Shown: piece after piece, positions 1 to 64,000 of the stretch
How the letters are laid out: each line of letters begins with the position of its first letter
Position numbering within the stretch: position 1 is the first letter of the stretch
Assembly: GCA_025617745.1 (NCBI GenBank)
Contig: CM046858.1
Location: 28,844,534-28,908,533, forward strand
Source: Heliocidaris erythrogramma
Lineage: Eukaryota; Echinodermata; Echinoidea; Camarodonta; Echinometridae
Direction: 5' to 3'
Length of the DNA stretch: 64,000 nt
Notes under the pieces: generated by a model
Databases searched by the model: none
The model's input: only the letters and a program-made list of their open reading frames with translations
What the model was told of the DNA's origin: nothing
Made by a program: the position numbers and the translations under genes

Positions 1-18
1 TCAACCAATGTCTACTAA

Positions 19-1044
19 ATGGAAATGGAAGCAGACTGGCAAACATACTCCCTACTATGTTCCCAAAAAATTACTATTGAACGATATGAGGGACTTCAAT
101 GCCCAATAGATGCATTTACGGAGGACCTTATATCTATAGCGGAAGAGTCAATTCCGAAAACTTCCACTATCCCCCAACGAGTTTCTCGACCCTGGTATGA
201 TGAGGTCAAACAAGCCATTAATAAACGAAAAAGAGCCCTTCGGCTATTTGATGCTCATCCCACCCCTTCAAATCACGACAATTTTCGACAGGTTCGAGCT
301 AAAACACGACGTCTAATTCGTCAAAAGAAACGTAGCACTTGGAGATCTTATGTCTCCAAGTTGAACTCTCGTACCCCTGCCTCTAAAGTGTGGAATATGG
401 TGAAGAAAATCCAGGGAAAGAATACTTCATCACATATTCAGCATCTCTCTGTTGATAATACAATAATTACTTCCCATAAAGATATTGCAAATAAACTGGC
501 CGATCAGTTTTCTCTAAATTCATCCTCACAGAATTATGCTCCTACCTTCCAACACCATAAATCTCATGCAGAAAAAGAGCAGCTAAAATTTAAGTCTAAT
601 AACACTGAATATTATAACGCTTTATTCACCATGGAAGAATTAAACACAGCAATACAGAGAAGCCGCGACTCATCTGCTGGTCCAGATTCCATACACTATC
701 AATTTTTAAAACACCTACCTCATTCATGCCTTAAAGTCCTCCTTACACCATGTACACTAATCAACATAACATGGGAATCTGGTGCTTTTCCACCTATTTG
801 GAGGCGGGCAATAGTTGTTCCTATTCCCAAACCAGGGAAAGATCACAGTGATCCTATAAATTATCGACCGATAGCTCTGACAAGCTGTCTATGTAAGACT
901 ATGGAACGTATGGTCAACAATCGGCTCGTTTGGTTCTTAGAATCAAAAAACTTAATTTCAAATTATCAATGTGGCTTCAGACACCACAGAAGCACTGTAG
1001 ATCACCTAGTTAAACAGACAACATGTAGTCGTAGTATTTTTTGA
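19..1044 (+). pseudogene. LINE-A ORF2 fragment: endonuclease-RT linker and RT fingers
   Basis: The 341-codon frame has no convincing start of its own and continues from outside the window. Residues 1-150 show the basic linker typical of I-like elements, with Trp-Tyr followed by AINKRKRALRLF and KRSTWRSYVSKL. RT block 1-2 motifs follow: SRDSSAGPDSIHYQFLKHL and YRPIALTSCLCKTMERMV. The frame ends at 1044, shortly after the GFRHHRSTVDHLV motif. The expected RT core continues in another frame from about 1022, so an indel broke the original frame here. Not functional as it stands. Confidence 0.85.
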
Positions 1045-2014
1045 TTTAGAAAAGGCCTTTGACACCACCTGGAAGTTTGGTATCATGAAAAACCTTTTTG
1101 ATTTTGGTCTTCGTGGTAGACTTCCCAATTTCATATCGCGCTTCCTGGAAAACCGTCAATTTCAGGTACGAGTGGGATCCACCTTGTCAGATCTTCATAA
1201 TCAGGAAATGGGAGTCCCACAAGGCAGCGTTCTGTCACCTACATGTTTTAACATAAAAATTAACAACATAATAAACTCCTTAGATAAAAATATTATGTGC
1301 TCTCTATATGTTGATGATTTTTTGATAGCATTTAGGTCTAAATTCATGGCTACCATTGAACGACAATTGCAAATGAATTTAAATAACATCAATCAATGGA
1401 CCCAAAAGAACGGTTCTAAATTTTCAAAGTCCAAGACTGTGTGTATGCATTTTTGTAATCTTCGCTCTCAACATCCTGATCCAAATCTGTCAATTGACAA
1501 TACACCTATTAAGGTAGTAGAACAGACAAAGTTTCTAGGACTAGTTCTAGATAAAATGTTAACCTTCATACCTCACATAAATGACCTGAAAGCTAAATGT
1601 TTGAATTCACTAAACCTTCTTAAGGTGGTATCAAGACTTAGTTGGGGTGGTGATACCACGGTACTGTTGAGACTTTACCGTTCTATTATTCGTTCCAAGT
1701 TGGATTACGGTTGCATTATTTATGGCTCTTCAAGACGTTCATATATAAAATGCCTTGACACAATCCATCATCAGGGATTACGCCTTAGCCTTTGTGCTTT
1801 CAGAACTTCACCTGTTGAAAGTCTCTATGCTATTACTAAAGAACCATCACTCAGCTTACGTCGCATAAAGCTTTCTATGCAATACGTAGTAAAATTAGCT
1901 GCTTCTCCATCTAACCCAGCCTACGAATGCGTATTTATTCCCTCCGTCACTACAATTCACGATGCACTCCAAGAGTGCTCGTCTTCCAGATGTTTTTTCC
2001 ATATATTCAGCTGA
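1022..2014 (+). pseudogene. LINE-A ORF2 fragment: RT palm and thumb
   Basis: In this frame the RT core is clear: FFDLEKAFDTTW (first catalytic Asp), GVPQGSVLSPTCFN, and YVDD at 1307-1318 (the catalytic Asp pair). The thumb motif TKFLGLVLDKMLTF and the region after it with LDTIHHQGLRLSLCAFRTS are also present. Both catalytic sites are intact, but the fragment is cut off from its upstream part by a frameshift near 1022 and from RNase H by a deletion after about 1960. The last residues before the stop are out of register with the family. Confidence 0.88.
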
Positions 2015-2690
2015 GCTCACAGCCATTATTCTAGCTTTAGAATCTATTGAATATTGCGACTATAAGCAATTTCTAATATGTTCCGACTCAATTTCAGCTT
2101 TACAAGCCATACATAATAAGCTGGTTGACCATCCTCTCGTTGAGTACATCATTACAAAGTATTTCACGCTCTCTAACGAAAAAGAAATTGTCTTTTGTTG
2201 GACCCCTGGGCATGTAGACATTGATGGCAATGAAAAAGCAGATGCCTCTGCCCACGCTGCTCTTAACCAACAAACAACGCAACTTTTCATCCCTTCCTCA
2301 GACTTGAAACCAATTATTAAATCGTACATCCTTAATCTTTGGCAGAATGAATGGGATGAATGTATAAATAACAAGTTCTATGCAATTAAACCAGTGAGTG
2401 AATGTCTGCCCACATGCACATTGTCACGTCATGACCAAGTTGTCCTTACTAACCCCCTCCCACACACACACACAGACACACACCCCCACGCGCGCACACA
2501 CACACACACGTTTACATGGCTTTACTTCCGAGGACAACTAGTATTCCTCTATTGTTACTCGTCCTCGGACAGTCGACGGAATGAAGCACAAATTGATTGT
2601 TCGACGTTCGAGGACTATTGTCCGGCTTCCGAGGACCATTGTTGTCATGATTTTTTTTTGTTCTCTGTCCGAAAATGTCCTCGGACATAA
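1962..2690 (+). pseudogene. LINE-A RNase H domain remnant
   Basis: The frame holds an RNase H fold: YSAELTAIILALESI (catalytic Glu), LICSDSISALQAI (Asp) and FCWTPGHVDIDGNEKADA (the late His and Asp). The first strand, which should carry a conserved Asp in an FTDGSK-like motif, is missing because of the same deletion that joins this region to the RT thumb. After about 2400 the frame runs into CA-rich simple sequence and no longer encodes family residues. Confidence 0.8.
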
Positions 2691-2750
2691 TGCTAAACAA
2701 ACTCACACGCACACACACCCACTCACACTCTCACACTCACACACAATACC
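2459..2750. repeat. CA/CACT microsatellites at the LINE-A 3' end
   Basis: Two simple-repeat blocks, CACACA-rich at 2461-2510 and CACACT/CACTCA-rich at 2699-2748, flank about 190 bp with several ccgagga and tcctcgga motifs. This looks like the microsatellite tail of the LINE followed by unrelated simple sequence. Chance open frames on both strands here are not genes. Confidence 0.8.
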
Positions 2751-2800
2751 TGATATCCGATGTCGATAAGATTTACATTCTTTATCACTGTCAGCATTTT

Positions 2801-2840
2801 GTTGCCAAAAAGGTCTTTTTGTTGCCAAAAAGGTCTTTTT
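2801..2840. repeat. Exact 20-bp tandem duplication
   Basis: Two identical 20-bp units (gttgccaaaaaggtcttttt) stand head to tail. It is probably a replication-slippage product in the intron just before the SLC22 exon at 2990. Confidence 0.9.
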
Positions 2841-2989
2841 GTTGTTTTGTCGGTACATGTATTTGCAAAACCTTCTCTTCTGTCATCAAACCTAGCTCAA
2901 CAAACCCTCCCACATTCGCACTGTTTTAGCTAAGCATTTATGAAAAATGTATGAAAATGTTGCCTCTTTGTTCCATTTAAAATCCTTAG

Positions 2990-3198
2990 GATGGTGAATG
3001 CAGTTGTGTACCATGGTCTATCGTTGAGCACGTCCAATCTCGGTGTCAATGACTACGTCGCGTTCGCTATTTCAGGAGCCGTTGAGATTCCATCATACAT
3101 CTTTGCCTCGTTTGTCATCGAGTTCTTTGGACGACCTCGAAGTCTCTCCTTCCTCCTTATCCTCAGCGGCGTATCTTTGCTTGCAACCAGTGTCGTCC
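2990..3198 (+). CDS. SLC22 family transporter, internal exon (TM7-TM8)
   Basis: The exon follows a polypyrimidine tract and AG (2988-2989) and ends at a GTAAGT donor (3199). It reads MVNAVVYHGLSLSTSNLG at its start, then VEIPSYIFASFVIEFFGRPR and SLSFLLILSGVSLLATSVV. These match the seventh and eighth membrane helices of the solute carrier 22 family (organic cation, anion and zwitterion transporters, major facilitator superfamily, plasma membrane). The first base completes a codon from an exon outside the window, probably the conserved Trp. One base is left over at the donor and is completed by the next exon at 12099. The ATG at 2991 is therefore an internal codon, not a start. The substrate cannot be predicted. 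Confidence 0.87.
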
Positions 3199-5311
3199 GT
3201 AAGTGTACCAGTGTGTACGGAAACAATACATTGTTGGCTGAAACGATTAAGGACAACTACGGCTCGGACTACCACTCCCCGGACGCTATATTTGTATACG
3301 TCAGGACTTGCGCCACCGACGAGAGAGGGCAGTATTTGAGCGCCAAATTGAAGTGACAATACGGTTTGTTCCGAATATTCATGAAAAACAAATTGTAGGG
3401 ATAAAATAAAACGAGCGAACCTAACTTGTAGTTGCTTGTGTGGCGCATTTAGATCTGCGAGGCACTTGTCATGTAGGTGAGTCTCGTCAGGGTCAGATTA
3501 GATATTCAGTATTGACAAAATTTTCATTTGCTGAAATAAAAATAGGGTGAAACTTTGACAAAATAGAAGTCTTAAAGTTGTAGTCTCAAAGTATTCAAAA
3601 TGGGGGCTTTTGACACTCAAATACTGCCCTCTCTTGTCCTTGGCGCAAGTCCTGACAGAAAAAAAATCGCCGGACGGGCGTCAATCTAGCGTCCAATTGC
3701 AAAAAGAATTACAACATGGACGTCCGATTTTTAAAAACAAAATGGCGCTTTTTATGTGGATCATACCAAGGAGGTTAGCTTGCCTACCTGCTTGATCATA
3801 CAGGTCCTCATCGCACTTGAATAGAATGTTGCGTAATGGTGAAAGAAAATGGCGAAAGAAAATGGCGTTTACTTCATTGATTTTTGTAACGCTTCCATAT
3901 TGATACGACTGTCTCATTTTGCGTGTTGGCTCGCACTCGCGGCGAACGCAGAAATTCTGACGTCATTACGAGATTGGCCAATATGACGTCATGCTCCAAT
4001 ATGGCCAGGAGAGTCGTGCATTGAAACCATAGGAGTATTTTGTGCTAAAATTCATCCGAAATAATCAGTTACAGATTCCTAATACCGCAAATAAGTTAAA
4101 TTTAAATAAAAACAATACGGAAGGAAATAACTAGAAATATTTGCTGATATTAATTGCGTTCACATTGCTTCATGACATCAACCCTCTGTCAATAGTGGAC
4201 TCGCCCACGCTACATCATGAATATTCATATAGCTTATGCTTTGGCTTGTTAAAAAACATGTTCTTCTTTGATAGGATACGTACGGTGGGGGTCGGAAGAA
4301 ATGGGCGTGACCAGCCATAATGGAGGCATTCTATCCTGGCTGTGCTTGCTTCCTTATGGCTTAGTTCCGTGGCCAATGGCACTGGAAGATGAGGTTGTCA
4401 AATCCCCATTGACTATATTACAGGGACGTGAAGACTTATTTTTGATTGGTTACGGTGGGTGAACTTTCAAATCGTATATGATATGAAGGGTCCAATGATG
4501 GATAAAGCATCAAAGATTAATTGGGTGAATGTACTCTTTGTTTAAATGAGAATTGGATTTTTATCACTGTTTTTGTGAAATCCCATTGTCTACAACGTTG
4601 CACTGTTTGCATCGGACGCTAGGGGGCGTTGGTTAATGAGACAAAACGTATCAATATGTATGCTGACATGACAGAGACTCTGTGACTACGACTCACGACC
4701 AACTCTCTATAGTTCGACAAAATACAGACATACTCCCTGGACAACTCATCCATAGAAGAATTACACCGGACAACAATTCCTAATGAGGGGTGCTCTCTCT
4801 AAAAAAAATGTTCACTATATTTTCACTCCCCAGGGAGTCACGTCAGTGATCACTTGTTTAGGAGTGAATATTGAGTGAATATCGAGTGCTCTCTAAAAAG
4901 AAAAGAGTGCTTTTCACTCTATTTTCAGTCCATTTTCACTCGCCCGGGGAGTCACGTCAGTGATCACTCGATATTTTTTTTTAGAGAGTGGTTTTGATTA
5001 TCCAGGAATACTTGTCCCTAGGCACATTTGTTGTCCAGGCCTATTTTTTAAGGAAGTAGTTCATATGGGACAGTTGCAAGAAATTAGTTTTTAGAGTTAG
5101 TATATAGCTCCGGGGTGACATTTATTTGCCCTTGTTTCTTATGTTTCTCTAATATCAGTAACCATGCAACCTATGGAATCTTCTTATGAGGTTAAAAACA
5201 AAATAAACAAAAGAAAATGTTATACACTCGGTAGGAGACTCTGATTACATAGCATACCTAATTATTTCTTATTGAGTCTATAAAGTCTAAATTTAGCAGA
5301 GAAACATCTGA
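3199..5311 (+). other. SLC22 intron, left part, no gene seen
   Basis: No convincing coding frame, RNA gene or transposon domain is visible apart from the foldback/tandem element at 4790-4991. Short frames here on both strands have no family motifs. Confidence 0.6.
4790..4991. repeat. Small foldback element with internal direct repeat
   Basis: The ends are inverted relative to each other (gtgctctctctaaaaa near 4790; tttttttagagagtg at the right end). Inside, a 21-bp block beginning gggagtcacgtcagtgat is present at 4833 and 4947, and ttttcactc-type motifs recur. The layout suggests a MITE or a tandemly duplicated foldback. No target-site duplication could be fixed by eye. Confidence 0.55.
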
Positions 5312-5330
5312 ATTTACTGCAATAAATCAT

Positions 5331-5490
5331 ATATACCTACCTATTATGCCTGTAGTCTTGACTACGGGACCCCTTCGAGAATTTAACACACATGAGTCAC
5401 AATATTGTGCGCACCCCCCGTAATCCTATTGTCCCCTTCGCCACTCACGCGAGTCAACACGCTACAGCCATCTTCCTCTTTCTTGCTCGC
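5331..5490 (+). repeat. DIRS copy 1 left inverted terminal repeat
   Basis: This stretch (starting near tatatacctacctattatg) is the reverse complement of 11184-11341 with few mismatches, up to the ttgctcgc at its inner edge. The outermost about 19 bp (5312-5330) are not shared with the right end but are complementary to the internal region at 11037-11130. Confidence 0.9.
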
Positions 5491-5903
5491 CCCCAACGAG
5501 ATAGGACGTATAGTCACAGCGCTCCTGAAATCAGGTCGTATAGTATCCTTTAGGTGCGCTTTTTCGCACATTTAAAGCACTTTTAGGTACCTATATTCGC
5601 TTAGATTATAGTACTGTGTGTTTTAGTAGTCACTTTTGCCGATTGCAAGGGATTTTTGATATCCTTTTCTTGGCATTTATTTTTCCCTTTCACGGTCAGC
5701 CCCACGTAGATATTTCTGTGTGTTTGCGGGTGTTTCCGTTTGTCACCGAGCCTTTGGGTTCGGTGTTTGTTCTTACGGTTTTTTGGCTGTGAAAATCTTT
5801 TGTGCGTACCTCCCAAATAAATTTTAGTCTTATTTTACTGCATTCAGTTGAAGTATTTCTTATTTTGAAAAGTATACTTTATTGTCTGTTTTATTGCAGT
5901 GGT

Positions 5904-8250
5904 ATGGATTCGGAAGAAGAAGCAGCTAGGTCAAGGAGACCTGCTTCTTCCGAAGAGTCGTCTAGCAAGACGACTCGGCCTTCCAGAACTCTCCCGAGTA
6001 CTTCGGTACATGGGGGAGGGAGGAGGGCTAAAGGTAAGTTGCCTAGTGGTGTTTCCTTGCAGAGTTTGCCAGTCTCGTAGCTTGCGGCTTCGGGACGGGT
6101 GGTGTCAACTGAGTCGGGATTGTCAACTCCGAAGCCCGTGGTTTCCGGGGTGGGTGGCGTCAGATTCTAGTGGTCTGGATATCTAACGATTCCAATCCCC
6201 CGGTCGCTGAGACCAGAGGGGGGAGGCGGTTGTTTCCCGTACGGTAGCGTTCACTCGCTCTGATCGGTTAGGGGAGACGCGCCCCACTACTGCAGGGCAA
6301 CCCACGGGCTTAGTCCATGTTGGTCTGGGTTCTCAAACCCTAGCCCCCGGCAAACGCCATATGGGGGAACGAGTACTTCCTGGGCTGTCTTAGGTGCCAG
6401 CTGATGGGAATGCTCGAGCTAACAATTATGGACGCTCTTCGGAGCAACAGGTGTTTTCACCTGAGTGCGTGACTACTAGTGCTCCCCTATTGCTGCTTTC
6501 GAGCGGTCCAATAGCGGGTTCACACGCCTTTAGTAGTCATCGGGCACATACCGGGTCATCTCGGTCTGCCCACGCACTGGGAACTTTTAGCTCCCAACCC
6601 ATGGCTATTGCATCTTCTTGCTTAGCCAATATGGGTGATTTGGGCGATTCTCTAGGCTTACGCCATGAGCGCTCCAATCCCTTTATGGGAAGTGAACGTC
6701 CCTCCGCGGAGGGATCGGTTCGTGTTTCCGAAGCGGCTTCGGAGATCCGAACGAATCCGATTAAGCGTTCTAACAAAAGGGTTTCGGCTACGACTCTTGT
6801 CGAGCCAGCCAAGAAAAAGGCTAAGAAGAAGGCAAAAAGTGGCGAGGCTTTGCCGGCCTCTTGCCCGTCTGGCCTGGCTAACCCAGCTAGCTCCTCTCAA
6901 GCTGACATGTTCAGCATGATGCGGGCTTTTGCTCAGAATCAGGGTTGGTCCTTTGTACCGGCTACTTCAACCCTGACTTCTGTCCCTATTCAGGGGTCTG
7001 ACTTTGAGACTAATCAGCCTTTTGTGTTGGATTCGTCTTTGTCTGAGTCGGTTTCGCATGTGCCTCCTATTCCCGCGGCCCTTGGCGACTTTCGTTGAAC
7101 CATGCGGGGCTCTGCCTGCTGAGGCCTTTGTTCCTTTGTCTCTTTCCACTCGGGTGGAACCAGATTTGGAGGTGGCCTCTCAAGCTTCGGTCTCTGAATC
7201 GCTTGGGCAGGCGGAGTCTCAATCGCTCGCCCTCTGTGGGGTGGAAGCGATTGCTTTGTCGTCCAGATATCTCCCTGAATTTCAGTCAACCCGCGCGCTG
7301 GGTTCGACTTCGCGTTGTTTTAAGCAGCAGGATTCCTGCTGAGTCCTTTGTTGGCGTTCCTTTGCCGGGTCATCCTGGTCCGCCCTTGCTCTGGGCGTCT
7401 TGACGCCCGGCCCATGGCTGTTGCATCTTCTTGCTCAGCCGATATGGGTAATTGGTGCGCGTCTTTGGGTTCAATACCCTCAGCGCACTTCTCCCATAAA
7501 GGGAGGTGAGCGTCCCTCAGCGGAGGGTTCGGTTCGTGTTCCCGAAGGGCTTCGGGGATCCGAACGAAACCGAACAAACGCTCTGAAAAGCGGGTTTCGA
7601 CTTAGGCTCTTTTTGGGCCAATCAGAAGCCTAGGGAAGGGGCTAAAAGAGGCAAGGCTTTGCCTGCCTCTTGCCCATCGGGTTTAGCTAACCCTCCGGTC
7701 TCTCAAGCTGAGATGTTCAGTGTGAGATGGGCTTTGCCCAGACTCAGGGTTGGTCCCTGGTACCAGGCATCACATCCCCTGCTCTTGTCCCTTTTTTGGG
7801 TCGGACATCGAGACTAATTAGCCTTTTATGGTTTATTCTTCTTTGTCTGTGACGGGATCACATGCGCCTCCTAGTTTCGCAGCCTCGGGGCTCCGTCGGG
7901 TGAGGAGGCTTATGGCGGTTCATGCGTGAATCCGACTGTTTCGGCCTTTGTTCGTGATTCTTTGTCACGATCATTTCAGGCGGATCCAGTTTTGGAAGCG
8001 GCCTCTCAAGCTTCGGTTTCCGAATCGCTGGGGCATGCAGAGCCTTAGTTGCTCTCCCTTTGTGGGGTAGAAGCGATTGCTTTGTTCTAAACTTTCCCTG
8101 ACTTTCAGTCAGCCCGCGCGCAGGGTTCGACTTTGCTTCGGTTCAGGCAGCGGGATTCCTCCGAGGGTATTTCTCTTGCGGAGGATTTCAAGCTGGATTT
8201 TGGACGCATTGAAGCGGTTTTTCTTTTAAGCGTTATGTTTGGTTTGCAGT
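5904..8250 (+). pseudogene. DIRS copy 1 gag-like region
   Basis: The frame opens at ATG 5904 with MDSEEEAARSRRPASSEESS, a Ser/Arg-rich start conserved in all three copies, and meets TAG at 6078. A later open piece (6394-7098) encodes a Lys-rich stretch (KKKAKKKAKSGE) and an FSMMRAFAQNQGWSF block also seen in copy 2. In DIRS elements this position holds the putative nucleocapsid protein; assignment is by position and composition, not by a recognised domain. The TAG is shared with copy 2, while copy 3 reads through with GAG. Confidence 0.7.
6554..8165 (+). repeat. Diverged tandem duplication (about 814-bp unit) inside the DIRS gag region
   Basis: The segment from gggtcatctcggtctgccc (6554) to about 7350 recurs from gggtcatcctggtccgccc (7368) to about 8165, in the same order, with the ccatggct, gcatcttcttgct, cctc.gcggagg.tcggttcgtgtt, cagggttggtcc and gaatcgct.gggca blocks all duplicated. 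Divergence between units is far greater than between DIRS copies, so the duplication predates their spread. Copy 2 has the second unit and a shortened first unit. Confidence 0.85.
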
Positions 8251-8609
8251 GGTCATAGTTTTCCACTGCAGCTGCCTCGGTGTCATGTACCGTCGCAGAG
8301 TCTTGGTTCCTACGGCCCTTTGGGTTAAGGAGTCGGACATCGCACTGCTTCTCTCGGATGTTCCGTCTCGGGTCCTTTGCTTTTGGCGATGCGCGATAAC
8401 AGGTCTCTGTCTTGTTTACATGCTCATCCTAAGTCGATGCGAGCCTCTGTCCGCGTCTTGGTTGGTGGCTGTCTTCGTTCCTTTCTCCCCGCTTGGGAGG
8501 CCATCTCCGGGGACGCTTTTGTTCTCTTTGACGGACGAGACGGATTCTTCATAGATCTGTCCGCCCCGCTACCCGGAGGTGCTATAGGAACTCGGTCACC
8601 TAACAGCTT

Positions 8610-9060
8610 TTGTTATTCCCAAGCGCTCGGGAAAACTTCAGTACATTTTCGGATGGAGACTCTCGCCTCCATTCTCCTGTTGATCAAGAGGAAGGACTAC
8701 GCGATCTTGATAGTTTTCGAAGATGCGTATTTCCACTTTCCCATTCATCGCGCTTCGCGCGATCTTCTGGGGTTTTTCTTCCTCTCAGAGACTTATCGCT
8801 TTCGCACTCTTCTCTTCGGGCTGTGCCCAGTCCCTCGGGTTCTTACTCAGGTTGTAGCCGTGCTGGCAGCCTCTCTGAGGCGACGCGGCCTTTGGCTATT
8901 TTTGCTACCTGGACGATTGGCTTCTCCTAGCGGAGTTGCGCGATTGTTTGTTGGACGAGACTCGTTTGCTCGTCAATCTTACTCAAGTCTTGGGTTTCCT
9001 AATATTTTGGGAAAAGTCAGAGTTAGTTCCTACTTGCAGCCCAGTTTTTTCTGGGGGCTG
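8610..9060 (+). pseudogene. DIRS copy 1 reverse transcriptase, broken
   Basis: The frame shows FRMETLASILLLIKRKDY, FEDAYFHFPIHRASRDLLGF (first catalytic Asp region), and FRTLLFGLCPVPRVLTQVV, all typical of DIRS RTs. The catalytic YLDDW is at 8906-8920 but one frame off the upstream part: a single extra base lies in tttttgctac just before it. The part between the VIPKRSGKL motif and FRMETL is also too short for the family. Both lesions are present in copy 2. Confidence 0.88.
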
Positions 9061-9289
9061 TGTTGGACATTTGGAATCAGTTGGCTCGGCCCAGTCGAGA
9101 CAGGTTTTTCACCATTGTCTCGGCAGCTCGCAAGCTCATGCTGGCCAGAAAGGTTCTTGCGCGAGGCAAGTCCTTCCGTACCCCCCCCCCCCCTTCCGTT
9201 GATCTCGGTTTCGACGGACGCTTCTCGGTTGGGGTGGGGAGGACATTGCAATGGCAGCGCGGTCGCGGGGGATTGGTCTCATCTTTGGA

Positions 9290-9830
9290 CTCTTCCCCAT
9301 ATTTATTGTTTGACTTTTCAGTCGTTCAGTTCTGATCCTCACGGACAATGTCACTGTGGCGGCTTATGTCAATCTGCAGGGAAGCACTCGTTCTGCTTTC
9401 CTGAATGCCCTAGCAGCACAGCTGTGGAGGTGGTGTTGTCGCATGGCAATCACACCCGTGGCCTCTTTCATCCCCGGTCTGGAAAACCTTTTTGCGGATT
9501 TTCCGTCTCGGGGCAGGTGTCTTCCATTGGAATGGATGCTCCATCCAGAGGTCTTTCGCCGCATTTGCAGTTACCTGGATCCACTGGAAGTGGATCTTTT
9601 TGCGTCGGTTCTAAATCACCTACTTCCGATATATTGCTCCTGCTATAGTGCGCGCGATTGGGGAGCTTGGGCTCTCAATGCTTTCTCTCTCAGTTGGGAG
9701 AATCTTCGAGGATTTGCCTTTCCTCCCTTCCAGCTGATTCCGCGAGTTTTGCGGAAGATCAGGGAAGATCGGGCTTGGGTGCTTGTGATAGCTCCCTTTT
9801 GGCCCAGGAGGAGTTGGTTCCGGAGGTAAT
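9290..9830 (+). pseudogene. DIRS copy 1 RNase H-like domain and downstream linker
   Basis: The frame from about 9345 reads MAAYVNLQGSTRSAFLNALA, then an AAQLWRWC stretch, then VASFIPGLENLFADFPSRG and LHPEVFRRICSYLDPLEVDL. This is the DIRS RNase H, with the TD.....Y.N.QGGTRS and IPG..N..AD..SR signatures somewhat eroded, followed by the conserved EVDLFAS segment. The AF-PPFQLIPRVLRKIRED linker common in DIRS elements follows. About 40 bp before the domain and more upstream are deleted compared with copy 2. Confidence 0.82.
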
Positions 9831-9959
9831 GAGCCTTCTGGCGGCTCAACCGTTCCTTCTTCCGTTAAGAGTGGATCTGGTGTTGCAGCCCCTCTCGGGG
9901 ATTTTTCACCACAATCCAGAGTCCCTTCTTTTGACTGCTTGGCCCTTGTCGGGGAATCT

Positions 9960-10981
9960 GCAAGACAGTCGGGTCTCTGTGATAGAGCCGCGGAATCTTT
10001 ATTGTCCAGTCGTAGAGTTTCTACTAGGGAGATTTTTAATTCCCGTCTTTCGGTCTTTTCTTTGGCGTAAAAGAGCGAAATCAAACCCCTTATCGGCTCC
10101 TATTGGTTCAATTGCGGATTTTCTAATCTCGCTATTTGACAAAGGGAGATCCATCTCTACTATCCGAGGCTACCGTTCGGAATGATCGGGGCCATTCATT
10201 CGGGTTTTTCAGATGGTTCGGGGATTTCCAATTCCCCGCTGTTAAGTGGTGTGATTCGGTAGTTCTTTTTGAAGCGACCTCCTTTTTCTAGGTTAGTGCC
10301 GTCTTGGGGTCTGCCTAAGGTCCTGGAGGCCTTGTCGATACCTCTTTTCGAACCGTTAGGTGAAGCTCGCTTCATCATCTTACGGTTAAGACGCTCTTTT
10401 TGGTAGCTTTTGCCTCTGGGCAGAGGCGCAGTACTCTTCATGCTCTCTGCCTTACTCCTGGTCATGTTCGCTGGGAGAGAAAATGCGTTAGATTGATTCC
10501 TAAGGCTTCTTTTATTGCCGAGAATCAGACAGCTGCCTCTGGCCCTGTTGAGATTTTTCTTTGTCTGCTTTCTGGGTTTTCGTCAGTGCGCGAGGACGAA
10601 GTTTGGTGTCCTGTTAGGGCTCTCAATTGGTATATTGATAAGACTAGTCTTATCGTAAGGATGATCAGTTGCTCCTGATCACTAGAGAGTCTTTTTCTCC
10701 TGCTTCTCTTGATTCCATTTCTAGATGGATTGTCGAGGCTTTTAGGGCTGCTGGCACAGGGTCTCTTTTTCGACAGTAAGCCTTGTGCTCATGACACTTG
10801 TAGTGTCAGCACTTCTTGGGCTCTGTTTCAAGGTGTGGCGCTTGATGATATTTTGAAGGTTGCTTATTGGCGTTCGCCCAATTCCTTCATTTCTTGCTAC
10901 CTTAGGGATGTTCCCGCAGGTGAGGCTATGTTTGCGTCAGCCACCTTGAAGGCCGCTGTGTCTTTGTTTTCTTCGCTGTAA
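9960..10981 (+). pseudogene. DIRS copy 1 tyrosine recombinase, broken
   Basis: Pieces in changing frames match copy 2: IADFLISLFDKGRSISTIRG (core-binding domain), SGQRRSTLHALCLTPGHV with the catalytic Arg (about 10421-10440), PVRALNWYIDKT, and at the end a YLRDVPAGEA motif whose Tyr codon is 10898-10900, the likely nucleophile. Stops and frameshifts separate these pieces. In DIRS elements this enzyme inserts a circular DNA copy without making target duplications. Confidence 0.85.
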
Positions 10982-11036
10982 TCCTATTCCCTTCTGCTTG
11001 AAACATGCCTCCCGGTCTTTGAGTTGGCGCTGGTCT

Positions 11037-11130
11037 GGCATAATAGGTAGGTATATATGATTTATTGCAGTAAATTTGTAAAATCAGCACTGATTTTCTT
11101 ATTTACTATATAAATCTATATACCTACCTA
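11037..11130 (+). repeat. DIRS copy 1 internal complementary region (ICR)
   Basis: The left half (ggcataataggtaggtatat through ttgcagtaaat) is the reverse complement of the element's extreme left end. The right half (ttgtaaaatcagcactgatt through tacctacctat) is the reverse complement of its extreme right end. The two halves abut as the outer ends would in a circle. This is the ICR of the DIRS replication model, which templates circle closure. It is preserved in copy 2 (37723-37816). Confidence 0.9.
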
Positions 11131-11183
11131 TGACCCTCCCTCCTTCCCCTCACCTTGCAAGCAACATGTTTCTACTTGGGATT

Positions 11184-11341
11184 GCTCGCAAAAGAGGAAG
11201 ATGGCTGTAGCGTGTTGACGCGCGTGAGTGGTGAAGGGGACAATAGGATTACGGGGGTGCGCACAATATTGTGACTCATGTGTGTTAAATTCTCGAAGGG
11301 GTCCCGTAGTCAAGACTACAGGCATAATAGGTAGGTATATA
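11184..11341 (-). repeat. DIRS copy 1 right inverted terminal repeat
   Basis: Reverse complement of the left repeat (5331-5490). Beyond it the unique right end (11342-11382) ends gtgctgattttacaa, identical to copy 2. Confidence 0.9.
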
Positions 11342-11382
11342 GATTTATATAGTAAATAAGAAAATCAGTGCTGATTTTACAA

Positions 11383-12098
11383 ATTATCGTCAGAGTCACA
11401 AGACTTAAAATTGGGGGGGGGGGGGTAATAATTACTACATCGGTGAGTTTAATGAGTATGAGGGTTTACGAAGCAAAATTTACCATTCAATCTCGTTAAC
11501 CTTCGGATTCGTCAAGCTCTTTTTTTTTTTGTTATTATGGATTTTAGGTCTTGAGAATCTTCTGTTTCATTTTTTAATAATTGCCTTGTACTAAAGGTAA
11601 AATCTCTCCCACGATTATAGTACAAATGGTCACATCTCGATTTCTACAGGGTTATTCTGCAGATTTGTTTATCCATAGCAGCTTCGTTTCTTTTACGGTT
11701 CGTTACTCCCGAAATGAATGGGTTCGTAATTCCGAAAATTAAATATAATTAAAATGTAATGGAATGAACTGTTTCATTTTTCGGATTTAAATTTCAGAAC
11801 AACGAAGCACCTTCTTTCAAAATTACGCACACAGTTACATATTCGGAGTCATAAACTAACGAATTAATGCATCATTTTTTTGGAAAAAGCTATGCCTGTT
11901 TCATAAAGGTTGTAAACATGGTAAAGTTAACCCCCTAGGAGAGAACTTTGTCTGTGTGTGAGGGAGTGTGTGTGTGTGTGTTTGGAATTACGAACTTTCG
12001 GAAAAATTACAGGTCGGAAAAATAGCATCCCCCGTATGTTTTTTCTTTCAATCATCTCTTTTAATTAATCCGAATCATATGGCTTGTTGCACGTTTAG
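11383..12098 (+). other. SLC22 intron between DIRS copy 1 and next exon
   Basis: AT-rich intron with a G13 run near 11406 and a short GT repeat near 11960. Nothing else recognised. Confidence 0.6.
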
Positions 12099-12207
12099 CT
12101 CCTGGTCCCGGCTTGGTGACTATTGCAATGATCGGGAAATTTGGAATCTCAGCAGCATTTGCTGTCGTCTTTCTGTACACCGTCGAGCTATATCCAACAT
12201 CTTTCAG
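12099..12207 (+). CDS. SLC22 family transporter, internal exon (TM9-TM10)
   Basis: The exon starts after AG at 12097-12098 and ends before GTAAAT at 12208. In the frame set by the previous exon it reads GPGLVTIAMIGKFGISAAFA followed by VVFLYTVELYPTSF. This carries the highly conserved GKFGI..AF and ELYPT signatures of SLC22 proteins between TM9 and TM11. Two bases are left over and are completed by the G at 13263. The intron before it is 8.9 kb and holds a complete DIRS-type retrotransposon at 5312-11382. Confidence 0.88.
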
Positions 12208-12580
12208 GTAAATGATAATGATAATGTGCAAAGTTTTAATTTGTCTATGGTGCAAATACACGCAGGCGCGCTAACGTCAAACACACAAAGTCATGCATGA
12301 TGCCCACACATGCATATTAGTAAATAGATATACAGCCGTGTTTATTATGATAGGCCTATAACCCTACCGTATACGCATTGGTTTAATTTTTCGTTTCCAG
12401 ACCATATCAAATTCTGAACATTTACTAAACAATCATGAAAATTTATTTTCATTTAATTTCATTTATTTCATATAAATCATGTTGGTAAATAAAGGTAAGT
12501 GGGGAATCAATAAAGTGAACTATACGTGGTTTGTTAAAAATGTGTATAATCAAACAAAATCCTACTGAATGACGACTTAA

Positions 12581-13213
12581 CCCTCAATAGCACATATTCA
12601 TGACCAATGTCACAAAAAATGGCGGTTTCCAATAATTTTTTGTATACAATGTATGGGATTAACAAGAAGTGTTGTCAGAAGAATAGTTTTCTGTTTTTCT
12701 TCAGATACCATCTCTTTTGGCTATCATCAACTATTCTATATAACAGAACAATGAAAAACAAAAGATTTAAAAACAAAGAAATACATAAGAATTAGTCAAC
12801 AAAGTGAAAAAAGAAAATCATCAATCAAAATCTGAAAATTCCGATTTGCAAGAAAAATTAGCTTATTTGCATTATTTAATTATGAATATGAAATTTCAAT
12901 ACACAGTCAAATTTACTTAGCTATATTTTATATTATATGACAAGCTACAAAACTGCCAAATTTGAATGCATTTTCTCCATAAATGGGAAAACTTTAAAAA
13001 ATGAGAATTCCTTGAAAAAAATTGGATATTTGCATAATTCAATATGAAAAACAATGTATATCATAAATTTGACTGTGCATTCTTGCACAATACATGATGA
13101 AGTTTGGTCGCAATCGGGCTATAAATGGCCGAGATCTGAGGGGGGGGGGGGGCAAATTAGCCCCCCCCCCCCCCCCGGCTATGCAGTTTCAAAATAGCCC
13201 GGGATATATAGGG
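12581..13213. mobile_element. Candidate piggyBac-like MITE in SLC22 intron
   Basis: TTAA at 12577-12580 and 13214-13217 brackets a 633-bp AT-rich segment that begins CCCTCAATAGC and ends GATATATAGGG. TTAA target duplication plus CCCT/AGGG ends is the piggyBac signature. The inverted ends match only loosely beyond the first four bases and no transposase is present. The right part contains long G and C runs (13141-13176) and internally repeated attagcttatttgcat-like motifs. Confidence 0.45.
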
Positions 13214-13262
13214 TTAATAAAGTGACTCGGCTCACATTTGGTCGCTTCTTTTTCCTCTCCAG

Positions 13263-13472
13263 GAGTTCTGCCATGGGTGCTTTCTCCATGTTTGCCCGTG
13301 TAGCCGGTATTATCTCACCCCTTGTGTTAACCCTGGCTAAGTATTGGCGTCCATTGCCTTTGGTCATCTATGGTGCAGCAGGGCTAGCTGTTGGTTTGTC
13401 CACCCTCCTTCTCCCGGAAACGCAGGGCAAGAAGCTACCCGACACCTTGGAGGAGGGAGAAAACTGTGGAAG
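13263..13472 (+). CDS. SLC22 family transporter, internal exon (TM11-TM12)
   Basis: The acceptor AG is at 13261-13262 after a C/T-rich tract, and the donor GTCAGT is at 13473. The frame reads MGAFSMFARVAGIISPLVL, then two hydrophobic helices, then LLLPETQGKKLPDTLEEGE. The ARVAGIISP segment and the LPET.GK.LP.T motif after TM12 are diagnostic of the SLC22/major facilitator C-terminus. Two bases remain and join the last exon at 15992. A piggyBac-like MITE (12581-13213) lies just upstream in the preceding intron. Confidence 0.9.
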
Positions 13473-14235
13473 GTCAGTCGGCACATTCCCATGCCCTGGG
13501 GCGGTATTTTGAGATTCAGTTATCTCGGATAAAATCTGAGATTTTAAGTCATTGAAATAAATTACCCTTAAAATCTTTTTAAATAGGTATTCTGAGAACC
13601 GTTTTAGAGATTTCATCTCATCTAGGACACGCCCATTTATGATGCCGTAACCAATAAGAAATGTTAGATTTTACTTTCATCATGTTCAGCGATTAAAATT
13701 GCTCTCCGCCAGTATCTTGGTCAAAAGAGCGCGAATGCGCTATTTTTACAATTTTCAATTCGCGTGCCTCAAAGCGCAAACGCGCTTTTGCTAGGATTTC
13801 CTTGAAATTGACCGCGGTACTTTCCGAGGTTTTCGAAGACCATCACAAGCATTATTGCAAGTGCGATATTAGTGGGCAAAAATCTTGAAATAGAATTCGA
13901 TAATCATGAGAATGTTGCTTGTGAAATAAAGTCAGTATTCAGTATCCATTTGTTTATTTTGATCGCACGACTAGCACTATATACTTGTCCAAAAATATCG
14001 CACGAACCGTGCATCCTAAAGATGAAATAGCATTTAAAGCTGCACGTATCATGCGTACAACATGTATAGGCACGCAGGAGGTAGCAGACGGAGATAATAT
14101 AGGAGATAAAATCAGCGTTAAAAGTGGTCTCAGAATACCATTTTTTTTTAAGAGATAAAATTTTAAACAATTAGAGATCAAATGGTGCTCAGAATATCCT
14201 GTATCTTTAATAAGACAACTTAACTGAATTTGTAT

Positions 14236-15735
14236 TGGGAAATAAATTTGACATTGTGGCTATTTGTGACACATGGCTTAGGCCTGGCGATGATATTTAG
14301 TGGGAGATATCACGCTAGTAGGAGGTACACTGAAACACTTCTCCCGCACAAATGCAAAGAGAGGTGGAGGCCTTGCTCTGTTGTATAGGTCCAGTCTGAC
14401 GGTGCAAGTTACAGAACGCAATACAAACCCAAAGTCGTACGAGGTTTTCTGAGCTGGATTCATATCAAATTGTGCACGTCTGTAATAACCCTATTATGAC
14501 GACAGTCGGGAGAAGTTCCGGACAAGTTGAAAGTCGTACAAGTACATCAAGTGCTGAAGAAGGCAAATCTCGACCGTGAGAACATGAATAATTTTCGCCC
14601 GATCTCCAACTTTAAGCTTAAAAAGCGTGTTGTGATGAATCAAACAATACATCTGTGTCAAAGGCGGCTTGCATCTCCACACTAAATTTTTGGAGAGTCC
14701 GCGAGCATGTGAATCGAAATGTTGCTGAACTACTCGTTCACGCTTTTGTGACGGCACGACTGGACATGACTTTGTGCAACTCAATTCTGGTTGGTTTGAA
14801 TCAAAATCAAATTCAGACTTCAACGACTACAAAATATGGCTGCAAGGTTAGTGTCTCTGCAAAGGAAGAGAGTTCGAATCAAGCTGAAGAAGGCAAATCC
14901 CGACCCAGAGAACATGAATAATTTTCGCCCGATCTCCAACTTTAAGGTTAAAAAGCGTGTTGTGATGAATCGGTTGTACCTATCTGACAGATAATTCCCT
15001 ACATAGCACGTTGCAGTCAGCTTATCGACCTCATTGACCTCATCAACCTCATCGCAGTGTGGAGACAATACTGAGAGTGCAGAATGACCTCCTCTCTGAA
15101 ATGAATGAAGGGAAAATATCACTCCTTGTACTCTCATATCTTTCTGCTGCATTTGATACGGTCGATCATGACATTTTCCTTCAGTGCCTCAACACTCAGT
15201 ATGGAATAAGAGGGAGTGGCCCTCAAATTATTCTGTGTTCATACTTTACGTCAATGCTCAGCTATGTTTCTGTCGATGGTGCTTTAACAGATTTGCCCCT
15301 CTTAGGTACGGTGTATCTCAAGGGTTTGTCTTTGGTTCATCCTCAAACTTGGAGTTCTATTGTTCAACATGTTCAAAGCACTTAATGATAAATCACCATC
15401 CTACATCTCAGAGCTCCTAATGAAGCATCAACCAGCACGTAGTCTTAGATCAGCCGACCAAACATCTCAGAGCTTTCAGTCACACATCCTGGGGAGATTT
15501 CTACATCTCTGGACCTAAGCTGTGGAATAACCTTCCCCAATTATGAGGAGCACTAATTTTCTGTCCTCCTTTATGTCTACCCTCAACACTATGATAATGC
15601 TAACAAAGGACAATGGAAAAAATTAAATATCTCAATTTGTGAGACTTTCTAGAGCAAGCTCCATGAGCGCCCAGCATAGACGGATACCGGCGCTATACAA
15701 GAAGCCATCATCATCATCATCTTCATCATCTCTTA
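14236..15735 (+). mobile_element. L2/CR1-like LINE fragment, rearranged
   Basis: In + orientation: an endonuclease scrap (DIVAICDTWLRPGDD near 14250; RGGGLALLYRSSLTVQV near 14350), the RT entry motif (KKANLDRENMNNFRPISNF near 14555, repeated near 14890), an RT core scrap (LVLSYLSAAFDTVDHDIFLQ, 15122-15181) and a thumb/tail piece (FKALNDKSPSYISELLMKH, 15370-15427). It ends with a gcgctatacaagaagcc tail and an ATC microsatellite, the usual L2/CR1 3' end. Multiple stops, a duplicated block and deletions show it is dead. It lies in the last SLC22 intron. Confidence 0.82.
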
Positions 15736-15991
15736 ACACACAGCTAAATGAGGACCTTTGTTGCACGCAGCTAGGTTTTTTACATCCCCGCTTGCCATTC
15801 ATATACACGTATAAGCTTGATGGCGTTGCCTTTTGTGAGACAGGCTCGACTATATAATTTTCAACTGGTATTTTGATTTGTTAATTATACATTATGATTA
15901 TGAAAAACTATTCTTTAATAGCTAAGAAGCTTAAGGACGTAAATTTACTAAATCTTGATTTCTTCATGTCTTTATTTTGCAATTTATTCAG

Positions 15992-16073
15992 GATATATTT
16001 CCAGATCGAAAAAGATGGAACGGCTGAGGAGGTAGAACCAGTCAAAAAAGAACAGATCGACGAACCTGTGTGA
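15992..16073 (+). CDS. SLC22 family transporter, terminal coding exon
   Basis: After AG at 15990-15991 the phase left by the previous exon gives an arginine, then IYFQIEKDGTAEEVEPVKKE and a short acidic end, with TGA at 16071-16073. This is a hydrophilic cytosolic tail, poorly conserved in the family. Identification rests on phase and position. Joined, the four exons encode roughly 200 residues, which matches the C-terminal part (TM7 to the tail) of a protein of about 550 residues. Confidence 0.75.
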
Positions 16074-16623
16074 TGATGAAGTGATTCGAATAATAGAAAG
16101 AAGGAAGAAGTTTTCACAGAAAACTTTATAAAGCTAACTTTTGAATTCCTTGTTTTCAATAGTGCACAAATAGCCCCTGAAAAGCTGGGTCATTTATTCT
16201 TTTCGTGAATCAGTGCTATATTTTTCTTTTGAAATGTACTTGTTTTATTTAAAATTTACTTCATTCTGGCTGAAGGAAGTGAGATTTTATTTGTTGTCTT
16301 TAATTTGTCAGGTATTTCATTTTTATGTTTCCTGTAAGCAAAGTTGAAGCAATGGGAACTCCAAATTGGTTTGGAGTTTAGGTCCTATTGATTTTATGTT
16401 GATTTCACTCGTTTACTCTGCGCTGCACTGCTCACTCAACCACTGCATAGAAATTCACTCCAGATTCTTTACAGATTTGACTTAAATTTCTTCTTTAAAA
16501 AATAACTGTAGATCTCGTACACGAATGACTAGAGCACACATGACTTTAGCATTTGTATATGATATTTTGTTTGGTGGTTGTTGGAAGAAATGGACAAGTC
16601 ACTGCAATCGACCTGTTCACAAA

Positions 16624-17260
16624 TACAGTGCGTCCCAGAAAAAAAGTTTAGTTGGAAAAAATTTTCCCCAAATAAAATTTTCTAATTATTTTTAGGAAAT
16701 GTGGATAGCTTAGGATCTCTTCTATCAAGTGACGCCAAAATATCTCACAATATTTAACGCTTGAGTGAACAAAATCCAATTAAATGAAAGGGTGCAAAAT
16801 TCAGTCTTGACAAGAATTGCTATTGGCTCTGGCTGTATCAGCCAAGCTTGGAGTCGTGTAAAGGTTATTTGAGTGACTAGTTAACTACTTTGCTGGGTGT
16901 TTCAAAGTGTTACTTTTGGTGAGTCGCGTAATTACATCTGGCTTGCTCACTCAACCATAACGTTTTGTTGGGATATATCAGGAAATACATTGAACAAAAT
17001 CTGTTTTTTCATAAATAGTATTTCCATGATCAGAATGTAAAATTTCGAAGTCTATTCATCAGACATGACTCTCAATTGGCGCATACCTAGCTTTCACAAA
17101 GGTGCTTTGAGATCACTCAAGCGTAATAAATAGTCATATTTGTTTGTGGTATTGTATAGGAGGGACCCTAAGCTATCTCCACGATTTATTGAAAATATTC
17201 AGAAATATTTATGTGGGGGAGACTTTTTCCAATTGTTCACTTTCGGACGGACGCGCTGTA
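16624..17260. mobile_element. Tc1/mariner-like foldback MITE downstream of the SLC22 stop
   Basis: The left end TACAGTGCGTCCCAGAAAAA and the right end GGACGGACGCGCTGTA are inverted relative to each other, flanked by TA. The inverted similarity extends inwards for more than 100 bp (for example taggatctcttctatcaag against ggagggaccctaagctat). TA flanks and a TACAG..CGTCC end fit mariner-type MITEs. It would be part of the SLC22 3' untranslated region if the poly(A) signal at 17873 is used. Confidence 0.7.
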
Positions 17261-17872
17261 TATCCAAATTTTATGCATACTTTAAAAAAAATTGGTAATT
17301 GTTCTTGACCACCCGAAAGTTTGTTAGAGGCTTGTCAGACATAGCAACAAGTAATTATGCAAACTGAATTCCAAGTATTGTAGTTCATTAATAACGGTTA
17401 ATTGAATACCTTGTTACTAGGTCCCCAGGAAAGAAACATCCATAAATTTGATTAACATTGTGAACAGGTCTATTAGTTTTCTGTGCAGAGCCGCAGCTTG
17501 AAGCGTGACTCAAAGGTCACGCGTGTTTTATGCCAAACCTTTCTCTTTGATGGATCATGTCCATTGTCCTCAACTATCACCTGTCTCCTCGGCTATCTGA
17601 AGGCTGTAGAAATCTTTCTTATGAGCACAAAGTACAAAACGGGAAAAGTGAAAACTGTAGGGCCTACATTTGCTTCGCCTGCTTTCATTCGTGTGTTGTG
17701 ACTGATAGTCTTTTGGTATCTATTTTACTAATCAGTTGAACTTGTTCAAATTGATACAGCGTCACATTTTACAATACGTTATGATACTGAGCTACTGCTG
17801 TATCTTCCCTTTTCTTTCTTACGTTGAATATAGTAAAGCAACTCATGCATCATGTAGTTTGGCATGAAGTGG

Positions 17873-17878
17873 AATAAA
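17873..17878 (+). terminator. Candidate poly(A) signal for SLC22
   Basis: AATAAA inside ggaataaataaag, about 1.8 kb after the stop codon, followed by a TG-rich stretch. A second AATAAA lies near 18003. An AATAAA inside the MITE at about 16669 is nearer but lies in transposon sequence. Confidence 0.4.
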
Positions 17879-17899
17879 TAAAGTCTGCCTCGAGTGTTC

Positions 17900-19796
17900 A
17901 GCCTATTTCATACATACAAGTCAAGTAGTTGTATAAAAGTGCGTTGTAGACACACATATCAAGTTATTAATAACTTCTATATCGTCGCTGTATTATGAAT
18001 TAAATAAAGTTTAAGTTAAACTTTGTTAAACATAGTTTCAACTACAATAAATCTATTACGATTGCTTCAAAATGTAGATTATGATATCATCAGGTAGGTA
18101 GGTGCGTCGAGAGGGCAGGGTGTCACCTTTTTTTATCTTTTCTTTATCTTTTTTTTTCGACACCAAACCCATAACAAAATGTCTCAAAAACGCCCACTGC
18201 GTGCCGATTGTTATGCCTTAAAGATTAGAGAAAAACCTCTTACTTTTAGAATAATTTTTGTTAAATTGACATATAAATTTAGACGGTCAATAACTACTAA
18301 TGAATGTCACTGTGCAAATGTGTTTACATTTGTTATATCATATTTCGTGAATGTTAATGCGATCACCTTATACCACTGATGGAAAGTTTTGATTTTATTA
18401 AGAACATTTTTGTTTAAACAATTAACAATGGTGTAACAATGTAAAATTCCTTGCAGTCTCCTTCTGTTTTGTAAGTAAAAACATTGGAGTAGGAAATAAT
18501 CTTATTCCTTCAATACAGAATATTCATGTCTAACGTAGCGTATAATTTTGTGATTGATAACATTTGATTGAAACTCGTTCTGTACCCTATGTTTATTTTC
18601 CCCTTGTTCCTTATGTTAATCTCCAATGTCTCAATATTTTAACCTATAAATGTGTTGCCAATTTAAGGATTTTAGAGCTTATTCTCTTTTTAAAAATTCC
18701 TGGCATCGAGCGCAATATGGTCATAAAGCAAAAATGAACATAGTGCGTGCTCTGAATCAAAAGTTATTAGGCCAAACCACACAATGTGGTCAATTGTCTC
18801 GAAAGGGTTACCAGGCATATAATTTCACTTGATATTTTATCTGATCCAAGCTCTATTATAGGAGGGCTATCAGTTTGATACAGTCATCAGATATATAGCT
18901 ACTAAAATCTTAGATGTGGTCAGTAATGTATGGGACAAAAATACCTTGGACTAGCCCATATTGTTGTACTTTCTTTTGCATATTATGTATAGCGTCATGA
19001 GCGTCATGCTTCAGACCTTTATTACCATTATTATTATTAAAATGAATTGCATCACGCTTAGTTTGAAATATTGTTCGGACATAATGCATGTCTTACTTTG
19101 TCACTTAGTCCTGCGGATTGGTGCTGAAAATCGAAGGATTTGTGAACTTATTTTCAAGAAAGCATGATACTAGGCATGTAGGCATAGTTTTTCATGCTGA
19201 AATATTCTGGATATGGAACCACCTAAATGTCGGGCCCTTGGAGCCGTTGTGCCCATTTTCTTTTAACATGAATCTCTCAGGGTAATTTTCCTTCATAATT
19301 GATTTAATCACATCTACTTTTGATATGCTAAGTATTATGTAGAATTTTCCGGCCTCAAAATTCAAACATGTGCTTTAAGTTCCCACTTTTATTTTTTCAA
19401 ATAAAGGGCCATCCCATATATCAAATTGTTTTGAAATCACTGATTTGCTGAATATAAGTAAAGTGCTTAATAGTGATCAGTCAGAGATTATCATGATTAT
19501 GTCTTTGAAATCAACAAGTTATGTGGAGCAGGTGTCCATTATGACCAAAAAGGCCCCCCAAAAGGACCAAATTAATATATGTGTAAAATAAGAGTTTTTA
19601 AAGTTTTGGTTCTCATTTTCTTATGGTAGATAATTTTGAAATCAAGGTCATATGAAAAGCCCATTTTAGTGGGCACAAGGGCACATTGGCCCATCGATGG
19701 CCCATTGCAGACCCATTGCAGACAATTCTTGTTTAATTCGATATCGTTACTCTCAAGAGGCTGACCAAATTCAGCATTGCTGCCGGAATATTATGA
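17900..19796. other. Intergenic, no gene recognised
   Basis: AT-rich sequence with short T runs. Short open frames (for example 18179-18379 and 18961-19167) lack family motifs, splice context or codon signal. Confidence 0.5.
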
Positions 19797-20630
19797 TACT
19801 AGCAGAAGCATCCCGTGGACATCCACGGATTCCACGGGCCTTAGCTGTGTTTATGATTAATCACCGTACCGTATATTTGTCACAATAATCAAGTGAATTA
19901 AAAAAAAATCGGGTAAAGTTATTTTTTACCAAGAGGTATTTACAACATGTGAGTATGTGTTGTTTATCCAAAGCTTGCACGAGTTCTGAAGAAAATACAT
20001 TTTCATCTTGATGGAGACTAAATGATATGGATATAATTATGTTTGAGTAGAATATCCATGCATAGACCTAGAGGGAGCGATTTGATTTTGCCATGTTTCT
20101 GTGGTTTAATACTCAGAGAAATTAAGGCCATGAAAACATAACGGGCACAATTAGCGGTACGTCCCTTGTAAAGGTTGCAAAAAATGAGGGGAAAATAATT
20201 TGTCATTTTCTTTTCAGGGGGGATTATGGCCCACTTAAATGGGTCTTGGGAGGCCGACGGATTGACTTTTCCCTTCTACCCTCCGGTCACCCCCAGCGCG
20301 AGGGGAGACGGGAGTAATATCCTATACGTATCCATATCATAGTGGAAATATTTTCGAAGGACAATTTTGTTGGTTTGGTTGTGGGGGAGGGACTCCTTCT
20401 TTACACCGTGGCAACCGATATTCCTAAGTGACGTGATCTCCTTCACCTCCCCTCCCCCGAATGATGTCTACAGATCAGTTTAGTCTGTCATAAGGAAATG
20501 AATAATATATTTGAGGCGATATACAAATAACATGTTTCCAACGGTATGAAGGCCATTTTCCCAATTCATGTCAATTTAGTTGATAATAGGAATGACTTAT
20601 GCGACAGCTACCCAAGTGTGCAGTTACGTA

Positions 20631-20676
20631 AACCCTAAACACTAACCCTAAACTCTAAACCCTAACCCCAACCTAA
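20631..20676. repeat. Degenerate interstitial telomere-like repeats
   Basis: The stretch aaccctaaacactaacccta, continued by aactctaaaccctaacccca, contains five or six CCCTAA/CTCTAA-type units. CCCTAA is the C-strand of the animal telomere repeat. The array is short and impure. Confidence 0.6.
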
Positions 20677-20710
20677 CACTATATATTGTTTTCATTTCGG
20701 CTGTGCAAAA

Positions 20711-20892
20711 GGCTTAGTCCGAAAGGGTGGGTAGCGTCGCGTCGCTGCGTTGACGCGAACGCCACCATTCGTCCGAAGCCCCCCAGGTTTGACCGGAAGG
20801 GTGCGTTGGGAGCGTCGGGTCGCGTTGACTGGAACGCCACCATTCAAAGCACCCCCGGTTTTGCCGAAAGGGTGCGTTGACTTTTTCTAAAT
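20711..20892 (+). repeat. GC-rich inverted arm, left, made of about 70-bp tandem units
   Basis: This arm is the reverse complement of 21923-22121. Within it, a unit of about 70 bp with the core gaacgccaccattc and the flank gaaagggtg.gtt occurs about 2.3 times. Runs of gcgtcgcgtcgctgcgttgac make it far more CpG-rich than its surroundings. Frames in it are periodic repeats, not genes. It may be the terminal repeat of an unknown foldback transposon. Confidence 0.75.
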
Positions 20893-20920
20893 TCATGTAT
20901 TGTAATTATCATTATCAGGG

Positions 20921-21310
20921 CGGATCCAGGAATTTGTAAATGGGGGGGGGGGGGTACAGGAATACAGGGCTGTTATCTGAGACGGATCCATGATTTGTAA
21001 AAGGGCGGGGGGCGGCACAGAAATGCAGGTCTGTCATCAGGTGCGGATCCAGGATTATGTAAAAAGAAAAGGGGGGGGGTCACAAAAATACAGGTCTGTC
21101 ATCAGGGGCGGATCCAGGATTTTGTAAAAAGAAAGGGGGGGCACAAAAATACAGGTCTGTCATCAGGGAAGGATCCAGAATTTTGTTTTTTTAAAAAGGG
21201 ACAGAAATACAGGTCTGTCATCAGGGGTGGATCCAGGATTTTGTAAAATGAAAGGGGGGGGGCACAAAAATGCAGGCCTGACATCAGGGGCAGATCCAGG
21301 ATCCCCTCCT
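20921..21310. repeat. Minisatellite, seven units of 58-65 bp
   Basis: The anchor cggatcc (with variants aggatcc, tggatcc and cagatcc) occurs at 20921, 20983, 21044, 21109, 21170, 21228 and 21291. Each unit also carries a G run, cacaaaaatacaggtctgtc and atcagggg. The unit resembles the end of the dispersed ggcggatccagg MITE family, so the array probably grew from one end of such an element. Confidence 0.85.
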
Positions 21311-21360
21311 GGTTTTGCAGAAAGCTCGCGTTTGGAATTATTCTATCATAATATTAATGA

Positions 21361-21735
21361 CAGTAGCAGATTTACGGATCCCGGCCCGTGCCCCCTCCTT
21401 TTGAAAGAAAAGTATGTTTTGTGCTTTTTTTTTAGAACTGATAACCCTTTGGTTGCTTGTCAGAGAATTAGGGGAGGAAAAGTGGACCCCATAAAATCTG
21501 ATACCCCCCTCCCTTTTCACTGAGCAACTTTTGGAGGGCTGGCGAAAAAAAAAATTCTCTCCACTCCCCCACTCCCCATCCCCCCACTGAACGATTTAGA
21601 ATACGGATCTCCCTCTAAAGTTGACACCCCTTCATATCTGTGGCCCCTCCCCCTTTACAAAGTCCTGGATCCGCCCCTGATGACAGCCCTGCATTTCTGT
21701 GTGCCCCCTGGATCTGCCCCTGATTACTGATAATC
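21361..21735. repeat. Degenerate copies of the ggcggatcc MITE family
   Basis: The stretch cggcccgtgccccctccttt plus the ttgcttgtcagagaattagg block matches the elements at 23691-24013 and 39090-39325. Inverted scraps (cctggatccgcccctgatg near 21663) follow. Several nested or rearranged insertions seem present and exact limits cannot be set. Confidence 0.55.
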
Positions 21736-21922
21736 AGGGGCGGATCCAGGGAGGGTGCGAATTGGCTGCCACCCCCTTTTGAAACCAAATACACAATATT
21801 GTGTAATTTTCCGGCTCTGTGCCTCCTCTTTTACAATCCTGGATGCGCCCCTGATGACAGCCCTGCATTTCTGCCCCCTTTTTTAATACGCCCCTGATAA
21901 TGATGATAATAATAATAGCAAT

Positions 21923-22121
21923 ATTTAGAAAAATTCAACGCACCCTTTCGGCAAAAACGGGGGTGCTTTCGACGAATGGTGGCGTTCCAGTCAACGCGAC
22001 GCGACCCAAAGCGACCCGATGCTCCCAACGCACCCTTTCGGTTAAACCCAGGGGGGCTTTGGGCGAATGGTGGCGTTCGCGTCAACGCGACGCGACGCTA
22101 CCCACCCTTTCTGACTAAGCC
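21923..22121 (-). repeat. GC-rich inverted arm, right
   Basis: Reverse complement of the left arm at 20711-20892, from atttagaaaaa to gactaagcc, with the same gaatggtggcgttc core units. The 1.03 kb between the arms holds the minisatellite and MITE scraps. Confidence 0.75.
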
Positions 22122-22199
22122 ATCGCAAAACGAAGTTTACCCTAGTACATGCTTCCATGATATATGTAAAAAGTAGAAATAAATTAAATTGAAATAAAC

Positions 22200-22866
22200 A
22201 GTCCTAAAATATGAAGTGGCAGAAATCCCCTCTTTTTTTTTTTTTTTTTTTACATTAAACAGTTACATGTCAAACAGTTAAACAGTTACAAGTTACATCT
22301 CAATTTCAATTGAGAAAGTAATGGCTTACATAAATCGGACTCCCTAATTTTCACAAATAAGAGGCAGACAAGATTAAGGGCACCTGAATCGATCCCAATC
22401 GATCGCGACAACCCCCCCCCCCCCCCCCCCCCCTCATTGAGACCTGTACATTATCCGCGTAGATTGAAGTAGGGGCAGATTTTGATACCCTAAACAGGGA
22501 AACCCGTCTATCCCCCATTTTTATACCATAAACGGCGCTTATATATCTTGCTTGGTATTTTACATCCTATTTAGGCCTACATCATCATCATAGACGTCTT
22601 TTTAGCCAAAAAGGAACCGTAAAAGAAATTTAACCCAATTTGGAACACATTACCTAACTATTCCCCCCCCCCCCCCCTTCCGCGGATCTTCTTCTTATCA
22701 ATCTCTGAATTTGATACCCTTTTTCTTGATTTTGGCATTTTTTGATAGCCTAAGCGCGTAAACCGGGTTATGCGCCTATTGCTGAAAAGGTACACTTTTT
22801 ATCCATTTTCACGTGATGTACCATACCGGCCTCAATGAGACATCTCCTCCCCCCACCCCGCGACCG
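22200..22866. repeat. Low-complexity stretch with T and C homopolymers
   Basis: T18 near 22232, C22 near 22412 and C15 near 22663, among sequence with repeated gataccctaaac-like motifs. Nothing coding recognised. Confidence 0.6.
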
Positions 22867-23546
22867 CCGTGAAACCATAGAGTTACATACACACTAAACT
22901 GTGTGTATGTAACTGTAAGAAGGTGTAACCATGAAGCTACAAATAATGTACCTCTATGCGTGAAAAATAGTACCTGTACATGCGCATGTGCAAGTGCGTT
23001 GTGCGAACGAATAAGTGTGTTGCGTCGTATACATTGAAGCCATACATGCGGATATAGCCTTGGAGTATACACGTCACGCTGTTCTTTGGCAATACACCAA
23101 TTGAGGTTTCTCCCCTTCACAGGTGAAGGGTATGGGTTGGGCATGAAGCTACAAACCAGCTTCATGGATTGAATTATTACTCCCTCCGGAAGTTCAATGT
23201 TTAGAAATGAATTTATGAAATATGGACGGCACGTCAGCCCTTAAAAAAGTGCCTCCCAACCCTCTAAGAACCATTCCCCGCCCGTGGGTACCAAAAGTGG
23301 GGCCCGAAAGAGCCAGGGGAGGCACTATTCGAACCAAAAATGGCCCAAAATCCTTTATAGCGTGATATATATAGAGAGAGAGAGATAGCGGGACCTGTGG
23401 AAATCCACGGGTTCGCTTTCTACATTGCACTTTCAACATTTTCACAATCGATGTGTACATTCTTGTCAGAGTTTATTCATTTTTGGTTAATGAAATTATC
23501 ACGAATGTGTGATTATGATCACAATTACTTAGTCAAACATACTCAC

Positions 23547-24918
23547 ACTAGCAGAAGCAGCCCGTGGACATCCACGGGCGCTAGCTGTGTTTATGATTAA
23601 CCACCGTACCGTATATTTGTTACAATAATCAAGTGAATAAATAAAAAAGTTGGGTAGAGTTATTTTTACCAAGAAGTATTTACAACATGTCCATTGGCGG
23701 ACCCGGGGGGGGGGGGGAGGTGCTTCTGGCCCGTGCCACCCCCTTCCCCCCGTTCAAAGGCAGGAAAGTATGCATTTTGACCATAGACGATCCGTCCTTT
23801 TGTTGATCGTGCCCCCGCCCCTTTTAGAATGAAACCTTTTTTGGCTTGTCAGAGAATTATGGAGGGACCCCGCATAACCACCCCCTCCTGAGCGAATTTT
23901 CTAGGTCTGAGGTCCACCCCCCCCCCCCCACCTCAGGTCTGCCTTTTCCAAAATTTGACAAACCTGCACTTGTTTTCCCCGCCTTATGCTAAAATTCTGG
24001 ATCCGCCCCTGATCATGTGAATAATTATGTCTTATTTATCCAAAGCTTGCATGAGTTTTGAAGAAAATTCCTTTTAATCTTGATGAAAATTGATGATATG
24101 GATATAATAATGTTCGAGTAGAATATCCATGCATAGACCTAGAGGGAGCGATTTGATCTAATTGCCATGTTTCTGTGGTTTATTAATACTCAGAGTAACA
24201 TCCATAATTAGCGGTACGTCCCCTGTAGAGGATGCAATAATGAGAAAAAATGAATTTGTCATTTTATTTTCAGGGGGATTATGGCCCCCGTATATGGGTC
24301 TTGGGAGGACCGACGGATTGACTCCCCCTACTACCCCCCCCCCCCCCCTCCAGTTCCCCCCATTCCATTGTCATCACATCACCCTCAGGGCGAGGGGATA
24401 AGGGATTAATATCATTATACGTATTCATAATCATTATGGAAATATTTTCGAAGGAATTTTCTTCTTATCAGATTTTCTGAGAAAGTGTCAAATTACCGGG
24501 AGCGAACGTCGTGAAACATACACACTAAACTGTGTGTGTGACCATGAAGCTTCAAATGATGTAACTCTATACCTGTGATCTAACACGTGTGTATAATACT
24601 GTACTGTACACTGAAGCCATGTGGATATATGGCCATGTCGTTTTGCGGAATAGCTCCCCTTCACAGGGAAAGGTATATGGGTTGGCTGGGCATGAAGCTA
24701 CAGACCCGCTTTATGGGTGGGCGGAATTATTAGGCCTACTCCCTGCGGAAATTCAATGTTTAAAAATGAATTTATGAAATATGGACGGGACGTCAGCCCT
24801 CAAGAAGTGCCTCCCACCACCCTAAGAACCCTTCCCCACCCGTGGGTACCAAAAGGCGGGGACCGAAAGGGCCAGGGGAGGAGCCTATTTGAACCAAAAA
24901 AAACAGCCCGTAATCCTT
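23547..24918. repeat. Segmental duplication, unit 2
   Basis: Blocks A and B of unit 1 are joined here by only about 50 bp. Block A is interrupted by the MITE at 23691-24013, whose limits are fixed exactly because unit 1 has the empty site (acaacatgtgagtatg). Confidence 0.8.
23691..24013. mobile_element. MITE of the ggcggatcc family, with empty site available
   Basis: Comparison with the paralogous empty site near 19950 shows a 323-bp insertion starting CCATTGGCGGACCC and ending GGATCCGCCCCTGAT, with CATGT duplicated at both edges. Ends are imperfect inverted repeats and the interior has long G and C runs. Relatives occur near 21361, 31160-31450 (reverse) and 39090. The ends resemble hAT-type termini but the 5-bp duplication is shorter than the usual 8, so the superfamily is open. 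Confidence 0.7.
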
Positions 24919-26839
24919 AGTGTATTATATAATAAGATACCGAGTTAAAAATATTGTATAATGTTATGTAATGAACAGAATATATTTATTTCTATGTTAG
25001 ATATCATGACAGTAAGGGGAAGGGAGAGAGAGAGAGAGAGAGAGATGGTAGACAGATAGGAAGAGAGAGAAATGGATGTAGAGAATATAAACATGACATA
25101 AAGAGAGAGAGAGAGAGTGGAAAAGAGATAAAATACTTTCTTTTGATGGTAGTGTTTCCATTTAGCTTATTGTTTTATAGTATGAGAACTTAAATATAGT
25201 TGTAAAATTAATTAGCAAGTTTATGCCCTAGTTGTGTATATTTCGTGTATGGAATATTGTCATCGTAGAGGTCGCTCATTACTTAGTCTATAGCATAGAC
25301 AAATTAAAACTTAGACGGAAAGGTAGCACCCGCGGATTTCCCTCATTTGCATATAAGCTGTAGCGTCACCATCCAGGCTAAGCGTATTCGGCCCTGATTC
25401 GGCCACGCCCATTTGGTAACATTTCATTTTCCCGAAGCCCCCGATACCAAGAAAATATCGAAAAGTATCGAGAAACTCCTTATGCATTATTCATTTTTGT
25501 TTTGCATACTCGATTTATCAAATTTTGATTGGACCGGACCTTATGAATATGAATGTGATTGAAACGGGACGATTTGACCTCTCTTCGTCACTTCCGCTGT
25601 GAATTTGACGTCACCCGCACAAAGTAAAAAAAGTTGTGGAAAGTTGAGAGGTGAGTACACCTGTATTTATGCTTAATTTTCGAAAATTAGATTATATTTA
25701 TAACAAGTTCTGCCATTGTGAGTAATCTGTTTCAATTTCTCTACATTTTGAAGGGATTCTACAGAGCTGTATGTCATGAAACAATGTGTAATCTACTCTC
25801 GAACTTTCAATTCAATTTTCATCGTCATGAGCTAAATGTTGCAGCTCGATTCCCCTTACCACCCTGTCACTCGTGACGGCTTACCCGGACTTTCGGGCGG
25901 GACTATCTAGATACGTTTCGATAGATGATCTAAAATGAAATGAAATAGAAATGAAATAGATCGAACTTAGTCTGTATTTCGATGATTTGGTTATCTAAGT
26001 TAGATGTAGACGCATAGACCCCGTTATATTCTGAAAGACAAAGGGCCCAGGTGAGACCCTTTCTAATTAATTGATTCTGTAGCGTAGGCTGTTCTTGTCA
26101 GGATTTTTTTTTTGAGAATGAAGAGGGGGTTTCATGTTGATACTAGTATTTTCCAGAGACCAGTCCAGGTCAAGGTTTACTTTGTGTACATGTACAGAGT
26201 TTGGTAATGCAGGGTTGTAATTTTACCGTAGTGGTTCTTAGTAAAAGTTAATTTGCTTAGGTGTACTAATGTTAGATGAGCTTTGGCCCACTTTTTTCTT
26301 CTAAAGTTGAGCCAAGGCCAAAGCCAAGGCTAGCTAGGCAAGCATCTAATGATCTAGACCGAACGAGAGAGAAATTTCGGTCTAGGCTAGCATCATGGTG
26401 ATGAGGTTTTATATTTTTTACATTTCAAGAGAGAGGGGGTACATAAATTAGTGTTGATTATAGACCAGAATCAAAGGCCTTTTTAAAGAGGTAATAAATC
26501 TCCCCTGAGTATTAAATAGCTGGATGGCCTTTGTTTCAGTATTGCATTCATTAGTCTCATGCATGTTGACTTTGATTTCCATCAGATAAACATGGCAAGG
26601 AACTAACCTGTGGCTGATCTACTTGAAGATCTACTAGGTCTCCTTACATAACTTAAAGTAGATATTCAAAGAAAATCACAAATATGGCAATTAATGTATC
26701 ACTAGAAACTGGGAAGCTTACAGATGGCAATCTTATAAGTTTTATGTCAACTGCGTATCTGGTGATTATAAAAACAACACAAATAAAAGCTCTTCTCAGC
26801 ATCTGGAATATCCGAGGATTCGCCAGAAATATAGCGATG
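24919..26839. other. Intergenic with GA microsatellites
   Basis: GA runs at 25026-25046 and 25099-25117. A moderately CpG-bearing stretch at 25320-25660 ends in ttgagag followed by a gtgagt donor-like site at 25651. No coding frame recognised. Confidence 0.5.
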
Positions 26840-27511
26840 TTTTGATGTCGTCACACTCGGGATCGATCCTGCTTAAGCAGACGACGTCCTATAATGAATG
26901 AACGTAATTGCAATGCAATTATTTATCAAATTATAAAGAGTTTGGTGTATTTAAACATGACCTTATTTCACACCATTATAAAGGGAAAGTGAAACTGATT
27001 CTGATAGCTAAAACCGTTTGATTGTAAATACATAGGAGAAGGGTCAATGATCAATGAAATAAACCCCACTTTCAAATTGAAAAGCCCTCCGAATAATAAC
27101 AGGATGGTATTCGTTCCCTCTTGAAACGCCGAACATGCCCCGGTGCAAACAGCTGAAAATACAATGGCGTCTTATTTTGTTTACAAGTGACTGATTCCTT
27201 TATTTTTTTAACGCTGCATTTTTCATCAAAATAATACCATACACGAAGTTAAGAGTGAGGCAACAGACTAACATTAAGACTGACGCTAGTGAAGGAAGAG
27301 AAATAAGTGAAGAGGAGATGACAAAATAGGCTCTGAAAAATGTGTAAGATGTTATGGGACATCGTCTGCTTAGCCAGGACTGGTCCAGGGTGTGTCGTCA
27401 CATATCTCAGCAGCGTTCGAGGAGCTCTTCAGCTGCTATATCGGGGGCTGTATTTTACCGTTTTATAATTGATAATAATCATTACTTCAAATGTTTCCAA
27501 GCGTTGAATTT
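26840..27511 (+). repeat. Dispersed repeat family R1, left copy
   Basis: The part from gtgactgattcctttatt (27187) to the caagcgttgaa at 27511 is the reverse complement of 54662-54960. The ends also show inverted similarity within this copy: taagcagacgacgtcctat near 26875 against ttatgggacatcgtctgctta near 27352. This suggests a nonautonomous DNA transposon about 0.6 kb long. No transposase motif is seen. Confidence 0.7.
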
Positions 27512-27779
27512 GGATAACCTTGTTTAATTTATGCCATCTATGCAATAATAAGTATTAAGCCAATATTTAAAATCATCAACGTTCTACTTTAACAACTGTT
27601 GGAGGTGCCGGATGAAGTGGAAAGTCCTACTTGATGAGACATGAGAAATAAACAGGTAAGTCTAGACCTTACTGCGGCAGCCTGAACGCATAGCGTTCGT
27701 GGCAGCATCCCTGGGCTAGGGACTAGACCTAACTAGTTAGACCTATACCTATTACAGCTAAAAATTATAGACTAGGTCT

Positions 27780-27840
27780 GGTGGTGGTAGTGGATCCAGG
27801 ATCAGTTAACTGGGGAGGGAGGGGTGGGGGGGGGGGGGTG
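27780..27840. repeat. Scrap of the ggcggatcc MITE family with G run
   Basis: The stretch gtggatccaggatcagttaa followed by a G-rich run and gtgatgatg resembles the family end. Too short to define. Confidence 0.4.
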
Positions 27841-28129
27841 ATGATGTGTTCACAATAAAGAGTGGCATTTTTAGTTAACATTGTCCAACCAAAACAACAA
27901 TTTTTTTTTTCTTTTTTCTGAGGAATGGACAATTCATTTGTCATTTTTCCTTTATCCACCACTGAGATCTGTTTTCAGTGTAATATGAAATTAGCTGTTT
28001 AGTGTCTTTAAATATCAATTATGATATATTTAAGGGATGTTCAGTGGGATGTCATAAATACAAATTTTAGTCCCCTTAATTATTACATTTAACATTTCAT
28101 TAATTCCTGCAAACAGAAACAAAACAAAA

Positions 28130-28232
28130 TAAGATGGGTGAATGTATGTTATTGATGATATTATTATTTTCATTATTATTGTTATCATTATGATCATTAT
28201 TATTGTTAGTAGTAGTAGTAGTAGTAATATTA
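28130..28232. repeat. ATT/AGT microsatellite
   Basis: Runs of att/atc triplets followed by gtagtagtagtagtagtagt. Simple sequence. Confidence 0.8.
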
Positions 28233-29009
28233 GGGCCAAATATGACACTATTGATTGGAGTCCATAAATCTATTGTAGTTAGTCTCCTCTTTGAAAAGAT
28301 GAAGAGGGTGAGGATGAGTGTTTGTGTGATTTTTTTTCTTAATACAGGGTAATGCTTCTCTACCTCATCTATTCTACAACAGATGATGATGATGATGAAG
28401 AGGAATGCTTACCTACTGAGAATGAAGACAAATTCTGAGAGGATCAATTACTACTTAGCTGCTTCAGTTTTGCATGGTAGGCATATGCTTTAAGAGTAAG
28501 ATTGCTATCAGCCTTCAGGGGCGTCAATGTGTTTTTCGGAGGGGGGGGGGGGCAAAACAGCCTAGTAGCATCCTTCATGATTTTTTCAATGCCTCGTAAT
28601 TGCCAGCTTCTCCAAGGTAACATGAGTCAGGGAAATATAATTATTATGCCCTCCTACTGCCCACTTACCACCCCATAATCAACGCCCCTGGTTGTTATTA
28701 GTACCTCAATACAATCAAGGTACACACTTTTTGGTTTAAGAAGCCATTTTCTTGTGACTTTACTAATTTAGTTTCTTTTGAATAGCCTTGAAAATTTTAT
28801 CTGTCCAACTGGAAAAACTTTTTTCCTCTTTAAATACTTTTGAGAATTCCCACTTATTATTATATTAATATCATTTAAAGAGTCGATGTTAACTATTAAT
28901 AGGAAACTCTAAATTTCAGTCTTTTTGCAAATTCTAATTGTTGCTTGCTAAATTATAAAATACACAATGGATGCTATTTTCTAAAGTCTTTCCTCTTTTC
29001 TTTCAACAG

Positions 29010-29470
29010 ACATGGATTTCTACTTCAACTCTTCAGTGAAATAGACCCCTGCTTTGATAAACATCTAAATTTCTTCATATTGAAATCATACCTGGATTCC
29101 AGTCTAATATGCATCATTAGAATGGCGGAAGAGGAGTTTTAAACGGGCACCGCGGAACGTCTTGGAAAGTAGAGGGGCTTAGTGGGGGGGGGGGGGGGCT
29201 GCGTGGATTTTTTGCACTGCCGTACGTTTGCACGTGTTTACTGAAAAAGGTGGGGGCTGCAGGCCCCCCCCCCCCCCACCGGTTCCGCTGTCCCTGTTAA
29301 AGTTCTTCAATTATATCTTAACCATCTTACCCACCCCCTCCCCATGTCAAATGTTGCAGTCACATGCAGCCATTTTGTGTAGTAGCTCGTTATTGTGAGG
29401 AGGTCTTCCTCTTCTATGTGGCCTAGTGACATTACATTGCCCCTAATGAAATAAAGATAAGCACTGCCAC
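29010..29470 (+). other. Candidate terminal exon of an unrecognised transcript
   Basis: A strong acceptor (tctttcctcttttctttcaacag) ends at 29009, and AATAAA lies at 29450-29455. Upstream, gtgagt (25651), gtaagt (27656) and an acceptor with a long T tract (28347) could be other splice sites of the same transcript. The frame in this exon is about 44 codons ending TAA at 29139-29141 and shows no recognised motif. A G17 run at 29184 argues against conserved sequence. It could be a noncoding RNA or chance. Confidence 0.22.
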
Positions 29471-29913
29471 AGCCACTTGGCCTCTCCTTTATTAAATCTT
29501 CTCACCATGTATAACAAATTAATAATAATAATTAACTGATTCTGTGAATTTGTGCTAATTTAATTACTATTCTATTATTGATCTTCAGAGAAAATCCATA
29601 CTATTCAACACTTTATTTCAGGGATGCCACTGTTCAGACAAAAGTAGCAATTCCTACTTTTTCAACATAATTTTAGCCATATAAAACCACTGTTTATGTA
29701 GTACCCAAGGGCCCATTCTAGATGATTTTCCCACTTTTTTATCAATTCTAATTGGCATCCCTGTTATTTAGATTCAAAATATAGAATTAGATCTCTGTGT
29801 GTGTTTCTCCCGCCCCCCCCCCCCTTTTTAGTTAGACTTTTAATACTATTAATATGCAATATACATGTACCAACTAAAAGGAAGATGAATCATTTGATTT
29901 ATATTTCTTAGAA

Positions 29914-30091
29914 GTGTCAACAAGACTCACATTTGTAAACAAATTTGTAGGCATTTTACTCCCAGTGTTAAAGATCGTATGCTCGATCTGTAATGAAAAA
30001 CACAAGTCAGAAAAAATTGGAACCAGCGGTATTCGAACCTGTCATCTACTGCTTTCCGGGCAGCGACTTAACCACCAGGCTATTCTGGTTC
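29914..30091 (-). mobile_element. tRNA-headed SINE
   Basis: On the - strand a 72-nt tRNA-like head runs from 30091 to 30020: the ends GAACCAG and CTGGTTC pair perfectly, a box A-like TAGCCTGGTGG and box B-like GGTTCGAATAC are present, and CTGC/GCAG can pair as an anticodon stem around CCGGAAA. Two extra bases before box A and a mismatched T stem make a working tRNA unlikely. The body (30019 to about 29930, starting caattttttctgacttgtg) recurs twice in the palindrome at 30186-30439, so this is a repeat family with a tRNA-derived promoter. Confidence 0.65.
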
Positions 30092-30185
30092 ACGGCCAAG
30101 TCACGATGAACTGGAATCAAATACCCAAGATCCTCTTCTTTCTGACTCATTAATATTCAACAGTCCGCCGTAGACAATGGTTAGT

Positions 30186-30439
30186 AAACGAAGAAGCTTG
30201 ATGGGAGGAATTTTAATTTGTAAACAAATTAAAATAGGCATTTTACTCCCAGTGTTAAAGATCGCATGCTCGATCTGTAATGAAAAACACAAGTCAGAAA
30301 AAATTGGAACCAGCTCGTTCCAATTATTTCTGACTTGTGTTTTTCATTACAGATCGAGCATGCGATCTTTAACACTGGGAGTAAAATGCCTAAAAAATTG
30401 TTTACAAATTAAAATTCCTCCCATCAAGGTTCTTCGTTT
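30186..30439. repeat. 254-bp near-perfect palindrome of SINE body
   Basis: Arms 30186-30310 and 30317-30439 are inverted copies with a 6-base centre (cagctc). Both extend from aaacgaagaa.cttgatggg at the outside to gtcagaaa.aattggaac at the centre, with a handful of mismatches. The arms contain the body of the SINE at 29914-30091 without its tRNA head. Transcribed RNA would form one long hairpin. Confidence 0.9.
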
Positions 30440-31017
30440 AAAGACTCACATCATCTGTTTTTCAAGAGTAACATGGTGTGCGTATTGAACATGGAAATTA
30501 GATGGTCATTTATTTCTTTTATTATTTCTTCTTTTGTGGGGTGTAGTGGTAAAAAGTTAATAGTATCTATTTCTCCAGTGTAAATTCAATAATTTACCTC
30601 TTGAATAGGGATTGAAATTAATAATGTATAATTCATTTATATTGAAATTCATTTTTTTAATGCATGTACATATTTGTACTACTGTCAAGAAAAGAATGAT
30701 ATTATTTGACCATGACAAGTCAGTTGTAATAGAACTCATGAAAGATTGCAGATAAATGATGGGTTTATTTAAGAAGTAATACAATGTCTAAACATCTCTA
30801 AAGACTGTTATCATTTCTGCATGTACAAAAATATTCATTAAAAAGTGAGAAAATCTAACTATTCCCGAATTGACGTGTGCATAAAATTGCACCTTAAATC
30901 TTGATTGTAAGAAAGATAATTGTTATTGAAAATTTGCATGTGAACATGATAAAGGGCCTCTCACGTTATATCAATGACATGAACCATATGGGGATGGGGG
31001 TGTGATCGAGGTGCGTA

Positions 31018-31640
31018 TGAGAGAGAGAGAGAGATAAAAAAGAGAGAGAGAGAGGGAAGAAAAAAAGATGAGAAAAGGTGAAATAGAAGATTTTATGATT
31101 TTTGGGGGTCTTTTTTTGTGTTTTTTTGTGTTTTTTTTTTTTTTTTTTGGGGGGGGGGGGTTAGTCAGCCCTCCAAGATTTTTTTCCCCTCCAAAATGAA
31201 CCAGGACGTGTGATCGAGGTGTGTGTATGAGAGAGAGAGAGGCAGAGAGAGAAAGGGGAGGGAAGAAAAAAGATGAGGAAAGGTGAAAGAAGATTTGATG
31301 AAAATGGGGGAGGGGATTTTTTTCTAGCTAGCCCTTTCCTCCTCCAAAATTCGGGGGGGGGGGGTTTGGGGCGGGGGTTACCAGATTTGATGAGGTCCAG
31401 TTTTCCTCCATAATTCTCTGACAAGCAAAATATGAATTTCAAAAAAGGTTATATGTTATAAAAGAAAGGGGTGGCACACTTAAATAGGCTTATACTTGTT
31501 TTTCAAAAAAAATAAAGGGGGGGGGGGGGGGGTCAAAAGCTGTTAGGGGGCAGTCTGTCCCCTTGCCCACCCCACCCGGGTATGCTAGTGGGGGGGGGGG
31601 GGGGGGGTGAGAAAGAGGGAAAGAAAGTAAAGAATAAAAA
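31018..31640. repeat. GA, T and G low-complexity cluster with a reversed MITE scrap
   Basis: GA runs at 31018-31055 and 31227-31260, T/G homopolymers at 31130-31160, and G17-G20 runs near 31518 and 31590. The stretch cctccataattctctgacaa (31402-31421) is the reverse of the ggcggatcc MITE interior. No gene. Confidence 0.75.
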
Positions 31641-32626
31641 TGTAATAGTTTTCGGGTCAACTAAAATGGCCGAATTTTCAAGGTTCATAATTCTCTTTGA
31701 AAGGTACAATTATAAGATTCACAAATTGGTATCAATGCGAAAGTTGCCCTCAAGAAAATCAAAGGATACCTCTTCTGCTACACCGGCTGATATTTTATTC
31801 TTACCATAATTTGGCCTTCAATTATTATACACACTCCCCCTCCCCCCCCCCCTTTTTTTTTAGAACATTATCCTACTGGTCAAAGATAGTAAATTTATTA
31901 AAAAGTAATTTGAAAAATTACTTATTATGAATGTAAAAGTTTTTTTCTCTTAATTCATGAGATGTGATAAATTTAATGTGAACAACATGTATTTATCTTC
32001 TTCATAACTACGGTATACAACTCATTGAACTCGACCAAGTAACCTTATTTAAGTGGAACGACGTTAACCCTTTTGTGCTGACTGATCACATGTTGGGACC
32101 TAATTATCATAAAGATTTAATGACACCATATGAATGACGCCCATTCGTCAATTATCGATGCGCCGTCTTAGCCAAGTGATGAATACATTAGCATACATGA
32201 ATAGATTAGGCGGATTTGACCTTTCTTAATGCGCATGCGTGACACTGATCCACATTTATATTTTACCTGTGTGTAAAGCATATACACTGTAGGGGAGCAT
32301 CGTACAAAATGAATAATGCATCGGGGGCTTCGGGCGCGTTCAAATCGTGCCCAAATGTTACAGCGTAATGGCGGCCGCTTTAGGGGCTTGGTCTATAGCG
32401 AGAAATACAATTTTAGTTGCCCACTGAGGCATTTACTGCAGTGCGGGCTTTAAAATTCAAGTAATGTATATAATCTACTAACTCTGACACATGCGCGTAC
32501 CAAGGGGGTGTTTTGGGTGTTTTAGGTGTTCAAACACCCCCCGTTTTGGTGTTATTTGAAGTTAAAACACCCCCTTTCCTGATAACGTTTTATGTTTGTT
32601 TTTTTCCGTCAAAATTTTATTTTTTG
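31641..32626. other. Intergenic, no gene recognised
   Basis: AT-rich sequence, then from about 32150 a stretch with more CpG (gcatgcgtgac, gcttcgggcgcgttc). A weak inverted resemblance to 25420-25500 (cgaagcccccgat and gcattattcat) suggests a dispersed repeat. Near 32505-32585 the ccaagggggtgttttg and acaccccccgttttgg motifs look like another repeat. Nothing coding. Confidence 0.4.
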
Positions 32627-32644
32627 ATTTACTGCAATAAATCA

Positions 32645-32805
32645 TATATACCTACCTATTATGCCTGTAGTCTTGACTACGGGACCCCTTCGAGAATTTA
32701 TCACACATGAGTCACAACATTGTGCGCACCCCCCGTAATCCTATTGTCCCCTTCGCCACTCACGCGCGTCAACACGCTACGGCCATCTTCCTCTTTCTTG
32801 CTCGC
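32645..32805 (+). repeat. DIRS copy 2 left inverted terminal repeat
   Basis: Reverse complement of 37870-38028 and about 97 percent identical by eye to the copy 1 left repeat. Confidence 0.9.
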
Positions 32806-33219
32806 CCCCGACGAGATAGGACGTATAGTCACAGCGCTCCTGAAATCAGGTCGTATAGTATCTTTTAGGTGCGCTTTTTCGCACATTTAAAGCACTTTTA
32901 GGTACCTATATTCGCTTAGATTATAGTACTTTGTGTTTTAGTAGTCACTCTTGCCGATTGCAAGGGATTTTTGTTTCCCTTTCTTGGCATTTATTTTTTC
33001 TCTTTCACGGTCAGCCCCACGTAGATATTTCTGTGTGTTTGCGGGTGTTTCCGTTTGTCACCGAGCCTTTGGGTTCGGTGTTTGTTCTTACGGTTTTTTG
33101 GCTGTGAAAATTCTTTTGTGCGTATCTCCCAAATAAAATTTACCCTTATTTTACTGCATTCAGTTGAAGTATTTCTTATTTTGAAAAGTATACTTTATTG
33201 TCTGTTTTATTGCAGTGGT

Positions 33220-34790
33220 ATGGATTCGGAAGAAGAAGCAGCTAGGTCAAGGAGACCTGCTTCTTCCGAAGAGTCGTCTAGCAAGACGACTCGGCCTTCC
33301 AGAACTCTCCCGAGTACTTCGGTACATGGGGGAGGGAGGAGGGCTAAGGGTAAGTTGCCTAGTGGTGTTTCCTTGCAGAGTTTGCCAGTCTCGTAGCTTG
33401 CGGCTTCGGGACGGGTGGCGTTAACTGAGTCGGGATTGTCAACTCCGAATCCCTTTATGGGAAGTGAACGTGCCTCCGCTGAGGGATCGGTTCGTGTTTC
33501 CGAAGCGGCTTCGGAGATCCGAACGAATCCGATTAAGCGTTCTAAGAAAAGGGTTTCGGCTACGACTCTTGTCGAGCCAGCCAAGAAAAAGGCAAAGAAG
33601 AAGGCAAAAAGTGGCAAGGCTTTGCCGGCCTCTTGCCCGTCTGGCCTGGCTAACCCAGCTAGCTCCTCTCAAGCTGACATGTTCAGCATGATGCGGGCTT
33701 TTGCTCAGAATCAGGGTTGGTCCTTTGTACCGGCTACTTCAACCCTGACTTCTGTCCCTATTCAGGGGTCTGACTTTGAGACTAATCAGCCTTTTGTGTT
33801 TGATTCGTCTTTGTCTGAGTCGGTTTCGCATGTGCCTCCTATTCCCGCGGCCCTTGGGGCGCCGCCGGGCGAGGAGACTTTGAACCATGAACCATGCGGG
33901 GCTCTGCCTCCTGAGTCCTTTGTTGGCGTTCCTTTGCTGGGTCATCCCGGTCCGCCCTTGCACTGGGCGCCTTGGCGCCCGGCCCATGGCTGTTGCACCT
34001 TCTTGCTCAGCAGATATGGGTAATTGGTGCGCGTCTTTGGGTTCAATACCCTCAGCGCACTTCTCCCATAAAGGGAGGTGAGCGTCCCTCAGCGGAGGGT
34101 TCGGTTCGTGTTCCCGAAGGGCTTCGGGGATCCGAACGAAACCGAATAAACGCTCTGAAAAGCGGGTTTCGTCTTAGGCTCTTTTTGGGCCAATCAGAAG
34201 CCTAGGGAAGGGGCTAAAAGAGGCAAGGCTTTGCCTGCCTCTTGCCCATTGGGTTTAGCTAACCCTCCGGTCTCTCAAGCTGAGATGTTCGGTGTGAGAT
34301 GGGCTTTGCCCAGACTCAGGGTTGGTCCCTTGTACCAGGCATCACATCCCCTGCTTTTGTCCCTCTTTTGGGTCGGACATCGAGACTAATTAGCCTTTTA
34401 TGGTTTATTCTTCTTTGTCTGTGATGGGATCACATGCGCCTCCTATTCTCGCAGCCTCGGGGCTCCGTCGGGTGAGGAGGCTTATGGCGGTTCATGCGTG
34501 AATCCGACTGTTTCGGCCTTTGTTCGGCCTCTCAAGCTTCGGTTTCCGAATCGCTGGGGCAGGCAGAGCCTTAGTCGCTCTCCCTTTGTGGGGTAGAAGC
34601 GATTGCTTTGTTCTAAACTTTCCCTGACTTTCAGTCAGCCCGCGCGCAGGGTTCGACTTTGCTTGGGTTCAGGCAGCGGGATTCCTCCGAGGGTATTTCT
34701 CTTGCGGAGGATTTCAAGCTGGATTATGGACGCATTGAAGCGGCGCTTCTTTTAAGCGTCATGTTTGGTTTGCAGTGGTCATAGTTTTCC
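33220..34790 (+). pseudogene. DIRS copy 2 gag-like region
   Basis: ATG at 33220 opens MDSEEEAARSRRPASSEESS and meets the same TAG (33394-33396) as copy 1. The 544-bp deletion then fuses actccgaa to tccctttatggg, a joint with short ctcc.aa microhomology. The downstream frame 33415-34023 encodes the Lys-rich stretch and FSMMRAFAQNQGWSF. The second unit of the 814-bp duplication follows from about 33940. Confidence 0.7.
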
Positions 34791-35234
34791 ACTGCAGCTG
34801 CCTCGGTCATGTACCGTCGCAGAGTCTTGGTTCTTACGGCCCTTTGGGTTAAGGAGTCAGACATCGCACTGCTTCTCTCAGATGTTCCGTCTCGGGTCCT
34901 TTGCTTTTGGCGATGCGCGATAACAGGTCTCTGTCTTGTTTACATGCTCATCCTAAGTCGATGCGAGCCTCTGTCCGCGTCTTGGTTGGTGGCTGTCTTC
35001 GTTCCTTTCTCCCCGCTTGGGAGGCCATCTCCGGGGAAGCTTTTGTTCTCTTTGACGGACGAGACGGATTCTTCATAGATCTGTCCGCCCCGCTCCCCCG
35101 GAGGGGCTATAGGAACTCGGTCACCTCACAGGCCCTAGCTCGTTCTCGTGCCTCATCAGAGATTGAATCTGTTGAATAAGTGGGCTATAGAAAGGGTAAG
35201 AGACTGGCTGTCTTTTTCCCTTTCTCCGACTTTT

Positions 35235-35680
35235 GTTATTCCCAAGCGCTCGGGAAAACTTCAGTACATTTTCGGATGGAGACTCTCGCCTCCATTCTCC
35301 TGTTGATCAAGAGGAAGGACTACGCGGTCTTGATAGTTTTCGAAGATGCGTATTTCCACTTTCCCATTCATCGTGCTTCGCGCGATCTTCTGGGGTTTTT
35401 CCTTCCTCTCAGAGACTTATCGCTTTCGCACTCTTCCCTTCGGGCTGCGCCCAGTCCCTCGGGTTCTTACTCAGGTTGTAGCCGTGCTGGCAGCCTCTCT
35501 GAGGCGACGCGGCCTTCGGCTATTTTTGCTACCTGGACGATTGGCTTCTCCTTGCGGAGTCGCGCGATCATTTGTTGGACGAGACTCGTTTGCTCGTCTC
35601 TCTTACTCAAGACTTAGGTTTCCTAATAAATTGGGAAAAGTCAGAGTTAGTTCCCACTCGCACCCCAGTTTTTTCTGGGG
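35235..35680 (+). pseudogene. DIRS copy 2 reverse transcriptase, broken
   Basis: The frame carries FRMETLASILLLIKRKDY, FEDAYFHFPIHRASRDLLGF and, in the next frame, FRTLPFGLRPVPRVLTQVVA. The catalytic YLDDW is at 35530-35544, again one base out of frame with the upstream part because of the same extra base as in copy 1. After it, LLDETRLLVSLTQDLGFLIN and WEKSELVPT continue the RT thumb. The missing segment before FRMETL is also shared with copy 1. Confidence 0.88.
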
Positions 35681-35999
35681 GCGGTGTTAGACATACGGAA
35701 TCAGTTGGCTCGGCCCAGTCGAGACAGGATTCTCACCATTGTCTCTGCGGCTCGCAAGCTCTTGCTGGCCAGAAGAGTCACGGCCAGACAGTGGCTTCAG
35801 TTTCTAGGTTATCTAGCCAGTCTAGTCGATGTTCTAGAGGACTGCCGGCTCCTCATGAGACCCTTTCAGAGACATCTCCTCAGGTTCTTCAAGCCGGGAA
35901 AAGACTCTTTTGGTCTGGATTCCAGTACCAGTAAGGATCAAGTCTCTTCTCTCTTGTTGGACGAGCGAGGTGTTTCTCGCGCAAGGCAGGTCCTTCACT

Positions 36000-36660
36000 G
36001 CCCCTCTCCCGTCGATATCGGTTTCGACGGACGCCTCTCGGTTGGGGTGGGGAGGACACTGCAACGGCAGCACGGTTGCGGGGGACTAGTCTCATCTTGG
36101 GACTCTTCCTCATATCAATGTCCTGGAGTTTATGGCAGTTCTGTTGACCTTGCTCCATTTCAGAAGTCGACTTCTCAGTCGTTCGGTTCTGATTCTCACG
36201 GACAATGTTACTGTGGCGGCATATATCAATTGGCAGGGAGGCACTCGTTCGGTTTCCCTGAATGCCCTAGCAGCTCAGCTGTGGAGGTGGTGTCGTCGCA
36301 TGGCAATCACACCCGTGGCCTCTTTCATCCCCGGTCGGGAAAACCTCATTGCGGATTTTCTGTCTCGGGGCAGGTATCTTCCATCGGAATGGACGCTCCA
36401 TCCGGAGGTCTTTTGCCGCATTCGCAGTCGCCTAGGTCCACTGGAAGTGGATCTATTTGCGTCGGTGCTAAATCACCAGCTGCCGAAGTATTGCTCCCGT
36501 GTTCGCGATCAGGGAGCATGGGCTCTCGATGCTTTCTCCCTCAGCTGGAGAACCTTCAGGGATTCGCCTTTCCTCCCTTCCAACTGATTCCGCGTGTCTT
36601 GCGGAAAATCAGGGAAGATCGGGCGCGGGTGCTTGTAATAGCTCCCTTTTGGCCCCGGAG
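36000..36660 (+). pseudogene. DIRS copy 2 RNase H domain
   Basis: The best-preserved domain of the family here. The frame 36132-36587 reads VLILTDNVTVAAYINWQGGT, a WRWCRRMAITPVASFIPGREN stretch, then ADFLSRGRYLPSEW and LGPLEVDLFASVLNHQLPK. The TDN, QGGTRS, IPG.EN and AD.LSRG motifs define a DIRS RNase H. The AFPPFQLIPRVLRKIRED linker follows in another frame. Confidence 0.88.
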
Positions 36661-36825
36661 GAATTGGTTTCCAGAACTTACGAGCCTCCTAAGGGCTCAA
36701 CCGTTCGTTCTCCCGTTAAGAGCGGATCTGGTGTTGCAGCCCCTATCGGGGATTCTTCACCACAGTCCGGAGTCTCTTCATTTGACTGCTTGGCCCCTGT
36801 CAGGGAATCTGCAAGACAGTCGGGT

Positions 36826-37632
36826 CTCTCTGATAGAGCCGCGGACTTTTTAATGTCCAGTCGTAGGGTTTCTACTAGGGAAATTTACAATTCCCGTCTC
36901 TCGGCCTTTTTCCTTTGGTGCAAAGAGAGAAATCAAACCCCTTCTAAGGCTCCTATTGGTTCAATTGCGGATTTCTTAATCTCGTTATTTGACAAAGGGA
37001 GATCTATCTCTACTATCCGAGGCTACCGTTCGGCGATCGGGGCCATTCATTCGGGTTTCTCAGATGGTTCGGGGATTTCCAATTCCCCGCTACTAAGTGG
37101 TTTGATTCGTTCGTTCTTTCTGAAACGACCTTCTTTTTCTAAGTTAGTGCCGTCTTGGAGTCTGCCTAAGGTTCTGGAGGCCTTGGCGAAACCTCCTTTC
37201 GAACCGTTAGGTGAGGCTTCGCTTCATCATCTTACGGTTAAGACGCTCTTTTTGGTAGCTATTGCCTCTGGGCAGAGGCGCAGTACTCTTCATGCTCTCT
37301 GTCTTACTCCTGGTCATGTTCGCTGGGAGAGAAAAGGCGTTAGATTGATTCCTAGGGCTTCTTTTATTGCCAAGAATCAGACAGCTGCCTCTGGCCCTGT
37401 TGAGATTTTTCTTTGTCCGCTTTCTGACTTTTCTTCGGTGCGTGAGGACAAAGTTTGGTGTCCTGTAAGGGCTCTCAAATGGTATATCGATAAGACTAAG
37501 TCTTATCGTAAGGATGATCAGTTGTTCCTGATCACTAGAGAGCCTTTTTCTCCTGCCTCTCTTGATTCCATCTCTAGGTGGACCTTAGGGATGTTCCCGC
37601 AGGTGAAGCTTTGTTTGCGTCAGCCACCTTGA
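36826..37632 (+). pseudogene. DIRS copy 2 tyrosine recombinase lacking its catalytic C-terminus
   Basis: An open frame of more than 260 codons (part of 36499-37632) encodes the N-terminal core-binding domain (STREIYNSRLSAFFLWCKE; IADFLISLFDKGRSISTIRG) and the catalytic domain start with SGQRRSTLHAL, whose Arg is the first catalytic residue. A 170-bp deletion ends exactly at the codon that in copy 1 is the Tyr of YLRDVPAG, so the His/Arg box and the nucleophile are lost. The remaining tail is out of frame. Confidence 0.87.
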
Positions 37633-37722
37633 AGGCCGCTGTGTCTTCTTTGTAGTCTTTGGTGTAATCCTATTCCCTTCTGCTCGAAACATGCCTCCCG
37701 GTCTTTGAGTTGGCGCTGGTCT

Positions 37723-37816
37723 GGCATAATAGGTAGGTATATATGATTTATTGCAGTAAATTTGTAAAATCAGCACTGATTTTCTTATTTACTATATAAA
37801 TCTATATACCTACCTA
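37723..37816 (+). repeat. DIRS copy 2 internal complementary region
   Basis: Essentially identical to the copy 1 ICR: reverse complements of the left and right outer ends, abutting. Confidence 0.9.
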
Positions 37817-37869
37817 TGACCCTCCCTCCTTCCCCGCACCTTGCAAGCAACACGTTTCTTCTTGGGGTT

Positions 37870-38028
37870 GCTCGCAAAAGAGGAAGATGGCCGTAGCGTG
37901 TTGACGCGCGTGAGTGGCGAAGGGGACAATAGGATTACGGGGGGTGCGCACAATATTGTGACTCATGTGTGATAAATTCTCGAAGGGGTCCCGTAGTCAA
38001 GACTACAGGCATAATAGGTAGGTATATA
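37870..38028 (-). repeat. DIRS copy 2 right inverted terminal repeat
   Basis: Reverse complement of 32645-32805. The element then ends gtgctgattttacaa at 38069. Confidence 0.9.
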
Positions 38029-38793
38029 GATTTATATAGTAAATAAGAAAATCAGTGCTGATTTTACAACTTGTCGGGGATTTTTGGATAAAAAATACCC
38101 CCTTTATAAAATCCTGGGTACGCCACTGCTCTGACATACGGTAGGATAAATCCATCGTCAAATGTTAACTGTAGTTTTAAAAAAAGGGTATATTATTTTC
38201 AGTCTTGAAATAAGCAGCGCTCAGTAAGGTATTTGCTGCTATGGAATTTCCTATTGTATGGTTTAGATGTTTTGCATTCCAGTGCAAAGCAGGCCTATTG
38301 ATGGGTAGGTATGTGGTATGCAGGGAAACGTATAAGTTTACGGAGAGTTTTCTCAAGTTGGTCATTGGATTTAAGGGTTCACCCACGTCACTTGAGGCGT
38401 CTATCATTTGACCGGCACGGTCAGATCCCGGGTCAGATCGACACGATTGACCCGGATTGCACACGGTCAGGAGAACGGAGCTAGATTTTGAGAGAGAGAG
38501 AGAGAGAGAGAGAGCCGAGTTGACAAGAGTTCGAGTAAAAACGAGCACGAGAGATTTTTTTTTTGTTAGTTCTTTGATAGAGGTGCGAGATGAGAGACGT
38601 GGAGTTCTTGAGGAGAGAGATTGCGTTTCACGGGTGAACCCGACGCTGTGGCTAAAGGGTGCATCTTTTTTGCTTGGTATTGCTGTATCGAGTAGTTTGG
38701 TAAGCAGGAATTTGCTCTGTGCATAGTTTTAGTTTACCTATTTAATACTTAGACCAGTACACTTCTGTATTATAGTATCTTATTTCTAAGCAG

Positions 38794-39780
38794 CATGTCC
38801 CGTGAACTCGGGTACAATGCTGATGATGATCTAATGGATTTTTGAATGTTGATAGTGATAAGCTTCTTGCTTCTCAGCCTGCGGCTAAGGAAAGATCTTC
38901 TTTGTCTCGACTTATTAGTCAAGCTCAAAGTAAATACGATAATGGAGGTAATAGTGATATTAGTAACATGAATCGTAAAAAGGACTTGTCTAATAGAAAT
39001 ACGAGTAATGATGATTCCGATTCGGGTAGTGATGGCGATACTTTCAAGGTTGTTACCCACAAAAGAACAAAGAAAAGTACGGTCATATCCAGTGGCGGAT
39101 CGGGGGGGGGGGGGGGGGGGGGGGGGCACAGCCGGCCCGTGCCCCCCCCCCCCCTTTGGAAGAGAAGTATGAATTTTGACCATAGACGATCCGCCATTTT
39201 CTCGATTGTGCCCCCCCCCCCCCCCCATTTAGACTGAGGACTTTTTTTTTTTTTTTTTTTTTTGCTTCTCAGGGAATTATGGAGGGAAGCTGGGCCCCCA
39301 TAACCCCTTACTGAGCGATTTTTGAAGGTTTGGCGATTATTTTTTTCTTTTTTTGGCATTCCACTTGATGTAGTAGTAGAAGAATTGGTGCAGGCCTGTA
39401 AGAAGGATGGGGTAGTGGAGGCTAAGAGATTAACGAGAAAACAAAATGGCAAGGTTGAACCATCTTTGGCGGTATGTATTACATTTATCAGGAAGAATAT
39501 TCCTGATGATTTGTGTGTTGGATATCAAATATATAAAGTTAGACCATATATCCCGCCAGTTATTCGATGTTTTAAATGTCAAAGGCTTGGACACATTGCC
39601 AGTAGTTGTAAAAGCATTCAGAGATGTGTTAGATGGCCAACATGAGTTTAAGGATTCTAAAAGTAAAGAAAACCCTAAATGTTGTAGATGTGGAGGTACT
39701 CACTCTGCAGCTTACCTTGGTTGTGAGGATGTTAAAATACAAATTAAAGCAAATTCATCGAACCAGAATTACGCTTAACA
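38794..39780 (+). pseudogene. LINE-B ORF1, zinc-knuckle RNA-binding protein, broken
   Basis: ATG at 38794 opens MSRELGYNADDDLMDF and stops at once. A single missing T in a T run separates it from the next frame, which continues from about 38842 (NVDSDKLLASQPAAKERSSL). At 39090 a MITE interrupts the frame, which resumes near 39352 (GIPLDVVVEELVQACKKDGV). Two Cys-rich knuckles follow: CFKCQRLGHIASSC (about 39567-39608) and, one frame over, CCRCGGTHSAAYLGC. In I-like LINEs this protein packages the element RNA. Confidence 0.75.
39090..39325. mobile_element. ggcggatcc-family MITE inside LINE-B ORF1
   Basis: Starts cagtggcggatcg, has a G25 run and two C runs, and contains tttgaccatagacgatccgc and cagggaattatggaggga, matching the MITE at 23691-24013. 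The right end is degraded, so the limit near 39325 is approximate. Confidence 0.7.
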
Positions 39781-40382
39781 TATCTTATGCCGATGCAACT
39801 AAGAAAGTTAAATATCAGTCGCAGAACAACTCTGATAATAATGAATCTAAGGTAGTTGAGGAATGTAGTCAACATAATTGTAATTTGGATCCTCCTGCTA
39901 CTATTGTTAGTAAGCCTCAAAGTGCAGCCACAAATAAAGGTGTATATGTAGATGCAACCACACAAACTGAAGTAACGGAAAGTACCCAAACAGATGATAA
40001 TAATAGTATGGTAGAAATACGGCCAGCACTGGCAATGTTTATGATTGGAACCATTCAAATAAGTCGCAGTGATAAAATTAAAAGTAAGGATAACATTCAA
40101 TACGCAATGAAGAATCTCTTCAAACAGGCGTTTCATAAGGATTTATCTGGAAAAACATGTAATGAAAACTCAGCAAAGGAAAGTTGGTAACACAGCTGAA
40201 TATGAAACTGGTAATGATTCAAAAAAAAAGTAATGTTAAAATAAATTTGTCAGATCCTGGTAAATCGTCCGATAAGATTACATCAGATGGTGAATCTTGT
40301 CAATCGTCTTCAAGACGTAGAAATAACTCTCATAGAAATAATCATAGACCGTGAAATGAATAAGTTTTATTTTTCTTTTGTG

Positions 40383-41976
40383 CTACTTTGCTTTCTTATG
40401 CGTTTCCTCCAATGGAACGCTAAATAGATAGTTAGACAGGGGGCTGAATTTAAGGTAGCTATAACAAATGACATTAACCCCAAACCGGATATCATTTGTA
40501 TTCAGGAATCTTGGTTGAAGGATAAGCATTATTTTAATTTATATGATTATGAAACGATAAGAAAAGACAGGAAATCTGATAATAAAAGGCAGGGTGGCGG
40601 TTGCCTGACACTAATTAAAAAAGGGTTGTCTTATAAAGTTATTGATTTACCTAAATCTGAGATTGAAATATTAGCCATTGATGTCTACATCAATAACACG
40701 ATTTGGATTTCAGTCGTTAATATTTTTAATCCGTGCTTAAAACTTGAGGATAATTTTTTAGATCATGTGTTTTCTGTCGTTGGCAGCTCTGTTTTTATAT
40801 GTGGTGACTTTAATGGTCATAATACGTTATGGGGAGTTCCAAAACTGATTCGAATGGTCTTAATATAGAAAAAAGCTATGGATAAGGCAACCTTGTGTGC
40901 CTTAATACGGGGTCTGGTACAAGATTAGACGAACACAGTGGTAATACCTCATGCTTGGATTTAACATGGACATCAAATAATATAGCTGCTAAATGTATTT
41001 CGGAAGTTTTAGGAAATAATTTGGGCAGTGATCATTTTCCGATTATAATTGATTGTGGCGTTCAGTTTCCACAGACAAACCTCCCATTCACACCAAAATG
41101 GTCAATAAAACGGGCTGATTGGGGAACATTTCATGCAGAATGTAATGATAATATTTCATATCCAGAACTGGATCAGTCAATTGATACTATTTATCAGCTT
41201 AATATTGCTTTAAATAACTCTATTCCAAAAACTAAGCCCTCTATTAAAAAGAAACATCCTGTAATCTGGTGGAATGCTGCATGTGAACAAGCAGTAAAGG
41301 AAAAGAGAAACGCCCTTAGAACTGTTCGACGGACAAGACCTCCGAAAGATTATATTGAATATAAGAAGAAAAAGGCAGTTTGTCGTCGTGCAGTTAATCA
41401 AACTAAGCCTGCAAGTTGGCAGGATTTTTGTGCTACTATTAATCCACAAACATCTACTAAATGTATTTTGGATAGAGTTAGGAGTTATTTCGCATTCACG
41501 TTCTTTTAAGTCTATCCCTTGTATAAATAAGGGTACAAATATTGCAGTTTCAAATGAAGAAAAGGGAAATATGCTGGTAGATACTTTTAGTAATACAAGT
41601 AGTACAAACAATTACGAGGAGGTTTTTCAGCAAGTTAAAAGGAAATCTGAAGATGATTTCATTATTAGCAATAAAGGAAATGATACGCCAATTAATGATT
41701 ATTTTATAATAACAGAACTCGATGATGCCATTTCTACAGCTAAATGTACTACACCGGGCGCTGATGGTATTGGGGCTAATATTCTGAAAGAGCTTCCACA
41801 TACCACTCGTCAAATTTAACTAGTTATACTAAATGGAATATGGAAAGGAGGTGAATGTCCTAGTCAGTGGAAGGAAGCCGTTTTGATACCCATTTTTAAG
41901 CCAGTTAGGGATCCCTCTGATCCCATTTCATATAGGCCAATTTCATTAACGGCCACTTTGTGCAAGGTTATGGAAC
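40383..41976 (+). pseudogene. LINE-B ORF2, 5' part: endonuclease, linker, start of RT
   Basis: FLQWNAK near 40396 marks the start of the endonuclease. PDIICIQESWLKDKHYF, IWISVVNIFNP, FICGDFNGHNTLWG and LGSDHFPI are its catalytic motifs. Stops at 40424 and 40866 and a frameshift near 41480 break it. The linker has ADWGTFHAECND and the WWNAACEQAVKEKR motif. The RT entry reads TTPGADGIGANILKELP, then the WKEAVLIPIFKPVRDPSDPI and YRPISLTATLCKVME motifs, where the LTR element cuts in. Confidence 0.82.
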
Positions 41977-43028
41977 TGTCACAAAGTAACCAGGAATTTC
42001 AATCGAGCAATTACTAGGGAATAGCATCACTTTCAACCCAAGGGAACAATAGGCTCACAGGCTAGAGTGCTCTGGTTGAATAGGAGAGTTATGTGAATGA
42101 TGTGTGCTGAGCAGTGGTACCTTGTACAATGAGCATGACGAACAAAGAAGCGGACAATTTATGCTGCTCCTCATTGTACCCTTCACAATTGCACTGGTTA
42201 ACAAAAGAACATCCATTCATTGCTATCCTGCAAAAATATGTAGAACAGGTGTCACATAATAGCAGTGAAGGGATGTCCTTTTGTTTACTAGAGCTATTGT
42301 GGAGGGTACAATGAGGAGCTGCATAAATTGTCCGCTCTCTTTGTCACCGTGTTCATAGTGTTGTGCAATGAGCTGTGCATGAGGAATTGTATGTTGTATG
42401 AGCTTGCCACTGGGAGAGCAACTTTGGCACTGGTCAAGGCAGGACCTGCGTGTTGAGTGAGTGTGTGAGATGAGATGTGCAGCAAGTAATTTCTTTTGGT
42501 TGGCATCTATCCTGAAATCCGGGCAAAACAGGCCAGGACAAAACTTCTCACAGCTCCACATCATGGCTCTGACACCAGTAAGTTTCATTTTAGTAATATT
42601 TCCCATTAATTAACCCATATTTTCTTGTACAATGTAAAAAAAAAAAAATTCGGGTGGGGCATCGGAATCAAGGTCAGTTATATCACTGAAAACGTCTAAG
42701 TTTGCATTGTGGCAAGAAGTCATTGAACTTAATCATTTAATATGTGTATTTTAATATCATTTTGTCCAAAGAAGCCAAAACAGTCAAATTTGTTGAATTG
42801 TATACAAGGAAAAAATGTGCTTAATTACAGATAGATAATCTTTTAATTTCGTAGATTTTGAAAAAGATTTAGTGTAGCAATTTTGGTTATATTTACTTAG
42901 AATTAGTCAACTGAATATAAGATTGTTTAAGATGTTTTTGACTGCTAAGGGAAGATGTGTTATGTATATAGCTTTAACAAAGATTTTACATTTATATGGA
43001 TGAAATCCAAGGTTTATTTTGACATATT

Positions 43029-43063
<35 letters not shown>

Positions 43064-44046
43064 ATATTATCCTGAAAACACGTTATGGATATCTATGCAT
43101 TTGGAGCATATAAGAGAATGAGGTAAAATTGTGAATATTCATTCTCTGATTAATTTTGGAATTTGAATAATTTTCTTAGAGTTAAACAATAATAAAGATA
43201 ATATGGAGATATATTTAGAATATAGCGTAAACATTATGCTGTAACTCTTCGGCTGTAATATTGTTTTAACAGTAGTCAGGCAGCTGGGTTCAGGGAATTC
43301 TGGGAATTCCAAAATCTTCTTGGACAGATCTTCCAGGGCAGATCGTCGTACCTCTGAGACGAGATCCTTCGTCTGGACAAGCTACATTTACAACGGAACC
43401 CAACGTCATACTTTGAGCAAGCTTTCGGGAACAGGCGACACAACTCCTTGAACACCCATGGACATTCTCGAGCACAGGAAGACAAGAATGTAAGGAGATT
43501 CCATATGGGTTGAGGACAGTCGCAGACATTTATTTCAATTGTTAAATACTGCACGTGCTAAAAAGTATGATTTTCTAGATTTTCCCAGGAGGAAAAGTTT
43601 GATTATTTGCGTGAGCTCATTATTTTTTGGACTTTTGGGGTATTTGCAGTACTGCTATACCAAAAGAGGGTAATAGTGTATTTTACTGAACTGAGTGGGG
43701 TTTTTTTTTGTTTTGGTAAACCCTTGATATTTACATGTTTAATGCTTTGAATTATCACAAGAATATTTATGTGACAGAATGAATGGATCATTTACATTTG
43801 AATATATAAAGTTTTTGCATATGACTTTATTATACACTTTGAATTGTCATGTGAAATTTATTCTGAATATATTTGTCAGTTAAAAGATGAAATCTAATTA
43901 ATAAATCATATTTTCAAGATTTGAATATACACCAAGCCATTGAATTTGAGTAATTATGTTTGTGTAAGTTCTTAACCAACCTATCTATATTTATACAGAA
44001 CAGTATCTATCGCCAGACATTGCAAAAACAGTGCATAGATCTGACA
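41977..44046 (+). repeat. 5' long terminal repeat (2070 bp, 1831 without its insert)
   Basis: TG...CA ended. Compared with the 3' LTR I count roughly ten substitutions, small homopolymer changes and one 20-bp tandem duplication (3' copy near 53044). The TA microsatellite at 43031-43060 is the spot where the 3' LTR received the Penelope-like element. Confidence 0.92.
42122..42360. mobile_element. 239-bp MITE-like foldback inside the 5' LTR
   Basis: Absent from the 3' LTR (empty site ccttgtgcaatgagctg near 47303). Its ends form imperfect inverted repeats of about 50 bp sharing agcggacaatttatg and gctcctcattgtaccc. The sequence ttgtRcaatgagc appears at both edges (42122 and 42361), giving a candidate target duplication of up to 13 bp with one mismatch. 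It inserted after the LTR element did. Confidence 0.8.
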
Positions 44047-44049
44047 TAT

Positions 44050-44067
44050 TGGCGACCACGAAGGGAC
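44050..44067 (+). promoter_or_regulatory. Candidate primer-binding site
   Basis: tggcgaccacgaagggac begins three bases after the 5' LTR with TGG, which would pair with the CCA end of a tRNA primer. The tRNA species was not identified. Confidence 0.6.
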
Positions 44068-44289
44068 CTTCTCTAGATCTTTTGATAGGTACAGTTAAAA
44101 TGTATAGAAGTTGGTTTTGAATATAGGATTTGCAAATTGAATTGATTTGTTTGTATTTATAATATTTTCTCCATAATAGAAGGTGCATGTCAGGGCTACT
44201 GGAGCTGAGAGGAGTTTTCACCCAAGGCCTGTGCCCGTGACTTCATACCAAATTTTCATAGGTTGGTAAGAACGCTGCAAACTGTTAGT

Positions 44290-46983
44290 ATGGATCGGGA
44301 CAAATTCATAGAACAGGGGAAATGTTTTGGCCTTAGTGGAAATGATCTGATGGTGTATGTTGACGGGTGTGTGAAAGAAGCTCGAGATGAGAGGGCTGAA
44401 ACCAGAGCTGCTGCTAGTGAAGCTAAACGGTTAGAGTCAGAGTTACTTGCGCAACAGATTAGATTAGAGGAGCTTAGGCTAGAGAGTGGGAGTACTCCAC
44501 GATCTGTTCCTAAAGTAAATATTCCCCCTATTCCACCTTTTCAGGATGGTAAGGATGATATTGACAGCTACCTTTGTCAATTCGAAAGACATGCCTCTAG
44601 TGTTGGGTGGAATTCTGATGATTGGGCCTTAGCTTTGTCTGCTTTGTTAACTGGGAAAGCACTTCAGATTATTTCTAGACTTACAGTTTCTGAGGCTAAA
44701 GATTATAGTGCAGTAAAAACCGCCTTATTAAAGGGTTATGATTTAACCGAGGAAGGTTACAGGTTGAAGTTCCGACATGCAAAAATTCAATCGGGAGAAA
44801 CTTATGTTCAATTTGCATCTAGAATTGAAAATTATTTTGATAGATGGCTAGAACTTAGCTGTTATAATGATGATATTGTTGGGGTCAAGAGTCTCATACT
44901 ACAGGAGCAGGTGTTAGATACATGTAACAAAGAGCTGTTGATGTTCATTAAGGAACGTCAACCATCGAATTTGCAGAATCTTTTGAAACTTGCAGATCAG
45001 TATAGAGATGCTCACGTAGACCCAAGGATACGCAGAATGAGAGATAGACCATCTACGGGAACCCAGCAGTCTGACGGAAACAGTTCAAAGAATCGGGGAC
45101 AGGAGAGTCAGTCTCTTGGTGACAGGACTACACCAAAGTCGAGTCGAGGGGAAGAGAAGACCTGCTATTCGTGCAAGAAGGCTGGACATCTTTCCTGGAA
45201 CTGCCCCCAAAAGAAGAAACCAGAGAAAGGAGCAAGCCTAAGTGTTGCAGGACCTGTCAGCGAACCGGCAGACACAGAAACGACTAGTTTGCATCATTCA
45301 TTCTCTGCAGAGAATGAGAAGGGTATGAGTCTAATCGCAAACCAATCTTCTGTCATAGAAAGGAACCTCACCGAAGACGGGATGAGTGTCAAGTTAGCCG
45401 ATGGAGATACCCTGCCACTTCTGTCCGCAGCGGCATGTGGAGAACGCCAAGATGGACTACGAGTCTGCGAAGGTGTCGTCAATGGTACTCTAGTGGAAGT
45501 GTTACGAGACACAGGCTGTACTACGGTAGTGGTGAGACGAGATTTGGTGCGAGAAGACCAACTTTGTAAAGAAGAGAAGATTTGTTTATTACTTGACAGG
45601 ACTGTTCGATCTTTTCAAGTTGCCATTATACAGATTGATACTCCCTACTTCACAGGCGAGGTAGAAGCACTCTGTGTGAAGGATCCAGTCTACGACTTGG
45701 TGCTAGGACAAGTGTCGGGAGTGAGGAAATCGGACGATCCTGACCCTGACTGGACACCGCAGAATCATCAGGCGAACGCAGTGGAAACGAGGGAACAAAA
45801 GAGACAAGCAGCACGGGCTAGACCACCCCTCCATGTACCCAAGCCATTTGATGATGACGTGACTATCGACAGCCTGATCAAAGCCCAAGCCGAGGACGAG
45901 TCGTTATCAACTCCAAGGAAGTGTGCAGACACTGGGGAAAAGAAGATCAGACGGCAAGGTAATTCTTCTCGTTTTCTCTACAACAGGGGAGTGCTGTACA
46001 GGGAATACGTAGACACCAAGCCTGGAGCCGACACCGTCTTACAAGTAGTGGTGCCTGCCAAGTTCAGAGACCAGGTGATGAGACTGGCGCACGAGTCTAT
46101 CTTGGCTGGACACCTTGGTGTGAAGAAAACGTTGGAAAAGATACTCTTGCATTTCTTCTGGCCAGCAATGCATGCAGAAGTTGATCGGTACTGCCGTTCA
46201 TGTGAGCCATGTCAGCGAACTATGCCGAAGGGCAAGGTCAGTAAAGTTCCCCTTGGTTCAACCCCTCTTATTGACGAGCCTTTTCGTAGAGTTGCGATGG
46301 ACTTAGTCGGACCAATAGAACCAGCTACCAGCAAGGGAAACAGATTTATATTGACTGTCATGGATTATGCTACAAGATATCCAGAGGCAGTGGCACTTCG
46401 AAGGATAGATACCCAGATTGTAGCAGAGGCATTGGTCGACATCTCCTCGCGAGTTGGTATCCCACGTGAAGTTCTGACGGACAAGGGCAGTCAGTTCACT
46501 TCGAACTTGATGAAGGAAGTTAGTAGACTCCTTTCGTTCCGCCAGATGACCACTACTCCATATCACCCGGCGTGTAATGGATTAGTAGAGAGATTCAACG
46601 GGACTCTGGAATCGATGCTAAGGAAAATGTGCAAGGAGAGACCCAAGGACTGGGACCATTATCTTAATCCTTTACTGTTCGCTTACAGGGAATCGATTCA
46701 AGAGAGCACTGGATTCTCACCTTTCGAGCTGTTGCATGGCCGTTCTGTTCTTGGACCCCCTAGCCATTCTCCAAGAGCTTTGGACAGGCAATGCAGTCGA
46801 ACTAGAGACGAAGACTACTTATCAGTACGTCTTGGACCTCAAAGTCCGACTGGAGTCAACCTGCAAAGTAGCAAATGGGAGGAGGATCTTGAGATGGGCG
46901 TTGGCTCTTCAACCTCGTTCACTGCCATAAAGAGTAGTGAGAACATAGGAGCTAACTATCTGAGCAGAATCCCAGATCCTTAA
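44290..46983 (+). CDS. Gag-protease-integrase polyprotein of RT-less Ty3/Gypsy element
   Basis: Open frame of 897 codons from ATG 44290 (MDRDKFIEQG). Gag occupies about residues 1-330: an acidic/coiled N-terminus, a retrotransposon gag core (FERHASSVGWNSDDWALALS and on), and a zinc knuckle CYSCKKAGHLSWNC at 45166-45207. The aspartic protease has LRDTGCTTVVV. Integrase has the HHCC finger (HESILAGHLG...CRSCEPC) and catalytic Asp, Asp, Glu in VAMDLVGP, LTDKGSQF and NGLVERFNG. Near 46756 one extra C shifts the frame away from the expected LAILQELW continuation. At about 46880 the sequence jumps from integrase tail to the end of RNase H (RILRWALALQP; ANYLSRIPDP). RT is absent. Confidence 0.88.
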   Translation: MDRDKFIEQGKCFGLSGNDLMVYVDGCVKEARDERAETRAAASEAKRLESELLAQQIRLEELRLESGSTPRSVPKVNIPPIPPFQDGKDDIDSYLCQFERHASSVGWNSDDWALALSALLTGKALQIISRLTVSEAKDYSAVKTALLKGYDLTEEGYRLKFRHAKIQSGETYVQFASRIENYFDRWLELSCYNDDIVGVKSLILQEQVLDTCNKELLMFIKERQPSNLQNLLKLADQYRDAHVDPRIRRMRDRPSTGTQQSDGNSSKNRGQESQSLGDRTTPKSSRGEEKTCYSCKKAGHLSWNCPQKKKPEKGASLSVAGPVSEPADTETTSLHHSFSAENEKGMSLIANQSSVIERNLTEDGMSVKLADGDTLPLLSAAACGERQDGLRVCEGVVNGTLVEVLRDTGCTTVVVRRDLVREDQLCKEEKICLLLDRTVRSFQVAIIQIDTPYFTGEVEALCVKDPVYDLVLGQVSGVRKSDDPDPDWTPQNHQANAVETREQKRQAARARPPLHVPKPFDDDVTIDSLIKAQAEDESLSTPRKCADTGEKKIRRQGNSSRFLYNRGVLYREYVDTKPGADTVLQVVVPAKFRDQVMRLAHESILAGHLGVKKTLEKILLHFFWPAMHAEVDRYCRSCEPCQRTMPKGKVSKVPLGSTPLIDEPFRRVAMDLVGPIEPATSKGNRFILTVMDYATRYPEAVALRRIDTQIVAEALVDISSRVGIPREVLTDKGSQFTSNLMKEVSRLLSFRQMTTTPYHPACNGLVERFNGTLESMLRKMCKERPKDWDHYLNPLLFAYRESIQESTGFSPFELLHGRSVLGPPSHSPRALDRQCSRTRDEDYLSVRLGPQSPTGVNLQSSKWEEDLEMGVGSSTSFTAIKSSENIGANYLSRIPDP

Positions 46984-47142
46984 TGGGGTTAAATGTAGAC
47001 GTAGAGACAGAAATGATTAGCAAGTTTGTTTTTGTTTCCACTTAATTTTTCTGTTTTGTTTTCCCTCGAGTTTTCAAAACGACTCTTTTAGTTAGCTAAA
47101 TTATATATTTAATGAAATTAAAGATAAATAATTAATTTCTTT

Positions 47143-47156
47143 AAGGAGGGGGAAAA
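47143..47156 (+). promoter_or_regulatory. Polypurine tract
   Basis: aaggagggggaaaa directly abuts the 3' LTR TGTCAC, as expected for the plus-strand primer. Confidence 0.85.
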
Positions 47157-47985
47157 TGTCACAAAGTAACCAGGAATTTCAATCGAGCAATTACTAGGGA
47201 ATAGCATCACTTTCAACCCAAGGGAACAATAGGTTCACAGGCTAGAGTGCTCTGGTTGAATAGGAGAGTTATGTGAATGATGTGTGCTGAGCAGTGGTAC
47301 CTTGTGCAATGAGCTGTGCATGAGGAATTGTATGTTGTATGAGCTTGCCACTGGGAGAGCAACTTTGGCACTGGTCAAGGCAGGACCTGCGTGTTGAGTG
47401 AGTGTGTGAGATGAGATGTGCAGCAAGTAATTTCTTTTGGTTGGCATCTATCCTGAAATCCGGGCAAAACAGGCCAGGACAAAACTTCTCACAGCTCCAC
47501 ATCATGGCTCTGACACCAGTAAGTTTCATTTTAGTAATATTTCCCATTAATTAACCCATATTTTCTTGTACAATGTAAAACTAAAAATTCGGGTGGGGCA
47601 TCGGAATCAAGGTCAGTTATATCACTGAAAACGTCTAAGTTTGCATTGTGGCAAGAAGTCATTGAACTTAATCATTTAATATGTGTATTTTAATTTCATT
47701 TTGTCCAAAGAAGCCAAAACAGTCAAATTTGTTGAATTGTATACAAGGAAAAAATGTGCTTAATTACAGATAGATAATCTTTTAATTTCGTAGATTTTGA
47801 AAAAGATTTAGTGTAGCAATTTTGGTTATATTTACTTAGAATTAGTCAACTGAATATAAGATTGTTTAGGATGTTTTTGACTGCTAAGGGAAGATGTGTT
47901 ATGTATATAGCTTTAACAAAGATTTTACATTTATATGGATGAAATCCAAGGTTTATTTTGACATATTTGTATATATATATATATA
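47157..47985 (+). repeat. 3' long terminal repeat, left part
   Basis: Matches the 5' LTR (minus its MITE) up to the TA microsatellite, where the Penelope-like element begins. Confidence 0.92.
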
Positions 47986-48702
47986 TAGAAAAATAAAGTT
48001 CACAACATCATATAGAATACACACACAAGAAGCATGTTTTTATAAAAATTCACAAGCGCTTTCGATTTAATCTCTTCAGGTGAATGAGCCATTGATAGTT
48101 TTGACATGCTTTTATATACACGTATAGTACAGTAATATGCAAATGGACAATGTGTGTGGTATTGTCCAGTAGTTCTTTTGTCGGCTTAATAAGGCTTTGT
48201 TTAAATCTTAGACTAAGCGTTGTACGGTGAGAACTCTAAAATGTTAGGATTCTCAGAGAATCCTATAATCCGTACAATCCAAACCTTTGTAAAGTCACAC
48301 AAAGATCATCGTATAATGATTCACGAGGCCTACACATGATAATAGTAGGCAAGGATGGGTATTTGTAAAACACATAATGAAATGTAGGCTTTAAGGAATA
48401 GTTTTGTTACAAGTATGGTACAATGATATTCTTAGGACAAGATTGAAATATTGTCCTGTATCTGTTTTACGACGTATTGAATCTTAGTTCTAATCTCATA
48501 TTAAATGATGCAAGTAGGAAGTTCTTTGTTGCCAGTTTCTTTGGAAGTCTTAATCTGTACAACTCAACAAATCATAAAGTTATATAACAATTCTTATTAA
48601 TCTGTGACCGTGGGAAAGGCAAATAAAAATGGGAGTCAGTAGAGAAAGAAAATGGAATAAACTAATATATTGACAGGTGTCGAGGATGCAGTGTCTTAAG
48701 GG
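47986..48702 (-). repeat. PLE inverted terminal repeat, left (downstream of the RT gene)
   Basis: Reverse complement of 51944-52658, from tagaaaaataaagttcacaa inwards to gcagtgtcttaagg. It contains a hammerhead motif at 48048-48085 in the sense direction of the RT gene. Confidence 0.93.
48048..48085 (-). ncRNA. Minimal type I hammerhead ribozyme, left copy
   Basis: Read on the - strand: ATTCAC (stem I), CTGAAGA, GAT-taa-ATC (stem II), GAAA, GCGC (palindromic stem III), TT (cleavage dinucleotide), GTGAAT (stem I partner). All core bases of the hammerhead (CUGANGA, GAAA, UH) are present and stem I pairs over six bases. Hammerheads with a very short stem III that act as dimers are established in Penelope-like elements. 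This copy lies 3' of the RT gene in sense orientation. Confidence 0.78.
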
Positions 48703-48842
48703 AGAGGGAGAGAGATATATTGAAATACTTGTACACAAAGAGATAGAGTAGGATGGGGGGGGGGGGTTTGTTGTTTGGAGTTTCGGGGGATAATGGTAAA
48801 TGTGGATGTGGGTGAGAAGGAGTAGTAGGAGAAGCAGTTTTC

Positions 48843-51062
48843 CTACAAAGTATTCAGAGAAGGCATAAATTTTGAAATGAAGTGTTTTTCTTTCAGACAT
48901 CTTTTAATTTTGTCGTCTTCTTTCATTTTGTAAAAGGGTATTATATCGAAATTTGGTTCCTTTGAGCCCGCACAACAATCGATGTGAGCGCTCACTTTAA
49001 GTTGTCGATATTCTTTATGGCGTATTTGTTGCCTATGCACAGTGAGTCTGTGTCGGAGTGTGTCCCCTGTTTCGCCAATATATTGTTCCCCACAGCCATG
49101 GCAAATTAAACAATATATGAGATTCTTTGTAGTGCATGTAAATGGAAAATGTATTTGAAAAGTTTCACTTTTGTGTTTGAAGATGATATGATTAGTTTCT
49201 TTCATATACGGGCAAGTTTTGCATCTTTTGTCGGTACATTTTTTAACACCATTTTTTATATCGAGTTGTGCTTTAGGGGCTGCTCGGGTTAACAATCGTT
49301 TTAGATTCGGGCTTTGGCGTTTACTGGATATCAAATGCACTCCTTTAAACTTTTGCTTTAATTCTCTGTCATTTGACAGGAGGGTAATTGTGTCTTTTAT
49401 CAGTTTGGAGATATTGGGATTATTAGGATTATGCGTGTGAATAAAAGATATAGATTCAGTATTTTCATTTTTTTGCTTACATGATCTTAGTTCTTCGAGA
49501 GACAACTTTTCAGCTTTCACAATCCCATTCTGGATGATTTCCTCAGGATATTCTCTGGCTTTTAACATGTGTTTTAATTCTAATAATCGTTTCTTACGAA
49601 TATCGATATCTGATACTATTGTGCAAATACGTCTTGCTAAATTGTAAGGAACATTTGTTTTACAGTGTCTTGGGTGACAAGATTTGAAGTGTAAGTACTG
49701 GTGTGTGTCTGTAATCTTATAGAATATATCTGTTTTAATTTTGTTCAAATTGTTTATAACCACTATGTCAAGAAACGCTATTTTCTCATTACTAGTTTCA
49801 AACTTAAAAGTGATACTCGGGTGAAGCTGTTGAAGGATATCGTTGAATTGGGCTATATCTCCAAAATCTGCCTTCCAAATAATGAAACAGTCATCAAGAT
49901 ATCTAAGCCAATTTTCCTTTAGATAGGATGTAACTCTAGTGTTGAAGGTCTGTTCGACTTGAGCGTATAGTTTCATTTCCAGATAGCCCATGAATAATGT
50001 GGCATATGTAGGGGCCATTTTGGTTCCCATGGCTGTTCCTCTAATTTGTAAATAAAATTCATTATCAAAGCAAAAAGAATTATTAGTCAGAATAAATTTT
50101 ACAGCATCGATTATGAACTCCTTAGTAAAACGTGAATCAATAACATCCCTATGTTTTTCTAACCAAAAAGTTATGCCTTCTATTCCTGCGTCGTGAGGAA
50201 TATTGGTATAAAGACTATTCACGTCATATGTGACAAGGATTGAGTTTTCATCTACTGATTCAGGTAGGTGGTTCAGAAAGTCTAAATCGTCCCTAACAAA
50301 GCTTGGGACATACTTTGTAAGGGCTTTCAATATGATATCTATGAAATTACTTAGTCTATGTGTAGGACATATTGGGCCAGCGATGATTGGTCTCATTTTA
50401 AGTTTATCCGGCATTTTACATTGAATATAAGGAGAATGAATACTTTTTATTTCATCCTGTATATCTTTGCACTGATGTACTTTTGGTAATCCGTACAGGT
50501 TACTACTTCTAAATTCGAAATTAGTCAGAAAGTCTACCTCATCTTTAGTTAAGCAGTGTTCGTATTTGTTTATCAATTTCTTCATCTTGTTCATAATTTT
50601 GGTATCTATATTCTCGTCTAGTTTCAAATATGTTGATTGGTCTTGTAGTTGGTCCTTCATTTTTGAAATGTAAAAATCTTCATCCATTATTACAAAAGCA
50701 CCTCCCTTGTCAGCCTGTTTTAATATCATGCCAGGTTTGTCTTTCAGACTCTGAAGGCTTTTCCATTCTTGTTTAGATATATTACATTTCTGTTTGGTTT
50801 TTGTACGGTTTTCAAACTCTACTGCTCTTTTTAAAAAATCAATGTAATTGTCCAATGTACGATTCCTATTGGGCTGAGGAAGAAATTTACTCTTATTCTT
50901 TACAATGCTTTCATTTCTAGCTGAAAAATCCGTATTATCACAATCACTTTCTTCTTTACTGAAATATTCCTTCAATCTGAGTTTACGACAAAAACTATAT
51001 ACATCTTGTTTAAGGTCATTAACATTTCTAGTTGGAGTTGGAGTAAATTTCGGACCTTTCAT
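48843..51062 (-). CDS. Penelope-like reverse transcriptase with GIY-YIG endonuclease
   Basis: 739 codons, ATG at 51062-51060. RT motifs in order: ILKQADKGGAFVIMD, NLYGLPKVH, KLKMRPIIAGPICPTHRLS, YDVNSLYTNIPHD (catalytic Asp), RGTAMGTKMAPTYATLFMGY, LRYLDDCFIIW (catalytic YLDD near residue 390) and FLDIVV. A Cys-rich CTDKRCKTCPYM segment leads to the GIY-YIG nuclease: LIYCLICHGCGEQYIGETGD, LRHRLTVHRQQIRHKEY and a late Glu region near KEKHFISKF. The length and domain set match complete endonuclease-bearing PLEs. The RT copies RNA at a nicked target and the nuclease makes the nick. No stop or frameshift is seen. Confidence 0.93.
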   Translation of the reverse strand: MKGPKFTPTPTRNVNDLKQDVYSFCRKLRLKEYFSKEESDCDNTDFSARNESIVKNKSKFLPQPNRNRTLDNYIDFLKRAVEFENRTKTKQKCNISKQEWKSLQSLKDKPGMILKQADKGGAFVIMDEDFYISKMKDQLQDQSTYLKLDENIDTKIMNKMKKLINKYEHCLTKDEVDFLTNFEFRSSNLYGLPKVHQCKDIQDEIKSIHSPYIQCKMPDKLKMRPIIAGPICPTHRLSNFIDIILKALTKYVPSFVRDDLDFLNHLPESVDENSILVTYDVNSLYTNIPHDAGIEGITFWLEKHRDVIDSRFTKEFIIDAVKFILTNNSFCFDNEFYLQIRGTAMGTKMAPTYATLFMGYLEMKLYAQVEQTFNTRVTSYLKENWLRYLDDCFIIWKADFGDIAQFNDILQQLHPSITFKFETSNEKIAFLDIVVINNLNKIKTDIFYKITDTHQYLHFKSCHPRHCKTNVPYNLARRICTIVSDIDIRKKRLLELKHMLKAREYPEEIIQNGIVKAEKLSLEELRSCKQKNENTESISFIHTHNPNNPNISKLIKDTITLLSNDRELKQKFKGVHLISSKRQSPNLKRLLTRAAPKAQLDIKNGVKKCTDKRCKTCPYMKETNHIIFKHKSETFQIHFPFTCTTKNLIYCLICHGCGEQYIGETGDTLRHRLTVHRQQIRHKEYRQLKVSAHIDCCAGSKEPNFDIIPFYKMKEDDKIKRCLKEKHFISKFMPSLNTL

Positions 51063-51227
51063 TCGATATATTGATTACCTTAGGTTCTACTTTTAGATCA
51101 GGTACTTTTTTAGTTTCACAGTCAGTATTAGGAGGGTTGTTGTTAATAGTACATGTAGGCAGATGATCTTTATCATTATCAATATATAAACTATCAAAAC
51201 GGTTACTTAATGGGATGTTTTGGGGGA

Positions 51228-51710
51228 TTACCGCTTGTGGTATGGGTTTCGACCCTCTTGAAAATGGCGATGTCCATCACGTTTCTTGGAGTTTTGACGC
51301 CAGCCCGTGGAAGGTGATGGCTGTTGCCTTACTGCATCCGCATAACTGCTATACCTGCCATCAGCTGGTTGCTGGGCAGCGGATGCGTTGCGATGTTGGT
51401 AGCGGTTTCTATCTTCTTGGAAATGGCGATGCCCACCACGTCTATAGCTTTGGCGTCGGCCTGTGGACGATGACGGTTGTTGTCTCCCTCCATCTGCAAA
51501 CCTATCATCGACTCGTTGCTTGGTAGAAGATTTGTCGTTGCGGCGGTCGTAGTTGTTGGCCCTATGGAAGTTGCTGGCATGGGGGTTCCAATTTTGATAG
51601 GTGTCGGTGGTCTGGTGGAAGCGATGGCTTACATTCGGTTTATACGCCCTTCCACTTTGGCGGCGATCATTGTTCATTTTAAGTTGTGGGGACGTAGTTC
51701 CTGTTGCCAT
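51228..51710 (-). CDS. PLE basic low-complexity ORF with internal tandem repeat
   Basis: 160 codons from ATG 51710, which sits in a good initiation context (accATGg). The protein is rich in Arg, Gln, Ser and His. Its second half has two tandem units of about 37 residues sharing RQQPS.STG.RQ and GHRHFQE.RN. It ends 165 bp before the RT frame. No family is recognised; position suggests an ORF1-like nucleic-acid-binding protein. It overlaps the upstream frame (51674-51958) by 37 bp in another frame. Confidence 0.55.
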   Translation of the reverse strand: MATGTTSPQLKMNNDRRQSGRAYKPNVSHRFHQTTDTYQNWNPHASNFHRANNYDRRNDKSSTKQRVDDRFADGGRQQPSSSTGRRQSYRRGGHRHFQEDRNRYQHRNASAAQQPADGRYSSYADAVRQQPSPSTGWRQNSKKRDGHRHFQEGRNPYHKR

Positions 51711-51958
51711 GGTTGTCGGACGAATTGTGACATATTGTCCTCTGTCATTTCTTGCCGGTGTCTCGCGTTCTTACCATGTCTCCCTTCCGGGTCATTGATA
51801 GGGCGAATTGATTTGGTCCACCATTCTCTCTTTTGATTCCATTTCATAAGTAGATGGTCTTGGTTGTGAGAGGTTTCCTCAGTCCACATTTCAATCAGCA
51901 TTTCCTTTATGTCACTGTATCGAATGTCGTTTAGGTTCTCCTCCTTAAGACACTGCAT
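51674..51958 (-). CDS. PLE N-terminal small ORF
   Basis: 95 codons from ATG 51958 (MQCLKEENLNDIRYSDIKEM), starting just inside the right inverted repeat. It is charged, with WTEETSHNQDHLLMKWNQKR and a Glu/Met-rich end, and overlaps the basic ORF. It may be the first ORF of the element, or the two may be one frame split by an indel. No family recognised. Confidence 0.45.
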   Translation of the reverse strand: MQCLKEENLNDIRYSDIKEMLIEMWTEETSHNQDHLLMKWNQKREWWTKSIRPINDPEGRHGKNARHRQEMTEDNMSQFVRQPWQQELRPHNLK

Positions 51959-52658
51959 CCTCGACACCTGTCAATATATTAGTTTATTCCATTTTCTTTC
52001 TCTACTGACTCCCATTTTTATTTGCCTTTCCCACGGTCACAGATTAATAAGAATTGTTATATAACTTTATGATTTGTTGAGTTGTACAGATTAAGACTTC
52101 CAAAGAAACTGGCAACAAAGAACTTCCTACTTGCATCATTTAATATGAGATTAGAACTAAGATTCAATACGTCGTAAAACAGATACAGGACAATATTTCA
52201 ATCTTGTCCTAAGAATATCATTGTACCATACTTGTAACAAAACTATTCCTTAAAGCCTACATTTCATTATGTGTTTTACAAATACCCATCCTCGCCTACT
52301 ATTATCATGTGTAGGCCTCGTGAATCATTATACGATGATCTTTGTGTGACTTTACAAAGGTTTGGATTGTACGGATTATAGGATTCTCTGAGAATCCTAA
52401 CATTTTAGAGTTCTCACCGTACAACGCTTAGTCTAAGATTTAAACAAAGACTTATTAAGCCGTCAAAAGAACTACTGGACAATACCACACACATTGTCCA
52501 TTTGCATATTACTGTACTATACGTGTATATAAAAGCATGTCAAAACTATCAATGGCTCATTCACCTGAAGAGATTAAATCGAAAGCGCTTGTGAATTTTT
52601 ATAAAAACATGCTTCTTGTGTGTGTATTCTATATGATGTTGTGAACTTTATTTTTCTA
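51944..52658 (+). repeat. PLE inverted terminal repeat, right (upstream of the RT gene)
   Basis: Inverted copy of 47986-48702. Differences I noticed: a t/c change near 52293 and changes near 52450-52464. It probably carries the promoter of the element. Confidence 0.93.
52559..52596 (+). ncRNA. Minimal type I hammerhead ribozyme, right copy
   Basis: Identical to the left copy but on the + strand: stem I ATTCAC (52559-52564) with GTGAAT (52591-52596), core CTGAAGA (52565-52571), stem II gattaaatc, GAAA (52581-52584), GCGC (52585-52588) and TT, predicted cleavage after 52590. It is antisense to the RT gene, so it could act only in a transcript from the opposite strand. Confidence 0.75.
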
Positions 52659-52710
52659 CATATTTTAACACTGCACTTTGTAGGAACTTTGTTCCTGTAA
52701 ACACTTTACG

Positions 52711-53740
52711 ATATATATATATATATATATATTGGAATATTATCCTGAAAACACGTTATGGATATCTATGCATTTGGAGCATATAAGAGAATGAGGTAAA
52801 ATTGTGAATATTCATTCTCTCATTAATTTTGGAATTTGAATAATTTTCTTAGAGTTAAACAATAATAAAGATAATATGGAGATATATTTAGAATATAGCG
52901 TAAACATTATGCTGTAACTCTTCGGCTGTAATATTGTTTTAACAGTAGTCAGGCAGCTGGGTTCAGGGAATTCTGGGAATTCCAAAATCTTCTTGGACAG
53001 ATCTTCCAGGGCAGATCGTCGTACCTCTGAGACGAGATCCTTCCCTCTGAGACGAGATCCTTCGTCTGGACAAGCTACATTTACAACGGAACCCAACGTC
53101 ATACTTTGAGCAAGCTTTCGGGAACAGGCGACACAACTCCTTGAACACCCATGGACATTCTCGAGCACAGGAAGACAAGAATGTAAGGAGATTCCATATG
53201 GGTTGAGGACAGTCGCAGACATTTATTTAAATTGTTAAATACTGCGCGTGCTAAAAAGTATGATTTTCTAGATTTTCCCAGGAGGAAAAGTTTGATTATT
53301 TGCGTGAGCTCATTATTTTTTTGACTTTTGGGGTATTTGCAGTACTGCTATACCAAAAGAGGGTAATAGTGTATTTTACTGAAATGAGTGGGGTTTTTTT
53401 TTTGTTTTGGTAAACCCTTGATATTTACATGTTTAATGCTTTGAATTATCACAAGAATATTTATGTGACAGAATGAATGGATCATTTACATTTTAATATA
53501 TAAAGTTTTTGCATATGACTTTATTATACACTTTGAATTGTCATGTGAAATTTATTCTGAATATATTTGTCAGTTAAAAGATGAAATCTAATTAATAAAT
53601 CATATATTCAAGATTTGAATATACACCAAGCCATTGAATTTGAGTAATTATGTTTGTGTAAGTTCTTAACCAACCTATCTATATTTATACAGAACAGTAT
53701 CTATCGCCAGACATTGCAAAAACAGTGCATAGATCTGACA
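52711..53740 (+). repeat. 3' long terminal repeat, right part
   Basis: Continues the LTR from the TA microsatellite to TGACA at 53740. It has a 20-bp tandem duplication (ccctctgagacgagatcctt, about 53024-53063) not found in the 5' LTR. Confidence 0.92.
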
Positions 53741-53745
53741 GGAAC

Positions 53746-54661
53746 GTAATGATAACAAGCAGGTTAGACTGGTTCCTTGAAATTAATGATTTTATTAATG
53801 GTAATCAAAGTGGCTTTCGTAAAGGTCGTAGAACGATAGATCATTTCGTACACTTGGAATCTTCGATACAAACTGGTTTCGCCAATAGGGAAAGTACCCT
53901 AGCTATATTTCTCGATCTAGAGAAGGCTTATGATATGGTATGGATTAATGATTTCCTGTCAGATAGGACTATTAGAGTCAAGGTTCATGGTACATTATCA
54001 AATACTAAAATTGTAGAAAACGGAGTGCCACAAGGTAGTGTCATTAATCCAATATTATTTAATATATCTGTACATGATTTATATAAACATATATCTCATG
54101 CTAAAATATGTCAGTTTGCTGACGATATTGCACTATGGAAAACTCGTAGAAATACTAATTTATTGAATAAACATCTCCGATCAGACCTTGATTGTATCTC
54201 CAAGTGGTGTAGGCAATGGGGATTTAAACTTTTTGCTACAAAATCAGTTGCATTAATGTTTTCCTTGAAGGGTCAGTTAAATAAGATGTCTGTAAGAATA
54301 TCCGATAAAGATATAGAATTTTAAAAGTCTGCTAAATTTCTTGGTTTGATTTTTGATTCCAGATTAACATGGAGTACCCATATCAAGTATATTTTAGATC
54401 GATGTCAAGTAAAAATCAATCTTTTGCGTTGTATTGCTGGTTGTAAATGGGGTGCGAACTGTAGTTCCCTCCTTAACATATACAGGGCTTTAATACGACC
54501 AGTTCTAGAGTATGGTTGTGAAGCATTTGACTCTGCCTCTGATTCTGTTAAGAATAAGTTAAATGGAATTCAGTATGAAGCTCTTAAAGATCACATTGCA
54601 AGAAAATTCCATCAAAATATATATTGGCTTAATACTTGTTATTGCATAGATGGCATACATT
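53746..54661 (+). pseudogene. LINE-B ORF2, 3' part: RT core
   Basis: Directly after the GGAAC duplication the RT continues: the NGNQSGFRKGRRTIDHFV segment, FLDLEKAYDMVW (first catalytic Asp), GVPQGSVINPILFN, FADDIALW (catalytic Asp pair, near 54118), then a TAA at 54322 and KFLGLIFDSRLTWSTHIKYI downstream. A short deletion removes residues between DMVW and INDFLSDR. The RNase H expected in an I-like element is missing because the R1 repeat (54662) replaces the 3' end. Confidence 0.85.
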
Positions 54662-54960
54662 AAACGCTTGGAAACATCTGAATTAATGATTATTATCAAT
54701 TATAAAACGGTAAAATACAGCCCCCGATATAGCAGCTGAAGAGCTCCTTGAACGCTGCTGAGATGTGTCCTGTCTAAGCAGACGATGTCCCATAACATCT
54801 TACACATTTTTCAGTGCCTGTTTTGTCATCTCCTCTTCACTTATTTCTCTTACTTGACTAGCGTCAGTCTTAATGTTAGTCTGTTGCCTAACTCTTAACT
54901 TCGTGTATGGTATTATTTTGATGAAAAATGCAGCGTTAAAAAATAAAGGAATCAGTCACA
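54662..54960 (-). repeat. Dispersed repeat family R1, right copy (inverted)
   Basis: Reverse complement of 27187-27511, with a deletion of about 25 bp near 54765. It abuts the broken end of LINE-B. Confidence 0.8.
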
Positions 54961-54983
54961 CAGAAAATAAATGCTGTGTCACA

Positions 54984-55319
54984 TGACTCACTGCAGTGAG
55001 TCTTTCGTTTGTCCGTGTGGTGACACACTTGTGAGTAATCTTATGCATACATGGTGAGTAATTTGACTCACTCGCTCCTTTATCAGAGTCACATGACTCA
55101 CTCAGATGACTCAAAGTTGAGAGCATCTGCGTCAAATGATGCAATAAATGCCATAAAATGAGTCTTCAATTTTGTCCGTATAGTGACACACTTTTGCATG
55201 CTCAGTGAGTCATGCCGTGTCATTTTACTCACATTTACTATTCAAAGAGTCACATGACTCACTCCCTGTGAGTCAGATGATTTAGAGTGGAAAGCAAATG
55301 AGTCTTGTTAATTGACTCA
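54984..55319. promoter_or_regulatory. Cluster of eight perfect AP-1-like TGASTCA sites
   Basis: TGACTCA or TGAGTCA occurs at 54984, 55064, 55094, 55107, 55206, 55255, 55269 and 55313, with several one-mismatch relatives (tgagtaa, tgagtct) between. An 18-bp perfect palindrome gactcactgcagtgagtc lies at 54985-55002. The spacing is irregular, so this is not a simple tandem repeat. TGASTCA is the consensus of AP-1/bZIP dimers. It may be an enhancer or an old degenerate minisatellite. Confidence 0.55.
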
Positions 55320-57752
55320 TTCAATTAAATACCATTTGGATGAATCAGAACCTTACCCATGTATCAAGACTCATTTCATGTTAAGTCAATAGACAAAAGT
55401 ACATGCCAGTCTTCTCACACTTTTCTATACCATGCAATGAGTCCTTGGTAAATGTAAACTTTCTCATGTATGCACAAGAAAATACTGATGCTGACTATTT
55501 GTTTCCAACAGCTCTCTATACAGTGAAGTCGGAAGACTGGCATGTACTCGAAAGGGGAAAATTGTATAATCCTCATATTGCGCGTAAATGGGGACGACTT
55601 CATATCCTGAATAAAAGAAACAGAGAAGAATATACATTATGGAACATATTTTATTATTGAGATAATCCACATTTTATTTTGTGTTCTTACAAAAGTTCAA
55701 CAACAAACTACCAAGGAAGATTCAATAATTACAGACACCACAGGAATTAAAATAACCACCCAAAGAACTAATGGGATAAATGTTGAATATCAAATCTCAA
55801 GCATGTTGGTCTAAAGCTGCTAGACGTGTGACCAACTATGGTAAATAAAATTCACCAAATGTTAATCCATTTCATCTGCAAAATGTTGAAGCAATGCGGT
55901 ACAGACATATGACTCTAAACATATGCTTGGTGTCTGCATAAAAGAAACAGTTATGTACATTAAAAAAACACTCACATGAATTAACATCATCCACTCCAGC
56001 TTAAATTCAAGATTTAAATTCAAAATTTAAATTGAATGAGATATCTAAAATTACAAATTGAAAAAATAAATAAATAGAAATTTGAAATTTAAATTCAATG
56101 ACAAGTGGTTACCTTAGCCACAGTTACTAGACATAACTTTAAGGTTTTACCATTGAGACTTTAATCAAATGTGTAAAAACAGACATACTTCCAGACTTGG
56201 AATAAGGTGTGCTACACTGTCATTTTGTTACTATGTGGGTAATTATATAACTTACATATATATGACACAGAGATTAATCATAATCTTGCATGTGACACAG
56301 ATATCAATTCAAGTCACGGAATTGTTTGAAATGTGTCTTTGATGCGAAAGAACAAAATCAATACACTTGACAGTATACTGGCACCTTTACAATAACATGC
56401 ATGTCTAATTATTTTGCTTTGTAATTTATAAGCAGAACACTCCAATACAATTCAGAAAACTCCTTAACACATGTACATTTAAGGCTAATACTGGACCATC
56501 TTATTAGTAGCTACACTTTATACTTTGCTGCATTTGGTATGCTCATTCTTTATTATGGCACAATTTGAATTCAATTAAGGGAGATTCAGCAAGATCGACC
56601 TGTAAGGTAAGATGGCCCTGCGCTGGTTTATGGCTTCTAGATCTGCCAATCCTTATAAAGCTCCTCCTTTTGCTTTAATTTGTGGAATGCTTCCAGTACA
56701 TACTACTCGTACCTGTTGATTACAAAATACTTGAAACATGATTGACTAGGATCCAGCTGATGTGACTTTCATAGTTTCATTTTCTCATCTGGGCATTACA
56801 GAGTTCAAATATTCCCATAAAGGCTTAAGGACCTCCATCTTTGCTGAATCTTCCCCTAGTATGATACACTTTCATAGGATTAATTTCACCACTAAATTAG
56901 AATTCAAAATTCTATGATCACTTTCATATAACATTACATTATTATCCCTTGCAAAAGCATTTTCTGTATTCTAGGATTTCAGTGTAAATGTCTCAGATAT
57001 ACAGGAAGACAGAGTTAATGATCAGATCGCCAGATGCTCCTCTACATTAGATAAACTGTGTGATACTCCTATGGAAGTTTTTTCTCTTTCTTCTTTTCCT
57101 TATTCCTTCTACCGCAATTGGCACCATCCCTGCCCCTATCAATTAAATCATTTCAGTCCATTTACAACTTCACAGCTCCTCCTCAAAAATAATGCTAGTG
57201 ACAATGACATACATATTTCCTTACAAAAGAAAAGTAGAACATCGAGTCTCATATGGGTCAGTTGCTCCATACTTTTTTTTATACCAACACGGGGTTCTGG
57301 ATATGTTTTATTAAAATTAAGCAATACTTTTTGCCTCTCCAGGCGAGGTGAACCATTTAAACAATACTGCATTCTCCTAAGCTGTTCTGTACCAAGTTTG
57401 ATTACATCCAATAATGCATATTAAAGGTGGCATGTACCTTCTGCAGACCTTCCCAGGTACAGCATAACATTAATGTTACCAAGTGTTTGTGTAGACAGTA
57501 CATGTCTCTAAAATATGAAGTTATCTAAATTTAATTAAACTGAAATTTTTTCAGAAATTATACATTTTGGGATGTTTGAAAAGGACATTTCTTTTGGTAT
57601 AAACTGTGTTAACACCTAATCTTTAAGAACACAATTATGTGAACATTCTCATGGGGCCACTAAGTGGCTAACTTAGGTGACACTGAACAGTCATAAACCA
57701 ATGAATACTACAAACAGTAACTTTTAGAGCCCTCTGAGAGATAGTGAGGGTC
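55320..57752. other. No gene recognised; one small inverted repeat
   Basis: A 17-bp perfect inverted pair (agtacatgccagtcttc at 55398, its complement at 55532) marks a possible small foldback. Open frames at 55403-55660 and 57071-57424 and their - strand counterparts lack known motifs. Confidence 0.45.
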
Positions 57753-58104
57753 GGATCATTCCATGTCAAATCACCCAATGGGTTGAACCCGACCCTTTTT
57801 TATTTTGATGAAACTTAGTGTACTTGTTAAGTGTGATCCCACAGCACCAAATCTCAAATTTTAGGTCAATCGGGTGAGGGGTTTGGGAGATATGCCCCAC
57901 CCAATTTTGAGATTTTCAGCAAAAATGGGCGTGGCCGCCTACCTTTGAACCCTTGTATCTCGGGAACTAATGGGTCAATCTTCACAAAACTGGTACTGTT
58001 GGAAAGGGAATTCACACCCAATAAGTACACCAAGTTTCAACAAAATCAAAAATGGTAGGGTTAAAATTTTCAAATTTTTTGGGTGATTTGACATGGAATG
58101 ACCC
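57753..58104. mobile_element. 352-bp MITE with 24-bp terminal inverted repeats
   Basis: The ends ggatcattccatgtcaaatc (continuing accc) and the inverted copy at 58081-58104 match at 23 of 24 positions. The interior has no transposase. The superfamily and the target duplication could not be determined. Confidence 0.8.
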
Positions 58105-60317
58105 ATTCATGTATTTACTGTTCAGTTGAAGACTTGGTAAGACTTGGTGTTGAGGTTGTATATATCATTCGGACAACCTTAGCTGGAGTAGTGGTTTCAT
58201 CTGCAAGGTTAATCATCCAGCAAATGTTTGATTTCATTGTCATCTGCCGTGTGCTGGATGTGTGCAGCTGGACTCTCAGGTTTCTGAAAAAGGGAAACAA
58301 AATGGAACAAAAACATGTTAATCTTAAAAAGACTGAGCTTTTAAAGAAGCTGGAAAGACTGGAAGGAATGGGAGTGGCACACAAGGGCCAACCTAAGATA
58401 ATCAGTGTCTGGCATGATCTTAAGAATTCTTGATTATAAGTCCATAGATAATGCATTTTTAAAAAACTTTCTTTACACCTTCAAGAGGTCCCCAAGGCTA
58501 TAGCAAATGAAGTTAAGCTTTAAAAATAGATTAATTTTATTGATCATTAAATAGCAAAAATTAATGGATAGAATGGTAATAAATATAGTGAATTTCTCAT
58601 TATTTCTTTATATTTCTGTTGTATTTTTCTCCAAATTTATTGCTTCTGTATATCTCATGCTCAGGAAACATATTACAAATGTCCCCTTTTCTAGCATTTT
58701 AGAGTTGAACATGTACATATTATTACTTGAAAAGTCTGGAATCAGAAAGCAATGATTTGTCATGAATCAGATGAAGAAAATTTGACTTCATTTATTTTTC
58801 TAGTTACACAATATGCTTAAAGATGCAATGAACACATTTGGCAAAGAGTAAATAAAAACATACTTTGCTTTTTCTACCCCTGGTTTATTACCTTGCTCTG
58901 TGGAGAAACCAGCATGTGAAACTTCTCGCCCAGTAGCTGAGGAAGCAGCATAAGAGCTCCATAGGATCTGATGCCTAGAATTGTCAAAAATAGAAGACGA
59001 TGATACAGAAATGAAGAAATTGTAAAGATGCACATCAATTTAGCCTGGGCCCCGTAACACAAAGGTTAATTTGTAATCGACTGAAAAATGGCAATGGCCA
59101 ATCAACATTATCGTTGTATGCACATACATATACTGTACAAACGGTTGACCATTAAAAGGTAAAGTAAGTACTCCAACCTAGCTACTACCACCTGCAGCCT
59201 GGTGGACGGTTCTCTTCTACATGGAAATTTTGCAATAACAGAGGAATGGGATATGTATAATCACTTATTACTCTATTTACGATGAACGTGCATCAAACGC
59301 ACGTTTACCTGCTTTCGCTTACGATTACCCTAGTGATCACATGACATTTGTACGTTTCTCGCACAATAACCTATTGTTAGTGCTGTCGTGGACAGTCCTT
59401 CTGTTGACTAGCCTGTCGATGAACCCTGTAATGTATTTTGACGGGAAGCAACATGTCGACAGATATTCTATTCTTTCCAACAAGAATTGAAGTATTATAT
59501 TTAAATCAAGATGGGAGATATGTGGATTTCACCGTCCCACTTTCATATCATCAAGTTACTGTAATATTTCATCATCATAAATAAAAATGACAGACACATC
59601 ATGCTGCTGACCTCTTTTGTGAAGTCATTTTTTACCAGCCATTGTTTTGTCGACAGTTGTCGATGTCGGATAGATATTTAACATATGTCGACAGAGAAAT
59701 TTCTACTTAACCCATTGTAACTTTTTGCAACTCTTGTTGTGACTAAGCCTTCAAGGGAACCAAAACCCAGACATATGCATAGAGTATTAAAATGAACGAA
59801 GAAACAGTCAAGAGATTAATGCGCTTAGATAGCTGAGTGTCTGTTCCCTATAACAATATATTCTGTTAGGTTAACAATGACAAAAAATACTTAGTTAATG
59901 GCATAATTCAACAATGCTTTTACAATGAAAAATTGAGCTGGGAATACCTATTAAGTATCATGATATGTCTTATGATATAAAAAACATACAATTGGGAAAA
60001 AATCCCAGCTTGACTGTTCAGAGTCATAAATTATTTTCTTGCTGAATCGTCCTTATTTGGTCCATTTGCTTACTGTACTGGAATAAATCATATCAGATAC
60101 AGGGTACCATTATTACAATAATGTCACACGGTTCATTCAAATTATGTTGACAATATCTTCTTTTTTCCCCCCAATATCTTTTTTTTTTTTTATTCTTGCG
60201 TGTTTTTGTTCATATTCACGTTTTTTGAGAGGGGCCCAGAACATCTACTATTTTCTCTGCACGTCCGCTCCTTATTAATATTATGAGATTCGAAGTATAG
60301 ACCTAACACTACACTAG
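58105..60317. other. No gene recognised
   Basis: The frame 58098-58433 and its reverse have no family motif. On the - strand, gacaattctag|gcatcag and cagagcaag|gtaata (about 58954 to 58870) would bound an 83-bp exon open in all frames, too little to call a gene. Confidence 0.4.
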
Positions 60318-60585
60318 TTAGCCCCCCCCCCCCCCCCCGGGGGGGGGGGTACTCACGTATATTGGGTATACGGGGACGTGCCACTGGGAAGGGTGACTTT
60401 TTGAAGAAAGATCCTTAGACATGGGTCCCATTTTCCCCCAAAAAATCCTTAGACATGGGTGCCTATTTACAGCAAAACGACCCTTGGATGTGGGTATGGG
60501 TCTGGAGTTCTCAGCCGCACACCCCCCCCCCCCCCCCCCCGTCCGATTATAATCTGAGTACCCCCCCCCCCCCCCCCCCCCCCGG
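60318..60585. repeat. Repeat bounded by C and G runs with a twice-used gacatgggt motif
   Basis: C18 followed at once by G11 near 60322-60350 forms a palindrome. Then come tattgggtatacggggacgt and two copies of ccttagacatgggt (60413, 60450), and C runs near 60524 and 60560. It looks like a dispersed or minisatellite-derived repeat, not coding. Confidence 0.65.
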
Positions 60586-62044
60586 GTAATTAGCCCTAGG
60601 CTAGGCCTACGGTCTACACACACGGTACCGTGCGTATACACATCGTACAAGCCCACACACGCAGTCTTCACCACACATGTTAAAGCCAAGTTATAGTCAT
60701 ACCATACTCAGTCACACTCATAGAAAAGGTCCCTGCCTTGTGCAATTGTAACTGTGTGCTTTACTTTTAAGAAGTACCGGTAGGCCTAAGATCTAACGCT
60801 GGGCCTACGGTAGTTAGATTAGAACGGCATTATGATGATTATCGTGGTTTAGAAAACCACTATTCACTCCGCACATAAGCGCTTCAGCCTTCATTGCGTA
60901 CACGCATTGCCATTGGTTTTCTCATTCCCCGTCCATATAGACTCTGCACTTTATTTTTGCGTGCTAATTACGAACGAGGAGTGGTTCCCTCAACCACGAT
61001 GCATTCTATAGCTGTTCTAATAAAAGCAAAAACTTGAATAAATGTCAAAATTAGTCACACAAACGACACCAAAAAAAATGCAGAACGACATATACTTACA
61101 CCAACGAACGTAGAGGGCGGCAACACTTTGCAGTCTTGCTATGAGGAAGGTTCACTTCTTACGCGCATGCAGTTGAAGTGCGCGCACATTTTGGTAGGCA
61201 TGCCAACAAAACCATAAATCGAAGTAATACAATGACGGATTGATAGCGACATGAAAACAAAAGGAGATACTATGAATAGATACAGATTTCAAAAAAAATA
61301 TATAATGCAAGAATACATTATTTGAAACATTATTCTATCCATGATACCGTGTACATTTTATTTCTATAATCTATGATCTTATCGTAAATCGGCACCTTTG
61401 TGATCAGTGATTGTACCAGTGTGCTAAATTCATGACGTTTTCGGCAAGCTGATTTTGTGACCACTCGCAATGCATTTCGGGATAGGGGTAACCTCTCTCC
61501 CGCTGCGGGCGTACTGCTGAAATTAAATAAAATCCATTCGCTGATCCATCAAAATGCGGTACCAATGAATGCGTCGTCTGCTGAGCTTGTTAACGGTATA
61601 TGTAGCTAGCGTCAGCGTAGGCGGCTGGCGGCTGGGCAAGGCGAGGGAAAGGTACCGAGCGTCATACCATCTCGCTGCACTGGACGTGCCCGAGGACGTA
61701 TATATAGCTGTGCTGTCAGGGTATGAATATTTCATAATTTATGATAACGGCTAAACACATCCATAAAACAAAAACAAACAAACAAACAAACAGCAACAAC
61801 CACAACGTTAAAGGCAACACCAGTGATTCTTGCTGCAGGGAATTTAATTGGAAATTGGAAATTTCGACATGAATTGAATTCATATCTTTTATTAAAAAAG
61901 TTTTAAATAATTCTATTCATTAATTTTTGGTTATTCATGATTAATTTTTTGTATTATTTTTTAGTTTTTTTTTAATTAATTAATAATCAATATTATTATT
62001 ATTAGGTGTGTATTTATGTATGTATATATTCATTTATTAACCTA
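60586..62044. other. Intergenic; CpG-richer stretch near 61120-61720
   Basis: The sequence around 61569-61720 is richer in CpG and holds a + frame starting MRRLLSLLTVYVASVSVGG, which resembles a signal peptide. There is no matching downstream exon in the window. The rest is AT-rich with a caaacaaacaaa run (about 61770-61790). Confidence 0.35.
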
Positions 62045-62062
62045 ATTTACTGCAATAAATCA

Positions 62063-62222
62063 TATATACCTACCTATTATGCCTGTAGTCTTGACTACGG
62101 GACCCCTTCGAGAATTATCACACATGTGTCACAAAATTGTGCGCACCCCCCGTAATCCTATTGTCCCCTTTGCCACTCACGCGCGTCAGTACGCTACGGC
62201 CATCTTCCTCTTTCTTGCTCGC
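62063..62222 (+). repeat. DIRS copy 3 left inverted terminal repeat
   Basis: Homologous to 5331-5490 and 32645-32805; its partner lies beyond the window. Confidence 0.88.
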
Positions 62223-62634
62223 CCCCCGACGAGTTAGGACGTATAGTCACAGCGCTCCTGAAATCAGGTCGTATAGTATCTTTTTGGTGCGCTTTTTCAC
62301 ATAGTTAAAGCACTTTTAGGTACCTATATTCGTTATAGATTATAGTACTTTGTGTTTTATTAGTCACTCTTGCCGATTGCAAGGGATTTTTTGACTCCCT
62401 TTCTTGGCATTTATTTTTCTCTTTCACGGTCAGCCCCACGTAGATATTTCCGTGTTTGCGGGTGTTTCCGTTTGTCACCGAGCCTTCGGGTTCGGTGTTT
62501 GTTCTTACGGTTTAGGCTGTGAAAATTTCTTTAGTGCGTATCTCCCAAATAAACTTTAGTTTTATTTACTGCATTCAGTTGAAGTATTTCTTAATTTGAA
62601 AAGTATACTTTATTGTCTGTTTTATTGCAGTGGT

Positions 62635-64000
62635 ATGAATTCGGAAGAAGAAGCAGCTGGGTCAAGGAGACCTGCTTCTTCCGAAGAGTTGTCTAGCAAG
62701 ACGACTCGGCCTTCCAGAACTCCCCCGAGTACAGCGGTACGCGGGGAGGGGGGAGGGAGGAGGGCTAAAGGTAAGTTGCCTAGTGGTGTTCCCTTGCAGA
62801 GTTTGCCAGTTTCGGAGCTTGCGGCTTCGGGACGGGTGGCGTTAACTGAATCGGGATTGTCAACTCCGAAGCCTGTGGTTTCGGGGTGGGTGGCGTCAGA
62901 TTCTAGTGGTTTGGATATCTCGAATCCAATCCCCCGGTCGCTGAGACCAGAGGGGGGGGGGGGGGGCTGTTGTTTCCCGTACGGTAGCGTTCACTCGCTC
63001 TGATCCGTTAGGGGAGACGCGCCCCACTACTGCAGGGCAACCCACGGGCTTAGTCCATGTTTGTCTGGGTTCTCAAACCCTAGCCCCCGGCAAACGCCAT
63101 ATGGGGGAACGAGTACTTTCTGGGCTGTCTCAGTTGCCAGCTGATGGGAATGCTCGAGCTAACAATTATGGACGCTCTTCGGAGCAACAGGTGTTTTCAC
63201 CTGAGTGCGTGACTACTAGTGCTCCCCTATTGCCGCTTTCGAGCGGTCCAATAGTGGGTTCACATGCCTTTAGTAGTCATCGGGCACATACCGGGTCATC
63301 TCGGTCTGCCCACGCACTGGGAGCTTTTAGCTCCCAACCCATGGCTACGGCATCTTCTTGCCTAGCCAATATGGGTGATTTGGGCGATTCTCTAGGCTTA
63401 CGCCATGAGCGCTCCAATCCCTTTATGGGAAGTGAACGTCCCTCCGCGGAGGAATCGGTTCGTGTTTCCGAAGACGCTTCGGGGATCCGAATGAATCCGA
63501 TTAAGCGTTCTAAGAAAAGGGTTTCGGCTACGACTATTGTCGAGCCAGCCAAGAAAAAGGCCAAGAAGAAGGCGAAAAGAGGCGAGGCTTTGCGGCCTCT
63601 TGCCCGTCTGGCCTGGCTGACCCGGCTAGCTCCTCTCAAGCTGACATGTTCAGTATGATGCGGGCTTTTGCTCAGAATCAGGGTTGGTCCTTTGTACCGG
63701 CTTCTTCAACCCTGACTTCTGTCCCTATTCAGGGATCTCGCTTTGAGTCTGATCAACCTTTTGTGATTGATTCCTCTTTGTCTGAGACTGATTCGCATGT
63801 GCCTCCTACTCCCGCGGCCCTTGGGGCTCCGCCGGGCGAGGAGACTGTTGGTGAACCATGCGGGGACCCGCCTGCGGAGGCCTTTGTTAGCGTTCCTTTG
63901 TCTCATTCCACTCGGGTGGAACCAGATTTGGATGCGTCCTCTCAATCTTCGGTTCCCGAATCGCTTGGGCAGGCGGAGTCTCAATCGCTCAATCTCTATG
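62635..64000 (+). pseudogene. DIRS copy 3 gag-like region, partial
   Basis: ATG at 62635 opens MNSEEEAAGSRRPASSEELS and the frame runs through the site of the copy 1/2 stop (SLPVSELAASGRVALTESG) to 63000, where it ends soon after a G14 run (62953-62966) that is much shorter in copy 1. The downstream frame (63101-63658) carries KKKAKKKAKRGEA, then shifts. Loss of frame at a G homopolymer could also be an assembly error. Confidence 0.7.

Follow-up and report, generated by a model that had tools for sequence, protein, structure and literature searches.

A Gmr1-type Ty3/gypsy family without reverse transcriptase in the sea urchin Heliocidaris erythrogramma that probably spread through RNA with the help of its relatives

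An older copy of a non-autonomous Ty3/gypsy family lies in the 64,000-nucleotide stretch of Heliocidaris erythrogramma DNA analysed here (hereafter the window). This family carries no reverse transcriptase (RT) and is of putative Gmr1 type, judging by domain order and a SCAN-like gag. It arose once, spread through RNA and most likely borrowed RT from its relatives, a reading to which we give a probability of about 0.86 on the sequence comparisons below. As in other non-autonomous elements with a partner, a needed enzyme is absent, several insertions are independent and the cis signals are common with the RT-bearing partner.

The element in the window extends over 41977..53740 on the plus strand, as a 5' LTR, an internal region and a split 3' LTR. 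It has the features of an LTR retrotransposon, namely paired LTRs with TG...CA ends, a primer-binding site (PBS), a polypurine tract (PPT) and a target-site duplication (TSD). The duplication, GGAAC at 41972..41976 and 53741..53745, is perfect, as the first-pass annotation had stated. That annotation placed the element at 41977..47156; the start holds, and the end has to be moved, since the element continues through the split 3' LTR to 53740. The 5' LTR (41977..44046, plus strand, 2070 nt) runs from TGTCACAA to ATCTGACA. An insert of about 227 nt lies within it (42135..42360, plus strand) and has inverted-repeat arms; only the 5' LTR of the window copy carries this fold-back insert, which has near-copies of TTGTGCAATGAGC at both ends and is absent from the window 3' LTR. 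An intron, GTAAGT...TTTTAACAG, also lies in the LTR (42578..43272, plus strand, 695 nt in the window) and is precisely missing in other copies. The internal region (44047..47156, plus strand) begins with the PBS TGGCGACCACGAAGGGA (44050..44066, plus strand), whose 17 nt can pair with the end of tRNA-Arg(UCG) including the added CCA, and finishes with the PPT region (47136..47156, plus strand), which ends in AAGGAGGGGGAAAA.

The two parts of the 3' LTR (47157..47987 and 52711..53740, plus strand) are separated by a Penelope-like element on the minus strand (47988..52710, ends approximate), which sits in the intron of the 3' LTR, within a TA repeat. Its frame for RT and GIY-YIG lies at 51062-48843 on the minus strand, with Pfam matches to RVT_1 (E 4.3e-8) and GIY-YIG (E 1.9e-5). 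The LTR pieces of the window element differ at 2/158, 4/686 and 7/987 sites, thus at 13/1831 plus small gaps, close to the ten or so differences over 1.8 kb counted earlier by eye. On the left, endonuclease matches (PF14529) mark positions 40515-41976 as part of a non-LTR retroelement into which the element was inserted; the right flank, from 53746 on, is RT-like by look. AATAAA is present at LTR positions 1215 and 1924, together with TA-rich stretches, which is compatible with two U3/R/U5 layouts. A U3 reaching to about the end of the intron would be favoured by the mosaic breakpoint described below, which lies close to that end.

A single open frame (44263..46983, plus strand) contains gag with a SCAN-like domain and a CCHC knuckle, then a DTG motif, the zinc domain and DDE core of integrase, a frame-shifted tail and, as the only thing beyond integrase, an RNase H remnant. 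Its length is 906 codons when counted from a TTG and 897 when counted from the ATG at 44290, the first in the frame. Pfam searches matched gag to the SCAN-like PF02023 (E 1.6e-7; 31.5 bits, cut-off 27) and the integrase to H2C2 and rve, and the CCHC knuckle (E 0.003) fell slightly short of its cut-off. The DTG at 45508-45516 is presumably the protease motif, the Pfam protease match reaching only E 0.23. The candidate catalytic residues D680, D740 and E776 are spaced by 59 and 35 residues, which we take to be the DD35E integrase pattern. RT families of Pfam gave zero matches to the frame, and positions 46600-46980 of the window had no Pfam match. The earlier description of one 897-codon frame with gag, DTG motif, DDE residues and no RT is therefore borne out.

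Within the frame lies a deletion junction, AAAGTAGCA (46865..46873, plus strand), where RT-bearing relatives have 1668-1671 nt extra between imperfect 9-nt repeats. We searched the 1.064-Gb genome with 28 nt spanning this junction, allowing up to three mismatches. Ten places were found, each with 0 mismatches, and the reversed-pattern control gave none. Copy counts from such DNA searches are lower bounds (40/46 candidates were scored in one search). The whole internal region is kept in seven RT-less copies, that is the window copy and L009-L014, whose internal regions are 98.3-98.4% identical to that of the window by blast. Among the others, L015 is 5'-truncated, L016 has deletions of its own and L017 is a fragment. 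The first-pass annotation had proposed this junction search and a search for full-length relatives with RT, and both succeeded. A junction at one locus only, which would have spoken against its reading, is contradicted by the ten places, and an assembly collapse is very unlikely. Of the two histories that it had offered, loss of RT after insertion is refuted by the same junction at ten loci, and mobilisation of a deleted RNA by the RT of another element finds support in the separate insertions, LTR intron loss and mosaicism with RT-bearing relatives reported below. A private deletion or a collapsed assembly in one provirus, with which the window alone would be compatible, can be set aside with near certainty, because exactly the same junction stands at ten loci as separate insertions, five copies besides the window have their own TSDs, and the 1-kb flanks of the eight copies compared out of ten (window, L009-L014 and L016) have no mutual similarity at E 1e-6.

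RT-bearing relatives, about 96-97% alike upstream, reveal the lost part. In L019, L020 and L021 the two sides of the junction are 1668-1671 nt apart, meaning that the missing stretch of about 1.7 kb is present; part of it is gone in L022, and L023 and L024 have parts only. Its left end reads AAAGTAGCA in L019 and AAAGTCGCA in L020-L022, and its right end AAAGTTGCA in L019-L021 and AAAGTAGCA in L023 and L024, so that the loss ran between imperfect 9-nt repeats. The missing stretch of L020 encodes, in this order, SH3_Tf2-1 (E 2.1e-7), RVT_1 (E 5.6e-32) and RNase H (E 2.6e-35), which puts integrase upstream of RT in the RT-bearing relatives; the first-pass annotation had spotted the integrase-RNase H junction and missed this implication. 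As this comparison shows, the RT-less family has lost the C-terminal domain of integrase together with RT and the larger part of RNase H. In addition, a fifth C in GGACCCCCTAGC (46753..46764, plus strand) makes the RT-less frame depart from the integrase frame just past the core. With SH3_Tf2-1 in the deleted stretch and this fifth C, the RT-less integrase is thus truncated. The "full integrase" first annotated has to be given up, since the zinc domain and DDE core are present and the C-terminal SH3-like domain is gone; an integrase complete in its N-terminal, core and C-terminal domains is not found in the window element. The notion of a class of elements carrying its own integrase is weakened by the missing C-terminal domain and by the lack of demonstrable selection.

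The RT-bearing copies are themselves variably preserved. An uninterrupted single frame was seen in only 2/4 loci examined. Their LTR pairs differ at 2/1148 (L020), 5/1818 (L021), 21/1820 (L019) and 13/1148 sites (L022), and their TSDs are perfect in L020 and L022 and agree at four of five letters in L019. L021 is part of a tandem LTR-internal-LTR-internal array. A related element, about 70-76% alike and with an internal RT deletion, is present as L025/L026. It was rejected as a second RT-deleted lineage, being shared through a duplication of about 9.5 kb (97.5%) that includes flanking satellite DNA with a period of about 54 bp.

Several features indicate that the RT-less copies moved through RNA. 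All six copies scorable for TSDs have perfect ones, and these are all different (GGAAC, CTCAT, CTCTG, CAGAC, GTCTT and CCGAC). The 3' LTR of L014 is damaged and no duplication is seen, so its independence is judged from its unrelated flanks; L015-L017 are not scorable. The LTR pairs of L009-L013, with both LTRs whole, differ at 2/1153, 1/1151, 1/1152, 0/1835 and 1/1861 sites, respectively. Near-identical pairs (0-2 substitutions) are thus found in 5/6 TSD-scorable copies, the exception being the window copy. Moreover, the LTR intron is precisely absent from both LTRs in L009, L010 and L011 as well as in the RT-bearing L020 and L022. Its genome-wide pattern matches, with up to two mismatches allowed, amounted to 43 spliced junctions, 53 donors and 55 acceptors, and reversed patterns gave 0. 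LTRs with and without the intron are similarly numerous, many of them distant from the fetched copies, and solo LTRs are probably among them. The GT-AG stretch is lost exactly in both lineages, most plausibly because spliced RNA was reverse-transcribed, and the precise absence of the intron from many copies shows that copying went through RNA. We met no described case of an LTR intron in the literature, judged mostly by titles and abstract openings, which is weak evidence of novelty.

Multiplication at the DNA level through segmental duplication, in place of retrotransposition, is an extremely improbable account of these copies. Such duplications do occur in the genome, as in L025/L026, yet the flanks of the RT-less copies are unrelated, their 5-bp TSDs differ and three young copies are intronless in both LTRs. 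Duplication is refuted for the six TSD-bearing copies; for L014 and L016 the judgement comes from their flanks.

The RT-less copies also share marks that separate them from their relatives. The fifth C in GGACCCCCTAGC is present in 9/9 RT-less copies having the site, against four Cs in 4/4 RT-bearing copies. The RNase H remnant is shorter by 10 nt in 10/10 RT-less copies and in the LTR-side fragment L018, a loss seen in 0/4 of the RT-bearing L019-L022. We read the RT deletion as having arisen a single time, because the junction, the fifth C and the 10-nt loss are shared derived marks. The same deletion might instead have occurred repeatedly in RT-bearing elements, by splicing or at a 9-nt-repeat hot spot, leaving by-products without a lineage, and the imperfect 9-nt repeat at both ends would suit such recurrence. 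We consider this very unlikely, given the fifth C and the 10-nt loss, neither of them seen in L019-L022, and given that the RT-less copies cluster apart, both in the first part of the LTR and beyond position 767 of the internal region. Splicing was discarded as the source of the deletion because inspection of the junction revealed no fitting GT-AG pair.

RT-less and RT-bearing copies have their priming signals in common. A 22-nt stretch at the PBS is identical in the window and in nine further RT-less and RT-bearing copies, the PPT region differs at 2/21 letters, and the LTR ends TGTCACAA and ATCTGACA are shared, with the exception of ATCTAACA in the 5' LTR of L019. The predicted primer is tRNA-Arg(UCG), of which 14 nt plus CCA are matched. 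Two tRNA scans near the first matches of the 14-nt primer sequence found no tRNA, and the primer was identified through a tRNA-Arg array on C18. This array (L048, C18:15.23 Mb) consists of tandem tRNA-Arg(TCG) genes with a period of about 156 nt; the 14-nt tRNA end has 563 matches in the genome, of which 519 are on the reverse strand. Relatedness, recombination and these shared priming signals make it most likely that RT-less RNA was copied by the RT of the relatives.

Recombination between the two lineages was assessed at informative columns, defined as those separating the older RT-less copies (window and L016) from the RT-bearing copies. Each column within a gap counted as one, a column of the internal region could qualify without L019, and the intron columns were defined without the intronless L020 and L022. 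The first LTR part of L009-L014 is of RT-less state at 11/11 columns (9 substitutions). The intron, absent from L009-L011, is likewise of RT-less state at 122/122 columns in L013 and L014 and at 118/122 in L012 (27 substitutions), the remaining 4/122 of L012 having the RT-bearing state and counting against the pattern. In the last LTR part of L009-L014, 90 or 91 of 92 columns (51 substitutions) are of RT-bearing state, and the other one or two match neither group. This state continues in the internal region at 28/28 columns up to position 702 (six of them one gap), and from 767 on the RT-less state is found at 50/50. The homologous position of this internal breakpoint in the window is 44748..44813 (plus strand), and the window copy is of the non-recombinant type. 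Left of position 734, L009-L014 are closer to the RT-bearing copies than right of it (Fisher p 9.5e-4 to 1.6e-5) and more distant from the window copy (p 1.2e-6 to 1.7e-7), and no such change is seen in the window copy or in L016 (p 0.31 and 0.35); this cut was picked once the column pattern was known, and the p-values are descriptive. The last LTR parts of L015, L016 and L017 are 95.1, 96.2 and 94.8% identical to that of the window, against 86.5, 87.8 and 81.5% to the other type (first 220-330 nt only for L015 and L017). The window type is therefore the older one in the RT-less family.

L009-L014 are thus mosaics that took U5, PBS, leader and 5' gag from the RT-bearing lineage, in a tract forming one contiguous RNA piece. 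The mosaic could also be due to gene conversion or crossing-over of proviral DNA, and it would then tell nothing of shared particles. This is the less likely origin, though one to be taken seriously. It is compatible with the sequence, and the tandem array at L021 is a product that DNA recombination can make. On the other hand, the RT-bearing tract coincides with a single stretch at the RNA 5' end (post-intron LTR, PBS, leader and 5' gag) and the two LTRs of any one copy agree, as expected from strand transfer. A chimeric provirus formed in DNA and then retrotransposed would look identical.

Taken as a borrower of its relatives' RT, the family most likely had the following history. About 1.7 kb was lost once, between two 9-nt repeats of a gag-PR-IN-RT-RH element, as the comparison with RT-bearing copies shows. 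The RT-less copies afterwards spread via RNA, as evident from their separate insertions, TSDs, near-identical LTR pairs and intron loss, their RNA retaining the primer site and LTR ends of the RT-bearing relatives and nearly the same PPT. This RNA would be packed with the RNAs of the relatives in shared particles, primed by tRNA-Arg(UCG) and copied by the relatives' RT. The relatives' integrase probably joins the RT-less cDNA, because the RT-less integrase is without its C-terminal domain. As the mosaic shows, one RT-less lineage acquired U5, PBS, leader and 5' gag from an RT-bearing relative, possibly by template switching in a mixed particle, and this recombinant lineage gave the six near-identical young copies.

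A 924-codon stop-free frame is present in 6/7 whole RT-less copies, the other, L010, having a frameshift that may postdate its insertion. In the gag3'-PR-IN block, pN/pS is 0.26-0.31 between RT-less and RT-bearing copies and 0.23-0.50 among RT-bearing copies. Among the window copy, L012 and L016 it is 0.40-0.88, and 0.52-1.49 for integrase alone, on few changes. Pooling of the RT-less copies by hand yields about 8 synonymous changes against 16 non-synonymous ones (binomial p 0.16 versus neutrality). With this p-value and so few changes, purifying selection on the RT-less frame is not detectable, and the youth of the copies suffices to explain an open frame. We lean towards the view that the gag-PR-IN frame is a passive passenger without a role, open merely because the copies are young. 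The pN/pS values, the frameshift of L010 and an integrase without C-terminal domain all agree with this, against which stand the stop-free frame in most whole copies and the precedent of mouse IAP 1-delta-1, where such a remnant can act in cis (PMC6466679). By analogy, the shortened gag-PR-integrase product might work in cis, packing its own RNA and entering mixed integrase complexes to which the partner supplies full integrase and RT. This would make a stable two-part animal system in which recombination refreshes the helper-matching block of U5, PBS, leader and 5' gag; we hold this idea to be rather doubtful.

The family differs from several known types of element. LARD and TRIM elements have no coding capacity, whereas the window element has a 906-codon frame. 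Ginger-type DNA transposons with an integrase have terminal inverted repeats and no LTRs, whereas the RT-less family has direct LTRs of 1.15-2.07 kb. IAP elements are an endogenous retrovirus group and not Ty3/gypsy, and LTR swapping in soybean is reportedly the subject of Du et al. 2010, to go by its title. The Gmr1 clade has integrase upstream of RT (PMC6238403), and SCAN is reported as derived from a Gmr1-like gag (PMC3424704). The gag-PR-IN-RT-RH order of the RT-bearing relatives, with domains run on L020, and the SCAN-like gag of the window element agree with this clade, from which the window element differs in being without RT. A deuterostome host also agrees with the Gmr1 group, as it is titled in a reference cited by PMC6238403. 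In line with such a host, mitochondrial COX1 on C24 is best read with AAA as Asn and ATA as Ile, which is the echinoderm/hemichordate code; its frame stays open under both codes tried, and conserved residues decide between them.

A 1.9-kb gag/pol deletion in IAP 1-delta-1 likewise leaves one fused gag-pol frame (PMC6466679). It affects part of gag and pol and not the integrase tail, RT and RNase H, and the cis effect was demonstrated for IAP, whereas the RT-less family is known from its sequence. In plants, BARE-2, Tos17, TR-GAG, LARD and others use the proteins of a relative for their propagation, or are believed to do so (PMC3977881, PMC8704663, PMC6696364). Unlike the RT-less family, Tos17 is reported to be without gag, as is BARE-2 per a cited title, and TR-GAG has gag only, whereas the window frame has H2C2 and rve. 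Among the plant elements described in these sources we met no gag-PR-integrase core without RT. Some recent Retand elements are without some coding domains (PMC11963269). For Athila of Arabidopsis, PMC2410132 describes non-autonomous families with intact frames and recombination of lineages, as here; these plant elements keep gag or gag-env, unlike the RT-less family with its integrase. Recombination in bursts is reported for Onsen (PMC5668417). Trans-mobilised deletion forms are thus already known from IAP 1-delta-1, BARE-2 and Athila. In a literature judged mostly by titles and abstract openings, which is weak evidence of novelty, we met no described animal Gmr1-type element with a gag-PR-integrase core and no RT, and we judge such a family to be an apparently new form of a well-known type.

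The deletion, the RT-holding relatives and the RNA copying seen in intron loss together record, in one animal genome, how a deleted retrotransposon turns into a parasite of its parents. Recombination renewed its packaging and priming region shortly before the latest spread. The LTR intron offers a simple genomic counter of retrotransposition, and a deletion form with the integrase N-terminal domain and core but no RT makes the cis help of such remnants directly testable.
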